Shown in pieces: positions 1 to 46,344 of a stretch of 46,344 nt of DNA (position 1 is the stretch's first letter; each line of letters starts with the position of its first letter). A program made the position numbers and the translations under genes. The stretch comes from Betaproteobacteria bacterium (GTDB lineage Bacteria > Pseudomonadota > Gammaproteobacteria > Burkholderiales > Ga0077523): positions 1 to 46,344 of the forward strand of contig WGLR01000022.1 of the NCBI GenBank assembly GCA_016125475.1, written 5' to 3'. The notes beneath the pieces were generated by a model that saw only the letters and a list, made by a program, of their open reading frames with translations, was not told where the DNA came from and ran no database searches.

Positions 1-123
1 AACCCCGAACCCCGAACCCCTCATGGTTACCGATGCGTCATAATCGGGTCACATTCGCCCAAAGGGTTCGGTCGCGGTGGCCGTTATGAGGACAATCCGC
101 GAACCCTCGAACCTTCGTCAACC
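1..123. other. Non-coding left edge upstream of phnM
   Basis: No gene is visible. The first 19 bases are a short direct repeat of the heptamer AACCCCG (about 2.7 copies). The only upstream ATG (position 86) is out of frame with the PhnM gene. Any upstream phosphonate genes lie outside the window. Confidence 0.5.
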
Positions 124-1269
124 TTGCGTACCCTGCTCACGAACGCACGCCTGATCCTGTCCGACACCGTCGTGGACGATGCCTCGCTGCTCGTCGAGGA
201 CGAGAGCATCGTCGCCGCATGTCCCGAGTCCGCGGCGCGGGCATCCGCGATCGACCTGCACGGCGACTGGCTCATGCCGGGCATGGTCGACCTGCACTGC
301 GACGCCATCGAGAAGGAAATCGAGCCGCGCCCGGGGGTGACCTTCCCGCTGCCCTTCGCGATCGCGAACGCCGACAAGCGCAACGCGTCCGCCGGCATCA
401 CGACCGTCTACCACGCGCTGTCCTTCGCGCACGACGAACTCGGCGTGCGCAACGTGCAGATGGCAGCTGATATCGCGCACGCGATCCACACCTACCGGCC
501 GCACGGTCTCGTCGACAACCGCGTCCACGCGCGGTACGAGATCACGGACGCCGTGGGCTATCCGGTGCTCGCGGGCCTCATGGACGAAGCCGATCTGGAA
601 CTGCTCTCGTTCATGGACCACTCCCCGGGTCAGGGACAGTTCAAGACGCTCGACGCGTATCGGGACTACGTCGTGCGCACCTACCACCGCACGCCCGAGG
701 AAGCGGAGCGCATGGCGCAGGAGAAGATCGCGACACGCGACGAAGCCGTGGACAGGGTCAGGCATCTCGCGCGCCTCGCGCTCGAGCGGGGCGTGCGTCT
801 CGCGAGCCACGACGACGACAGCGAGGACCGGGTGGAGGAAGTCGCCCGGCTCGGCGCGCGCATCTCCGAGTTTCCGATCAATCTCGAGGCCGCGGTCGCC
901 GCACGCCGGCACGGCATGGCCACGCTGTTCGGCGCGCCGAACATCCTGCGCGGCGGGAGCCACTCCGGGTCGATGAAGGCCCTCGAGGCCGTGGAGAAGG
1001 ACGTCGCCGACGGCCTGTGCTCGGACTACGCGCCCGCGGCACTGCTCGCGGCCGCCTTCAGGCTGCCATCCATCTCGTCCATCGGCCTGCCGCAGGCGAT
1101 CGCGCTCGTGTCGACGAACCCGGCCGCCGCCGTGGGTCTCACGGACCGCGGCCGCATCGATGTCGGGGCGCGGGCGGACCTCGTCGCCGTGCGCGAGGTC
1201 GACGGCTATCCGCAGGTGACCGCCGTGTGGACCGCCGGACGGCTCACGTACCGCGCGAGTTACGCCTGA
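124..1269 (+). CDS. phnM: Alpha-D-ribose 1-methylphosphonate 5-triphosphate diphosphatase (PhnM-like amidohydrolase)
   Basis: In the C-P lyase pathway this cytoplasmic metal-dependent amidohydrolase releases diphosphate from the ribose methylphosphonate triphosphate intermediate. The 381-residue length matches PhnM. Visible motifs are the beta-1 metal motif DLHCD at residues 56-60, the SHDDDS block with H229, and the family-typical SDYAPAALL stretch near D301. The C-terminus ends with the usual amidohydrolase segment (GRIDVGARADLVAV). The start is TTG at 124, because no in-frame ATG lies nearby and the homology begins at once (MRTLLTNARLIL). No other phn gene follows; the next gene is a polyphosphate kinase. 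It is therefore either the last gene of a phn cluster truncated by the window or an orphan. Family assignment is secure; the exact substrate is inferred. Confidence 0.88.
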   Translation: MRTLLTNARLILSDTVVDDASLLVEDESIVAACPESAARASAIDLHGDWLMPGMVDLHCDAIEKEIEPRPGVTFPLPFAIANADKRNASAGITTVYHALSFAHDELGVRNVQMAADIAHAIHTYRPHGLVDNRVHARYEITDAVGYPVLAGLMDEADLELLSFMDHSPGQGQFKTLDAYRDYVVRTYHRTPEEAERMAQEKIATRDEAVDRVRHLARLALERGVRLASHDDDSEDRVEEVARLGARISEFPINLEAAVAARRHGMATLFGAPNILRGGSHSGSMKALEAVEKDVADGLCSDYAPAALLAAAFRLPSISSIGLPQAIALVSTNPAAAVGLTDRGRIDVGARADLVAVREVDGYPQVTAVWTAGRLTYRASYA

Positions 1270-1355
1270 CCCCGTCAGTCCGGGCCGTCCCGTCCGGTGC
1301 CCCCGGCTGACTTCCGTCAAGGAGCGCCGGGCACCGTCCGGCAATATGGTGCCGG

Positions 1356-2909
1356 ATGAGCGTTCCGAAGACGGTGCCTGCTGACCGGGAACGCGCTCGC
1401 CACGAATGGGATGCACCGGGGAGACAGGCCGTCATGTTCGATGCCGCGGAGATCGGCCACCGTATAGGCAGGAAGGCGTACCGGGCGCGGGAACCGGAAC
1501 TGCGGCGTGCGCTGCTCGACGCCCAGTACCGGGTGCTGGAAGAGGGAAGATTCCCGGTCGTCGTGCTCGTGAACGGCGTGGACGGCGCCGGCAAGGGCGA
1601 GACCGTCAACCTGCTCAATGAGTGGATGGACCCGAGGCACGTCCGCACCGAAGCGTTCGGCGAGGCGGCGGAAGAGGACGGGGACCGGCCGGAGATGTGG
1701 CGCTTCTGGCAGGTGCTGCCGCCGAAGGGACACGTCGGCATCCTGTTCGGGTCGTGGTACACGGACCCCATCCTGAAGCGCGTGATGCGCCACGAGAAGC
1801 GGTCGCGCTTCCTGCGGCGGCTCGAGCGGATCAGGCACTTCGAGCGCATGCTCGTGGCCGAGGGCGCCCTCATCCTGAAGTTCTGGTTCCATCTGTCCCG
1901 GCGTGCCCAGAGGGACCGGCTCCGCAAGCTCAGCGCGGACCCCGACACGCGGTGGCGCGTGGGCGACGACGACTGGCGTCACCACGAGCACTACGACGAG
2001 TTCGTCAAGGTCTGCGAGGCCGCCCTGCGCGAGACGAGCACGGGCGAGGCGCCCTGGCACATCGTCGATGGCAGCGACCCGGCCTATCGCGCCCTGACGG
2101 TGGGACAGGTCCTCCTCGACGCGATGCTCGCGCGTCTGGACGGCCCGGCCCCGTCGATCGCGCCGTCCGCACCGCCGCCTGCGCCCGCACTGGACGGTCG
2201 CGACCTGCTCGGCACCCTGGACCACTCGCACACGCTGCGTCGCGACCGCTACGCCGCGAGGCTCGAGCACGGCCAGGCTCACCTCAACCGGCTGACGCGC
2301 GACCGCCGGTTTCACGAACGATCGATGATCGTGGTGTTCGAGGGCATGGACGCCGCGGGCAAGGGCAGCACGATCCGCCGCGTCACGCAGGCGATGGACG
2401 CCCGGTTCTATCGCGTCGTGCCGATCGCGGCCCCGACCGACGAGGAACGCGCGCAGCCCTACCTGTGGCGGTTCTGGCGGCACCTGCCGCGACGTGGCCA
2501 TTCGGTCATCTTCGACCGGTCGTGGTACGGCCGTGTCCTGGTCGAACGGGTCGAGGGCCTGTGCGGCGAGGCCGACTGGATCCGGGCCTATCACGAGATC
2601 AACGAATTCGAGGAACAGCTGGCGGAGAGCGGAGCGATCCTCGTCAAGTTCTGGCTGGCGATCACCCCGGAGGAACAGCTCCGGCGCTTCCACGAGCGCG
2701 AGTCCGTTCCGCACAAGCAGTTCAAGATCACCTCGGAGGACTGGCGCAACCGGGAGAAGTGGCCCCGGTACGAGCGTGCCGTGGCCGACATGGTGGAGCG
2801 CACGTCCACGGACATCGCGCGCTGGCATCTCGTTTCCACCGAGAACAAGCTCGCGGGTCGCGTCGCCGTGATCGAGCGCATCTGCGAGGCGGTCGAGGCT
2901 GCGCTGTAG
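1356..2909 (+). CDS. pap: Polyphosphate:AMP phosphotransferase (two-domain PPK2 family)
   Basis: PPK2 enzymes move phosphate between polyphosphate and nucleotides; two-domain members are polyphosphate:AMP phosphotransferases, converting AMP to ADP. The 517-residue protein carries two tandem PPK2 P-loop domains. Domain 1 has a Walker A at residues 74-81 (GVDGAGKG) followed by FGSWYTDPI. Domain 2 has a Walker A near 330-337 (GMDAAGKG) followed by the lid/Walker B motif FDRSWYGR. A proline/alanine-rich linker (about 265-285) joins them. In domain 1 the FDRSWY motif has drifted to FGSWY, losing the Asp, while domain 2 keeps it. That pattern fits the known situation in which only the C-terminal domain is catalytic. 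It ends 63 bp from the convergent VOC gene. Confidence 0.88.
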   Translation: MSVPKTVPADRERARHEWDAPGRQAVMFDAAEIGHRIGRKAYRAREPELRRALLDAQYRVLEEGRFPVVVLVNGVDGAGKGETVNLLNEWMDPRHVRTEAFGEAAEEDGDRPEMWRFWQVLPPKGHVGILFGSWYTDPILKRVMRHEKRSRFLRRLERIRHFERMLVAEGALILKFWFHLSRRAQRDRLRKLSADPDTRWRVGDDDWRHHEHYDEFVKVCEAALRETSTGEAPWHIVDGSDPAYRALTVGQVLLDAMLARLDGPAPSIAPSAPPPAPALDGRDLLGTLDHSHTLRRDRYAARLEHGQAHLNRLTRDRRFHERSMIVVFEGMDAAGKGSTIRRVTQAMDARFYRVVPIAAPTDEERAQPYLWRFWRHLPRRGHSVIFDRSWYGRVLVERVEGLCGEADWIRAYHEINEFEEQLAESGAILVKFWLAITPEEQLRRFHERESVPHKQFKITSEDWRNREKWPRYERAVADMVERTSTDIARWHLVSTENKLAGRVAVIERICEAVEAAL

Positions 2910-2972
2910 CGCAGGCCCCGGGGCGCCGTGGCGGGCGCGGCGCGAGGTCGTCACGACCCGGCGCCGGTTCGT

Positions 2973-3461
2973 TCAGTGTCGGGCTTCCGGCTTCGTGGCC
3001 TGCCAGTCGTCGAGGATCCGTCGCGCGGCGCCGGGCGGTTCGGCCTCGGCCTCGTGGCCGGGGACCGGTGCCGTCAGTTCGATCACGTAGCCGTTCGGGT
3101 CACGGAAATAGATGGAGTGGATGAAGCCGTGATCGGACGGGCCGCGCACCTCCATGCCGCGCGCGAGACCCTCCCGGCGCATGGATTCCAGGACCGGGTA
3201 GTCGACCTCGAGTGCGATGTGGAGATCGAAGTCGTGCTGGTCCTTGAAGTCGAAGGGCATGTCGGGTGCCTCGAAGAACGCGAGAAAGGACCCGTCCCCG
3301 AGGCGGTAGAACGAGTGCAGCACGCGGGTCGTGCGTCCGGACTTGGTCTCGCGGATCTCGAAGGCCTTCGAGAGCGGCAGGCCGAGGAAGTCCTCGTAGA
3401 ACCTGCGGGTCTCTTCCGCATCGCGGCACCGGTAGGCGTTGTGGTGGAGTTTCCTGAGCAT
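2973..3461 (-). CDS. VOC-family protein (glyoxalase/dioxygenase fold)
   Basis: A 162-residue vicinal-oxygen-chelate protein. It starts MLRKLHHNAYRCRDAEET and contains the typical second-half block IYFRDPNGYVIELTAP, in which the terminal Glu is a usual metal ligand. H7, H81 and E128 are candidate ligands. The start is fixed by a strong GAGGAGG Shine-Dalgarno just upstream; the much longer open frame reading through it from 4553 is not the gene. Members open aromatic rings, isomerise glyoxals or bind drugs, and the sequence alone does not say which. It is divergent from the haloacid dehalogenase at 3651 across a 189-bp spacer and may share a control region with it. Confidence 0.8.
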   Translation of the reverse strand: MLRKLHHNAYRCRDAEETRRFYEDFLGLPLSKAFEIRETKSGRTTRVLHSFYRLGDGSFLAFFEAPDMPFDFKDQHDFDLHIALEVDYPVLESMRREGLARGMEVRGPSDHGFIHSIYFRDPNGYVIELTAPVPGHEAEAEPPGAARRILDDWQATKPEARH

Positions 3462-3650
3462 CGTTCCTCCTCGTGGTGTCCTGTATCCCGGGCGTGTCGC
3501 CGGCATGCGGACACGCGGGACACATCCGGAATGACCGTCTCGCGCCGGACGCGTTCGGTCCGGGCGCGGTCGTGTCCGGGAGCATACTTGTTCGGCGGAC
3601 CGCACGCGCGCCGCAGTTCGCGGCGCGGTGCCGGCAACGGAGGGACGATC

Positions 3651-4361
3651 ATGGCTGAAGTGCCCGGCGAATCGCTGGGGTCGAGGATAAGGGTCTGCAT
3701 GTTCGACCAGTACGGAACGGTCGTCGACATGCAGACGGGGCTCACCGAGGCGGTGACGCCCTACCTGAAGGCGAAGGGCTGGACCGGCCGGCCGGACCGG
3801 TTCGTGACGTGGTGGCGCCGCACGCACTTCGAGAACTCGATGATCGATGCGCTGCTGCACCGTGCCCACACGCCCTATCGCGAGATCGGCGAGCGTGCCG
3901 TCGCGTACACGCTCGAGCGTGCGGGCATCCCCTTCACGATGGACGAGGTGCGAGCCCTTGTGTCGGAGATCGAGAGGCTCCGGCCGTTTCCGGACGTTCC
4001 CGAAGCCCTCGCGCGTCTGAAGACGCGCTACCGGATCGTCGTGCTCTCCAACGGCGATCCCGACATGCTCGAGGCGGCCAGGGCTCACCACGGCATCCCG
4101 TTCGACGAGGTCATCTCGGTCGCGGTCGCCAACGCGTTCAAGCCCCACGTCGCGACCTACACGCGGGCCGCCGAGATCCTCGGCGTGGCGATGGAGGACG
4201 TGCTGTTCGTCGCGAATCACGCGTTCGACTGCATCGGGGCGAAGGCCGCCGGCATGCACACGGCGTTCGTGGACCGGCGCAAGGTACCGTTCGGCATCAC
4301 GCCGTACCAGCCCGACATCGTCGTGCCCGACATGAAGTCGCTCGCGGACCTGATGGTCTGA
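3651..4361 (+). CDS. Haloacid dehalogenase type II (HAD superfamily)
   Basis: A 236-residue HAD protein. Type II dehalogenases hydrolyse (S)-2-haloacids through an aspartyl ester. Motif I is FDQYGT with nucleophile D19, which is the type II form (FDxYGT) and lacks the second Asp of phosphatases. Motif II is LSNGDP, motif III is the Lys in AFKPHVATY, and motif IV is VANHAFDCIGAKAAG, close to the SSNxWDxxGA signature. The ATG at 3651 follows a GGAGGGACG ribosome site. The dehalogenase fold is clear. A haloacid as the physiological substrate is inferred, because motif IV departs from the experimentally studied enzymes (AFDC in place of xWDxxG). Confidence 0.82.
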   Translation: MAEVPGESLGSRIRVCMFDQYGTVVDMQTGLTEAVTPYLKAKGWTGRPDRFVTWWRRTHFENSMIDALLHRAHTPYREIGERAVAYTLERAGIPFTMDEVRALVSEIERLRPFPDVPEALARLKTRYRIVVLSNGDPDMLEAARAHHGIPFDEVISVAVANAFKPHVATYTRAAEILGVAMEDVLFVANHAFDCIGAKAAGMHTAFVDRRKVPFGITPYQPDIVVPDMKSLADLMV

Positions 4362-4434
4362 CACGAGTGACCAGTCGAGCCGGTGCAGTCTCGTCTGCCG
4401 CGTCCGCCACAACGCCGGCAACGCGCCGCCGACC

Positions 4435-4448
4435 TTGATAATCGTCAA
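4435..4448. promoter_or_regulatory. FNR/DNR-type binding site
   Basis: TTGAT-N4-GTCAA, matching the Crp/Fnr-family consensus TTGAY-N4-RTCAA, and extended by one further flanking pair to CCTTGA / TCAAGG. Its centre (4441.5) would place a class II transcription start near 4483. That fits control of the permuted C13-like gene and argues against the leaderless GTG at 4484. Seen in sequence; regulator binding is inferred. Confidence 0.45.
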
Positions 4449-4519
4449 GGCGGGGGTGGCGGCTGGCGTGTTCACTCGGACTCGTGAGCGGGTGCCCGAT
4501 GCATCCGACGGGAAGGCCG

Positions 4520-5962
4520 ATGCGACCGATACGGATCGATGCGCGGCAGGCACTCGCCGCGGTCGTCACCACAGTGATCATTCAGATGCCCGCATTCGCG
4601 GGACTGGACGCACAGCCGGAGGGCAAGGGGTCGAGCATCTCCGGTTTCGATTCGGGCATGCGGGACAAGACGCTCGCCTCCTGGCTCAGGACGGCCCTGC
4701 TCGAGAACGGGCAGAAGAACGTCCGGGAGGCAGCGTTCCTGTTCAATTCGTGTTTCGGCGGCGGCATGCTCGACGACATCGATGCCGCACTCGGCGGGCA
4801 GGTGCCGTGGGTCGGCGGCGCCGCTTCGCGCCATAACCAGTATGCGATCGGACAGAATTCGCCCGCCGAGAACGTGGTGCTCAAGAGACCCGAAGTCTTC
4901 GTGGATGCGCAGCCGATGGGATTCTGGACGCGTGCGCTCGTGCCGCTCATGGAGGAGCGTGACGCGACCGTGTTCGGTGCGGTTTCCGGAGCGGCCACGG
5001 CGGACCGCGTGGCGAGTGGCGCAAAGCGCGAGGCGGACATCGACAAGGCATTGGCCGCGGCGAAGGTCGACGTCCCGTTCGGTCCCGCACAGGTGCTCCC
5101 CGAGGACGTGCAGTTCGTCGCGAAGAACGGCGGCGACGCGATGAAGATGGACTGCAAGGACTGCGGCAAGCGCTACGTCGTGATCTGGGCCGGCAACACG
5201 GACCGACTGCGCGCCTACGACGACGTCGCGGGCATGCTCGACGTGCTGCGCACGAACTGGCCCGGCGATCCCGCGAACGTCGTGTTCAAGATCTTCTACG
5301 GCGATGGTGTGCAGAAGGTGACCGGCAAACTGGCTCCGCCGAACGCGGAGAATCGTTTGCCCGCGGAGTGGGGCGCGGTGCCCGCGAAGCGCAGTCTGCT
5401 GCAGAAATATCTCGAACAGGAACTGCCCGCGATGATCGGCCCCGAGGACCAGTTCTTCCTCTACGTGACGGACCACGGCTCCTGGTACGTGAGGGACGAT
5501 CAGCCGAAACAGGTGGATCCGGGCGGCGCAGGTGCATTGCTCCCCATTTCGATCGACCCGGAAACCTATGCGGCGGCCTGGTTCGATCCCGGCAACCAGG
5601 CTACGCTCACCCTCGACTATCTCGGTCTTGCACAAGCGACGAGCGTCTACCTCAACGACCACCTGATCGGGACTCTGCCGCCCGACACGAACGCGTCGCC
5701 GACCCAGCCTGCGACCTGGACGGTCACGGTCGACGAATCCGACCTGCTGCTCGAGAACCTCCTGCGCATCGAGGCCGTCTCCGATCCCTTCACGGTGACC
5801 GCGACGGATTTCGAGATCGGCCAGATCGGTCGCGACCCGCCAGGTGTCGTCGACGAGCCGGCCGGCGCGACGCTAGTGATGGCGGCTGCGGCGATCGCGG
5901 CCGGTATCGCGCAGCGTCGACGGGTGCTTCCATCGTCGCGGACGGGCTCCCGGGGTGCCTGA
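4520..5962 (+). CDS. Secreted legumain-like (peptidase C13 fold) protein with apparent circular permutation and PEP-CTERM-like tail
   Basis: A 480-residue exported protein. Residues 1-27 form a signal peptide ending MPAFA before GLDA. A first block at residues 70-110 (FLFNSC with C78, FGGGML, then PWVGGAAS) resembles the catalytic-Cys strand of legumain (YIEACESGS followed by TTAS). A later block at 218-262 (YVVIWAGNTD, then YDDVAGML and FYGDG) resembles the legumain N-terminal strand (AVLVAGS, then YDD). It is followed by GPEDQFFLYVTDHGSW at 307-322 with H319, the catalytic-His strand. In legumains His precedes Cys; here Cys comes first, and no Cys follows H319. Residues 338-440 look like a beta-sandwich. 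The C-terminus (DEPAGATL, hydrophobic stretch, RRR) is PEP-CTERM-like with a 12-residue extra tail. Other possible starts are GTG 4484 and ATG 4499; the signal peptide and the FNR site favour 4520. Peptidase activity is inference. Confidence 0.65.
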   Translation: MRPIRIDARQALAAVVTTVIIQMPAFAGLDAQPEGKGSSISGFDSGMRDKTLASWLRTALLENGQKNVREAAFLFNSCFGGGMLDDIDAALGGQVPWVGGAASRHNQYAIGQNSPAENVVLKRPEVFVDAQPMGFWTRALVPLMEERDATVFGAVSGAATADRVASGAKREADIDKALAAAKVDVPFGPAQVLPEDVQFVAKNGGDAMKMDCKDCGKRYVVIWAGNTDRLRAYDDVAGMLDVLRTNWPGDPANVVFKIFYGDGVQKVTGKLAPPNAENRLPAEWGAVPAKRSLLQKYLEQELPAMIGPEDQFFLYVTDHGSWYVRDDQPKQVDPGGAGALLPISIDPETYAAAWFDPGNQATLTLDYLGLAQATSVYLNDHLIGTLPPDTNASPTQPATWTVTVDESDLLLENLLRIEAVSDPFTVTATDFEIGQIGRDPPGVVDEPAGATLVMAAAAIAAGIAQRRRVLPSSRTGSRGA

Positions 5963-6195
5963 AGGCCCTCGACGATCCGACGCAGTTCCGTCGCCCTCAC
6001 TGCATCCGCCCGAACGGACCATCACGGCGCTACCGTCGTCGCGCGGCAATCCGTGCACAATGTCCGCCCGACAGGGTGACGCGCGAAACTGCCGGCGTGC
6101 ACAGGCCGAATCGAGGGTGCCGGGACGGCTGCACACGTCCGGGCTGCTCCGCGCCGGCGCGCCCCTGCCAGCGAGGGCACCCGGGAGGACCATCG

Positions 6196-6900
6196 ATGGA
6201 GAAGAAGGATCTGCCGAAGCACGTCTGTGGCGTGTGCGGACGGGAATTTCCCCTGAAGTCGCTCGTGCGCGGCGAACTCGTGCGGAGCGAGATCGTCGCC
6301 GCGGCCCAGAAGAGGAACCCGGCGTGGTCCGTGTCGGACTACATCTGCCGGTCGTGCCTCACGAACGCACGCGCGGACTACGTGCGCGGCGTGCTGGAGG
6401 ACGAGAAGGGCGAGCTCACGTCGCTCGAGCAGGAGGTCGTCACGAGCCTGCGCGAGCACGACATCATTTCGCGCCACGTCGAGGACGAGTTCGAGCAGAA
6501 CTGGACGCCCGGCGAACGGCTGGCGGACCGCATCGCGACGTTCGGCGGCAGCTGGACCTTCCTGCTCCTGTTCGGCGGGTTCCTCGCGAGCTGGATCGTG
6601 CTGAACTCGCTGGTACTCTACTGGCGCCCGGTCGATCCGTACCCGTACATCCTGCTGAACCTCGTGCTCTCGTGCCTCGCGGCCATCCAGGCACCCGTCA
6701 TCATGATGAGTCAGAACCGGCAGGAGGCGAAGGACCGGCTGCGCTCGCAGCACGACTACCAGGTCAATCTCAAGGCCGAACTGGAGATCCGCCACCTGCA
6801 CGAGAAGATCGACCACCTGCTGTCGCACCAGTGGGAGCGACTCGTCCAGATCCAGGAGATCCAGCTCGAGGCGCTCGCGGAGCTCGGCAAGAAGAAGTGA
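6196..6900 (+). CDS. DUF1003 membrane protein with N-terminal double CxxC motif
   Basis: A 234-residue inner-membrane protein. Residues 1-60 carry C11-x2-C14 and C51-x2-C54, a possible zinc ribbon. Residues 100-110 hold the NWTPGERLAD motif that opens DUF1003. Two transmembrane helices follow at about 118-142 and 150-171, ending in the conserved IMMSQNRQ. A charged, probably coiled-coil tail runs from 175 to 234. DUF1003 is widespread but has no established function. The ATG at 6196 follows GGGAGG. A 116-bp gap separates it from the STAS-like gene in the same orientation. Confidence 0.8.
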   Translation: MEKKDLPKHVCGVCGREFPLKSLVRGELVRSEIVAAAQKRNPAWSVSDYICRSCLTNARADYVRGVLEDEKGELTSLEQEVVTSLREHDIISRHVEDEFEQNWTPGERLADRIATFGGSWTFLLLFGGFLASWIVLNSLVLYWRPVDPYPYILLNLVLSCLAAIQAPVIMMSQNRQEAKDRLRSQHDYQVNLKAELEIRHLHEKIDHLLSHQWERLVQIQEIQLEALAELGKKK

Positions 6901-7015
6901 TCGCCGCGGGCACGACGATGGAATTTCGTGCACGGTCCGCGGTCGCACGGGCAGACGACGACGCGAGGCATCCGCCCGCGCGTCGTGACTTCCTGACCTT
7001 CGAAGGAGTCCCGAG

Positions 7016-7378
7016 ATGATCGAACAGATTCCAGGATTGCCCGGGAACGTGGTCGGTTTCCGTGCCACGGGGACGGTGACGGCCGCCGATTACGAGTCGG
7101 TGATCATGCCCGCCGTCGAGGCGCTCTTCGCGCGCGAGAAGTCGGTGCGTTTCCTCTATCACCTCGGCCCGGAATTCGCGGGCTTCGAGGCCGGAGCCGT
7201 CTGGGACGACGCGAAACTCGGCCTGAAGCATCTGTCCGGCTGGGATCGCGTGGCGGTGGTGACCGATGTCGACTGGGTGCGCCACGCGATGCGGCTCTTC
7301 GCCGTCGTGATCCCGGGGCACGTGCGCGTGTACTCGAACGCGGAGTACTTCGACGCCGAGAAGTGGCTGGCCGGCTGA
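7016..7378 (+). CDS. STAS/SpoIIAA-like protein
   Basis: A 120-residue soluble protein of the SpoIIAA-like (STAS/SEC14-type) family. It begins MIEQIPGLPGNVVGF and has the family pattern of a short beta strand, a helix (TAADYESVIMPAVE) and the closing segment VRVYSNAEYFDAEKWL. These proteins are thought to bind small ligands or partners, and no role is established. The start is fixed by AAGGAG at 7003-7008. It ends at a hairpin shared with the convergent bdhA gene. Confidence 0.75.
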   Translation: MIEQIPGLPGNVVGFRATGTVTAADYESVIMPAVEALFAREKSVRFLYHLGPEFAGFEAGAVWDDAKLGLKHLSGWDRVAVVTDVDWVRHAMRLFAVVIPGHVRVYSNAEYFDAEKWLAG

Positions 7379-7394
7379 CCCGCGTCCACCGTTC

Positions 7395-7436
7395 CCGGCA
7401 TCGACCGCGAACCACCACGCGCGCGGTCGATGCCGG
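7395..7436. terminator. Bidirectional hairpin between convergent genes
   Basis: Perfect 15-bp inverted repeat (arms 7395-7409 and 7422-7436, 12-nt loop) lying midway between the STAS-like gene (ends 7378) and bdhA (minus strand, ends 7476). Placement suits a terminator for both strands, although no clear U tract follows either arm. Confidence 0.55.
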
Positions 7437-7475
7437 ATCACGGATGGCCGTCCCGTTCCATCCGGCCTGCCGGCG

Positions 7476-8267
7476 TCACTGCATGTACCAGCCGTGGCTC
7501 GCCACGAGCGACTGGCCCGTCAGGGCGTTGGTCGGGAAAGACGCGAACATCAGCGCGATGCGGGCGACGTCGTCCACGGTCGTGAACTCGCCGTCGACGG
7601 TTTCCTTGAGCATCACGTTGCGGACCACGTCCTCCTCGGTGATGCCGAGATTGCGCGCCTGCTCCGGGATCTGCCTGTCGACCAGTGGCGTGCGCACGAA
7701 GCCCGAGCAGATGATGTTCGCGCGCACACCGTGTTTCGCACCCTCCTTCGCGATCACGCGCGTGAGGCCCTCGAGTCCGTGCTTGGCCGTGACGTAGGCG
7801 GACTTCAGCACGGAAGCCTCCTTGGAGTGCACGGAACCCATGAAGATGATGGATCCTCCCCGGCCGCGCGAGACCATCTCGCGCATGGCGGCGCGGGAGG
7901 TCAGGAACGCGCCGTCGAGGTGCACGGCGAGCAGCTTCTTCCAGTCCGCGAAGGAGAACTCCGTGAGCGGCGCGACGATCTGGATGCCCGCGTTGCTCAC
8001 GAGCACGTCGAGACTGCCGAACTCGGAGACGGTGCGCCGGACTCCTGCGTCGACCTGGCTCTCGACCGTCACGTCGAGCGGCACGCCAAGCGCGCGGTGG
8101 CCGCGCTGCCTGAGTTCGGCCACGGCCCGTTCCGTGGCCTCGGGGTCGAGATCGGCGATGGCCACTGCAGCACCCGCGTCAGCGTATACCTCGGCGATCC
8201 GCTTGCCGATCCCGCTCGCGGCCCCCGTGACGAAGGCAACCTTTCCCTTCAGGTTCATGGCATCCAT
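7476..8267 (-). CDS. bdhA: 3-hydroxybutyrate dehydrogenase (SDR family)
   Basis: NAD-dependent oxidation of 3-hydroxybutyrate to acetoacetate, a step in PHB and ketone-body use. The 263-residue short-chain dehydrogenase has the cofactor motif TGAASGIG at 14-21, SNAG at 91-94, and the catalytic set S145, Y158 and K162 at canonical spacing. The C-terminal half ([30 protein letters not shown]) is typical of bacterial BdhA. The ATG at 8267 follows AGGAGG, which overlaps the stop codon of the upstream acetoacetate decarboxylase gene. The two genes are 9 bp apart and probably translationally linked. It is the last gene of a four-gene operon. Confidence 0.9.
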
Positions 8268-8276
8268 GGTGTCCTC

Positions 8277-9017
8277 CTAGCGTATGAGGTAGTCCCGCAC
8301 GACACGGCCGAGACCGAGCGTGAGGTCCGTGTTCAGGTGCAGCGCCCCGACGACCTCGCGCACGGGCAGCTGCGTGACGGGCGCGAGCGCGTGGGGTCTC
8401 AGCTCGAGTGCCGCCGGACCCGTCCAGGCGCCCTTGAGCTTCAGATCCTCGAGCCGGTACTCGACGAGTTCGCAGACGCGTGGGCTGCAGTCGACGTGCG
8501 GCATGATCTTGAGCAGGAAATTGGGCTCGGCGAGTGACCGCAGCACGGCGTCGCGATCGGCGTCGCCGTGCTTGTAGCCCATGGTCCCGGTCGCGACGCG
8601 GACACGGCCGTACTCGAGCGTGCCCACGAGCGTGTCCTTGTCCACGCGCAGGCGGGGGCTGCCGAGCTTCTTCGGGAAGCCCCAGATCTCGCGCCCGCCT
8701 GCGATGGGGGCGTCGTCGTCGAGGAACATGCTGTGCACGTAGACCCCTTTCGTGCCTTCGTGCGTGACCGGTATCACCTGCCCGGCTTCCGTGTAGTCGC
8801 CGAACCCGGTCGAGTCCGGCATCCGGATGAACTCGAACCGGACTTCGTCGCCGGCAGGACGCAGCGGTTCGGGCACGAGCGCGGCCAGCGCGTCGGGGTC
8901 GGTGCGGTAGGTGATCACGAGGAACTCGCGATCGATGAAACGGTAGGGTCCTCGCGGGTACGAGGGGCTCGCCATCGGCATGGCCCACGCGCCGCGGCGG
9001 ACTTCATCGGCTGTCAT
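8277..9017 (-). CDS. adc: Acetoacetate decarboxylase
   Basis: Converts acetoacetate to acetone and CO2. The 246-residue length matches the clostridial enzyme (about 244). The Schiff-base region [13 protein letters not shown] carries the adjacent lysines K116/K117 (catalytic Lys115/116 in the Clostridium enzyme). Other family blocks seen are [16 protein letters not shown] and [12 protein letters not shown]. The start at 9017 (MTADEVRRG) is chosen because AAGGAGT lies just upstream; the longer frame to 9104 runs into the patatin gene. Its first 14 bases overlap the end of the patatin gene. With bdhA it offers a route from 3-hydroxybutyrate through acetoacetate to acetone, or the enzyme may act on a related beta-keto acid. 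Confidence 0.88.
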
Positions 9018-10188
9018 GATGGACTCCTTGGGTGGTGTCGCCTTCGGGGCGACCGAAATCGAACACGCGGAACGCACCCGGCGTGCGCTCGTCGGGCTCG
9101 GCATCGAGCCGGTGCAGCGAGTGCAGCATCGCGTCGTGTCCGGATTGCCAGCGCCCGTCCGTCGACGCGCGCGAGAATTCGTAGTCTTTGGCCTGCGTCT
9201 CCCCGTTCTCGTGACTGCGGATCAGGTGCACGAGCGTGATCGCCGTGTCGCGGGTCTCCGCGAGCGCCTTGCGCACCAGCGGGTCGTCGCGCCTGTCGTC
9301 GGGGAGCATCCCGGCGAGCTGCCGGATGCGCCGGTGCATCTCGTGTCGCTCCCGCAGCATGTCGGTGACGGCGCGCGTGCGGCTCGAGTAGCGGATGTCC
9401 TTGTCGCGGCCCTGCACCTGGTCCAGCGTGCCGGGCACCGTGCCGCGGGCGCTGAAGAGGTCCACCTGCAGGATCGTCGCCGCGTCCGCGTCGATCGTGT
9501 CGATCACGTGGCGCAGCGGCGTGTTCGAGACGAGGCCGCCGTCCCAGTAGTCGGCATCGTCCACCCGCACCGCCGGAAACCCGGGCGGGAGTGCACCGCT
9601 CGCCATGACGTGTTCCGGCCCGAGACGCGTCCGCCGGTTGTCGAAATAGACGAAGTTGCCGGTCTGCACGTTCACCGCGCCCACGCTCACGCGCACGGGC
9701 CCGTCGTTGAGGTAGTCGAAGTCGACGAGCTCGAGCAGCGTGTCGCGCAGCGGCTGCGTGTCGTAGAAGCTCGGGCTCGGCAGTTCACCGGGCCAGAGCG
9801 CCGCGCCGAGCCGCGGCGTGAAGAACCCCGGCAGCCCGAACGTCGCGCCCCATGCCGCGCTCCAGTCGTTCACCCAGGCCCGCGCGAGCGCGACGGACGG
9901 GGTCGGCGGCGTCCAGGGCACGCCCGCGGACACCAGCGTCCAGAACGCGCGCAGGCGCTCGACGCGGCGCTCCGGCGGATTGCCCGCGATCAGCGCGGAG
10001 TTGATCGCGCCGATGGATATGCCGGCGACCCAGTCCGGGACGCGGTCGTGTTCGGCCATCGCTTCGAACGCGCCGGCCTGGTAGGCGCCGAGCGCGCCGC
10101 CACCCTGCAGGACGAGGATGGTCTCGTGGGTGCGCCTGGCGCGCCGTCCGGCGCGCGGTCGTTCCGGTGCGGTCGTCGTCGTGTTCAT
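9004..10188 (-). CDS. Patatin-like phospholipase/acyl hydrolase (DUF3734 type)
   Basis: A 394-residue patatin-family serine hydrolase. It has the oxyanion-hole motif [11 protein letters not shown] at about 29-39, the nucleophile elbow GISIG with S58, and the Asp of the dyad in YWDGG near residue 215. The C-terminal region after the patatin fold ([22 protein letters not shown]) fits the DUF3734 extension. The start at 10188 overlaps the rhomboid stop codon (ATGA). Members of this subgroup often sit beside adc and bdhA, and roles in PHB or lipid metabolism have been suggested; the substrate here is not known. Cytoplasmic: no signal peptide. Confidence 0.85.
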
Positions 10189-10775
10189 CGGGATCTCCGT
10201 CCGAAGGGGGGCTGGGCGCGCCAGTAGCGCATCACGAGCCAGCCGCCGAGCAGCCCGCCCAGGTGTGCGAAGTGCGCGATGCCGTTCGCGGTGCCGAAGA
10301 CGCCGAGCGTGAGTTCGACCAGGCCGTAGAGCGTCACGAACATCCACGCCGGCATCGGGATCGGCGGAATCAGGGGCAGGATCGTCCGGCGCGGGAACAC
10401 CATCGCGAATCCGAGCAGCAGGCCGAACACGCCTCCCGATGCGCCGATCGTGGGGGTGATGCTTCCCATGAGGGATGTCACCGCGAGCTGCGAGAACGCC
10501 GCGAACAGCACGCTCACCGTGTAGAACGTGAGAAAGCGGCGCGGCCCCCAGACGTCCTCGAGTTCGCGTCCGAACAGCCAGAGCCCGTACATGTTGAAGC
10601 CGATGTGCGCGAGGCTGCCGTGCAGGAACGCGTACGTGATCACCTGCCAGGGCATGAACAGGCCGGATCCGAGCGGCCAGAGCGCGTAGTGCGCGGTCAG
10701 GGCGTGACCCGTCATCGTGTCCAGCACGTAGACGATCACGTTCACCGCGATGAGCGTGCCGGTCACGGAATTCAC
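10185..10775 (-). CDS. Rhomboid-family intramembrane serine protease
   Basis: A 196-residue, six-TM protein of the minimal rhomboid type. Catalytic features are HIGFN (H57 and N61, oxyanion side), GASGG with nucleophile S113, and AHLGG with the general base H171. The N-terminus is taken as GTG at 10775, eight bases after GGAGGG; the longer frame to 10970 would add an arginine-rich, unlikely N-terminus. The four-base overlap with the patatin gene makes it the first gene of the rhomboid-patatin-adc-bdhA operon. Its protein substrate cannot be inferred. Confidence 0.85.
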   Translation of the reverse strand: MNSVTGTLIAVNVIVYVLDTMTGHALTAHYALWPLGSGLFMPWQVITYAFLHGSLAHIGFNMYGLWLFGRELEDVWGPRRFLTFYTVSVLFAAFSQLAVTSLMGSITPTIGASGGVFGLLLGFAMVFPRRTILPLIPPIPMPAWMFVTLYGLVELTLGVFGTANGIAHFAHLGGLLGGWLVMRYWRAQPPFGRRSR

Positions 10776-10979
10776 GATGTGAACCCTCCGCGCGCAACCG
10801 TGAGCGCGGGCGTGAAATCGCGTGCTCGGGACGGACCGATGACTGCTGGTGGCTGCAGGGTGACGGACATGCCGGTCTCTCCGGAAACGCGGAGAGCGGC
10901 TCTCGACATTCGGCTCTCCATGCCGGCAGTGTCGGCCTGCGGCCCTTTCGCCGACAGGCCCGGCGGTCACGATCCGGGT

Positions 10980-10993
10980 GTGACGTTCGTCAC
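10980..10993. promoter_or_regulatory. Palindromic putative operator (GTGAC-N4-GTCAC), copy 1
   Basis: GTGAC-GTTC-GTCAC lies in the 264-bp gap between the rhomboid start (10775, minus) and the end of emrB (11040). A second copy with the same arms occurs at 14179. Position upstream of the rhomboid operon suits an operator. The regulator is unknown. Confidence 0.3.
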
Positions 10994-11039
10994 GAGTTCC
11001 GGCCCGCGACGCCGGAAGGGATCGCGCCTCGCGGGGGGC

Positions 11040-12617
11040 TCAGCGGTTCGTCGGCACCGGCGCACCGAACGGCGGTCGTGCCTGCCACACCAGAACGATC
11101 AGCGCGATCATCATCATGCCGCTCGTGAGCATGACGGTGTTGGTCGCGAGCAGCGCCGCCTGGCCCGAGATCACGACGTGCTCCGTGTAGCCGAGCGCTT
11201 GCCGGGCGGGCATGCCGAGTTCCTTCAGTCGGGCGAGCCAGGCCATCGCGGCGGGGTTGCTGTGCGTCACGTGTGCCGCGAGTTCGGTCGTGTACTGGTG
11301 CGTGCGGTGATCCCAGAGGGACACCATGATCGACGCACCGAAGCTCGAGCCGATGTTGCGCATGAAGTTCGCGAGACCGGCGGCGCTGGCCGTCTGGTTG
11401 CCCTCGAGCCCGGACAGGTAGATCGTCGTGAGCGGCAGGAACAGGCAGGACAGCCCGACGCCCATGATCAGGCGCGTGAGCGCGAGCGTCCAGAAGTCGA
11501 CGTCGGGCGTGAAGCGCGACGAGAGGTACGCGAACACCGAGAACGTCGCGAGGCCGAACGTCGCCACCCAGCGCGGATCGACGCGGTGGATGTTCGCGCC
11601 GATGATGGGGCCCAGCACGACCGCTAGCATGCCGCCGAAGGCCATCGTGCGGCCGGCCCAGTCCGACGTGTAGCCGAGGTGCGTCTGCAGCCAGAGCGGC
11701 ACCACCACGTTCGCGCCGAAGAAGGCCGTGACGGACAGCAGCAGGCAGATCACGCCCGCGGCATAGTTCCGGCGCGCGAACAGGCGCAGTTCCACGACCG
11801 GGTGCTCCGACGTGAGCGTCCAGGCCGCGAACACCGCGAGCGCGATCGTCGCGACCACGGCGAGCGTGATGATCACCGGCGAGCCGAACCAGTCGAGTTC
11901 GTTGCCCTTGTCGAGCAGGATCTGGAGGCTGCCCACGCCGACCGCGAGCAGCACCATGCCGGTCAGGTCCACCGGCCGCTTCTGGCGCGGGCTCTCGTAG
12001 CCTCCGAGCAGCGCCGACACGAAGAGGATGCACGCGGTGCCGACGGGCAGGTTCACGAGGAAGATCCAGTGCCACGACATGTGGTCCGTGATCCAGCCAC
12101 CCGCGAGCGGGCCGATGATCGGCGCGGCGACGGTCGTCATCACGAAGATGCCCATCGCGAGTCCGCGCATCTGCGGCGGATAGATCGACAGCAGCATGGC
12201 CTGGGCGAGCGGGATCATCGCCGCCCCCACGGCGCCCTGTGCGACGCGTGCGGCGAGGAGCATCGGGAAGTTGATCGCCATCGCGCACGCGAACGACGCG
12301 GCCGTGAACGCGAACGTGGCGCTCAGGAACAGGCGGCGCTGCCCGAAGCGTGCCGCGAACCAGCCGGTCATCGGCAGCATGATCGCCTCCGACACCGCGT
12401 AGCTCGTGATGATCCACGTGCCTTCCGTCGGGCTCACGCCCATGGCGCCCGCGATGGTCGGCACCGACACGTTCGCGATCGTGAGGTCCAGGATGTTCAT
12501 GAACGCCGCGAGCGCGAGCGCGAGCGACGCGGCGAGACGCTGGCCGCCGTAGAGCGGCTCGAACGGCCGCAGCCCTTCCGGGTACGGGACGTCGACGCCG
12601 TTCGCCGCCGCGCTCAT
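11040..12617 (-). CDS. emrB: DHA2-family MFS drug efflux transporter (EmrB-like)
   Basis: Inner-membrane proton-driven multidrug exporter of the 14-TM DHA2 family. It has 525 residues, close to EmrB (about 512). Visible family motifs are LDLTIANVSVPTI in TM1, GWFAARFGQRR (motif A) and GPLAGGWI (motif C, TM5). A large hydrophilic loop in the C-terminal half (HRTHQYTTELAAHVTH) is typical of EmrB. The start at 12617 overlaps the stop of the emrA-like gene by four bases (ATGA), so the two are translationally coupled. EmrB works with a periplasmic adaptor and usually TolC. No outer-membrane gene is present here. Confidence 0.88.
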   Translation of the reverse strand: MSAAANGVDVPYPEGLRPFEPLYGGQRLAASLALALAAFMNILDLTIANVSVPTIAGAMGVSPTEGTWIITSYAVSEAIMLPMTGWFAARFGQRRLFLSATFAFTAASFACAMAINFPMLLAARVAQGAVGAAMIPLAQAMLLSIYPPQMRGLAMGIFVMTTVAAPIIGPLAGGWITDHMSWHWIFLVNLPVGTACILFVSALLGGYESPRQKRPVDLTGMVLLAVGVGSLQILLDKGNELDWFGSPVIITLAVVATIALAVFAAWTLTSEHPVVELRLFARRNYAAGVICLLLSVTAFFGANVVVPLWLQTHLGYTSDWAGRTMAFGGMLAVVLGPIIGANIHRVDPRWVATFGLATFSVFAYLSSRFTPDVDFWTLALTRLIMGVGLSCLFLPLTTIYLSGLEGNQTASAAGLANFMRNIGSSFGASIMVSLWDHRTHQYTTELAAHVTHSNPAAMAWLARLKELGMPARQALGYTEHVVISGQAALLATNTVMLTSGMMMIALIVLVWQARPPFGAPVPTNR

Positions 12618-13876
12618 TCCGTGCGCGCGCGGAGGGCGCTCGTGATGATCTTCGCCGCCTGGGCCTCCGCCTCGCTCGTGATCCGGTCGTAGACGTCGGA
12701 TCGCTGCACGCCGGCCGCGTCCGTGAGCAGCCCCAGCCTCGGTCCGCTCCGGTCGTGCACGTCCACCGTCACGTCCATCGACAGCCCGACCTGGAGCGGA
12801 TGGTCGTGCAGGGCCTCGGGATCGAGCCAGATGCGCACCGGCACCCGCTGCACGACCTTGATCCAGTTGCCGGTGGCGTTCTGCGCGGGAAGCAGCGAGA
12901 GCGCGGAGCCCGTGGCAGGGCCGATGCCCGCCACGCGCCCGTGGTACACGACCGACGATCCGTACACGTCCGACGTGAGCTCGACGGGCTGCCCGACCCG
13001 GAGGTCCGTGAGCGAGGTTTCCTTGAAGTTCGCGTCGACCCACACGCCGTCGAGAGGGACCACGCTCACGACCGGGCTGCCCGGTTCGACGTGATCCCCG
13101 AGGTGGGCCGATCGCGTGGTCGCGATCCCGTCCACGGGTGCGAGGATCCGGGTGCGCGCGAGTGCGAGGCTCGCCGCGCGTACGTGCGCGATCGCGGACG
13201 CCACGTCGGGCAGTCCCTCGAGGGCGGACCCGGCCACCTGGGCGAGCGAGCCCTCGAGTTCCGCGCGGGCCCGGGAGCCCGCGGCTTCGGCGGCGGCCAC
13301 GACACCCTTCGCGGTCGCCTTCGCGGCTTCGGCGGTGGCCACCGCCGTCTTCTGTGCCTCGAGTGCATCCTGCGAGATGAACCCCTGCGCGGCCAGGTTG
13401 GTCTGCCGCGCGAGTTCGGAGCGTGCGCGGGAGAGTGTGACCTCCGCCGACTCGAGCTGCGACCGCGCGGCCGCCAAGTCGGACACCCGCTGGGCCACCA
13501 CGGCCTCCGACGCGAGCACGTTGCTGCCCAGGCCGCGCGCACCACGCACGGCCTTGCCGAGTTCGGCCGTGGCCTGCGCGAGTGCGAGGCGCGCGTCCGT
13601 GTCGTCCAGCTCGACGAGCAGGTCACCCGCGTGCACCTGCTGGCCCGCGTGCACGTGGACGGCCTTGACCGTGCCGGGCGTCAGCGCCGTGATTTCCGAG
13701 ATGTCCGTGGAAACGTAGGCGTCGTTCGTCGTTGCTTCCCAGCGCGCCACCCACCACCACCAGGCGCCGCCAGCCATGCCCGCGATCAGGACGACGATCG
13801 CGATGCCGGTCAGGGCACGCCTGCGCTTTCGCTGCCTGACGGGAGGGGGGGATGGCTGCTGTTCCGCCTCGCTCAT
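12614..13876 (-). CDS. emrA: HlyD/EmrA-family membrane-fusion protein
   Basis: Periplasmic adaptor for the adjacent EmrB-like pump. It has 420 residues: a basic cytoplasmic N-terminus, one TM helix at about 23-45, the first half-lipoyl segment (TNDAYVSTDISEI, GTVKAVHVHAGQQVHAGDLLVELDD), a long alanine-rich coiled coil at about 95-235, the second half-lipoyl segment (RILAPVDGIATTRSAHLGDHV) and a beta-barrel. The C-terminal extension of about 40 residues (VYDRITSEAEAQAAKI) is longer than in E. coli EmrA. It is first in the emrAB operon. No regulator gene is adjacent. Confidence 0.88.
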   Translation of the reverse strand: MSEAEQQPSPPPVRQRKRRRALTGIAIVVLIAGMAGGAWWWWVARWEATTNDAYVSTDISEITALTPGTVKAVHVHAGQQVHAGDLLVELDDTDARLALAQATAELGKAVRGARGLGSNVLASEAVVAQRVSDLAAARSQLESAEVTLSRARSELARQTNLAAQGFISQDALEAQKTAVATAEAAKATAKGVVAAAEAAGSRARAELEGSLAQVAGSALEGLPDVASAIAHVRAASLALARTRILAPVDGIATTRSAHLGDHVEPGSPVVSVVPLDGVWVDANFKETSLTDLRVGQPVELTSDVYGSSVVYHGRVAGIGPATGSALSLLPAQNATGNWIKVVQRVPVRIWLDPEALHDHPLQVGLSMDVTVDVHDRSGPRLGLLTDAAGVQRSDVYDRITSEAEAQAAKIITSALRARTE

Positions 13877-14386
13877 GATCGTCCGTATCCGGTCGGACCG
13901 GATGCGAGCGCGTGTGCGCCGGGCGCGCGAGGCGACGGGGCGAGATGTTCCGGTTTCGTGTTCTTCAAGAGTCCTGGTCCCTGTTCAAGTGCCGGCACGG
14001 GGCCGGGCCGCCTTCCGCAAGGGCACGCCTGTCCGGGCCGCAGTGGCTCCACTGCGGGCGACGCAGGCGGGGAAATGGCGGGAAAGTTCGTATTTTCCGC
14101 GTGGGCGGCGCATCGAGCGTGACCCGATCGTAGGGCGGGCGCGCGCGCGAGTCAGCCGCCGAATGTCACGTTGCACGGGTGACTAACGTCACGACGTGCC
14201 ATCCGGTGCACCGCCCGCGCTCCGGACGGCGGATCGTGCGGGTGGCGTGGCGTGGAACGGCACGGGCGCCGGCCGGGTCGATGCTGTAGTCTCCGTCCGG
14301 CTCCGCTCCGCGCACATGACCCGCTCCATGGTCCTCCTCACACCGACACGTCGCCCGTCCGTCGTGCCGCCACTCCGGGCAGCGGC
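13877..14386. other. 510-bp intergenic region between emrA and clcB
   Basis: Divergent control region without a convincing gene. It contains the GTGAC-N4-GTCAC palindrome at 14179-14192. Candidate promoters could not be picked with confidence. The open frames crossing it are arginine-rich shadows. Confidence 0.4.
14179..14192. promoter_or_regulatory. Palindromic putative operator (GTGAC-N4-GTCAC), copy 2
   Basis: GTGAC-TAAC-GTCAC shares both arms with the palindrome at 10980. It lies between the divergent emrA and clcB genes, about 300 bp upstream of emrA and 195 bp upstream of clcB. A role as operator is inferred from position and symmetry only. Confidence 0.3.
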
Positions 14387-15700
14387 ATGAGCCTCTTCTG
14401 GCGGGGGCCGCTGCGCCTCGCGCGCCGTGTGCTGGGCATCCCGCGCGCGCCGTGGGCCGACCTCGTGATGGCGCTTACCGTCGGCTCGGTCGGTGCGCTC
14501 GTGGTCGAAGGCTTCCGCGCCGTGCTCTTCCGCCTCGAGGCGCTGTTCGTCGGGGCGTCGGGGGGCCACCTGGTCAGTGCCGCGAGGGACCTCGTGCCGG
14601 AGGCCCGGTTCTTCGCGCCGGCCCTCGGTGCGCTCGTGGCGGGGCTCGTGCTCTGGCTCGCGGAGCGGGGGCGGCCGCCGACGCCCTGGCGCCGGAGCGG
14701 CGACTACATCGAGGCGGTGTCGATCGGCAACGGGCGACTCGACCTCACCGGCGGCATGCTGAAGGCCATCGCGTCGCTGCTCGTCGTGAGCACGGGCGGC
14801 GCGGTCGGGCGCGAGGGGGCCATGGTGCTGCTCGCGGCCATGGCCGCCTCCGTCCTCGGGCGCATCGCGGGGCGTCAGTTCGAACTGCGGCTGGTCGTGA
14901 GCTGCGGGGCGGCCGCCGGTCTCGCCGCCGCGTATCACGCGCCGCTCGCGGGCGCGATGTTCGTCGCGGAACTGCTGCTCGGTTCGCTCGCGCTCGCGCA
15001 GCTCGGGCCCGTGATCGTCGCGGCCGTCGTCTCGCACGGCATCACGACGCTGATCGTGGGGCAGACGAGCCTCTTCGAAATCGGCCCGCTCGCCGCGCCC
15101 GGCGTTGCCCAGGCGGGGCCGCTCGTCGCGATGGGACTCGTCGCCGCGATCGTCGGTGCCGCCGTGCTCTACTGGCTCGACGGGGTCCGGAAGCTCTACG
15201 CGCGGATCGCGCTGCCGCTCCCGCTCGCGTTCGCACTCGGCGGTCTCGTCGTGGGCACGCTGTCACTCTGGCGTCCCGAAGTGTGGGGAAACGGGTACAG
15301 CACGACGGCCCGGTTCCTCGTGGACCCTCCGGTCTGGCACGTCGTCGCCGCGATCCTCGTGCTGAAGGTGATCGCGATCGCCGCCACGACCGGTTCCGGG
15401 GCGCCGGGCGGCGTCTTCACGCCGACGCTGTTCGTCGGGGCCGCGTTCGGCCTGCTCACCGCCGCGGCACTCAACGCGCTCGGGCTGCCCGTCGCGTCCA
15501 CCCCGGTCTACGTGCTGTTCGGCATGGCGACGGTACTCGCCGCCACGACGCATGCGCCCGTGATGGCGGCGCTCATGGTGTTCGAGATGGCGCGGCAGTA
15601 CGCGTTGCTCACGACGCTGCTGCCCGCGTGCGTGATCGCGGCGCTGGTCGCGCGCAGGCTGCACGCACGGTCCGTTTACGGACTGGCGGCGACGCCCTGA
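14387..15700 (+). CDS. clcB: ClC-family chloride channel/transporter, ClcB type
   Basis: Inner-membrane chloride transporter of 437 residues (E. coli ClcB about 418). It shows the ClcB pattern: DYIEAV where other ClC proteins have the GSGIP segment, the GREGA motif with gating Glu E143, the YHAPLAGAMFVAELL helix, WGNGYST, GSGAPGGVFTPTLF near 337-352 and the TTHAPVMAALMVFEM segment. These agree with E. coli ClcB closely enough to use the name. The ATG at 14387 is the first plausible start; the frame upstream is arginine/proline-rich and unlikely to be translated. It is monocistronic and followed by a strong inverted repeat. Confidence 0.88.
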   Translation: MSLFWRGPLRLARRVLGIPRAPWADLVMALTVGSVGALVVEGFRAVLFRLEALFVGASGGHLVSAARDLVPEARFFAPALGALVAGLVLWLAERGRPPTPWRRSGDYIEAVSIGNGRLDLTGGMLKAIASLLVVSTGGAVGREGAMVLLAAMAASVLGRIAGRQFELRLVVSCGAAAGLAAAYHAPLAGAMFVAELLLGSLALAQLGPVIVAAVVSHGITTLIVGQTSLFEIGPLAAPGVAQAGPLVAMGLVAAIVGAAVLYWLDGVRKLYARIALPLPLAFALGGLVVGTLSLWRPEVWGNGYSTTARFLVDPPVWHVVAAILVLKVIAIAATTGSGAPGGVFTPTLFVGAAFGLLTAAALNALGLPVASTPVYVLFGMATVLAATTHAPVMAALMVFEMARQYALLTTLLPACVIAALVARRLHARSVYGLAATP

Positions 15701-15729
15701 ACGACGTGCGGAACGGCCTCCCGTGCGGT

Positions 15730-15809
15730 CGACAGTGCCGGCCGTCACGCCGCGCCGTCGCGACCTCGTGACCGACGTTCCGTTCCGGACGTGACGGCCG
15801 GCACTGTCG
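15730..15809. repeat. Perfect 20-bp inverted repeat downstream of clcB
   Basis: Arms at 15730-15749 and 15790-15809 are perfect reverse complements of 20 bp, separated by 40 bp. It lies in the 257-bp gap between clcB and the exported helical protein. It could be a transcription terminator with a long loop, a regulator site or a small mobile palindrome. No U tract follows. Confidence 0.6.
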
Positions 15810-15957
15810 CGGCCGCGACGCGGCTCCTAGAGTGTGCGTGGAAGGCCAGCCGCGCCGCGAGGTCCCGGATTCGAGGGGGCTGCCCTTCATTGACCGGCGT
15901 GCTCCGGTGAGTCGCCGGCCAGTGTCCGCAACCCACTCAAGTCAGGGGGATTCCGTC

Positions 15958-17025
15958 ATGAAGACCCGCATCGCACCGACCGTCGCAGCCCTGCTGCTGG
16001 CCGCGCCGTCGTTCGCACTCGCTGTACCCGCACCCGAACACGCCAGTCCGCCCGGGGCCGTCCCGTCCGGCAAGGACAGGCCCCGGGATTCGTGGATCGA
16101 ACTGGACCGGCTGCAGCTCACGCCGGTCGTGGATCCCGTCAGCCGGGACCTGGCCGACGCACGCGCCGCGCTCGGTCACCAGGACGTCGCACGTTCCGCC
16201 CAGCGCCTGCGCGATGCGGCCGCGAAGCTCCGGGATGCGGGAACGAAGGCCCTGCGGGAAAGCCGGGCCCAGGCGGCGACGCAGGACCGCGAGGCGCGTG
16301 ACACGAAGGCGCGGATGGACGTTCTGGCACGCCGGCTGGACGTCGCGGCCGCCCGCATACGCGCCGGGAAGATCGCGGACACCGCGGCACTGGACACGGC
16401 GCTCGACAGGATCGGCGACAAGGATCTCGACCGCCGCTGGGTGGTGTCCGACGTGACGACCTGGTACGCGGTCGCGCCCGAACCTCAGCGGCACTTCGAG
16501 GCGGCGGCTTCCGACTACGCCAGGAAGGACTTCGCGGGTGCGGCCCGCGAGGTCCGCAAGGCGGAATCCTTCCTGCGCCTGGAGTCCGCGCGGGTGACCG
16601 GCAACACGCGTGCCGCACTCGTGTCGGCGGACGCGGCCCTGGAGAGGACCGCCCACGCACTCGAGACCGGTGCCGTCCATTCCGCGACCGAACTCGACGA
16701 GGCGTTCCTGCAGGCGAACCGCGCGCTCGCGCAGTCGCACGGCGCGCGGGCCGCCGCCTCGATCGGACACGACGCCTCGGTCACCGCGGGCTACGAGCTG
16801 AAGGCTGCCGCGGACAGTCTCGAGGGCGCGGCGGCGTGGACGAAGGGCGCCGTCAGGTCCGCGGCAGCCGCCGCCGCGACGGACGCACGGGCGCTTGGTG
16901 ACAGGCTCGCGAACGGCGGCAGATGGACGCGGCGCGAGGTCGCGGACGGGCTGGAGTCGATGTCGTCGGCCCTCGATCGACTCGGCGATTCGATCGGGCT
17001 CGGGCACGGGGCCTCCCGTTCCTGA
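15958..17025 (+). CDS. Exported alpha-helical protein of unknown function
   Basis: A 355-residue protein with a clear signal peptide (MKTRIAPTVAALLLAAPSFALA, cleavage near 22) and no other hydrophobic segment. The mature part is rich in Ala, Arg and Asp and consists almost entirely of predicted helix with regular A-x-x-L patterns, suggesting a coiled-coil or helical-repeat domain. One tryptophan-rich block (RRWVVSDVTTWYAVAPEPQ, residues 160-178) stands out. Some similarity to YfdX-like helical periplasmic proteins is possible but not certain. The ATG at 15958 is chosen because of the signal peptide and a preceding GGGGGA. It is convergent with the GH15 gene. Confidence 0.7.
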   Translation: MKTRIAPTVAALLLAAPSFALAVPAPEHASPPGAVPSGKDRPRDSWIELDRLQLTPVVDPVSRDLADARAALGHQDVARSAQRLRDAAAKLRDAGTKALRESRAQAATQDREARDTKARMDVLARRLDVAAARIRAGKIADTAALDTALDRIGDKDLDRRWVVSDVTTWYAVAPEPQRHFEAAASDYARKDFAGAAREVRKAESFLRLESARVTGNTRAALVSADAALERTAHALETGAVHSATELDEAFLQANRALAQSHGARAAASIGHDASVTAGYELKAAADSLEGAAAWTKGAVRSAAAAAATDARALGDRLANGGRWTRREVADGLESMSSALDRLGDSIGLGHGASRS

Positions 17026-17048
17026 TCCCCGTGCGAAGGGGGCGGGGC

Positions 17049-19475
17049 TCAGCCCCGTCCCGGGGGGGCGCCGGGCGTAACCTCGATCGCGAAGTCCCGG
17101 CCCGCCCAGTGACCGTTGCCGTCGTGGTAGGTGAAGCGGACGACCTGCCCGGCCGACCAGCGATTTCCGCGCAGTCTCGCGAAATGCAGTCCGAGGGTGG
17201 TCGGACGTGTCGCGACGTCCGTGACGTCGCGCCAGTCGTCGACACCGACGTGGAGGACCGCCGGCACGGAAAGCCCCACGCAGAGGTCCGCACCCTCGGG
17301 CATCCGGGTCACCATGGACTGCGGCAGCCAGAACACGTGACCGACCCCGGGGCGTTTCCCGCGGTATCGGGCCCAGACGGCCTCGGGGCGGTCGCAAGGC
17401 TGTCCGGACTGCCGAGACACGAGGAGTTTCAGGAATTCGGCGTGGGCCCAGGCGAGCGGCATGCTCGACCCCGAGGGGCGACCCGGGAACAGGTTGCGCG
17501 CGGGCACGGGCGCGGCGTCCCAGACCTGTTCGGGCATCATGCCCCCGTCCCCGCACATCGCCGCCATCGCGTCGAGACAGGGAAGCGGGTCCTCCCCGGC
17601 GGCCACCGCGTAGTGGCCGCGTTCGCCCGTGAGCAGTGGCCACGCGCGACCGCAGCCGACGCCGTCGAACGGGGCACCGTCGTCGTGCTCGCCGTAGCCG
17701 TCGCCCGTGTAGCGGTGCCACGCCGGGCCGGCCGGGGTGTGCGTCGCCAGCAGCCGGTCGACGACCTTCAGCGTGTCGCGCACCACGGGATCGTCCGCGC
17801 GGCGCAGGCCGAAACGCACCAGCTGCAGGAAGTCCGTGCCCACCTGCTCGTTCGCGGGTACGTCCGCACCGGTGGCGCGGTTCCGGATCGGAAGCACCGA
17901 GGAGAGCGCGCGGTCGTCGATCAGGGCGTCCGCGGGAGCGATCCTCACGTAGTAGGACGAGACCCCGCACTCGCGGGCCAGCGCCGTGTCGCGCGCAACG
18001 GTCCAGTCCTCGATGCGTGCGTTCCAGTAGTCCGCGAGTCGCAGGGCCACCGCGCGCGAATGACGATCGAGCCAGCGCGCGCCGCAGACCAGCGCGGCGA
18101 TGCACACCGCCGCCGTGAAGGTGCTGATCCCGGCGTCCTCTTCCCAGCGGTCCTGGTCGCTCGACGGTCCCGTGCGCGCGATGAAGCCGAGGGCGCGGCG
18201 CACCATGTCCCCGACCGCGATGCCGGCGAGCGCGTCACGGTCGGCGAGCCGGGCCGCGAGCAGTACCGGAAACGCGGCCTCGTCGAGCTGCACGCCGCCC
18301 CAGTAGGGACGGCCGCCGAGCCACTGGTTCTGCGACCAGTGGCCGTCCGGGTACTGCGTCGCGACGAGGTAACGCAGGATGTCGCGGGCCTCGGGCAGGC
18401 TGCCGAGTTCCAGCAGCGCGCCCGCGCACTCCACGAGATCCCGGGGCCAGACGAGGTGGTAGCCGCCACGCTCGTCGCGCGTGTTGCCCCAGGGCACGCT
18501 CAGGCTCGCCACCATGGCACCCGGATAGGTCTTGTCCTGGTGCGTGCGCAGCACCATCGCCGAGATGCGTGCCTGGTCGCGCAGTCGTGCCTGCACGGTG
18601 TCCGGCAGCGCCAGGGCCCGCGCGCAGTCTTCCTGCCACGCGTGCCAGGCTGCCACCTGTTCCGACCAGGCTTCGTCGAACGTGCCGGCCAGGGAAGACA
18701 TCGCGAGCGTGGCCGCGGCTTCCTTGCTCGTCCCGAACGCGAGCGCGAGCACGCTTTCCCGAGGCAGCTCCCCCATGAGGGCGACGTTGCCGTGGCGGGC
18801 GAGGGGGTATGTCCAGCGCATGGCGCCGTTCGCGTGGAAGTCCTGCCAGCCGTCGCTGCGCCCCACGTAGCCCGCGCTCGTGCGCCGCCACGCGTCGCGG
18901 TGATCCGCGTCGGCGGCGGCGAGCGCGAGGCCGAACGGTCCCTGTTCGGCCCAGAGCACGCGTCGGTCGCGGTACGTCGCGGCCTCCGCGAAGTTGTCGT
19001 GGCCGGTGCCGCCCAGGTGCGGGGCCAGCAGCGCGTAGACGCGCAGGGAGGCGTCACCGGCCAGGCGGAGCGCGACGAGCAGCACGTCGCGACGGGGGTC
19101 GGGCGTGACGCGCACGTGGAGAACGAAACGGGGGTGCCGGTGCGCGATCTCGACGGCGGGAATGCCGGGGGCCGGCGCGCGCAGCACGTGCTCGCCGAGG
19201 CGTTTCACTTCCACCCAGAAACCTGCGTCGTCCGCGACGATGAAGCCGAGATCGCGGATCTGGGGGAGGTCGGCACGCGGGTAGTACACCTCGTTCACGA
19301 TGCCGCCGCCGATCGTGAACCAGATCCGTCCCGTCTGCAGGCCGCACCCCACCGTTTCCTTCGCGCTGCTGCACCACGTCGGCGGGATGCCGGGCGCACC
19401 GGGCGCCTCGTCCATGTGTGGCGTGTCGCCGGGTGCGGACTGCGCGTCCGGCGCGCGAGAGTGTGCAGTGGTCAC
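17049..19475 (-). CDS. Glucoamylase-type glycoside hydrolase, family GH15
   Basis: An 808-residue inverting glucan 1,4-alpha-glucosidase-type enzyme. It has an N-terminal beta-sandwich (about 30-300, from TGRIWFTIGGGIVNEVYYPR) and an (alpha/alpha)6 barrel. The barrel shows VWPRDLVE, the general acid in RWEEDAGIS near residue 446, and the general base in MMPEQVWD near 647. A short C-terminal beta-domain follows. The start is GTG at 19475, eight bases after AAGGAGGGG. No signal peptide, so a cytoplasmic role on glycogen-type or maltodextrin substrates is inferred. It is not accompanied by glycogen genes in the window. Confidence 0.87.
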   Translation of the reverse strand: MTTAHSRAPDAQSAPGDTPHMDEAPGAPGIPPTWCSSAKETVGCGLQTGRIWFTIGGGIVNEVYYPRADLPQIRDLGFIVADDAGFWVEVKRLGEHVLRAPAPGIPAVEIAHRHPRFVLHVRVTPDPRRDVLLVALRLAGDASLRVYALLAPHLGGTGHDNFAEAATYRDRRVLWAEQGPFGLALAAADADHRDAWRRTSAGYVGRSDGWQDFHANGAMRWTYPLARHGNVALMGELPRESVLALAFGTSKEAAATLAMSSLAGTFDEAWSEQVAAWHAWQEDCARALALPDTVQARLRDQARISAMVLRTHQDKTYPGAMVASLSVPWGNTRDERGGYHLVWPRDLVECAGALLELGSLPEARDILRYLVATQYPDGHWSQNQWLGGRPYWGGVQLDEAAFPVLLAARLADRDALAGIAVGDMVRRALGFIARTGPSSDQDRWEEDAGISTFTAAVCIAALVCGARWLDRHSRAVALRLADYWNARIEDWTVARDTALARECGVSSYYVRIAPADALIDDRALSSVLPIRNRATGADVPANEQVGTDFLQLVRFGLRRADDPVVRDTLKVVDRLLATHTPAGPAWHRYTGDGYGEHDDGAPFDGVGCGRAWPLLTGERGHYAVAAGEDPLPCLDAMAAMCGDGGMMPEQVWDAAPVPARNLFPGRPSGSSMPLAWAHAEFLKLLVSRQSGQPCDRPEAVWARYRGKRPGVGHVFWLPQSMVTRMPEGADLCVGLSVPAVLHVGVDDWRDVTDVATRPTTLGLHFARLRGNRWSAGQVVRFTYHDGNGHWAGRDFAIEVTPGAPPGRG

Positions 19476-19625
19476 GCGGTGCCCCTCCTTCCCGGCATGT
19501 CGTCGCCGGCCGGCCGCGCGAACTTCGTGGTGACCGGTCGCGGGACGAAGTGAATCCCCGCAAGTTGGATCGGTGCGTGCCCCCCGAAGTTTCGGGGGAA
19601 CGGCCGGACGTGTGGCTGGACGGGG

Positions 19626-20333
19626 CTAGGCGCCCGCCCCGGTGCTCCGGGCGGCGAGCAGTCGTTCGTACACGAACGCGAACAGGAAGAGGCGGTCGGC
19701 ATCCGACACGTCCGCGAACTCGATGCCGTAGCGATGCCGGCCGTGGTCGTGCGAGTTCTCGGGCTTGTCGTCCTCGCTGCGCACGGTGCAGTCGAATGCG
19801 AGGCTCCTCGCCATGTCGCCGAGCGCGAGATCCATCGCGATGCGAAACGTCGTGCCGACCGGACCCACGGGTTCGTGCGACCGGAACATCGCACCGGACG
19901 CGCTGAGATCCCGCAGCTCGACCTGGATCGTGCGGTTGTCGGACGTGGTGATCGTGGCCTCGCCGGAGACCGCGACACGTTCGGACTGCCGGATCTGGAC
20001 GGCCTTCACCTGCCGCGGATAGGCCAGGTGGTAGTAGGCGAACGGGCTCGTGCAGACGCGCAGCACGCGCGTGACGAAGCCGATCGCGGTGCGCCCGGCG
20101 AGGCAGCGGACGGTCAGTTCCTCGTCGAGGCTCAGGTACGCGGATGCCGGGCCCGAGGAAGGCAGGTGCACGAGCACGCTCGTGCCCTCCATCATGCCGA
20201 GCACGCGTGCGGTGATGCGGGCACCCTCTCGACTGGAGGTGAGGTGCAGGTTGAGCGGCATGCCGATCGCGAGATCGAGATGCGGGATGTCGCCGTCCGG
20301 CGTGTCGGGGGTGGCAGGTCTGCTGTCGGGCAT
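19626..20333 (-). CDS. PilZ-domain protein, YcgR-like flagellar brake type
   Basis: A 235-residue cyclic-di-GMP receptor. Residues 15-105 form the YcgR-N-type domain (IGMPLNLHL, YLSLDEELTVRCLAGRT). Residues 112-225 form the PilZ domain with both c-di-GMP motifs, R115-x3-R119 in RQSERV and D142-x-S144-x2-G147 in DLSASG. YcgR proteins slow the flagellar motor or act on surface structures when c-di-GMP is high. No flagellar or cyclase genes are nearby. The ATG at 20333 is the natural start and the gene appears monocistronic. Confidence 0.83.
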   Translation of the reverse strand: MPDSRPATPDTPDGDIPHLDLAIGMPLNLHLTSSREGARITARVLGMMEGTSVLVHLPSSGPASAYLSLDEELTVRCLAGRTAIGFVTRVLRVCTSPFAYYHLAYPRQVKAVQIRQSERVAVSGEATITTSDNRTIQVELRDLSASGAMFRSHEPVGPVGTTFRIAMDLALGDMARSLAFDCTVRSEDDKPENSHDHGRHRYGIEFADVSDADRLFLFAFVYERLLAARSTGAGA

Positions 20334-20479
20334 GAAACGCGATATGGGTTGAGGAGACTTGTCCGAACCTCTCGGGTGCCCTTATTGTGCCGGGAAACGG
20401 ATCGCGCCGTCTCGCGCGGTCGTCACGGGCGAGCGGCCCGGGACCCGTTCGTCATGACCTGCCTGCCACGGGAGACGGG

Positions 20480-20788
20480 ATGGACAGATCACGGGCGCAT
20501 CGCTGGTCGCAGGAGGTGACGGCGTCCAGCCATGCGCTGGACCTGGAGGCCGGCGTGTTCTCCTGGCAGGACCCGGCGCGCATCGCGGAATCCCTGCTGC
20601 GCTCGACCGAAGCCAGCACGCGCCGGCGCGGCACGCCGTTTCGTTCCGCGATGTCGATGCTCACGTTCTACGTCAATCGTGCCGGCAGGAAACTGCCCGC
20701 GCGGCAGCGTGTCGTGCTCGAACGCGCCAGGACGGAACTGCGCCGGCTCCACCGGGAGACCCGTTCCCGGCCGGACACGCCGGACTGA
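20480..20788 (+). CDS. DUF3175 family protein
   Basis: A 102-residue basic soluble protein matching the DUF3175 pattern (RWSQEVTASSHALDLEAGVF, then ESLLRS and FRSAMSMLTFYVNRAGRKL). No function is established for the family. The ATG at 20480 follows GGGAGACGG. It ends 7 bp before the sigma factor and so is probably cotranscribed with it. Confidence 0.75.
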   Translation: MDRSRAHRWSQEVTASSHALDLEAGVFSWQDPARIAESLLRSTEASTRRRGTPFRSAMSMLTFYVNRAGRKLPARQRVVLERARTELRRLHRETRSRPDTPD

Positions 20789-20795
20789 CGACGCA

Positions 20796-22034
20796 ATGGC
20801 CGGGGCGACGCGCGAGATCATCGAGGACGTGTACCGGCGGGAGTCGCGCCGGGTGCTCGCGACGCTCATCCGGCTGCTCGGCGATTTCGATCTCGCGGAG
20901 GAAGCGCTCCACGACGCGTTCCGCGCGGCGCTGGAGCAGTGGCCCCGCGACGGTCTGCCCGCGAATCCCTCGTCGTGGCTCGTGTCGACGGGCCGGTTCA
21001 AGGCTATCGACGGCCTGCGGCGTCGCGCGCGCTTTCACTCGCTGGAGGATCACGGCGAACAGGTCGAGGCCATCCCGGACGAAGGGTCCGGCGAGGACCA
21101 CGCGTGCGTGGAGGACGACCGGCTTCGCCTCGTCTTCACGTGCTGCCACCCCGCGCTCGCGCCGGAGGCCCGCATCGCGCTCACGCTGCGCGAGGTCTGC
21201 GGACTCACGACCGAGGAGATCGCACGCGCGTTCCTGGTCGCCACGCCGGCGCTCGCCCAGCGCATCGTGCGCGCGAAGGCGAAGATCCGGGAGGCGCGCA
21301 TCCCGTACGAGGTGCCCGATCGCGAGGTGCTCCCGGACAGGCTCGACAGCGTGCTGCACGTGATCTATCTCGTGTTCAACGAAGGCTACGCGAGCACGTC
21401 GGCCGAGTCGCTCGTGCGCAGCGACCTGTGTGCCGAGGCGATCCGTCTCGGACGGCTGCTCGCGGACCTGCTGCCGGAGCCGGAGGCCTTCGGACTGCTC
21501 GCGCTCATGCTGCTGCACGAGTCCCGGCGACCCGCGCGCACCACGCAGGAGGGTGACCTGATCCTGCTCGAGGACCAGGACCGGCGGCTCTGGCGTCGCG
21601 ACCTCGTCGCGGAGGGCACCGCGCTCGTGGAGCGTGCACTCTCGACGCGGCGTTTCGGGCCGTACGCGGTCCAGGCCGCGATCTCCGCGGTGCACGCCGA
21701 GGCGGCGGCCGCGAGCGAGACCGACTGGCCCCAGATCGTGGGGCTCTACGACGTGCTCCTTCGCATGACGCCTTCGCCTGTGGTTGCGCTGAACCGGGCC
21801 GTGGCGGTCGCCATGCGCGACGGGCCCGAGGCCGGTCTCGCGCTCGTCGATGCGCTGCTCCGAGAGAATCACCTCGTCGACTACCACCTCGCCCACGCCG
21901 CACGGGCGGATTTCTGTCGCCGCCTCGGACGGCTCGACGACGCACGGGCCGCCTACCGTCGCGCGCTCGAACTCGTGCGGCAGGGGGCCGAACGGCGCTT
22001 TCTGGAACGGCGCCTGCGGGAGATGGGCGGCTGA
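20796..22034 (+). CDS. ECF RNA polymerase sigma factor with C-terminal TPR-like extension (ECF42 group)
   Basis: A 412-residue extracytoplasmic-function sigma factor. Region 2 is at about 5-75 (YRRESRRVLATLIRLLGDFD, EEALHDAFRAALEQWP) and region 4 at about 105-160 (LTLREVCGLTTEEIARAFLV). A helical C-terminal domain at about 180-412 (VIYLVFNEGYA, NRAVAVAMRDGPEAGL) is the TPR-like extension of the ECF42 group. ECF42 factors lack a classical anti-sigma and are encoded with DGPF/YCII proteins, as seen here directly downstream. The extension is thought to control activity. The ATG at 20796 fits the start of region 2. The trigger is unknown. Confidence 0.88.
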   Translation: MAGATREIIEDVYRRESRRVLATLIRLLGDFDLAEEALHDAFRAALEQWPRDGLPANPSSWLVSTGRFKAIDGLRRRARFHSLEDHGEQVEAIPDEGSGEDHACVEDDRLRLVFTCCHPALAPEARIALTLREVCGLTTEEIARAFLVATPALAQRIVRAKAKIREARIPYEVPDREVLPDRLDSVLHVIYLVFNEGYASTSAESLVRSDLCAEAIRLGRLLADLLPEPEAFGLLALMLLHESRRPARTTQEGDLILLEDQDRRLWRRDLVAEGTALVERALSTRRFGPYAVQAAISAVHAEAAAASETDWPQIVGLYDVLLRMTPSPVVALNRAVAVAMRDGPEAGLALVDALLRENHLVDYHLAHAARADFCRRLGRLDDARAAYRRALELVRQGAERRFLERRLREMGG

Positions 22035-22123
22035 CCGGGACGTGTCGAAATCCGGGGTGTCCGATCGACCATCGTCCGGAAGGGCCGCCGGGGCCGTCCC
22101 GGGAGAATCCACGAGGAGGTCAC

Positions 22124-22459
22124 ATGAAGTATCTCTGCCTGGTGTACATGGAGGAAAAGGATCTGCACGCGGTGCCCGACGCCGAGTGCATGGCGTTCGG
22201 TCAGGGATTGCGTGAAAGTGGGCGCTACCTCGCGGCCGAGGCGCTCGAGCCCGTCCGGTCCGCCACCACGCTGCGCGTGCGGGACGGCCGGCTGTCGGTG
22301 ACGGACGGTCCGTTCGCCGAGACGCGCGAACAGCTCGCGGGCTTCTACCTCATCGATGCCGTCGACCTGAACGAGGCGATCCGGGTGGCGTCCGGGATCC
22401 CGCCGGCGCGCGCGGGCAGCGTGGAGATCCGGCCGGTCCGCACGCTCGATGCCGGCTGA
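22124..22459 (+). CDS. YCII/DGPF-domain protein
   Basis: A 111-residue ferredoxin-like alpha/beta protein with the signature DGPF at 61-64 inside SVTDGPFAETREQLAGFYL. DGPF proteins are the usual genomic partners of ECF42 sigma factors and probably their targets; no biochemical activity is firmly established. It lies 89 bp after the sigma gene, with GAGGAGG before the ATG. Confidence 0.85.
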   Translation: MKYLCLVYMEEKDLHAVPDAECMAFGQGLRESGRYLAAEALEPVRSATTLRVRDGRLSVTDGPFAETREQLAGFYLIDAVDLNEAIRVASGIPPARAGSVEIRPVRTLDAG

Positions 22460-22585
22460 GGCGCGCAGGGCCGGTCGGGCAGGGCGCCGCACGGAAATTT
22501 TCGTGTGCGTCGTGTCGATCGGCGGGGGGCACGAACGACCAGAGAGTACCGGCGACGTGCCGGGACATCCGGACGAGGAGAAGTC

Positions 22586-22999
22586 ATGAAGATCGAGGCG
22601 TATCTGTTCTTCGAAGGACGCTGCGAGGAAGCGCTCGCATTCTATGGCCAGGCGCTCGGCGCCGAGGTCGTGACGAGCATGCGGTACCGGGAGAGTCCCG
22701 AGCCGCCGCCACCGGGGTGCATCCCCCCGGGTTCCGACGACCGGATCATGCACGCGTGCTTTCGTGTCGGCGACACGAACGTGATGGCGTCGGACGGGCG
22801 CTGCTCGGGCGAGACACGATTCCAGGGGTTCTCGCTGTCGCTCGGCGTCACGACCGAAGCCGAAGCCGACCGCGCGTTCGCGGCGCTCGCGCAGGGTGGC
22901 GAGGTGCAGATGCCGCTCGGCCGGACGTTCTGGTCACCGAAGTTCGGCATGGTCACGGACCGCTTCGGCGTGACCTGGATGGTGAACGTGCTTGCCTGA
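22586..22999 (+). CDS. PhnB-like VOC-family protein
   Basis: A 137-residue VOC protein of the PhnB/3-demethylubiquinone-methyltransferase-like type. It begins KIEAYLFFEGRCEEALAFY, has a central IMHACFRVGDTNVMASD, and ends MVTDRFGVTWMVNV. PhnB itself is not needed for phosphonate use and has no known reaction. It lies between two DGPF genes and is therefore counted as part of the ECF42 regulon. GAGGAG precedes the ATG. Confidence 0.82.
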   Translation: MKIEAYLFFEGRCEEALAFYGQALGAEVVTSMRYRESPEPPPPGCIPPGSDDRIMHACFRVGDTNVMASDGRCSGETRFQGFSLSLGVTTEAEADRAFAALAQGGEVQMPLGRTFWSPKFGMVTDRFGVTWMVNVLA

Positions 23000-23039
23000 C
23001 CGGTGAGCTGCGGTCAACGAAACGACAGGAGTGAACACG

Positions 23040-23450
23040 ATGAGATTCATGATGCTGATGATCCCGAAAGGCTACGAGAGCGCGGAGCCCGGCACGATGC
23101 CGGCCGCCGACGCCGTCGCGGCGATGATGAAGTACAACGAGGCGCTCCAGGCAGCAGGGGTGCTGCGCGGGCTCGACGGCCTTCATCCCCCCTCGATGGG
23201 GGCACGGGTCACCTTCGCGGGCGGGAAACCCACCGTGATCGACGGCCCGTTCATCGAGGCGAAGGAAGTGATCGGCGGCTACTGGATGATCGAGGTGGCG
23301 TCGAGGCAGGAAGCGATCGACTGGGCGAAGCGCTGCCCCGCCTCGGACAACGAGACGATCGAACTGCGGCAGGTGATGGAGATGGATGACTTCCCGGAGG
23401 ACGTCCAGGCAGCCGCGGCGGGGTTCGACGAGATGCGCTCGGCCGGCTGA
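23040..23450 (+). CDS. YCII/DGPF-domain protein
   Basis: A 136-residue second DGPF protein, with IDGPFIEAKEVIGGYWMIE (DGPF at 68-71) and an acidic C-terminus. ATG 23040 is preferred to the in-frame GTG at 23031, because CAGGAG then sits seven bases upstream. It belongs to the same cluster as the sigma factor and the first DGPF gene, from which it differs markedly, so it is not a recent duplicate. Confidence 0.84.
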   Translation: MRFMMLMIPKGYESAEPGTMPAADAVAAMMKYNEALQAAGVLRGLDGLHPPSMGARVTFAGGKPTVIDGPFIEAKEVIGGYWMIEVASRQEAIDWAKRCPASDNETIELRQVMEMDDFPEDVQAAAAGFDEMRSAG

Positions 23451-23727
23451 TGGGGCCCTGCGGGAACTGCGGTTGCGCACGCACTCGCGTGTCCGTTGCC
23501 GCACGCGGGTGTCGGTGGCGTTGACACGCCCGGTTGTCGACGACCGCAAGGTCGCGCGTCGTCGAAGGAAATCTCGTGACGATTCAGGACGAGACGCGCG
23601 TTCGCGCAGCCCGGTCACGGCAGTGCACGGCCGGGCCTTCCGTTTGCTTCCGTTTCCGCCCGGACGAGTCAGGGCCTTTCCCCCGACCGGATTCCGCCAC
23701 CACGAACAAGAATGGAGATCACGAAAG
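23451..23727. other. Intergenic region before the PEP-CTERM gene
   Basis: 277 bp without a supported gene. It should hold the promoter of the downstream PEP-CTERM protein, but no convincing -35/-10 pair was found. Confidence 0.35.
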
Positions 23728-24513
23728 GTGAAGACACGGTCATATCACGGCAACCTCGGCGCCCTGTCCGGACTGATGTGCGCGGGCTTCGTGGCCGCAG
23801 CGTTCACGAGTGTCGGCGCCCACGCGGCGACCTTCTCGGGTATCGACGTCAGTCTCGTCGGTTCCGCGACGATCCTGCCGGGCGGAGACCTGCAGCTCAC
23901 TCCGCCCGGGACCTATCGCTCCGGCGCGGCGTGGGCCACGGATGCCATTTCCACCACGACCTCGTTCGCGACGACCTTCTCGTTCAGCCTCGACGCAGCC
24001 GGCCTGTCGACCATGGCGGACGGCATCGCTTTCGCGATCCAGGGCGAGGGTCCGGCGTCACTCGGATACAACGGTGGCTACATCGGATTCACGGGCATTG
24101 ACGGCAACCGCGTCGTCGGCTCCGTGATCCAGACCTACGTCAACAACCGTCTCGGTCTCGCCATGAACGGGGACGCCTCAAGTGCCGTCCCGGCCCCGGC
24201 GAACCTCGGTGCGGCTGCACTGATCACGGGATCCGAGACGGTCACCTACGACGCGGCCAGCCACACGCTCGGCATGCAGGGACACATTGTCGTCGACGGC
24301 ACGAGCCACTACGTCTCCGACTCGCTCAGCGTGGACCTCGAGACACTGTTCGGGCAGACCGCCTACGTCGGCTTCACGGGAGGCACGGGCGCCCTGTACG
24401 CGGACCAGCGCATCACCTCCTGGTCGGTCACACCCGTGCCCGAACCCGGCACGTATGCGCTGGTCGTCGCCGGGATCGGTCTCCTCGCCTGGCAGCTGCG
24501 CCGGCGCTCGTAA
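23728..24513 (+). CDS. Lectin-like PEP-CTERM sorted exported protein
   Basis: A 261-residue exported protein. It has a signal peptide (residues 1-33, ending VGAHA), then a beta-rich L-type-lectin-like domain ([48 protein letters not shown]). It closes with a textbook PEP-CTERM signal: [17 protein letters not shown] then an RRR cluster. Exosortase would cleave this tail and deliver the protein to the surface or exopolysaccharide; no exosortase gene is in the window. The start is GTG at 23728, since no ATG fits the signal peptide. The ribosome site is weak. Confidence 0.85.
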
Positions 24514-24529
24514 CCCCAAGTCGACAGGC

Positions 24530-24559
24530 GGGGTCAGGCCTGCGTTGTTGTATTGTTGC
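24530..24559. repeat. Dispersed repeat, family B, copy 1
   Basis: A 30-bp sequence (starting GGGGTCAGGCCTGCG) between two convergent genes. Its reverse complement matches one arm of the hairpin at 27857-27917 almost base for base (shared core CAATACAACAnCGCAnGCCTGACCC). Probably a family of small intergenic repeats. Confidence 0.5.
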
Positions 24560-24573
24560 CGACTGCCTCGCCG

Positions 24574-25791
24574 TCACTCCGCGAGGCTTGTCGGGATCGT
24601 GATCTCGCCGTGCAGCGTGCGGTGCACGGGGCAGCGGTCCGCGATCTCGAGCAGCCGCTGGCGCTGGTCGTCGTCGAGCTTCCCTTCGACGTGCAGCACG
24701 CGCTCGATGCGGTCCACGGTGCCTTCGCGCGTCTCGCACTCCGCGCAGTCCTTCGCGTGGATCTTCGAGTGGCGCAGATCCACCGACACGCGTTCCAGGG
24801 GCCAGCCCTTCCGGTCCGCGTACATGCGCAACGTCATGGACGTGCAGGCCCCGAGCGAGGCGAGCAGGAGCTGGTACGGCGAGGGGCCGGTGTCCCCGCC
24901 GCCGAGCGATTCGGGTTCGTCCGCGCGCAGCAGGTGACTGCCCGCGTGGACGAAGTTGGCATAGGGACCGCTGCCGAGTTCCTCGACCCGGACGCCACCC
25001 TCCGGTCCCGCCGTCGCGGGTACGGGTGCGGCATCGCCCACGTAACGCGTCGCCCACGCCGCGATCACGCCCGCGATGTACTCGGCGTCTTCCCGGCGGC
25101 TCACGAGGTGATCGGCGTCGTCGAGCGACACGAAGCTCTTGGGGTGCCTGGCCGCCATGAAGATCTGCGCGGCGTTGTCGATCGGCACGACCGTGTCGCG
25201 CGGAGAGTGCATCACGAGCAGGGCCTTGCGCAGGCTGCCGAGGGCGTGTTCGTTGTTGGCCCGGGCGATGTCGTCCAGGAACTGCTTCCGGACGAGGAAC
25301 GTGCGCCCGGCGATGGTGACCTCGGCCTCGCCGCGCGCGTCGATCTCCGCCCGAACCGGAGCGAACAGCTTCGTGACGTGCGCCGGATCGAATGGGGCCC
25401 CGAGCGTGACGATGGCCTTCGCCTCGGGAATTTTCGCGGCGGCGGCGAGCACGGCGGCTCCGCCGAGGCTGTGGCCGATCAGCAGCCTGGGCGCTGCGAA
25501 CTTCTCCCGCAGGAAATCCGCCGCTGCGACGAGATCGCCGACGTTCGAGGAGAAGCTGGTGTTCGCGAACTCTCCGTGACTGTCGCCCAGACCCGTGAAG
25601 TCGAACCGGAGCACGGCGATGCCGCGTTCCTTGAGCGCACCGGCGATTCGCGTGGCCGCCAGGCTCTCCTTGGAGCAGGTGAAGCAGTGCGCGAACAGCG
25701 CGTACGCGTGCGGCGCGACGGTCGGGGAATCGAGTCTCGCGGCGAGCGTGGCGCCGTCCGCGCCTTCGAAGTGGATCGGTTCCGGGTTCAT
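24574..25791 (-). CDS. Bifunctional alpha/beta hydrolase - OsmC family fusion protein
   Basis: A 405-residue two-domain protein. Residues 1-255 are an alpha/beta hydrolase with nucleophile S108 in GHSLGG, D in SPRDTVVP and H in DADHLV. Residues 265-405 are an OsmC/Ohr-type domain with a Cys in [17 protein letters not shown] and the typical ending [12 protein letters not shown]. OsmC domains reduce organic hydroperoxides; here the second reactive Cys region reads KDCAECE. Such fusions are common in proteobacteria, but the substrate of the hydrolase part is not known. The ATG at 25791 follows GAGGAG. Confidence 0.85.
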
Positions 25792-25855
25792 GTGCAACTC
25801 CTCTGTCAGCCGCGATTCTACGACCGCGTTGCTGCAGCGCGGCACGCCGGTGCCG

Positions 25856-26683
25856 CTAGGCCGGTACGTCCCCTGCCAGGGTGATCCGGTGCATGACGCG
25901 CCGGTAGCCGTGGTAGTCGTTCACGGGGTTGTGCTGGACGCAGCGGTTGTCCCAGAACGCGATGGCCCCGACGGACCAGCGGAAGCGGCAGGTGAATTCC
26001 GCACGGACCTGATGCCGGAACAGGTGTTCGAGCAGCGGCGCGCTCTCGTCCTCCGTCATGTCGGCGAACCGGGTGGTGTGTGCCCGGTTCACGTAGAGCG
26101 CCTTGCGGCCGGTCTCGGGATGCGTGCGGACGGCCGGATGGTGCGCCTCGTACACCTCGCGCGCGTCGTCCCGCGCGTCCGTGCGCATGCGGTCCTCGCG
26201 CGTGCGCGTCACGTCGGCCTTGGCGGAACTGTTCACTGCCACGAGACCGTCGAGCATGCGCCGCATGCCTGGCGACAGACTCTCGTAGGCCGCCGTCTGG
26301 CTCGCGAATTCCGTGTCGCCCCCGAACGGCGGGATCTCCCGCGCGAGCAGCATCGAGCCCATCGGGGGGCGTTCGAGATACGCCGTGTCCGTGTGCCAGA
26401 TGCCCCCGAAATTCGCGCGCTCGTGCTCGAGCTTCTTCACCTCGATGATCTCGGGAAACTCCGGCAGACCCCGCACGAACGGGTATTCGACCGGCGTTCC
26501 CATGGTTCGCGCGAACGCGAGGAACTGCGCGGGCGTGAGCGGCTGGTCGCGCAGGAAGATGACCTGGTGTTCGAGCAGCGCCGCCCGCAGGGCGCCTGCG
26601 ACGTCGGGGTCGGGCGGGGCGGAGAGGTCCACGCCGCCGATCTCCGCGCCGAGGGCTCCCGCGATTCGTGAAATGGTGAGCAT
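25856..26683 (-). CDS. TauD/TfdA-family Fe(II)/2-oxoglutarate dioxygenase
   Basis: A 275-residue non-haem iron dioxygenase. It has the HxD iron motif in WHTDTAY (H97, D99), the distal His in RCVQHNP (H251) and the 2-oxoglutarate-binding Arg in YRRVMHR (R262). The family hydroxylates taurine, alkyl sulfates or chlorophenoxyacetates, leading to cleavage. The substrate here cannot be read from sequence. It is divergent from the gamma-resorcylate decarboxylase gene across 174 bp, so the two may share control. ATG 26683 is the only good start; its ribosome site is weak. Confidence 0.85.
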   Translation of the reverse strand: MLTISRIAGALGAEIGGVDLSAPPDPDVAGALRAALLEHQVIFLRDQPLTPAQFLAFARTMGTPVEYPFVRGLPEFPEIIEVKKLEHERANFGGIWHTDTAYLERPPMGSMLLAREIPPFGGDTEFASQTAAYESLSPGMRRMLDGLVAVNSSAKADVTRTREDRMRTDARDDAREVYEAHHPAVRTHPETGRKALYVNRAHTTRFADMTEDESAPLLEHLFRHQVRAEFTCRFRWSVGAIAFWDNRCVQHNPVNDYHGYRRVMHRITLAGDVPA

Positions 26684-26857
26684 GTGAGTGTTCCGTGTGC
26701 GTGACGGGCGCGTACGCCGGTTCGCCGGCCGGGCGATTCTATGCCGGCCGGGCCGGTCGCGCGCCGGGTCGCTTCGCGGAAGCCATCCCGCAGGCGCCCG
26801 GACGAGACCTTGCCTAGAATGCCGGCCATCGACAGACGGGACACCGCGGGAGGACAC

Positions 26858-27841
26858 ATGCAGGGAAAGATCGCACTCGAGGAACACTTCGCGATGGACG
26901 ACACGGTGGAGCAGTCCGTCCGGTTCTCCTCGCAGAAGCACTGGGCGGAACTGCGGTCGCGGCTTCTCGACGCCTGCGACGTGCGGCTCGCGGAGATGGA
27001 TCGCCACGGTATCGAGTGGATGGTGATTTCCCTGAATTCCCCGACGGTCCAGGCCATTCCCGACGCCGTCGCGGCACGAGAACTGGCCCGGCGCGCGAAC
27101 GACGCACTCGCGGCGCACGTCGCGCGACGCGCCGGCCGGTTCCTCGGCTTCGCCGCGCTGCCGATGCAGGACCCCGATGCGGCGACCGCCGAGCTGACGC
27201 GCTGCGTGCGCGAACTCGGTTTCCGCGGCGCGATGGTGAACGGCTTCACGCAGACCGGCGACGGCAGTGGCCTCGCCTATTACGACCTGCCCGAGTATCG
27301 GCCGTTCTGGCGCGTGGTCGAGAGCCTCGCCGTGCCGTTCTACCTGCACCCGCGCAATCCGCTGCCCGTGGATGCCCGCATCTACGACGGACATCCCTGG
27401 CTCTACGGCCCCGCGTGGGCGTTCGGCCAGGAAACCGCCGTGCACGCCCTGCGGCTCATGGGCTCGGGACTGTTCGACGAGTGCCCCGGGCTCAGGCTCG
27501 TGCTCGGTCACATGGGGGAGGGGCTCCCGTACAACCTCTGGCGTGTCGACAACGCGAATGCGTGGCTCTGGCGCGACGTCGGGCACGGGTATCCGGCGAA
27601 GAAGACCATCACCGAGTACATGAAGGAGAACGTGTACATCACGACGGCCGGCAACTTCTCGACCCCGGTGCTCAAGGCTGCGATCGAGATCCTCGGCGAG
27701 GACCGCATCCTGTTCTCGACCGACTGGCCGTTCGAGGACATCGCCGACGCCGCCACCTGGTTCGACCGGGCCGGGATCGGCGAGGAGACCCGTCGGCGCA
27801 TCGGGCGCGAGAATGCTGCCGCACTGTTCGGGCTGGACTAG
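26858..27841 (+). CDS. Gamma-resorcylate (2,6-dihydroxybenzoate) decarboxylase-like amidohydrolase
   Basis: A 327-residue metal-dependent nonoxidative decarboxylase of the amidohydrolase superfamily. Its length and most of its sequence follow the known gamma-resorcylate decarboxylases (MQGKIALEEHF start, IYDGHPWL, QETAVHALRLM, LGHMGEGLPY). Metal-site residues are present: E8, H10, H164 and H218, and the Asp in FSTDWPFE (D289). The enzyme reversibly converts 2,6-dihydroxybenzoate to resorcinol. Neither hydroxyquinol dioxygenase nor maleylacetate reductase genes are adjacent, so a full resorcinol pathway is not shown. GGGAGG precedes the ATG. A strong hairpin ends the transcript. Confidence 0.85.
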   Translation: MQGKIALEEHFAMDDTVEQSVRFSSQKHWAELRSRLLDACDVRLAEMDRHGIEWMVISLNSPTVQAIPDAVAARELARRANDALAAHVARRAGRFLGFAALPMQDPDAATAELTRCVRELGFRGAMVNGFTQTGDGSGLAYYDLPEYRPFWRVVESLAVPFYLHPRNPLPVDARIYDGHPWLYGPAWAFGQETAVHALRLMGSGLFDECPGLRLVLGHMGEGLPYNLWRVDNANAWLWRDVGHGYPAKKTITEYMKENVYITTAGNFSTPVLKAAIEILGEDRILFSTDWPFEDIADAATWFDRAGIGEETRRRIGRENAAALFGLD

Positions 27842-27856
27842 CGACGTTCGTTCACG

Positions 27857-27917
27857 CAATACAACACCGCAAGCCTGACCCTAGCCGAATAGGGGTCAGG
27901 CTTGCGGTGTTGCGTTT
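27857..27917 (+). terminator. Rho-independent-like hairpin / dispersed repeat family B, copy 2
   Basis: A 20-bp perfect stem (27862-27881 with 27893-27912) with an 11-nt loop, followed by a short T run (CGTTTTC). It lies 20 bp after the decarboxylase gene and fits a terminator. One arm plus flank matches the sequence at 24530-24559, so the hairpin is also a repeat-family member. Confidence 0.65.
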
Positions 27918-28073
27918 TCGTCACTCTCCCTCGTCGCGATGCGCAGACTCGCGTCTTTGCGTGCGGGACATGGACTATGCTATCCGCACGGACAGTCGGG
28001 GCACGGGCCCGCGAACGGTTCGCGTATCCGCCGTGCCGGACGTGGCCGGCAGTCGTTTCGAGGGGGTGGCTTC

Positions 28074-29114
28074 ATGAAGACGATCAGGGAACTCTTCGGC
28101 ATCGACCTGCCGATCATTCAGGCACCGATTGCCGGAGCCCAGTCCGGTGCCATGGCGGCGGCGGTTTCGGCGGCGGGCGGTCTCGGATCGCTGCCCTGCG
28201 CGATGCTCACCCCCGAAGGCATCCGGAGCGAACTCGACAAGATCCGCTCGATCACGGGCCGACCCGTGAACGTCAACTTCTTCGCGCATCGGCCACCCGT
28301 GCCGGACCCCGACCGCGAGGCGAAGTGGCGGGAGACGCTCGCGCCGTTCTACGCGGAGTTCGGCATCGATCCGGCGACGATCCCGGCCGGTCCCGGGCGC
28401 GCGCCATTCGATGCGGATGCCGCGGACGTGCTGGAGGCGTACAGACCGGCCGTCGTCAGTTTCCACTTCGGGCTGCCGGAGCCTTCGCTGCTCGCACGCG
28501 CCCGCAAGTGCGGCGCGAAGATTCTCTCGACGGCCACGACGCTGGAAGAAGCGCTCTGGCTCGAGGATCAGGGGGTGGACGCCATCATCGCGCAGGGTGT
28601 CGAGGCCGGCGGGCATCGCGGCATCTTCCTGTCGAAGGACCTGACCACGCAGGTCGGCACGTTTGCGCTGGTGCCGCAGGTGGTCAGGGCCGTGAAGGTC
28701 CCCGTGATCGCGGCGGGTGGCATCGCGGATGCCACGGGTGTGCGCGCCGCCATGGCACTCGGGGCGGCCGGCGTGCAGGTCGGCACGGCGTATCTGCTCT
28801 GCCACGAGGCGCTGACCACGCCGATTCACCGCGAGGTACTCGCGAGTTCGGCCGCGCGTCACACGGCAATCACCAACATCTTCACGGGCCGCCCCGCGCG
28901 TGGCGTCGTCAACAGGATCATCCGCGAGATCGGACCCATGCACGCGGGCGCACCGGAATTCCCGCTCGGCACCTCCGCAATCGCACCGCTGCGGGCAAAG
29001 GCGGAATCTCGCGGCACGGGTGATTTCTCTCCGCTGTGGTGCGGTCAGAACGCGTCGGGGTGTCGGGAGGTCTCGGCGGCCGAGATAACGCGGGGACTGG
29101 CGAGCGGCGTTTGA
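28074..29114 (+). CDS. Nitronate monooxygenase family flavoprotein (2-nitropropane dioxygenase-like)
   Basis: A 346-residue FMN-dependent TIM barrel. It begins LFGIDLPIIQAPIAGAQSG and has the catalytic-His region QGVEAGGHRG and the phosphate-binding loops VIAAGGIADATG and GAAGVQVGTAYLLC. These enzymes oxidise alkyl nitronates or detoxify propionate 3-nitronate; related members act on other substrates. ATG 28074 fits the family start, with a G-rich ribosome site. The stop codon lies within the first unit of the downstream repeat array. Confidence 0.85.
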   Translation: MKTIRELFGIDLPIIQAPIAGAQSGAMAAAVSAAGGLGSLPCAMLTPEGIRSELDKIRSITGRPVNVNFFAHRPPVPDPDREAKWRETLAPFYAEFGIDPATIPAGPGRAPFDADAADVLEAYRPAVVSFHFGLPEPSLLARARKCGAKILSTATTLEEALWLEDQGVDAIIAQGVEAGGHRGIFLSKDLTTQVGTFALVPQVVRAVKVPVIAAGGIADATGVRAAMALGAAGVQVGTAYLLCHEALTTPIHREVLASSAARHTAITNIFTGRPARGVVNRIIREIGPMHAGAPEFPLGTSAIAPLRAKAESRGTGDFSPLWCGQNASGCREVSAAEITRGLASGV

Positions 29115-29560
29115 GCAGGCAGGGCGTGGCAGGCACCCCACGCCCCGGAACCGCGCGGGTGGGCACGGCCCACACGGATCGGTGGCCGGTGCGTGGCAGG
29201 TAATGACCTGCGATTCACGATTGCCCGGTGCGTCGTACTTGCCCGGTGCGTCGTACGCACCCTACGCGAGGCGCGTTTGAGCGGGCCGTGTGTGGCAGGC
29301 ACCCCACGTCCCGTGAGGGCGGCTGGGGTGGGCACGGCTCACGCGGATCGTGGGCCGGTGCGTGGTACGCACCCTGGGACCATCCCCCCACCCTGACCCT
29401 CTCCCGCGAGCGGGGGAGGGAATGAAAGGTGGGATGCTTCTTCGTCTGCGGCAAGCGCAGGGTGGGCACGGCCTACGCGCGGTCGGCGGCCGGTGCGTGG
29501 TACGCACCCTACGGCGACCGTCGCAGAGGGGGTAGGGTGCGCACGGCGCACCGCGCATCG
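29107..29560. repeat. Palindromic repeat array, family A (left site)
   Basis: No gene is supported across this stretch. Two direct copies about 166 bp apart start at 29107 and 29273 (GCGTTTGAGC, then GTGGCAGGCACCCCACG and a GGTGGGCACGG block). Partial units lie at 29231-29271. A 60-bp unit at 29487-29546 is identical to 45891-45950. The unit contains the stem GGTGCGT-GGT-ACGCACC, and its two halves are mutually complementary (GCACCCTAC / GTAGGGTGC). It also carries CCCTCTCCCGCGAGCGGG-type palindromes (29401 and 29573 regions). It lies between two convergent genes, as REP/BIME elements often do. Confidence 0.75.
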
Positions 29561-29632
29561 GCACCCGAGCCCCCTCCCCCGCGAGCGAGGGAGGGAGAGA
29601 ACAAGAGGAACCTGTGCAGGCCGGGAAGGGGG

Positions 29633-30223
29633 TCACCGATGTGCCGCCGCCCCCAGCAGCGCCTCGCGGAACCGGCTCCGGATGTACGGGCCGTCGCGCG
29701 GCGGCAGTGCGGTCGGGTTCGGCTCCGACGACACCTTGATCACGGTGAATGTGGTCGTCTTTGCGGCACCCAGCGTTTCCATGCGGCGCTCGAGTTCGTC
29801 CGCGGTGCGGACGAGGCAGGCGTCCGCGATGCCGGCGGCCCGCGCAATCCCGGCGAGATCGACACCCCGCGCGGTGTGCGTGGCCTGCATTCCCGTCTCC
29901 GCGAAGCGCTCGTTGTCGAGCACGACGATCCCGAGGTTCGCCGGCGCGTCGACCGCGACCGTCGCCAGGGACCCGAGCCCCATGAGCATCTCGCCGTCGC
30001 CGGTGATCACGAGCACCCTGCGTCCGGGCTGCGCCCGCGCGAGACCGAGCCCGAACACGGCGGCCCCGCCCATCGCGCCCCAGAGGTAGAAGTTGTGCGC
30101 GGAATCGCTCGTCCCGGCCACGTCGTAGCTGGAGTTGCCGAGACCCGTCACGACGAGGGTATCGCCCCGGTCGCGCAGCACGCGTGCGACGACGGACCTG
30201 CGCTTGAGAAGTTCGCTGCTCAT
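29633..30223 (-). CDS. ThDP-dependent decarboxylase, C-terminal (PP-domain) subunit, ComE-like
   Basis: A 196-residue subunit with the thiamine-diphosphate-binding motif GDGEML at 75-80 ending in LDNERF (N104), the GDG-x(~26)-N signature. Size and split organisation match the beta subunit of sulfopyruvate decarboxylase (ComE) and related phosphonopyruvate decarboxylases. It follows the partner subunit by 7 bp on the same strand. A 2-oxo acid with a charged 3-substituent is the likely substrate class, but no coenzyme M or phosphonate genes are adjacent. Confidence 0.82.
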   Translation of the reverse strand: MSSELLKRRSVVARVLRDRGDTLVVTGLGNSSYDVAGTSDSAHNFYLWGAMGGAAVFGLGLARAQPGRRVLVITGDGEMLMGLGSLATVAVDAPANLGIVVLDNERFAETGMQATHTARGVDLAGIARAAGIADACLVRTADELERRMETLGAAKTTTFTVIKVSSEPNPTALPPRDGPYIRSRFREALLGAAAHR

Positions 30224-30230
30224 GCCTGCC

Positions 30231-30746
30231 TCACTTGAAGAAGTTCTTCGCGCCGACGACGCGCTGCCCGATGAGCACCGCGACGACCCGGGACGTGTTG
30301 AAAGCGAGCGCCGCCGCGTGACGGACCGTGTCCGCCATGAGCGCCGCGTCGTCACAGCGGTACACGAGCACGCCCGCGGCCTCCAGTACCGGCCCAGTGC
30401 TCTGTCCCATTGGAATCTGCTGGGGATTGAACTCGCCCCAGTCGCCGCGCATCGTCACGAGCGCGAACAGCGGCATGCGGTACTCCTGCTGCAGCGACAG
30501 CATGTTGATGCAGTTGCCGACGCCGCTCGACTGCATGAGCAGGGCGCCGCGCTGGCCACCTGCCCAGGCACCCCCGAGCATCGCGATGCCTTCCTCTTCC
30601 GTCGTGAGGGTGACGGTGTGCATGGTCGGCTCCGCCTCGCACAGGCGGATCAGCTGGCTGTGCCCGGCGTCGGGCACGAACGCCACCTGGCGTACATCGG
30701 CGGACTTGAGCTCCTCGAATATCTGGGTGGGCCAATCGGCTGACAT
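30231..30746 (-). CDS. ThDP-dependent decarboxylase, N-terminal (Pyr-domain) subunit, ComD-like
   Basis: A 171-residue subunit with the Pyr-domain Glu in LTTEEEGIAMLGGAWAGG (E50/E51), which activates the cofactor in ThDP enzymes, and QSSGVGNCINMLSLQ, typical of ComD-type subunits. With the downstream 196-residue PP-domain protein it would form the complete decarboxylase. MSADW is preferred as start over the longer in-frame reading from 30809, based on family length. The Shine-Dalgarno is weak. Confidence 0.82.
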   Translation of the reverse strand: MSADWPTQIFEELKSADVRQVAFVPDAGHSQLIRLCEAEPTMHTVTLTTEEEGIAMLGGAWAGGQRGALLMQSSGVGNCINMLSLQQEYRMPLFALVTMRGDWGEFNPQQIPMGQSTGPVLEAAGVLVYRCDDAALMADTVRHAAALAFNTSRVVAVLIGQRVVGAKNFFK

Positions 30747-30922
30747 GGCGGGCTTCGGAGGGTGAGTGGACGAAGCCCCGATTTGACCACGATTCGCACC
30801 ATTTTCCACGGCGAACGCCGGCCATCCCCCGCTGCACGCGCTCCCGCGGCTATCATCGGGCGTCCGGGTGCCCCGGCTCGTGACGAGCCGGCCCCGGCCA
30901 GCCGTGCGTTCCTTTCCAGGCC

Positions 30923-31426
30923 ATGATCGCCCGCAGTTTCGATCCCATCGCGGACCGCCACGCCGAGACCCTCGTCCTGGGCAGCATGCCCGGGGTCCGG
31001 TCGCTCGCAGCCGGCCAGTACTACGCGCACCCGCAGAACGCGTTCTGGCGAATCGTCTCCGAGCTCCTCCACTTGCCCGCCGACGCTTCCTACCGCGTGC
31101 GTACCCGTGCGCTCGTGGCCGCGAGGATCGCCCTCTGGGACGTACTCGCCTCCTGCGAACGGCCGGGCAGCCTCGACACGATGATCCGGCGCGAAACCGA
31201 GATCGCGAACGATTTCAAGGCGTTCTTCGCCGGGCACCCGGGCATCACCCGCGTGTTCTTCAACGGCGCGAAGGCGGAAGCCTCGTTTCGCCGCCACGTG
31301 CTGCCGCACCTCGGGCACCGCACCTTCCACTTTGCGCGGCTGCCGTCCACGAGCCCCGCGCACGCGTCATTGCCCTTCGCCGCCAAGCTCGAGGCCTGGC
31401 GGGCGATCCTGCGTCCCCGCCCGTGA
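30923..31426 (+). CDS. DNA-deoxyinosine glycosylase (uracil-DNA glycosylase superfamily, family 6)
   Basis: A 167-residue DNA-repair glycosylase that removes hypoxanthine from deaminated adenine. It has the family start SFDPIADRHAETLVLGSMPG, then QYYAHPQNAFWRIV, the Asn position in VFFNGAKAE and the closing loop LPSTSPAHAS. ATG 30923 is the natural start. It is divergent from the ThDP decarboxylase and appears to be a single-gene unit. Confidence 0.82.
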   Translation: MIARSFDPIADRHAETLVLGSMPGVRSLAAGQYYAHPQNAFWRIVSELLHLPADASYRVRTRALVAARIALWDVLASCERPGSLDTMIRRETEIANDFKAFFAGHPGITRVFFNGAKAEASFRRHVLPHLGHRTFHFARLPSTSPAHASLPFAAKLEAWRAILRPRP

Positions 31427-31515
31427 GGTCCCGGGCGTCAAGTCGACCGCCCGGATGCCGATAACCGTCCTCACCGGTATGGAACGCCCAGTGCGGCCGC
31501 CGGCCTGGAAGCCTC

Positions 31516-33375
31516 ATGACTGCGCTACACGATCCGGACACCGACGCTCTGACCGCTGAAGCCGCTGCTTCGTCCCGACTCCGGACGTGGGTGGCCTGGC
31601 TGGCGTTCGGCCCCTACGTGCGCGACCGTCACCAGAGGGTCCGCATCCTCCAGCTCCTGATCGCCTCCGCGAGCTCGGTCTTTGCGATGGGGCTGTTCAC
31701 GGCCGGATGGTTCCTCGGCTATCTCCCCCTGCACGCGCTGTTCGGCAGCTACGCGATCGTCACCGCGTGCATCGTCACGTTCTTCCTGCTGTTCCGGACT
31801 GGCCTCAATCTTCGCTTCCGGGACCCCAGCCTGACCCTGCAGCAGATATCGGCCTCTGTCCTCGCAGCCGGCTATGTCCTCTATTACGCAGGGGACGCCA
31901 GGACCACCTATTTCCTCATCTACATGGTGTCGTTCCTGTTCGGCGTGTTCCGGTTCGGCACCGTCTCGCTGCTGCTGATCGCGCTCGGGATGGTGGCGTC
32001 GTACGGCGGCGTCGTGATGCTGCTCGCGATCAACCACCCCGCACAGGTCGACCTGCAGCTCGAGACGCTGCGTTTCCTGGTGCTCGCGACCGTGCTCGTG
32101 TGGTTCGCGCTCATGGGCGGCTACATCCAGAGGCTGCGTCGCAACCTGCGTCGTGCGCGGGATGCGGCGCGGGCAGCCAACAGCGCGAAGAGCGAGTTCC
32201 TCGCGAACATGAGCCACGAGATCCGCACGCCGATGAACGGCGTGATCGGCATGACCCAGCTCGTGCTCCAGACGGAGCTCACCGCACAGCAGCGCGACCA
32301 CCTCGAAACGATCCTGGACTCTTCGAGCGTGCTGCTCGCCGTGCTCAACGACATCCTGGACCTCTCCAAGGTGGAGGCCGGCAAGCTCTCGATCGAGCGG
32401 GTCGCGTTCAGGTTGCGCGAGACCGTGAACCACGCGCTCGCGCCGCTGCAGGTTCGCGCGCGGGAGAAGGGGCTCTCGCTGCACGTCGCCATCGCGGACG
32501 AACTGCCGGACGTGCTCGTGAGCGATCCCGTGCGCATCCGCCAGATTCTCGTGAACCTCGTCGGCAACGCGATCAAGTTCACGGATCGCGGCGGGGTCGA
32601 CGTACGTGTGGCGGGCCGGGCCGCCGGTCCGGGCGAGGAGATGGATGTCACGCTCGCGGTGCGGGACACGGGCATCGGCATCCCCGAGGACAAGCAGCGC
32701 GTCATCTTCGACGCGTTCTCCCAGGCGGACGCTTCCACGACCCGCGAGTTCGGCGGGACCGGCCTCGGCCTCACGATCAGCTCGCGCCTCGCGCGGCTCA
32801 TGGGCGGCGACATCTCGCTCGACTCCACCCCGGGGGCGGGCAGCACGTTCCGCGCGGTCGTGCGCGTCACGCAGGCTCCACCCGATGTGCTGGAAAAGCT
32901 GTCGCGGCCGGACGACCCGGCGGGCAGGCTGCCGCCGATGGGCAGTCCCGCTGCAGACTCCGCGGGCAGGGTCCTGCTCGTCGAGGACAACCGCGTGAAC
33001 CAGCTGGTCGCGGCCTCCATGCTGAGGAAGCTCGGATACAGCGTGGCGCTCGCGAACAACGGCCGCGAGGCCCTGGACCTCAGCGCGACCGAGGCGTACG
33101 ACGCGATCCTCATGGACATCCAGATGCCCGAGATGAACGGATTCGAGGCCACGCGAGCGATCCGTGCACGCGAGGCCGAGAGCGGGGCGCACGTGCCGAT
33201 CGTCGCGCTCACCGCGAACGCGATGCAGGGTGACCGCGAGCAGTGTCTCGCGGCCGGCATGGACGCGTACCTGACCAAGCCGATCGACATCAAGGCGCTG
33301 AACGACACCCTGCGCACCTACGTGCCACCTCGTGAGCAAGGTGCACCTGCCGGCCGCCGTTCCGCTGCGGCCTGA
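31516..33375 (+). CDS. Hybrid sensor histidine kinase with receiver domain
   Basis: A 619-residue inner-membrane two-component protein. Residues 42-205 contain about six TM helices and no periplasmic sensor domain, so sensing is within the membrane. HisKA has phosphoacceptor H234 in [11 protein letters not shown]. HATPase_c shows [16 protein letters not shown] and GGTGLGL. The C-terminal receiver has D534 in [12 protein letters not shown] and a Lys in YLTKPID. There is no HPt domain and no response regulator next door, so the output partner is elsewhere. The membrane part resembles AgrC/MASE-like multi-TM sensors, but I cannot name it. Confidence 0.87.
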
Positions 33376-33485
33376 CGCACGCCTGCAGGACTTCCCGACA
33401 GCCGTTTCGCGGTAATCTCCCCCGCATCCGCCCCGGCGCCGTTCTCGTCGCCGGCGGCGCGCATCCAGAAGCGGGGAGGACACCG

Positions 33486-34589
33486 ATGAAATTCCGTGCC
33501 GCGGTTCTGAACGCCGTCGGCGGGCCGCTCACGATCGACGAGCTCGAGATGCAGCCGCTCGCACCGCGGGACGTGCTGGTGCGCGTGCGGGCGAGCGGCC
33601 TCTGTCACACGGATCTCGAGGCCATCCAGGGCACCCTGTCGTATCCGCTGCCGATCGTGCTCGGCCATGAGGGCGCGGGCGTCGTCGAGGCGGTCGGCGC
33701 CGAGGTCACGCAGGTGCGGCCCGGCGACCACGTGATCCTCTCGTGGAACCCGCACTGCGGCCACTGCTTCTACTGCGAGAACGACCAGCCCATCCTGTGC
33801 GAGCCGTTCACGCGCCACCAGCCGCGCGGCCGGCTGCTCGACGGCACCACGCGCATGCTGCGCGACGGCGCGCCGGTCCACCACTATTCCGTCACGTCCA
33901 CGCACGCGCAGTTCACGGTCGTGCCCGAATCGGGCGCCATCCCCGTGCCGAAGGAGATTCCGTTCGACCGCGCCTGCATCATCGGCTGCGGCGTCATGAC
34001 CGGCGTCGGGGCCGTCGTGCGCAAGGCGCGGCTCGCCGCCGGTGCGAGCGTCGTCGTGATCGGCTGCGGGGCCGTCGGCCTGAACGCGTTGCAGGGCGCG
34101 CGTCTCGTCGGTGCGGGACGCATCATCGCGGTGGACGTCGGCGGGGAGAAGCTGGAACGCGCGCGGCGCTTCGGTGCGACGGACACCATCGATGCCACCG
34201 AGGCCGACACGGTCCAGGTCGTGAAGTCCCTCACGGAAGGGCGCGGCGCGGACTGCGTGATCGAGGCGGCCGGGCGCAGCCAGGTGTTCCGGCTCGCCGG
34301 CGAGGCGGTGCGGCCCGGCGGACAGGTGATCTGGCTCGGGAAGGTGAACGTGGACGAGGAGGTGTCGTTCCGGTGGGGCTCGCTCATGGGTGAGCGTCGC
34401 ATCGTGCGCTCGAGCTACGGCGACGCCCGACCGCGTCGAGACTTCCCGTGGCTCGCGAACGAATACCTGCGCGGACACCTGATGCTCGACGAGCCCATCA
34501 CGCGCCGGATCCGGCTGGACGAGATCAACGACGGGTTCGCGAGCCTCGCACGCGGCGAAGGCATCCGCACCGTGATCGAGTTCGACTGA
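33486..34589 (+). CDS. Zinc-dependent alcohol dehydrogenase (class III-like MDR family)
   Basis: A 367-residue NAD(P)-dependent dehydrogenase. Catalytic zinc ligands are C40, H61 with E62, and C168 in IIGCGVMTG. Structural zinc cysteines are C91, C94, C97 and C105. The Rossmann motif is GCGAVGLNALQG. These are the marks of class I/III-type alcohol or formaldehyde dehydrogenases and of benzyl-alcohol dehydrogenases. GGGGAGGACACC precedes the ATG. It is followed after 7 bp by a MetX-like gene, indicating a two-gene operon in which an alcohol or aldehyde product may be acylated or hydrolysed. Confidence 0.87.
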   Translation: MKFRAAVLNAVGGPLTIDELEMQPLAPRDVLVRVRASGLCHTDLEAIQGTLSYPLPIVLGHEGAGVVEAVGAEVTQVRPGDHVILSWNPHCGHCFYCENDQPILCEPFTRHQPRGRLLDGTTRMLRDGAPVHHYSVTSTHAQFTVVPESGAIPVPKEIPFDRACIIGCGVMTGVGAVVRKARLAAGASVVVIGCGAVGLNALQGARLVGAGRIIAVDVGGEKLERARRFGATDTIDATEADTVQVVKSLTEGRGADCVIEAAGRSQVFRLAGEAVRPGGQVIWLGKVNVDEEVSFRWGSLMGERRIVRSSYGDARPRRDFPWLANEYLRGHLMLDEPITRRIRLDEINDGFASLARGEGIRTVIEFD

Positions 34590-34596
34590 GGCGCCC

Positions 34597-35631
34597 ATGC
34601 ACCCTCCGCTCGTACCCGGTCAGATCGACGCCCCACACCGCATCGCGAACCTCGGCGACCTCGCGCTCGAATCGGGGAAGCGCATCGAGGATTACCGGCA
34701 GTCGTACGTCGTGCACGGCAGCCTCGACGAAAGAAAAGAGAACGCCGTGCTCGTCTGCGCGTCGCTCACGGGCAACCACCACCGCCTCGACTTCCTGATC
34801 GGCCCCGGACGCGCGCTCGACACCGACCGTTTCTGCGTGATCGCGACCGACCCCATCGGCAACGGCCTGTCGACGTCTCCGTCGAACAGCGAGGGACAAC
34901 CCGGCATGCGATTTCCGCGTTTCACCATCCGCGACATGGTGCACGCGCAGCACCGCCTGCTCACCGAACACCTCGGCATCGAACACCTCGCTGCAGTGGT
35001 CGGCGCCTCCATGGGCGGGATGCAGGCACTGCAATGGGCCGTGAGTCATCCGGACTTCATGCGGAAGTGTGTCGCGATGACACCGATGGCGAAGACCTCG
35101 GCCTGGGCCGTGCTCGTCACGGAGACAGCGCGGTCGTGCCTCATGGCGGACCCCGCGTGGCAGGAAGACGGCTTCCACGGCGTGCCGGAACGAGGCTGGC
35201 GCGCCTACGCCGGCCTGATGACGGCCATGCTCTCCCGCACACCCGCCGCCATCGCGGAGTTCCTGCCCGGGATGGAGGCCGCGCACGACTGGTACGAAAA
35301 GGCCGTGAACCAGGTGCGCACGAACGGCTTCGACGCGCACGACTACCTCTACCAGTCCTGGGCCTACGAGCGCCACGACGTGGGCACCACGCCCGGATTC
35401 ACCGACACCGACTCTGCGCTCGAAACTATTCGCGCCAGAACCCTCGTGCTCGCACCGCCGCTCGACCTGTTCAACCCCGCGGAGGCCGCACGGGAAGCTG
35501 CCGCGAAGACCCCCGGTGCGCGATTCGCGGAGATCCCGTCGAAACAGGGGCATCACGCAGCGACGAGTGCGCGGGTGGAGGATGTGGCGTTCTTGAACGA
35601 GGCGATCGGCGCGTTTTTGCGGGAGAGGTGA
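34597..35631 (+). CDS. MetX-like alpha/beta hydrolase (homoserine O-acetyltransferase family)
   Basis: A 344-residue alpha/beta-hydrolase of the MetX group. It has the nucleophile motif VVGASMGGMQALQW with S138, an Asp in LAPPLDLFNP and a His in SKQGHHA. True MetX proteins read GGSMGGMQALEW and end with a GHDAFL-type His motif; this one has GAS and GHHA. It is therefore more likely a related acyltransferase or hydrolase than the methionine enzyme. It is cotranscribed with the alcohol dehydrogenase, unlike normal metX loci. Its last codons sit at the edge of the accessory region. Confidence 0.78.
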   Translation: MHPPLVPGQIDAPHRIANLGDLALESGKRIEDYRQSYVVHGSLDERKENAVLVCASLTGNHHRLDFLIGPGRALDTDRFCVIATDPIGNGLSTSPSNSEGQPGMRFPRFTIRDMVHAQHRLLTEHLGIEHLAAVVGASMGGMQALQWAVSHPDFMRKCVAMTPMAKTSAWAVLVTETARSCLMADPAWQEDGFHGVPERGWRAYAGLMTAMLSRTPAAIAEFLPGMEAAHDWYEKAVNQVRTNGFDAHDYLYQSWAYERHDVGTTPGFTDTDSALETIRARTLVLAPPLDLFNPAEAAREAAAKTPGARFAEIPSKQGHHAATSARVEDVAFLNEAIGAFLRER

Positions 35632-36029
35632 GGGTTGGTTCGCCGCGGCCGACGTGGTGACGGACATGTTTTGTGAAATAGTTCACACGATTGGCGGCTG
35701 GATTTGTGGTAAATCGCTGGAAGACGGATGAAGGTTTTGGTTCGACCCTCGGTTCGGTAAGCGGAACGTGGCGGGCCTGGTGAATCCCGGAATCCGGATG
35801 GAGGCTGGTGAGGTCAGGCGCACAGACGTGGAGGAGGATCTGTAACGGCTGCGACGTGCGGCGACGAGAGGCGGTGGGGAACGGAACGAGGTGGTTGCCT
35901 CCAGGGATGCGGAGTCGCGGCCTCGTTCGGGACGTGTGCGCGTTTTTCAGGAATTGAACCGAGGACGCCAGCGCAAACCCGCTGGGAATCACGGAAGGTC
36001 ATCAACGATATTTGACGTGGAGTGATGTT
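35632..36029. other. 398-bp intergenic region at the island edge
   Basis: Transition from the GC-rich backbone to more mixed composition. It contains a perfect CRP-type palindrome (35672-35687) and the ribosome site of the exported protein at 36030. The minus-strand open frame 35471-35992 has no recognisable protein and is not called. Confidence 0.4.
35672..35687. promoter_or_regulatory. Perfect CRP/Vfr-type binding palindrome
   Basis: TGTGA-AATAGT-TCACA, an exact match to the CRP consensus TGTGA-N6-TCACA. It lies 41 bp after the MetX-like gene and about 345 bp before the exported protein at 36030. The target promoter is not clear, and binding is inferred. Confidence 0.45.
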
Positions 36030-36572
36030 ATGCAGCCAATCAGGACTCTGAAAACAACATGGGCATCATTGATCCGTCCTCTTGCACTGATAGTCCTTGG
36101 AGCAACTTACCTGCCGTTTGCGATGGCAGATGAACTGCGCATAGGCACGATGCACGTACCCTGGCTCGACGGTTGCAAGGGGAAGACCGAACGCCGTCGG
36201 ATCAGCATGGAATGCCCGTCGGGTGAGAGGATCACGATTTCCGCTCTTCCTCGGCAACAGGGAAGCACGGACGACGAAGCCTGGGAAAAGTCTGTCGACC
36301 TCGCGGACGAGCTCAGCAAGGAGATCATGATCCCATCCGCGGAGAAGCATGGCGAAGTCATGCGCGCTCTTGTCCGAACCAAGAGCAAGTCGAATGCCGT
36401 GATTCACTCAATCGTTTCCCAGCGCACGAGAGCGGGAAGGGATTACTTCTTGCTGCAATACGCGGTCTCGGGCCAGGGGGGAGTAGTGTTCTTCACGATA
36501 GAAGGTTATGGCGAAGGCGCCGCGCAAACGAGTCGCTTCGATGGTTTGTTCTCAGAGGCTCGCTTCGAATGA
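36030..36572 (+). CDS. Small exported protein of unknown function
   Basis: A 180-residue protein with a signal peptide (residues 1-30, ending PFAMA before DELR). The mature part has a Cys pair (KGK-flanked C and MEC; possible disulfide), a charged helix (DEAWEKSVDLADEL) and a C-terminal strand region (GRDYFLLQYAVSGQGGVVFF). No family recognised. ATG 36030 is chosen over the TTG at 36012 because GGAG precedes it and the signal peptide starts there. The C-terminus abuts a transposase remnant, so the gene may have lost its original 3' end. Base composition is less GC-rich than the backbone. Confidence 0.6.
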   Translation: MQPIRTLKTTWASLIRPLALIVLGATYLPFAMADELRIGTMHVPWLDGCKGKTERRRISMECPSGERITISALPRQQGSTDDEAWEKSVDLADELSKEIMIPSAEKHGEVMRALVRTKSKSNAVIHSIVSQRTRAGRDYFLLQYAVSGQGGVVFFTIEGYGEGAAQTSRFDGLFSEARFE

Positions 36573-37398
36573 TGCCCAACCAGGGCATCAAGGGGGCGGT
36601 TGGCAGGCAGCCCAGTACCAAGCGGCGGTGGACGCGAAGCACCAGGTGATCGTGGTAGCGGAAGTGATCAGATCGGGCTCGAAACAGCAGGCGCTGATGC
36701 CGCTGATCGAGGCCAGTGGCGCGATCCGGGATGCGACCACGCTGATCACGGCCGATGCGGGCTATCACAGCAACGAGAACCTGAAGCAGCTGCGCGCGCG
36801 GGAGATCCCGGCGCTGATCGCCGATGGCGAGATGCGCAAGCGCGACGAGCGCTTTGCGGAGGAGAGCAAACACAAGGCCAAGCCGGATCCGCTCTACGAC
36901 AAGAACGCACCGGGAGACAGAGGCCCGAAGAAATTCCAGCCCTCGGACTTCCAGGTCGACGAGACGACGAACAGCTGCCTCTGCCCGGCGGGGGAACGGT
37001 TGTATAGCAACGGGTCGAACTGCACGGTGAACGGACGGCGACACCACAAATACACCGGCGCGGCATCGAGCTGCGTACCGTGCGGGCTGCGGAAGCAGTG
37101 CCTGCGCACGCCGGACAGGACCCGAGTGCGGTAGGTGGCGATATTCCTCAAAGGCCAGGCCGGGCCGCACGAGGAGATCGAGCTGATGAAGCGGGCGATC
37201 GACTCGGAACGAGGACGGCGGCTGTACAGTCAGCGGATCGGGACGGTGGAGCCGGCGTTCGGCAACCTGCGGCACAACAAGCGGCTGAACCGGTTCACGC
37301 TGCGGGGGCAGCAGAAGGTCGGGACGCAGTGGCGGTTGTACTGCCTAGTGCACAACATCGAGAAGATCGCGGCGGCAAGAGCGGAGAACATTCAGTGA
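36573..37398 (+). pseudogene. IS1182-family transposase remnant (5'-truncated, internal amber stop)
   Basis: The reading frame encodes the C-terminal half of an IS1182-type DDE transposase: AVDAKHQVIVVAEV, then TADAGYHSNENL, EIPALIADGEMRKRDERFAE, the Cys-rich block CLCPAGERLY with CVPCGLRKQCLR, and the end GTVEPAFGNLRHNKRLNRFTLRG. The N-terminal half is missing and the fragment joins directly to the 3' end of the exported-protein gene. A TAG stop at 37132-37134 interrupts the frame where relatives read Gln (RTRVR-stop-VAIF), after which the same frame continues to 37398. It cannot make an active transposase. It marks a past insertion at the edge of the accessory region. Confidence 0.82.
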
Positions 37399-37550
37399 TC
37401 CTCCCCGTGAACGCTTGAGTGCCTGATATGACGGACGAGATCGAAGACTCCTGCGACATGAGCGGCAGGCAACGACACCAACTCCGGGTAACGGGATATG
37501 TGTGTCGTATTCTTGCTTTTCCACAACTTCGTTAGGCGTCACAATTCCAT

Positions 37551-38648
37551 ATGACGACCAAAGTCTCAAACACCTTCTTCACTGACCACGAAAACCAGGC
37601 GCTTCTGCGTCGACTGTCCCAGGAGTTGCAGATATCAGCGGATCGGAGCATCGAGCCAGAGGGATTGAGCGACCACTTGGGGCAGATCCTTGATCTCATA
37701 CTTGCTAATCCCGAGAAATTCGATGAGTTCTGCAGTGTCAATATTGAGTGGATTGGTCGATCTTTTGTCAGAGAAGTCGGTAGCTATCTCGAAGCGTCAA
37801 CCGACAACCGAGCCAAGATCGTACGAACGATTTTCGTCTCGGCATACAGGTTTCTATGCGAGCTCGAGTTCACGCAGCCAGGTGAGCCAAGCTTCGAGGT
37901 TCGTCGTGTACTAAACTTCGTGCACGAGAACCTGGAGCGATTTGAGGGAACAGATCGACAGCAACTGGTATACGCCGCGTACTCGATGCCAGCGCAGATT
38001 GTCAGGAGGCTCATCAGTAGCCCTGGTCTCATCAACATCCGGGAGTTCTCACAGACAGTTGAGCGGTCGCGCGAACTGAAAGAAGAGTGGGACGAAGATT
38101 TCAAACAGCGTATAGAGCTAATCGAGGGATTGAAAGGCACAATCGGAAAACTCGCGTCCGAATATAATTTCGTGGGCTTGGTACATGGATTCCAAGCGCT
38201 CAAGGTAGGAAAAGAACGTGAGCGCGTCTTCTCATTCCGATCAGTTCTTGCTATCGCCGCATGCATGCTGATGCTTCCGGCTGCTCAACTCTACTTCGTA
38301 GTCACAAACCTAGAGAGAATTGACGCACACAAGGCGACGCTTGTTTACTCGCTTCCAACTATCCTCGCGTTGGAGGTCATCCTCTTATATTTCTTTCGCG
38401 TTGTGCTCGGCCAGTTTCGCTCTGTGAAGGCTCAGCTCTTACAGGTGGACCTACGAATCTCACTCTGCCAGTTCATAGAAAGTTACTCAGAGTACGTGAG
38501 CAGACTGCGTAAGAATGACTCCTCGGCGCTTACGAAATTCGAGTCGCTCGTCTTTAGCGGGTTGGTCGCGGGCGAGGCCGATATTCCCTCCACTCTTGAC
38601 GGTGCCGAGCAGATTGCGAGCCTCATTAGGAGCCTGCGTGGCTCCTAA
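37551..38648 (+). CDS. Unknown two-TM membrane protein of low-GC accessory origin
   Basis: A 365-residue protein with no recognised domain. Residues 1-200 are helical and charged, with a coiled-coil-like stretch near 165-205. Two hydrophobic helices follow at about 226-252 (SVLAIAACMLMLPAAQLYF) and 263-287 (LVYSLPTILALEVILLYFF). A cytoplasmic-looking helical tail runs to the end (SLIRSLRGS). Codon use is far less GC-rich than the flanks (many ATA, TTA and AGT codons), indicating recent transfer. No ribosome site is evident. The ATG lies 20 bp after GTTAGGC, and the stop overlaps CCTAAC. The design, a soluble helical domain with a TM pair, resembles membrane effectors of defence genes, but nothing here proves that. 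Confidence 0.7.
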   Translation: MTTKVSNTFFTDHENQALLRRLSQELQISADRSIEPEGLSDHLGQILDLILANPEKFDEFCSVNIEWIGRSFVREVGSYLEASTDNRAKIVRTIFVSAYRFLCELEFTQPGEPSFEVRRVLNFVHENLERFEGTDRQQLVYAAYSMPAQIVRRLISSPGLINIREFSQTVERSRELKEEWDEDFKQRIELIEGLKGTIGKLASEYNFVGLVHGFQALKVGKERERVFSFRSVLAIAACMLMLPAAQLYFVVTNLERIDAHKATLVYSLPTILALEVILLYFFRVVLGQFRSVKAQLLQVDLRISLCQFIESYSEYVSRLRKNDSSALTKFESLVFSGLVAGEADIPSTLDGAEQIASLIRSLRGS

Positions 38649-39527
38649 CCTAAAATGGCGACGCTTAGTCCATTGGTCGCGTGGATCGACACCGGCAAGC
38701 CGCTTAGCCCGCGAGGCGTAGGCCGGACCACACCGGCGCAGGCGAAGCGCCTTACCTATGGAGGCCCCTCGGCTCAAATGGTGGGCGCTCGCCTGAGAGG
38801 GGGCGGATGCTCAAGGTGAACTTGAAGGTCAAGCGCTGCGGTGTCACTGCACAGTACTGGAACGGTACGGAGAAGCCGACCAAATCACCAGCGATGCGAC
38901 TGCGGCTGAGTTGCAGCTGAGATTCTTGCCAACGGCGAAAGGTGGCGGAGTCACCGATATTTTGATGACTATTGGGTCTGATGACTTGCGAGTTCTCCTC
39001 AATGAACTAGCTACTCACATTCCGACGCGGGCCGACGTGCTCGCGCATGCAACTGACACCGCGGTGCGGCAGGTGATGACGAAGCCTGATGAATAGGCGT
39101 GCTTTGTGGTGGAAAGCGAATATTTGTACGTGGTTATCGAGACTTTCTACGTTTTGGGGGAACCATCGCGACACGGTGTGCGAACTCGTTCGCTGCTTGG
39201 CTAGGGACTTCCGACGACGCCGCGCGTAGAGTGGTCGACGCGCATTCGAGAAACGTACCCTGTTGAAACCAGATTCAGGATCTGGGCTCGGGTTAGGTAC
39301 ACTGATCAAAGTCCACATCTGTAAAGTTCCTGCAAGTGTGGAGCGCCGAGGTCGTGTCCGAGGAGAAGGCCGCCGCCTTCGTTAACGCGGGATGTGGATG
39401 TAAGCGCGAGAAGTATGCACCCGACAAGCGGTTGTACCAGAGCCGCGAACAGCGGTGCTTCGCCGCCCTGTTCGCGTCCGGGTGCACTGAATTGCCAACA
39501 CGAGACGTTTCCAGAGGACATTCGAAC
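38649..39527. other. 880-bp region of mixed composition without a firm gene
   Basis: Between the unknown membrane protein and the molybdopterin enzyme. A short frame at 38807-38920 (37 residues, ATG after GAGGGGGCGG) and a TTG-started frame at 38911-39096 overlap in different frames. The latter's frame is open back to 38797, which looks like one decayed or frameshifted small gene. The 39107-39527 part holds no gene. Nothing was recognised. Confidence 0.35.
38911..39096 (+). CDS. Possible small protein or gene fragment, unknown
   Basis: A 61-residue frame beginning at TTG 38911, with sequence such as FLPTAKGGGVTDILMTIG and LLNELATHIPTRADVLAHAT. The frame is open upstream to 38797 without an ATG, so it could be the 3' end of a decayed gene. 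No family recognised, no good ribosome site. Confidence 0.25.
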   Translation: MQLRFLPTAKGGGVTDILMTIGSDDLRVLLNELATHIPTRADVLAHATDTAVRQVMTKPDE

Positions 39528-41579
39528 GTGACGCATCCATCCTCACAACGCGTGCGCACCATGTGCCCGATGAACTGCCACCCGACTCTGTGCGGCATGC
39601 TCGCTGAGGTGCGCGAGGGCAAGCTCCTCGGGGTCCACGGCGACAGGGACAATCCGGACAGTCAGGGCTTCCTGTGCATTCGCGGCCAGGCGTCGCGGGA
39701 AGTGATCGACAATCCCGCGCGCCTGCTGCACCCCCTGGTTCGCGACCGGCGCGACGCCGAGTTCCGGCGCGCGAGTTGGGACGAAGCGTTCGAACGCATC
39801 GTCGCCGGCATGCAGAATCCGGCCGCGGTCGGGTTCTGGGCGGGTCACGGTACGGCCACCACCAATTATGGAACGCGCATCAGCAACCAGCTGATCACGC
39901 GCTTCGCCAATTTCTTCGGCGCCGAAACCTGGAGTCCCTCGATGATCTGCTGGGGCCTGGGCGCATACGGACTGGGACTCACCGGTCTGCTCGAAACCAA
40001 TACCAAGGAGGACATGGGCAGGCACTCCGATTTCATCGTCCTGTGGGCGGCGAACTTCGCGAGCCAGCCGAATTCTGCGCGCTACGTGCTCGAGGCGAAG
40101 AAGCGCGGCGCGACCATTGTCACGATCGATGTACGCCACACCGAGGCGGCTGCCAAATCCGATGACGTACTGATCATCCGGCCGGGCAGCGACACGGCGC
40201 TGGCACTGGCGATGATTCACGTCATTTGCGCAGAGAATCTGTACGACGCGGATTTCGTCGAGAAGAATACCGTCGGCTTCGGGCAACTGGCCGCCCACGT
40301 CGAGCAGTACACCCCGCAATGGGCAGCCGAGATTACCGGCATTCCTGCCGAGCGAATCGCGGACCTGGCGCGGCGTTATGCGCGTTCGCGCCCGGCCATG
40401 ATCATGCTGGGCGGCAGTTCCATGCACAAGGGCAGGAACGGCTGGCTCGCCGCCCGGGCCATTTCGTGTCTTCCGGCGCTGACCGGGAACATCGGTATTG
40501 CCGGTGGCGGCCTCGGACCGCGCCATGGCAGTGGCGCGCACGGCCGTGGCCTGAGAAGCATCGCCGCGCCGGAGCGCCGCACCACGCCACAGCGCGTGCC
40601 GAATCAGATGCCGGCCATCACGGCGGCGCTGTGTGACGGGCACATTCAGACCATGATGCTGATGGGTACCAACATGGTCTCGTCCTACGCCGATACGGGC
40701 GAAGTGGCGCGTGGCCTGCAAAGAGCCAGGCTCGTGGTGAGTTACGACCTGTTTCTGAACGACACCGCACGCCGGTTCGCTGACGTCGTGCTGCCGTCGA
40801 CCTGCTGGCTCGAGGAACTCGGCTGCAAGATGAGCCACACGCATCTATACCTGATGGAGCCGGCCCTGCCTCCAGCGGGCGAAACGCGGTCGGTTCACGC
40901 CATCGTCCGTGAACTGGCGGATCGCCTTGGCCTCGACGGCTTTCATCCGTGGGCATCCGAGGAAGCCATGATCGATGCGATCCTCGATCATCCCTGTACC
41001 GGCCACGCAACGGTCGCGGCACTGCGCGCGGAAGGCGGTATGCGCGCACTCGATATCTCGCACGTCGCCAATCCGGATCTGGACTTCGACACGCCGTCAC
41101 GCAAGATCGAGTTTGTCTCGGAACTGGCCGACCGGCACGGCCTGCCTGCGCTGCCAACCTGGATCGACGACGACGTTTCGACCGATCCGAAGCGGACGGA
41201 CGAGACCTACCCGCTGGAACTCGCGCAGGGGCGCACCATGCTGCACTTTCACGGTTTCTACAACAGCGGCCAGGCGCTGCCGACATTGGCAAAGCGGGAG
41301 TCAGAGCCGCACCTGTGGATTTCCGAAGCCGATGCCAGTGCGCGCAAGGTGGATGACGGCGGGGCGATCCGCATCTTCAACGGCCGGGGCGAGATGAAGG
41401 CGCGTGCGCACGTCACGGACCGCATTCCGGCCGGAACCGTGTGGATGCGCGACGGTTGGCCTGGACTGAACACCCTTACGTCCGGAGCAGCGGTTCTGCC
41501 GGATGCGGCAGCCGATCTGTTCGAATTCACCGCCGGCCAGGCCAGCTTCGATGCCAGAGTCGAGGTCGAGGCGGTGTAG
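39528..41579 (+). CDS. Molybdopterin-dependent oxidoreductase (DMSO reductase family), stand-alone
   Basis: A 683-residue bis-MGD enzyme. The N-terminal Fe4S4 site is C13-x3-C17-x4-C22 with C50 (CPMNCHPTLCG, then GFLCIRG). The region SMICWGLGAYG near 145 probably provides the molybdenum ligand (Cys). Further family blocks are GHGTATTNYG, IVTIDVRHTEAAAKSDD, LTGNIGIAGGG and the C-terminal MGD-binding domain (ELAQGRTMLHFHGFYNSG). No Tat signal, so it is cytoplasmic. GTG 39528 is chosen because AGAGGACA precedes it and homology starts there; the open frame reaches back to 39336. No iron-sulfur or membrane subunit gene is adjacent, so its electron partner and substrate are unknown. Confidence 0.85.
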   Translation: MTHPSSQRVRTMCPMNCHPTLCGMLAEVREGKLLGVHGDRDNPDSQGFLCIRGQASREVIDNPARLLHPLVRDRRDAEFRRASWDEAFERIVAGMQNPAAVGFWAGHGTATTNYGTRISNQLITRFANFFGAETWSPSMICWGLGAYGLGLTGLLETNTKEDMGRHSDFIVLWAANFASQPNSARYVLEAKKRGATIVTIDVRHTEAAAKSDDVLIIRPGSDTALALAMIHVICAENLYDADFVEKNTVGFGQLAAHVEQYTPQWAAEITGIPAERIADLARRYARSRPAMIMLGGSSMHKGRNGWLAARAISCLPALTGNIGIAGGGLGPRHGSGAHGRGLRSIAAPERRTTPQRVPNQMPAITAALCDGHIQTMMLMGTNMVSSYADTGEVARGLQRARLVVSYDLFLNDTARRFADVVLPSTCWLEELGCKMSHTHLYLMEPALPPAGETRSVHAIVRELADRLGLDGFHPWASEEAMIDAILDHPCTGHATVAALRAEGGMRALDISHVANPDLDFDTPSRKIEFVSELADRHGLPALPTWIDDDVSTDPKRTDETYPLELAQGRTMLHFHGFYNSGQALPTLAKRESEPHLWISEADASARKVDDGGAIRIFNGRGEMKARAHVTDRIPAGTVWMRDGWPGLNTLTSGAAVLPDAAADLFEFTAGQASFDARVEVEAV

Positions 41580-42026
41580 CAATGGGAGTGTGGGGGCGAA
41601 CCACGCCGAGGGAATGAAGAGGCGGGAATGGAGGGCTCGCACGGGGAGAGGAAGCGCAACTTCGTGGGCCAAAACCTCTGGGCGCGCAGATTTTTCGTGG
41701 CTATGGCCGGACGGGAGGAGGTGGTAAGCCGGGTGTACATTCGTGGTCAGGAAGTGGAAGACGCAAGGCTGGATTGATTCAATCTTTGGCGCTGACCGAC
41801 AGCCAGGAAGGCGGCCTCGCGTTTGGCCGCATCAGCGGCCGCAACCCGTCGCTTTGAACGGCTCACAATCTGAAGCCCCCAGCTTTGCCAGGGGATGCTT
41901 GCGTGCCCTGACCCGATCCGCAATCGAACCCTTGTCCTTAGGGGGCGCGGCGAGAACGCGTGACGTCGGTGACGGGTCGAACTGTGGCAAGCTATGTCCC
42001 ATATCGGTGTGCCGGGAGTCAGGAAC
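41580..42026. other. 447-bp intergenic region before the toxin-antitoxin pair
   Basis: No supported gene. A tRNA T-arm-like word at about 41921-41930 (minus strand) lacks the remaining tRNA arms. The promoter of the toxin-antitoxin operon should lie in the last part. Confidence 0.35.
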
Positions 42027-42251
42027 ATGTCTCGTCCAATCGAAGCCCTTGCTGATGAAGTACTGAAGTTGCCGTCGGATGCTCGAGTGAAACTGCTCGA
42101 CCGCGTTGTTGCGAGTCTGGAGTCCGACCGGAAGCGCGACGAGGCATGGGACGCGCTTGCCGCTCAACGCGACGCAGAGATTGAATCCGGTGCGAGTGCT
42201 GCTGTGTCCGGCGCGGAGGCGGTGGCTCGCTTGCGGGCTGAGTTGGAGTGA
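42027..42251 (+). CDS. Addiction-module antitoxin (TIGR02574-type)
   Basis: A 74-residue protein with the family pattern IEALADEVLKLPSDARVKLLDRVVASLE and an acidic, helical C-terminus. Such proteins neutralise RelE/ParE-type toxins and repress their own operon. ATG 42027 follows AGGAAC; the frame can be extended to 41994 but homology starts here. Its last four bases overlap the GTG of the toxin gene. Confidence 0.82.
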   Translation: MSRPIEALADEVLKLPSDARVKLLDRVVASLESDRKRDEAWDALAAQRDAEIESGASAAVSGAEAVARLRAELE

Positions 42252-42541
42252 GCTGTGTGCTTCACCGAGGCGCCGAGCAGGACCTCGTGGACGCCTTTCG
42301 GTTTTACCGTCGTGAGGCCGGCGACGGGGTAGCGCGGCGGTTCTTGCACGAGTTCGAACGCGCCATGAAGATCCTGGAGGAATTTCCCGAGCTTGGAAAG
42401 CCGGCTGGTGAAGACCGTCGGGTGTTGCCTCTCACGGGATTCCCGTACTCAGTGATCTACCGGTCCGTGAAATCGGAGATACGCGTGCTTGTATTGCGAC
42501 ACCAGAATCGGGATCCTGACTACGGCAACCATCGACTATGA
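42248..42541 (+). CDS. RelE/ParE-family toxin
   Basis: A 97-residue basic protein of the RelE/ParE superfamily: AEQDLVDAFRFYRREAG at the N-terminus, a central FPELGKP, then GFPYSVIYRSV and IRVLVLRHQNRDPDYG at the C-terminus. This pattern with a TIGR02574-type antitoxin is a standard type II pair. The GTG start at 42248 overlaps the antitoxin stop (GTGA), giving translational coupling. Whether it cleaves mRNA (RelE) or blocks gyrase (ParE) cannot be read from sequence. Confidence 0.83.
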   Translation: MSCVLHRGAEQDLVDAFRFYRREAGDGVARRFLHEFERAMKILEEFPELGKPAGEDRRVLPLTGFPYSVIYRSVKSEIRVLVLRHQNRDPDYGNHRL

Positions 42542-42654
42542 ATGGCCCCCGATATGCAATGCCGAACGCGCGACTGCCTCGTGCCGTCAAAACGTTGCTG
42601 AGGCGGGACGCCCAGGAGGTCCTGCCCGTCGCGAACGCTCCCGTATGACCTCAC

Positions 42655-43296
42655 TTACTTCCAGTGCGGAGGCCAGGTCTTCCTGAAATAAGGCAAGGCC
42701 TCGACACGCTGCATCCACGCAGACACGTTGGGCCCGGTCATGCCGGCCACGTCGATATCGGGCTTCTTCTTCTCCATGCGTTTCGTGAGCGCGAGGAGCG
42801 GGTAGAGCGTGAAATCGGCGGCCGAAACGCTTTCTCCCGCCAGATAGGTGCCCGCGACGCAGCTTTCCCAGCGCTTCAGTTCCTCTGCGAGCCCGGCACG
42901 CGCCTTGTCGATCGCTTCCAGATCCCACTTCTCCTGGGGCGTGAACAGCACCTGGTCGACGATCTTTTCCATGGACGTGGCGAAGTACTGATCGGCTTCC
43001 TGGACCAGGCGCCGCACGATCGCGCGCTGCCGGGTATCGCCGGGGAACAGGGAAGGCCCGCTGCGGTAGGCCTCGTCGAGGTATTCGACGATCGCCGTGG
43101 ATTCGTACAGCGCAAAGTCACCGTCGGTGATCGCGGGGATCTTGTGGCGCGGGTTGATGGCGAGAAACGCCGGTGTGGTGAGATCCCCTGCCGAGAAGGA
43201 CATGGTTCTCAGTTCGTAGGGAATCTGCTTGTGCTCGAGCGCGAGCCAGACGCGCCAGGCGTAGGGGGAACCGGAACCGTAGTAGAACGTGAGCAC
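42655..43296 (-). CDS. Glutathione S-transferase family protein
   Basis: A 213-residue cytosolic GST. The N-terminal thioredoxin fold has SPYAWRVWLALEHK, the glutathione-binding cis-Pro region HKIPAITDGD and the ESTAIVEYL motif (E-S of the G-site). The C-terminal all-helical domain has SAADFTLYPLLA. The catalytic residue is probably S8 or S10 in GSGSPY. The start is GTG at 43296 with GGAGG eight bases before. Convergent with the toxin gene. Confidence 0.85.
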   Translation of the reverse strand: MLTFYYGSGSPYAWRVWLALEHKQIPYELRTMSFSAGDLTTPAFLAINPRHKIPAITDGDFALYESTAIVEYLDEAYRSGPSLFPGDTRQRAIVRRLVQEADQYFATSMEKIVDQVLFTPQEKWDLEAIDKARAGLAEELKRWESCVAGTYLAGESVSAADFTLYPLLALTKRMEKKKPDIDVAGMTGPNVSAWMQRVEALPYFRKTWPPHWK

Positions 43297-43451
43297 GCTC
43301 GGACCTCCGATGGACCTCGGGGCGAGGTCGTTCGCGAAATGCTACACCTTCGGTGTGTTCCGGTGACCGCGAAGTCAAACAGATCGCCGACGCGTTCCCG
43401 ATCGATCCTTGTGGCACGACGGCATGTCGGCAATGGCCAGAGCAGGCGGCG

Positions 43452-44441
43452 TCAAACGCCCAGAACGGAGCGCAACGCCCGAACGTCTCCATGCAGCGAG
43501 GTCATCGTTTCGTCGAACGGCAGATGTGGCATGTACTCCGTGACGAGAGCGGTGACGGCTTTGGCCTGAGCCAGATCTCGGGGTTTCTTGAGGGGCTCTC
43601 GATCCGGTTGGGCTGCGAGCCACGCCTTGTGCATCGCGAATGCGCGTGGGTCGGGAACGCGAAAAGGCGCTGGCCAACCGTCATCGCTGATTGCGCATGT
43701 TTCGAGTTTCGGCGCATTGATGAGCCATTGCAGACCCGGCACCTCGGCCGCAACGAGATCGTCGCTCGCGAAGGTGATGGGCTCGCCATCCTGCATCGAG
43801 CGTGGCGGCACGATCAGGTCCACCATGAACTGACCAGCGTTTGCGGCTCGAAAGCCGCGCTTGCGAATGCACTCGAACGACCTGTCGGCCTTCCTGAGGA
43901 GGCCGAGCAGGCCCGCGCCGTCCAGCTTCTTCGAAACCAGGGTGATCTTGCTGCGAGGGTCGAACAGCGGGTCGACATCTCCCGACGCCAGCAATTCGAG
44001 AAGAAACGGCACGCCTCCCTCCGACTCGTAGGCGTACATCGCCTGGGTGCCGAGGACGGTGAACGCCGAAGAAAGACCGGCGGCGTCGATCTCCCGGAGG
44101 ATGCGACCGATCACGCGTGGAACCCTGGCGATGCGGAGTGCGCGATTGAGCCGCGCCTGCTCATCGAGTTGTGTCCGGATGGCCCGGACACGATCCTCTG
44201 CCAAGGTCTTGCCCTCCTGGAACGCGGCGAGAATGCGTTCCGTCTCGGGACTTCGTCGCCCCAGCAGTTTGCCTCTCCCGAATCGGTCGGCGCCGCGGAA
44301 CAGGTACTCGACATTCCGGATCCGCTTCCATCTCATGCCATACCTGTGCGACCTGGCATGGCGCAAGGCCACCTGGAAATTTTCGTAGAGCTGCTGCGAA
44401 TTGATCAGGTGCAGGCGTTGCTGATTGCTGAGTGGTGTCAC
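43452..44441 (-). CDS. GSU2403-family nucleotidyltransferase-fold protein
   Basis: A 329-residue protein of the GSU2403 nucleotidyltransferase family. Signature parts are FTVLGTQAMYAYESEGG (the G-T/S element) and ASGDVDPLFDPRSKI, which carries the DxD metal site of the Pol-beta fold, plus a third acidic position in FMVDLIVPP. The first 100 residues (LSNQQRLHLINSQQLYENF) are a helical extension. Function is not established. Relatives include putative antitoxin-like AbiEii nucleotidyltransferases, but no partner gene is adjacent. The start is GTG 44441 after AAGGAAAC. The 5' region is AT-rich with a promoter-like element. Confidence 0.75.
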   Translation of the reverse strand: MTPLSNQQRLHLINSQQLYENFQVALRHARSHRYGMRWKRIRNVEYLFRGADRFGRGKLLGRRSPETERILAAFQEGKTLAEDRVRAIRTQLDEQARLNRALRIARVPRVIGRILREIDAAGLSSAFTVLGTQAMYAYESEGGVPFLLELLASGDVDPLFDPRSKITLVSKKLDGAGLLGLLRKADRSFECIRKRGFRAANAGQFMVDLIVPPRSMQDGEPITFASDDLVAAEVPGLQWLINAPKLETCAISDDGWPAPFRVPDPRAFAMHKAWLAAQPDREPLKKPRDLAQAKAVTALVTEYMPHLPFDETMTSLHGDVRALRSVLGV

Positions 44442-44472
44442 TCACGTTTCCTTCAATCTGTCGCGCAACGAA

Positions 44473-44501
44473 AATATGAAGGAAACTTTCAATAAATTCA
44501 A
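44473..44501 (-). promoter_or_regulatory. Putative sigma-70 promoter for the nucleotidyltransferase gene
   Basis: On the minus strand, TTGAAT (44496-44501) and CATATT (44473-44478) are separated by 17 bp, in an AT-rich patch that contrasts with the GC-rich surroundings. It ends about 30 bp upstream of the GTG at 44441. Predicted by eye. Confidence 0.4.
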
Positions 44502-44596
44502 TAATATGATGCTCTGTTTTGTCCGGACTCCCTCAGGTCCCTACCCGGCCGATTTCGATAGGGACCATCCATCACCGTGCCCGTGCTCGGCGCCAC

Positions 44597-45226
44597 TCAG
44601 TCCTTCTTCCCCCACACCTCCGCGACCCGGGCATCCCTTCCGCACGCGTAGCGGTAGTAGTGATACCGGACGGGGTTCTTCTTGTAGTAGTCCTGGTGGT
44701 ACTTCTCCGCGACGTAGAAAGGCCCGGCGGGAACGATCTGTGTGTAGATGTGCTTGAAGCGCCCGCTCTGCTCGAGCGCGGCCTTGCTGGCCTCGGCCAC
44801 CTGTCGCTGTTCGTCGTTCTCGTAGAAGATCGCGGTGCGGTACTGCGAGCCGACGTCGCAGAACTGCCGGTTCTCGACGGTCGGGTCGATGTGGTGCCAG
44901 AAGTAGTCCACGAGCTGCGCGTAGGTCACCTTCTTCGGGTCGTAGGTGACCCGCACGGACTCGGCGTGCCCGGTACCTCCCGCACTCACTTCCTCGTACG
45001 TCGGGTTCGCGACATGGCCGCCCGTGTAGCCCGAGACGGCCGAGATCACGCCGGGCAGTTTCTCGAAGTCGGATTCCACACACCAGAAGCACCCGCCCGC
45101 GAAGATCGCGGTGGCGGAGCCTGTCGCGGTCGAGGCTTCCTGAGTCGCGGCAGGCTTCTCGCCCGCGTACACACAGGCGAGCGCGCCTGCGAACAGGATG
45201 GCAGCAACGGTCAGATAGCGTTTCAT
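44597..45226 (-). CDS. msrA: Peptide-methionine (S)-S-oxide reductase MsrA, exported
   Basis: Repairs oxidised methionine (S-sulfoxide). It has 209 residues, with a signal peptide (residues 1-21, ending CVYA) and catalytic C46 in GGCFWC. Family blocks present are VSGYTGGHVANPTYEEVSAG, GHAESVRVTYDP and the recycling region ending RYACGRDARV with a late Cys. A lipobox is not convincing (ALAC lacks Leu at -3), so it is probably soluble in the periplasm. It starts within the stop codon of msrB (ATGA overlap). Confidence 0.9.
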   Translation of the reverse strand: MKRYLTVAAILFAGALACVYAGEKPAATQEASTATGSATAIFAGGCFWCVESDFEKLPGVISAVSGYTGGHVANPTYEEVSAGGTGHAESVRVTYDPKKVTYAQLVDYFWHHIDPTVENRQFCDVGSQYRTAIFYENDEQRQVAEASKAALEQSGRFKHIYTQIVPAGPFYVAEKYHQDYYKKNPVRYHYYRYACGRDARVAEVWGKKD

Positions 45227-45723
45227 GAGCGCAGCTCCGGAAGGGCGTCGCCCTCGGGCACGAAATTCAGGGCGAGGCCGTTGTTGCAATAGCGCAGGCC
45301 GGTCGGAGGCGGCCCGTCATCGAAGACGTGGCCCTGGTGGCCACCGCAGCGCGCGCAGTGGTATTCCGTGCGCGGCCAGATGAGCTTGAAGTCCTTCTTG
45401 GTGGCCACGGCATCGGGCAGCGGCTGCCAGAAGCTCGGCCAGCCCGTGCCGCTGTCGTACTTGTGCTTCGAGTCGAACAGCGGGAGGTTGCAGGCGGCGC
45501 AGACGAACGTGCCGGCGTGCTTCTCGTGGTTGAGCGGGCTCGAGAAGGGCGGCTCCGTGTCTTCCTCGAACAGGACGGCGTAACGCTTGGGCGACAGGAG
45601 GGCCCGCCACTGCTCCCGGGACTTCTTGAGCACGCCCGGCGCCTTGACCGGCCAGGCGACGAGCGGGACGGCGGCTGCGCCGGCGACGCCGGCAAGCGTG
45701 AGAAGGAAATTGCGACGGATCAT
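45223..45723 (-). CDS. msrB: Peptide-methionine (R)-S-oxide reductase MsrB, exported (Tat-like signal)
   Basis: Reduces methionine R-sulfoxides. It has 166 residues. The N-terminus MIRRNFLLTLAGVAGAAA has a twin-arginine motif and a hydrophobic stretch, suggesting Tat export. Zinc ligands are C75/C78 and C123/C126. Catalytic Cys C146 lies in GLRYCNNGLALNF; the usual motif is RYCxNSxxLxF, so the Ser after Asn is Gly here. GTGWPSFWQP is typical. The order msrB-msrA with a 4-bp overlap gives a periplasmic repair pair. GAGGAGTC lies just before the ATG at 45723. Confidence 0.9.
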   Translation of the reverse strand: MIRRNFLLTLAGVAGAAAVPLVAWPVKAPGVLKKSREQWRALLSPKRYAVLFEEDTEPPFSSPLNHEKHAGTFVCAACNLPLFDSKHKYDSGTGWPSFWQPLPDAVATKKDFKLIWPRTEYHCARCGGHQGHVFDDGPPPTGLRYCNNGLALNFVPEGDALPELRS

Positions 45724-45871
45724 GGATGACTCCTCATGGGGGCGTTCCGGCGTCGGCCGTTCGCTGGGTGCGTCGGCGAGAACGCATTGGATACCGGTAT
45801 TTACGGGGGAGGGCAAGTTTCGGATTCAGGGGGGCGGTGTGCGGTCGGGTTTCGGGCAGCCGTGCGTGCCG

Positions 45872-46206
45872 GTCGTGCAGGAGCAATCGTCGGCCGGTGC
45901 GTGGTACGCACCCTACGGCGACCGTCGCAGAGGGGGTAGGGTGCGCACGGTGCACCGGTACGTCGAGCCCCCCGCGTGCGTGGAAGGAGGGGCCAAAGAG
46001 GCAGATCGTAGGGTGCGCACGGCGCTCCGCGCACAGGCCCGGGCAGCCACTTCGCTATCGCCAGCCGGTGCGTGGTACGCACCCTACGGTCGCCGTCGCG
46101 GAGGGGTAGGGTGCGCACGGCGCACCGGGCCAGGTGCCCAGTCGTGCAGGAGCAATCGTCGGCCGGTGCGTGGTACGCACCCTACGGTCGCTGTCGCGAA
46201 GGGGTA
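45872..46206. repeat. Palindromic repeat array, family A (right site)
   Basis: Three units. Positions 45891-45950 are identical over 60 bp to 29487-29546. Positions 46065-46129 carry the same unit with a few changes. Positions 46141-46206 form a third unit cut off at GGGGTAG. The 47 bp at 45872-45918 recur exactly at 46141-46187. Each unit has the stem GGTGCGT-GGT-ACGCACC and a second stem GGTGCG-CACGG-CGCACC, so it looks like a BIME. The open frames here are products of the repeats. Confidence 0.75.
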
Positions 46207-46344
46207 GATACCGTTATGGAAATCAAGTGAGATGTCGGGTGAGATCGAAGGGTCGTCCGGACTTGAGGATCGCGTGAGCGATGGCGACGAGCTTGCGCAT
46301 CAGGGCAACGATGATGACCTTGGGCGGTTTGCCAGCGGCCTTCA
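46207..46344 (-). mobile_element. IS110-family insertion sequence, 3' end (continues beyond window)
   Basis: Abrupt change from the repeat unit (GGGGTAG) to non-repeat sequence at about 46207. It includes the transposase C-terminus and about 16 bp after its stop. The exact left end is inferred from where the fourth-copy repeat match stops. Confidence 0.6.
46223..46344 (-). CDS. IS110-family transposase, C-terminal fragment (partial)
   Basis: The last 40 codons on the minus strand read [20 protein letters not shown], followed by a short tail ending LTRHLT. This is the conserved C-terminus of IS110/IS1111 transposases (AGKPPKVALTACMRKLL). The gene continues past the window edge. IS110 enzymes are DEDD recombinases guided by a bridge RNA. 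Confidence 0.75.

Follow-up and report, generated by a model that had tools for sequence, protein, structure and literature searches.

The locus and its protein

The window, that is, the whole stretch of 46,344 nucleotides analysed here, carries at positions 4520..5962 of its plus strand the gene of a 480-amino-acid protein, P0001, as read from the open reading frame and its translation. The frame is also open from an alternative GTG start at 4484. A minus-strand reading frame of 396 amino acids (4472-5662) overlaps the gene; we infer that it is a by-product of the high GC content, because the relatives of P0001 share the plus-strand frame. A HAD hydrolase is encoded upstream of P0001, and a DUF1003 protein (window positions 6151-6897, E 2.9e-41), then a SpoIIAA-like protein, downstream. 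No match to P0001 was found in any of the 11 congeneric genomes searched, nor to the DUF1003 neighbour at E<=1e-20 (0/11), and the locus may therefore be accessory. The same genome also encodes a membrane-type C13 protein of normal order (L004; G000:C22:69502-69927, E 4.7e-22).

In the translation of P0001, the blocks FLFNSCFGGGM, YVVIWAGNTD, YDDVAGML, FYGDG and FLYVTDHGSW follow one another in this order. The cysteines of the protein are residues 78, 212 and 215, and its histidines residues 105, 319 and 381. C78 (4751..4753), the predicted nucleophile in NSCFGGGMLDD, lies 141 residues ahead of Y219 in YVVIWAGNTD and 241 residues ahead of H319 (5474..5476), the predicted general base in TDHGSW; C212 and C215 fall between the two, and H319 is followed by no cysteine. 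In the order of the blocks, the 241-residue distance and the lack of a cysteine after H319, the translation agrees with what an earlier, sequence-only reading of this DNA had described.

The protein, all features of which lie on the plus strand, begins with a putative signal peptide (residues 1-27, 4520..4600), inferred from Kyte-Doolittle hydrophobicity and AFA|G. The permuted first half (residues 44-175, 4649..5044) contains a helix, the Cys strand and the part that stands after the Cys in normal C13 proteins. It is joined by a linker, which would connect the former C-terminus with the former N-terminus (residues 176-216, 5045..5167; bounds approximate, from the plateau of the cut scan described below), to the permuted second half (residues 217-322, 5168..5485), with b1 (YVVIWAGNTD), the YDD helix, a strand, a helix and the His strand. 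Further on come a C-terminal beta domain (residues 338-437, 5531..5830), perhaps like carbohydrate-binding modules to judge by a weak likeness, and a PEP-CTERM-like tail, VVDEPAGATLVMAAAAIAAGIAQRRR (5846..5923), recognised by sequence and hydrophobicity and followed by a short basic tail.

Export and PEP-CTERM sorting of P0001 had also been proposed in the sequence-only reading. A hydrophobic stretch by the Kyte-Doolittle scale (residues 10-31) contains AFA-G, the genome encodes an exosortase (PF09721, E 1.1e-67, G000:C11), and one of the relatives described below, L034, ends by eye in a VPEPA..RRR tail, whereas the tail of P0001 itself (VVDEPAGATL..RRR) matched no Pfam or NCBIfam model at E<=10. 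The N-termini of L033-L036 are by eye hydrophobic too, and the tail of L035 resembles the IPTL-CTERM (E 0.0032) and midcut-by-XrtH (E 0.0013) models, both times below the cut-off. Thus, export of P0001 is plausible, and so is its PEP-CTERM sorting; the exosortase and the tails suggest that proteins are sorted to the envelope in more than one lineage. After export, P0001 would be held at the envelope by exosortase.

Relatives with the Cys block first

Plain searches with P0001 or its core brought up no relative that could be used, whether in the first scan of genome contigs, in 60, 369 and 398 genomes of its own order, class and phylum (own genome included), or in plasmids, phages and viral contigs. 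Outside the own genome they returned three weak matches (L002, L003 and L006, E 0.005-0.009). P0001 found nothing in NCBIfam or, by phmmer, in PDB, and its match in Pfam was a 15-residue stretch of C13 round the His (C13 positions 106-120, residues 307-321, E 0.078), below the cut-off. A scan weighted towards the Cys block yielded four relatives, L033-L036, in metagenome-assembled genomes titled Thermoplasmata archaeon, Phycisphaerae bacterium (two) and Deltaproteobacteria bacterium, all four with the block order of P0001. A profile search added L041, a second copy in the deltaproteobacterial genome. In a profile search of the class to which G796 belongs (G796 holds one of the Phycisphaerae loci), matches came from 6 of 198 genomes, G796 included, and five sequences (L053-L057) were added. 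Two of these, L056 and L057, were matched by the His half only, their Cys half being found by reading; against Pfam C13 it scored E 0.0011 and 0.0022. In G796, 19 of the 20 matches covered just the profile tail (positions 397-480) and were not counted.

In wider samples, the matches (1/188, 3/154 and 1/199 genomes) were confined to the query genomes and two normal-order archaeal C13 proteins. L061 and L062 were rejected as family members, as they are normal-order C13 proteins (L064 and L065). The family alignments A2, A4 and A8 found nothing in viral contigs, nor did the relatives L035 and L056 when used as plasmid queries. The permuted family looks rare in the genomes sampled.

The resulting family alignment, A8, comprises 11 sequences from 10 genomes (P0001, L033-L036, L041 and L053-L057). 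Cys78 and Asp318-His319-Gly320 are present in every one of them, always with the Cys block before the His block, in members that are 20-27% identical to P0001. This conservation bears on the possibility that the fold is permuted but catalytically dead, P0001 being a secreted binding or structural pseudo-peptidase. The activity of P0001 is deduced from its sequence, the legumain S1-like position, taken by eye, varies (Arg in 6/11 members, Arg-His in 5/11, Arg231-Ala232 in P0001), and the C-terminal beta domain is weakly like binding modules, all of which would suit such a protein. However, retention of the Cys and the Asp-His-Gly by the whole family despite so low an identity argues against it, and we regard a dead enzyme as unlikely. 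P0001 is rather predicted to be an active endopeptidase.

In a tree of 36 sequences and 171 columns, nine permuted sequences stood apart from the rest (ultrafast bootstrap 97). The remaining two, L056 and L057, are divergent permuted proteins in which QCYGGNMV comes first; they were placed with membrane C13 proteins at a support of only 44, which leaves room for one or two origins of the permutation. A second, independent permutation event behind L056 and L057 is thus possible.

Members of the family differ in their surroundings of the catalytic domain. L053-L055, permuted proteins of about 1000 amino acids, carry upstream of it long Cys-rich and NGVPD/NGIPDEC-type repeats. In L033, L034, L035, L036 and L041 the catalytic His stands in a loop that by eye resembles an EF-hand, e.g. 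DDHGDTEFDFDEF; Pfam EF-hand_7 matched L033 no better than at E 0.13, and P0001 has no such loop at its His. The EF-hand-like loop could mean calcium control. Some normal-order proteins also deserve mention. L064, from genome G1308 of the phylum of the Thermoplasmata MAG, is a C13 protein of normal order; its hydrophobic N-terminus is followed by a Cys and looks by eye like that of a lipoprotein, and its first half is close to the permuted family (profile E 3.7e-8). Genome G235 has six C13 matches, among them L018 and L032, two C13-like proteins of normal order and very large size in which WIGT-type segments recur.

Profile and structure comparisons

The normal-order reference consisted of 20 C13 sequences, whose source was a Pfam scan for C13-like proteins (found in 18 of 185 class genomes), and it was compared by hhalign with the family profile up to the His. 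The pattern applied to both strands was one that can find His-before-Cys proteins only; L020, L024, L029 and L030, which it did not match, were left out of the C13 set. Against a single copy of C13, the family profile gave two separate matches in swapped order, 167-253 on C13 positions 34-142 (E 2.5e-7) and 21-90 on 158-215 (E 2.1e-5), on which the second and the first half of P0001, respectively, were delimited.

When the C13 profile was duplicated in tandem, the two matches merged into one joined alignment of 198 columns with a score of 78.0 (E 3.2e-10), compared to 54 for the native single copy, and the rotated family scored 84.3 (E 3.9e-12) against a single C13 copy. As for the controls, the highest score from 200 column shuffles of the C13 target was 20.7 (22.1 for a 9-sequence subset), reversed C13 profiles gave 16.9 (full) and 14.4 (9-sequence subset), and 300 shuffles of the family profile peaked at 20.4. 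Families of normal order gained nothing from duplication (146.4 to 146.3 and 151.4 to 151.5). With 11 membrane-type C13 proteins found by Pfam alone, the duplicate gave E 5.9e-9, or 5.5e-7 without L056 and L057; with seven large C13-like proteins as the sole target the permutation signal was weak, and P0001 alone matched C13 clearly with its His half only. The Cys-before-His order, kept together with both residues in 11 of 11 sequences and accompanied by profile scores far above those of column shuffles, exceeds chance.

The cut scan showed a plateau for cuts before residues 87-219, where the membrane set scored 72-75 (47 in native order) and the full set of 20 sequences 79-85 (54 in native order). 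Past the plateau the scores fell gradually by residue 294 (66 to 55 and 82 to 68, respectively), with minima of 38 and 44 at residue 318, adjoining the His. Such a shape is as predicted from a sequence junction within residues 87-219.

An alternative origin would be a fusion or remnant, in which the C-terminal half of one C13 protein was joined to the N-terminal half of another with no working single domain. Circular permutants can arise via duplication and partial loss, and an intermediate of this process could look like P0001, which has a long linker whose first part was predicted with low pLDDT. Nevertheless, 11 proteins of distant lineages have the junction in common, each half contains residues that never vary, and the halves complement each other in one joined alignment, so a fusion or remnant appears very unlikely. 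The circular permutation put forward in the sequence-only reading is supported by the swapped-order matches of the halves, the tandem-duplicate test, the cut scan and the conserved arrangement, as well as by rotation of the family in searches of solved structures, with the native order as control.

In the latter searches (hmmsearch against 177,635 PDB sequences) ten of the 11 sequences were used, L055 being left out, with the same residues in native and rotated order. In native order, Arabidopsis metacaspase-4 was found at E 0.031 through two weak stretches in swapped order, family positions 186-254 on chain residues 14-88 (His half) and 13-69 on 107-155 (Cys half), of 6.2 and 8.4 bits. After rotation it was matched in one stretch (14-153 on 20-155, E 1.1e-4), and the only other match at E<=10 was GSU0716 (E 0.011), deposited as uncharacterised, which we take to be caspase-like. 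The top row in native order, a TALE repeat protein (E 0.0034; three repeats, 4-6 bits), and a row at E 2.1 were read as chance. When all 11 rows were searched in native order with the beta domain included, yeast metacaspase-1 came first (E 0.068) by the His half; the swapped-order Cys stretch had 0 bits, meaningless by itself. Pfam C13 matched P0001 at E 0.028 in native order (15 residues) and at 0.012 after rotation (His through Cys), and the best family member at 4.4e-4 and 2.3e-6; in either order, 3 of 10 members were matched.

The AlphaFold2 model of P0001 is of low confidence (mean pLDDT 53), with higher values in the Cys strand (82), the His strand (87) and b1 (76). Its secondary structure follows the permuted caspase order, the first half comprising helix 49-60, strand 70-77, helix 82-91 and strand 97-102 (model numbering +27). 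Foldseek, which follows chain order, found nothing at E<=0.001 with this low-confidence model; the chains at ranks 2 and 3 bear the names cysteine protease and clostripain (E 0.058 and 0.14, both short of significance), and chains of caspase-3/-7 stand at ranks 20, 23 and 31. With VIA, which likewise follows chain order, and the low-confidence model, no legumain or natural caspase was among the 50 matches listed, and the C-terminal beta domain weakly resembled binding modules. These ranks, the shuffle and reversal controls and the limited set of structures found by the rotated profile all speak against an unrelated alpha/beta fold whose short motifs are alike by chance, an explanation we hold to be extremely improbable.

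Instead, P0001 is most likely a secreted, cysteine-peptidase-like protein, its catalytic domain having arisen by natural circular permutation of the clan CD (caspase/legumain) fold; by profile, C13 is the nearest family. At the level of sequence, we consider the swapped order, the homology of both halves to C13 and C14 proteins of normal order and the conservation of C78 and H319 to be demonstrated.

Place in clan CD and possible mode of action

With C13 (legumain), its best profile match, the permuted family shares b1 with a YDD-type helix, the HG block, the C-x-[SG]-G block and, behind the Cys, an alanine/serine block. The catalytic Cys and the His-Gly are found in all 11 sequences, but in none of them does a His block precede a Cys block, C78 standing ahead of H319. 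P0001 also lacks, at the position assigned by eye, the His of the Arg-His pair and stays under the Pfam PF01650 cut-off of 22.8 bits (12.9 for the whole protein, 14.4 for the core in native and 15.6 in rotated order), as does L056 (19.1 bits). Homology of the catalytic domain of P0001 to clan CD is indicated by hhalign and the PDB hmmsearch, while its dyad runs from Cys to His and not, as in the clan, from His to Cys. As P0001 falls short of the curated C13 cut-off and departs from the residue order of the clan, we describe it as a legumain-like clan CD homologue with circular permutation and do not file it as C13. If active, it would act in the manner of a C13/C14 enzyme.

Metacaspases and orthocaspases (C14) are similar to the family in that the rotated family spans both the His and the Cys of AtMC4 and that the halves match a 5-sequence C14 profile in swapped order; they differ in order. 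The rotated family scored 58 against C14 and 73-84 against the C13 sets, with profiles of unequal depth (5 sequences for C14, 9-20 for C13). Type III metacaspases, whose p20 keeps the His before the Cys, are a case of natural rearrangement within clan CD. Their p10-like domain is N-terminal (PMC5756287). It is p20 that is described as harbouring the dyad. There p10 has moved as a whole, whereas the permuted family is cut between His and Cys; an N-terminal p10 with an intact p20 is not what P0001 has, its Cys and His halves themselves being swapped. Natural circular permutation was described, in the accessible text of PMC10318531, for a papain-like NlpC/P60 cluster, PPPDE1 and LupA, which have the papain fold and not, like the present family, the caspase fold.

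A 2025 review of cysteine peptidase clans (PMC12445089) assigns eight families to clan CD, which it lists as one of four clans whose dyad is of the His-Cys type. The accessible part of a comparative paper on clan CD structures contains no word beginning with 'permut' (PMC4357240). Among the best-ranked matches in the open-access literature we found no natural clan CD permutant with the Cys before the His, in agreement with the statement of the sequence-only reading that no family of this arrangement had been described.

The chain of P0001 would start with the helix and the Cys strand, continue through the usual end of the domain and the linker, and proceed to b1-a1-b2-a2-b3, ending in the His; the natural permutation would thus have cut the clan CD domain inside the His-Cys connection. 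Cys and His would meet as in normal clan CD enzymes and, provided the fold is correct, would occupy the ends of adjacent strands, as they do in PmC11. Another conceivable arrangement is a dyad formed in trans, with the swapped halves pairing between two chains of a domain-swapped dimer. Nothing direct points to it, apart from the long linker that parts the halves, and it is not needed: engineered circularly permuted caspase-2 (cpCasp2), with both subunits in one chain, is reported in the available text to be constitutively active, though it dimerises as caspases do (PMC7760212). We find pairing in trans quite improbable and favour a dyad within one chain. cpCasp2 differs from P0001 in that it is man-made and its small subunit was moved ahead of the large one, presumably with the His still before the Cys.

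Members that keep the Arg-His might, perhaps, prefer Asx-type residues at P1. In legumain, Arg44/His45 have a role in S1, as stated in the part available of PMC4357240, and R231 (5210..5212) is perhaps the counterpart of this arginine in P0001. In an alignment, the Arg of L064 coincides with that of legumain-type ligases, but hhalign places P0001 two residues away from it. Asx specificity is a guess, because the S1 equivalence was established by eye and hhalign is two residues off.

A possible consequence of the permutation concerns activation. PmC11 (C11) requires for full activity self-cleavage at Lys147, between His133 and Cys179, as given in the accessible part of PMC4850288. This activating cut falls in the same His-Cys connection as the junction of the permuted family, although in PmC11 the gene order is normal and the break is made by cleavage and not by permutation. 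As the chain ends of P0001 lie in the connection that PmC11 must cut, the same opening would be present from birth, and P0001, as an enzyme opened in advance, could do without an activating cut at this place. It is a tentative proposal, somewhat less probable than its opposite, that a natural clan CD peptidase family of bacteria and archaea has inverted Cys and His, with the permutation replacing activation cleavage and the exported enzymes being active at the cell surface from the outset.

Peptidases of no known structure are grouped, among other features, by the order of their catalytic residues (PMC12445089). A clan CD relative with conserved Cys and His in the reverse order would show that the His-Cys rule can fail. 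Permuted relatives would also escape standard searches; Pfam, NCBIfam and phmmer against PDB gave P0001 nothing above cut-off. A permuted family would be the natural counterpart of engineered permuted caspases, and it would directly test whether an opened His-Cys connection suffices for activation.
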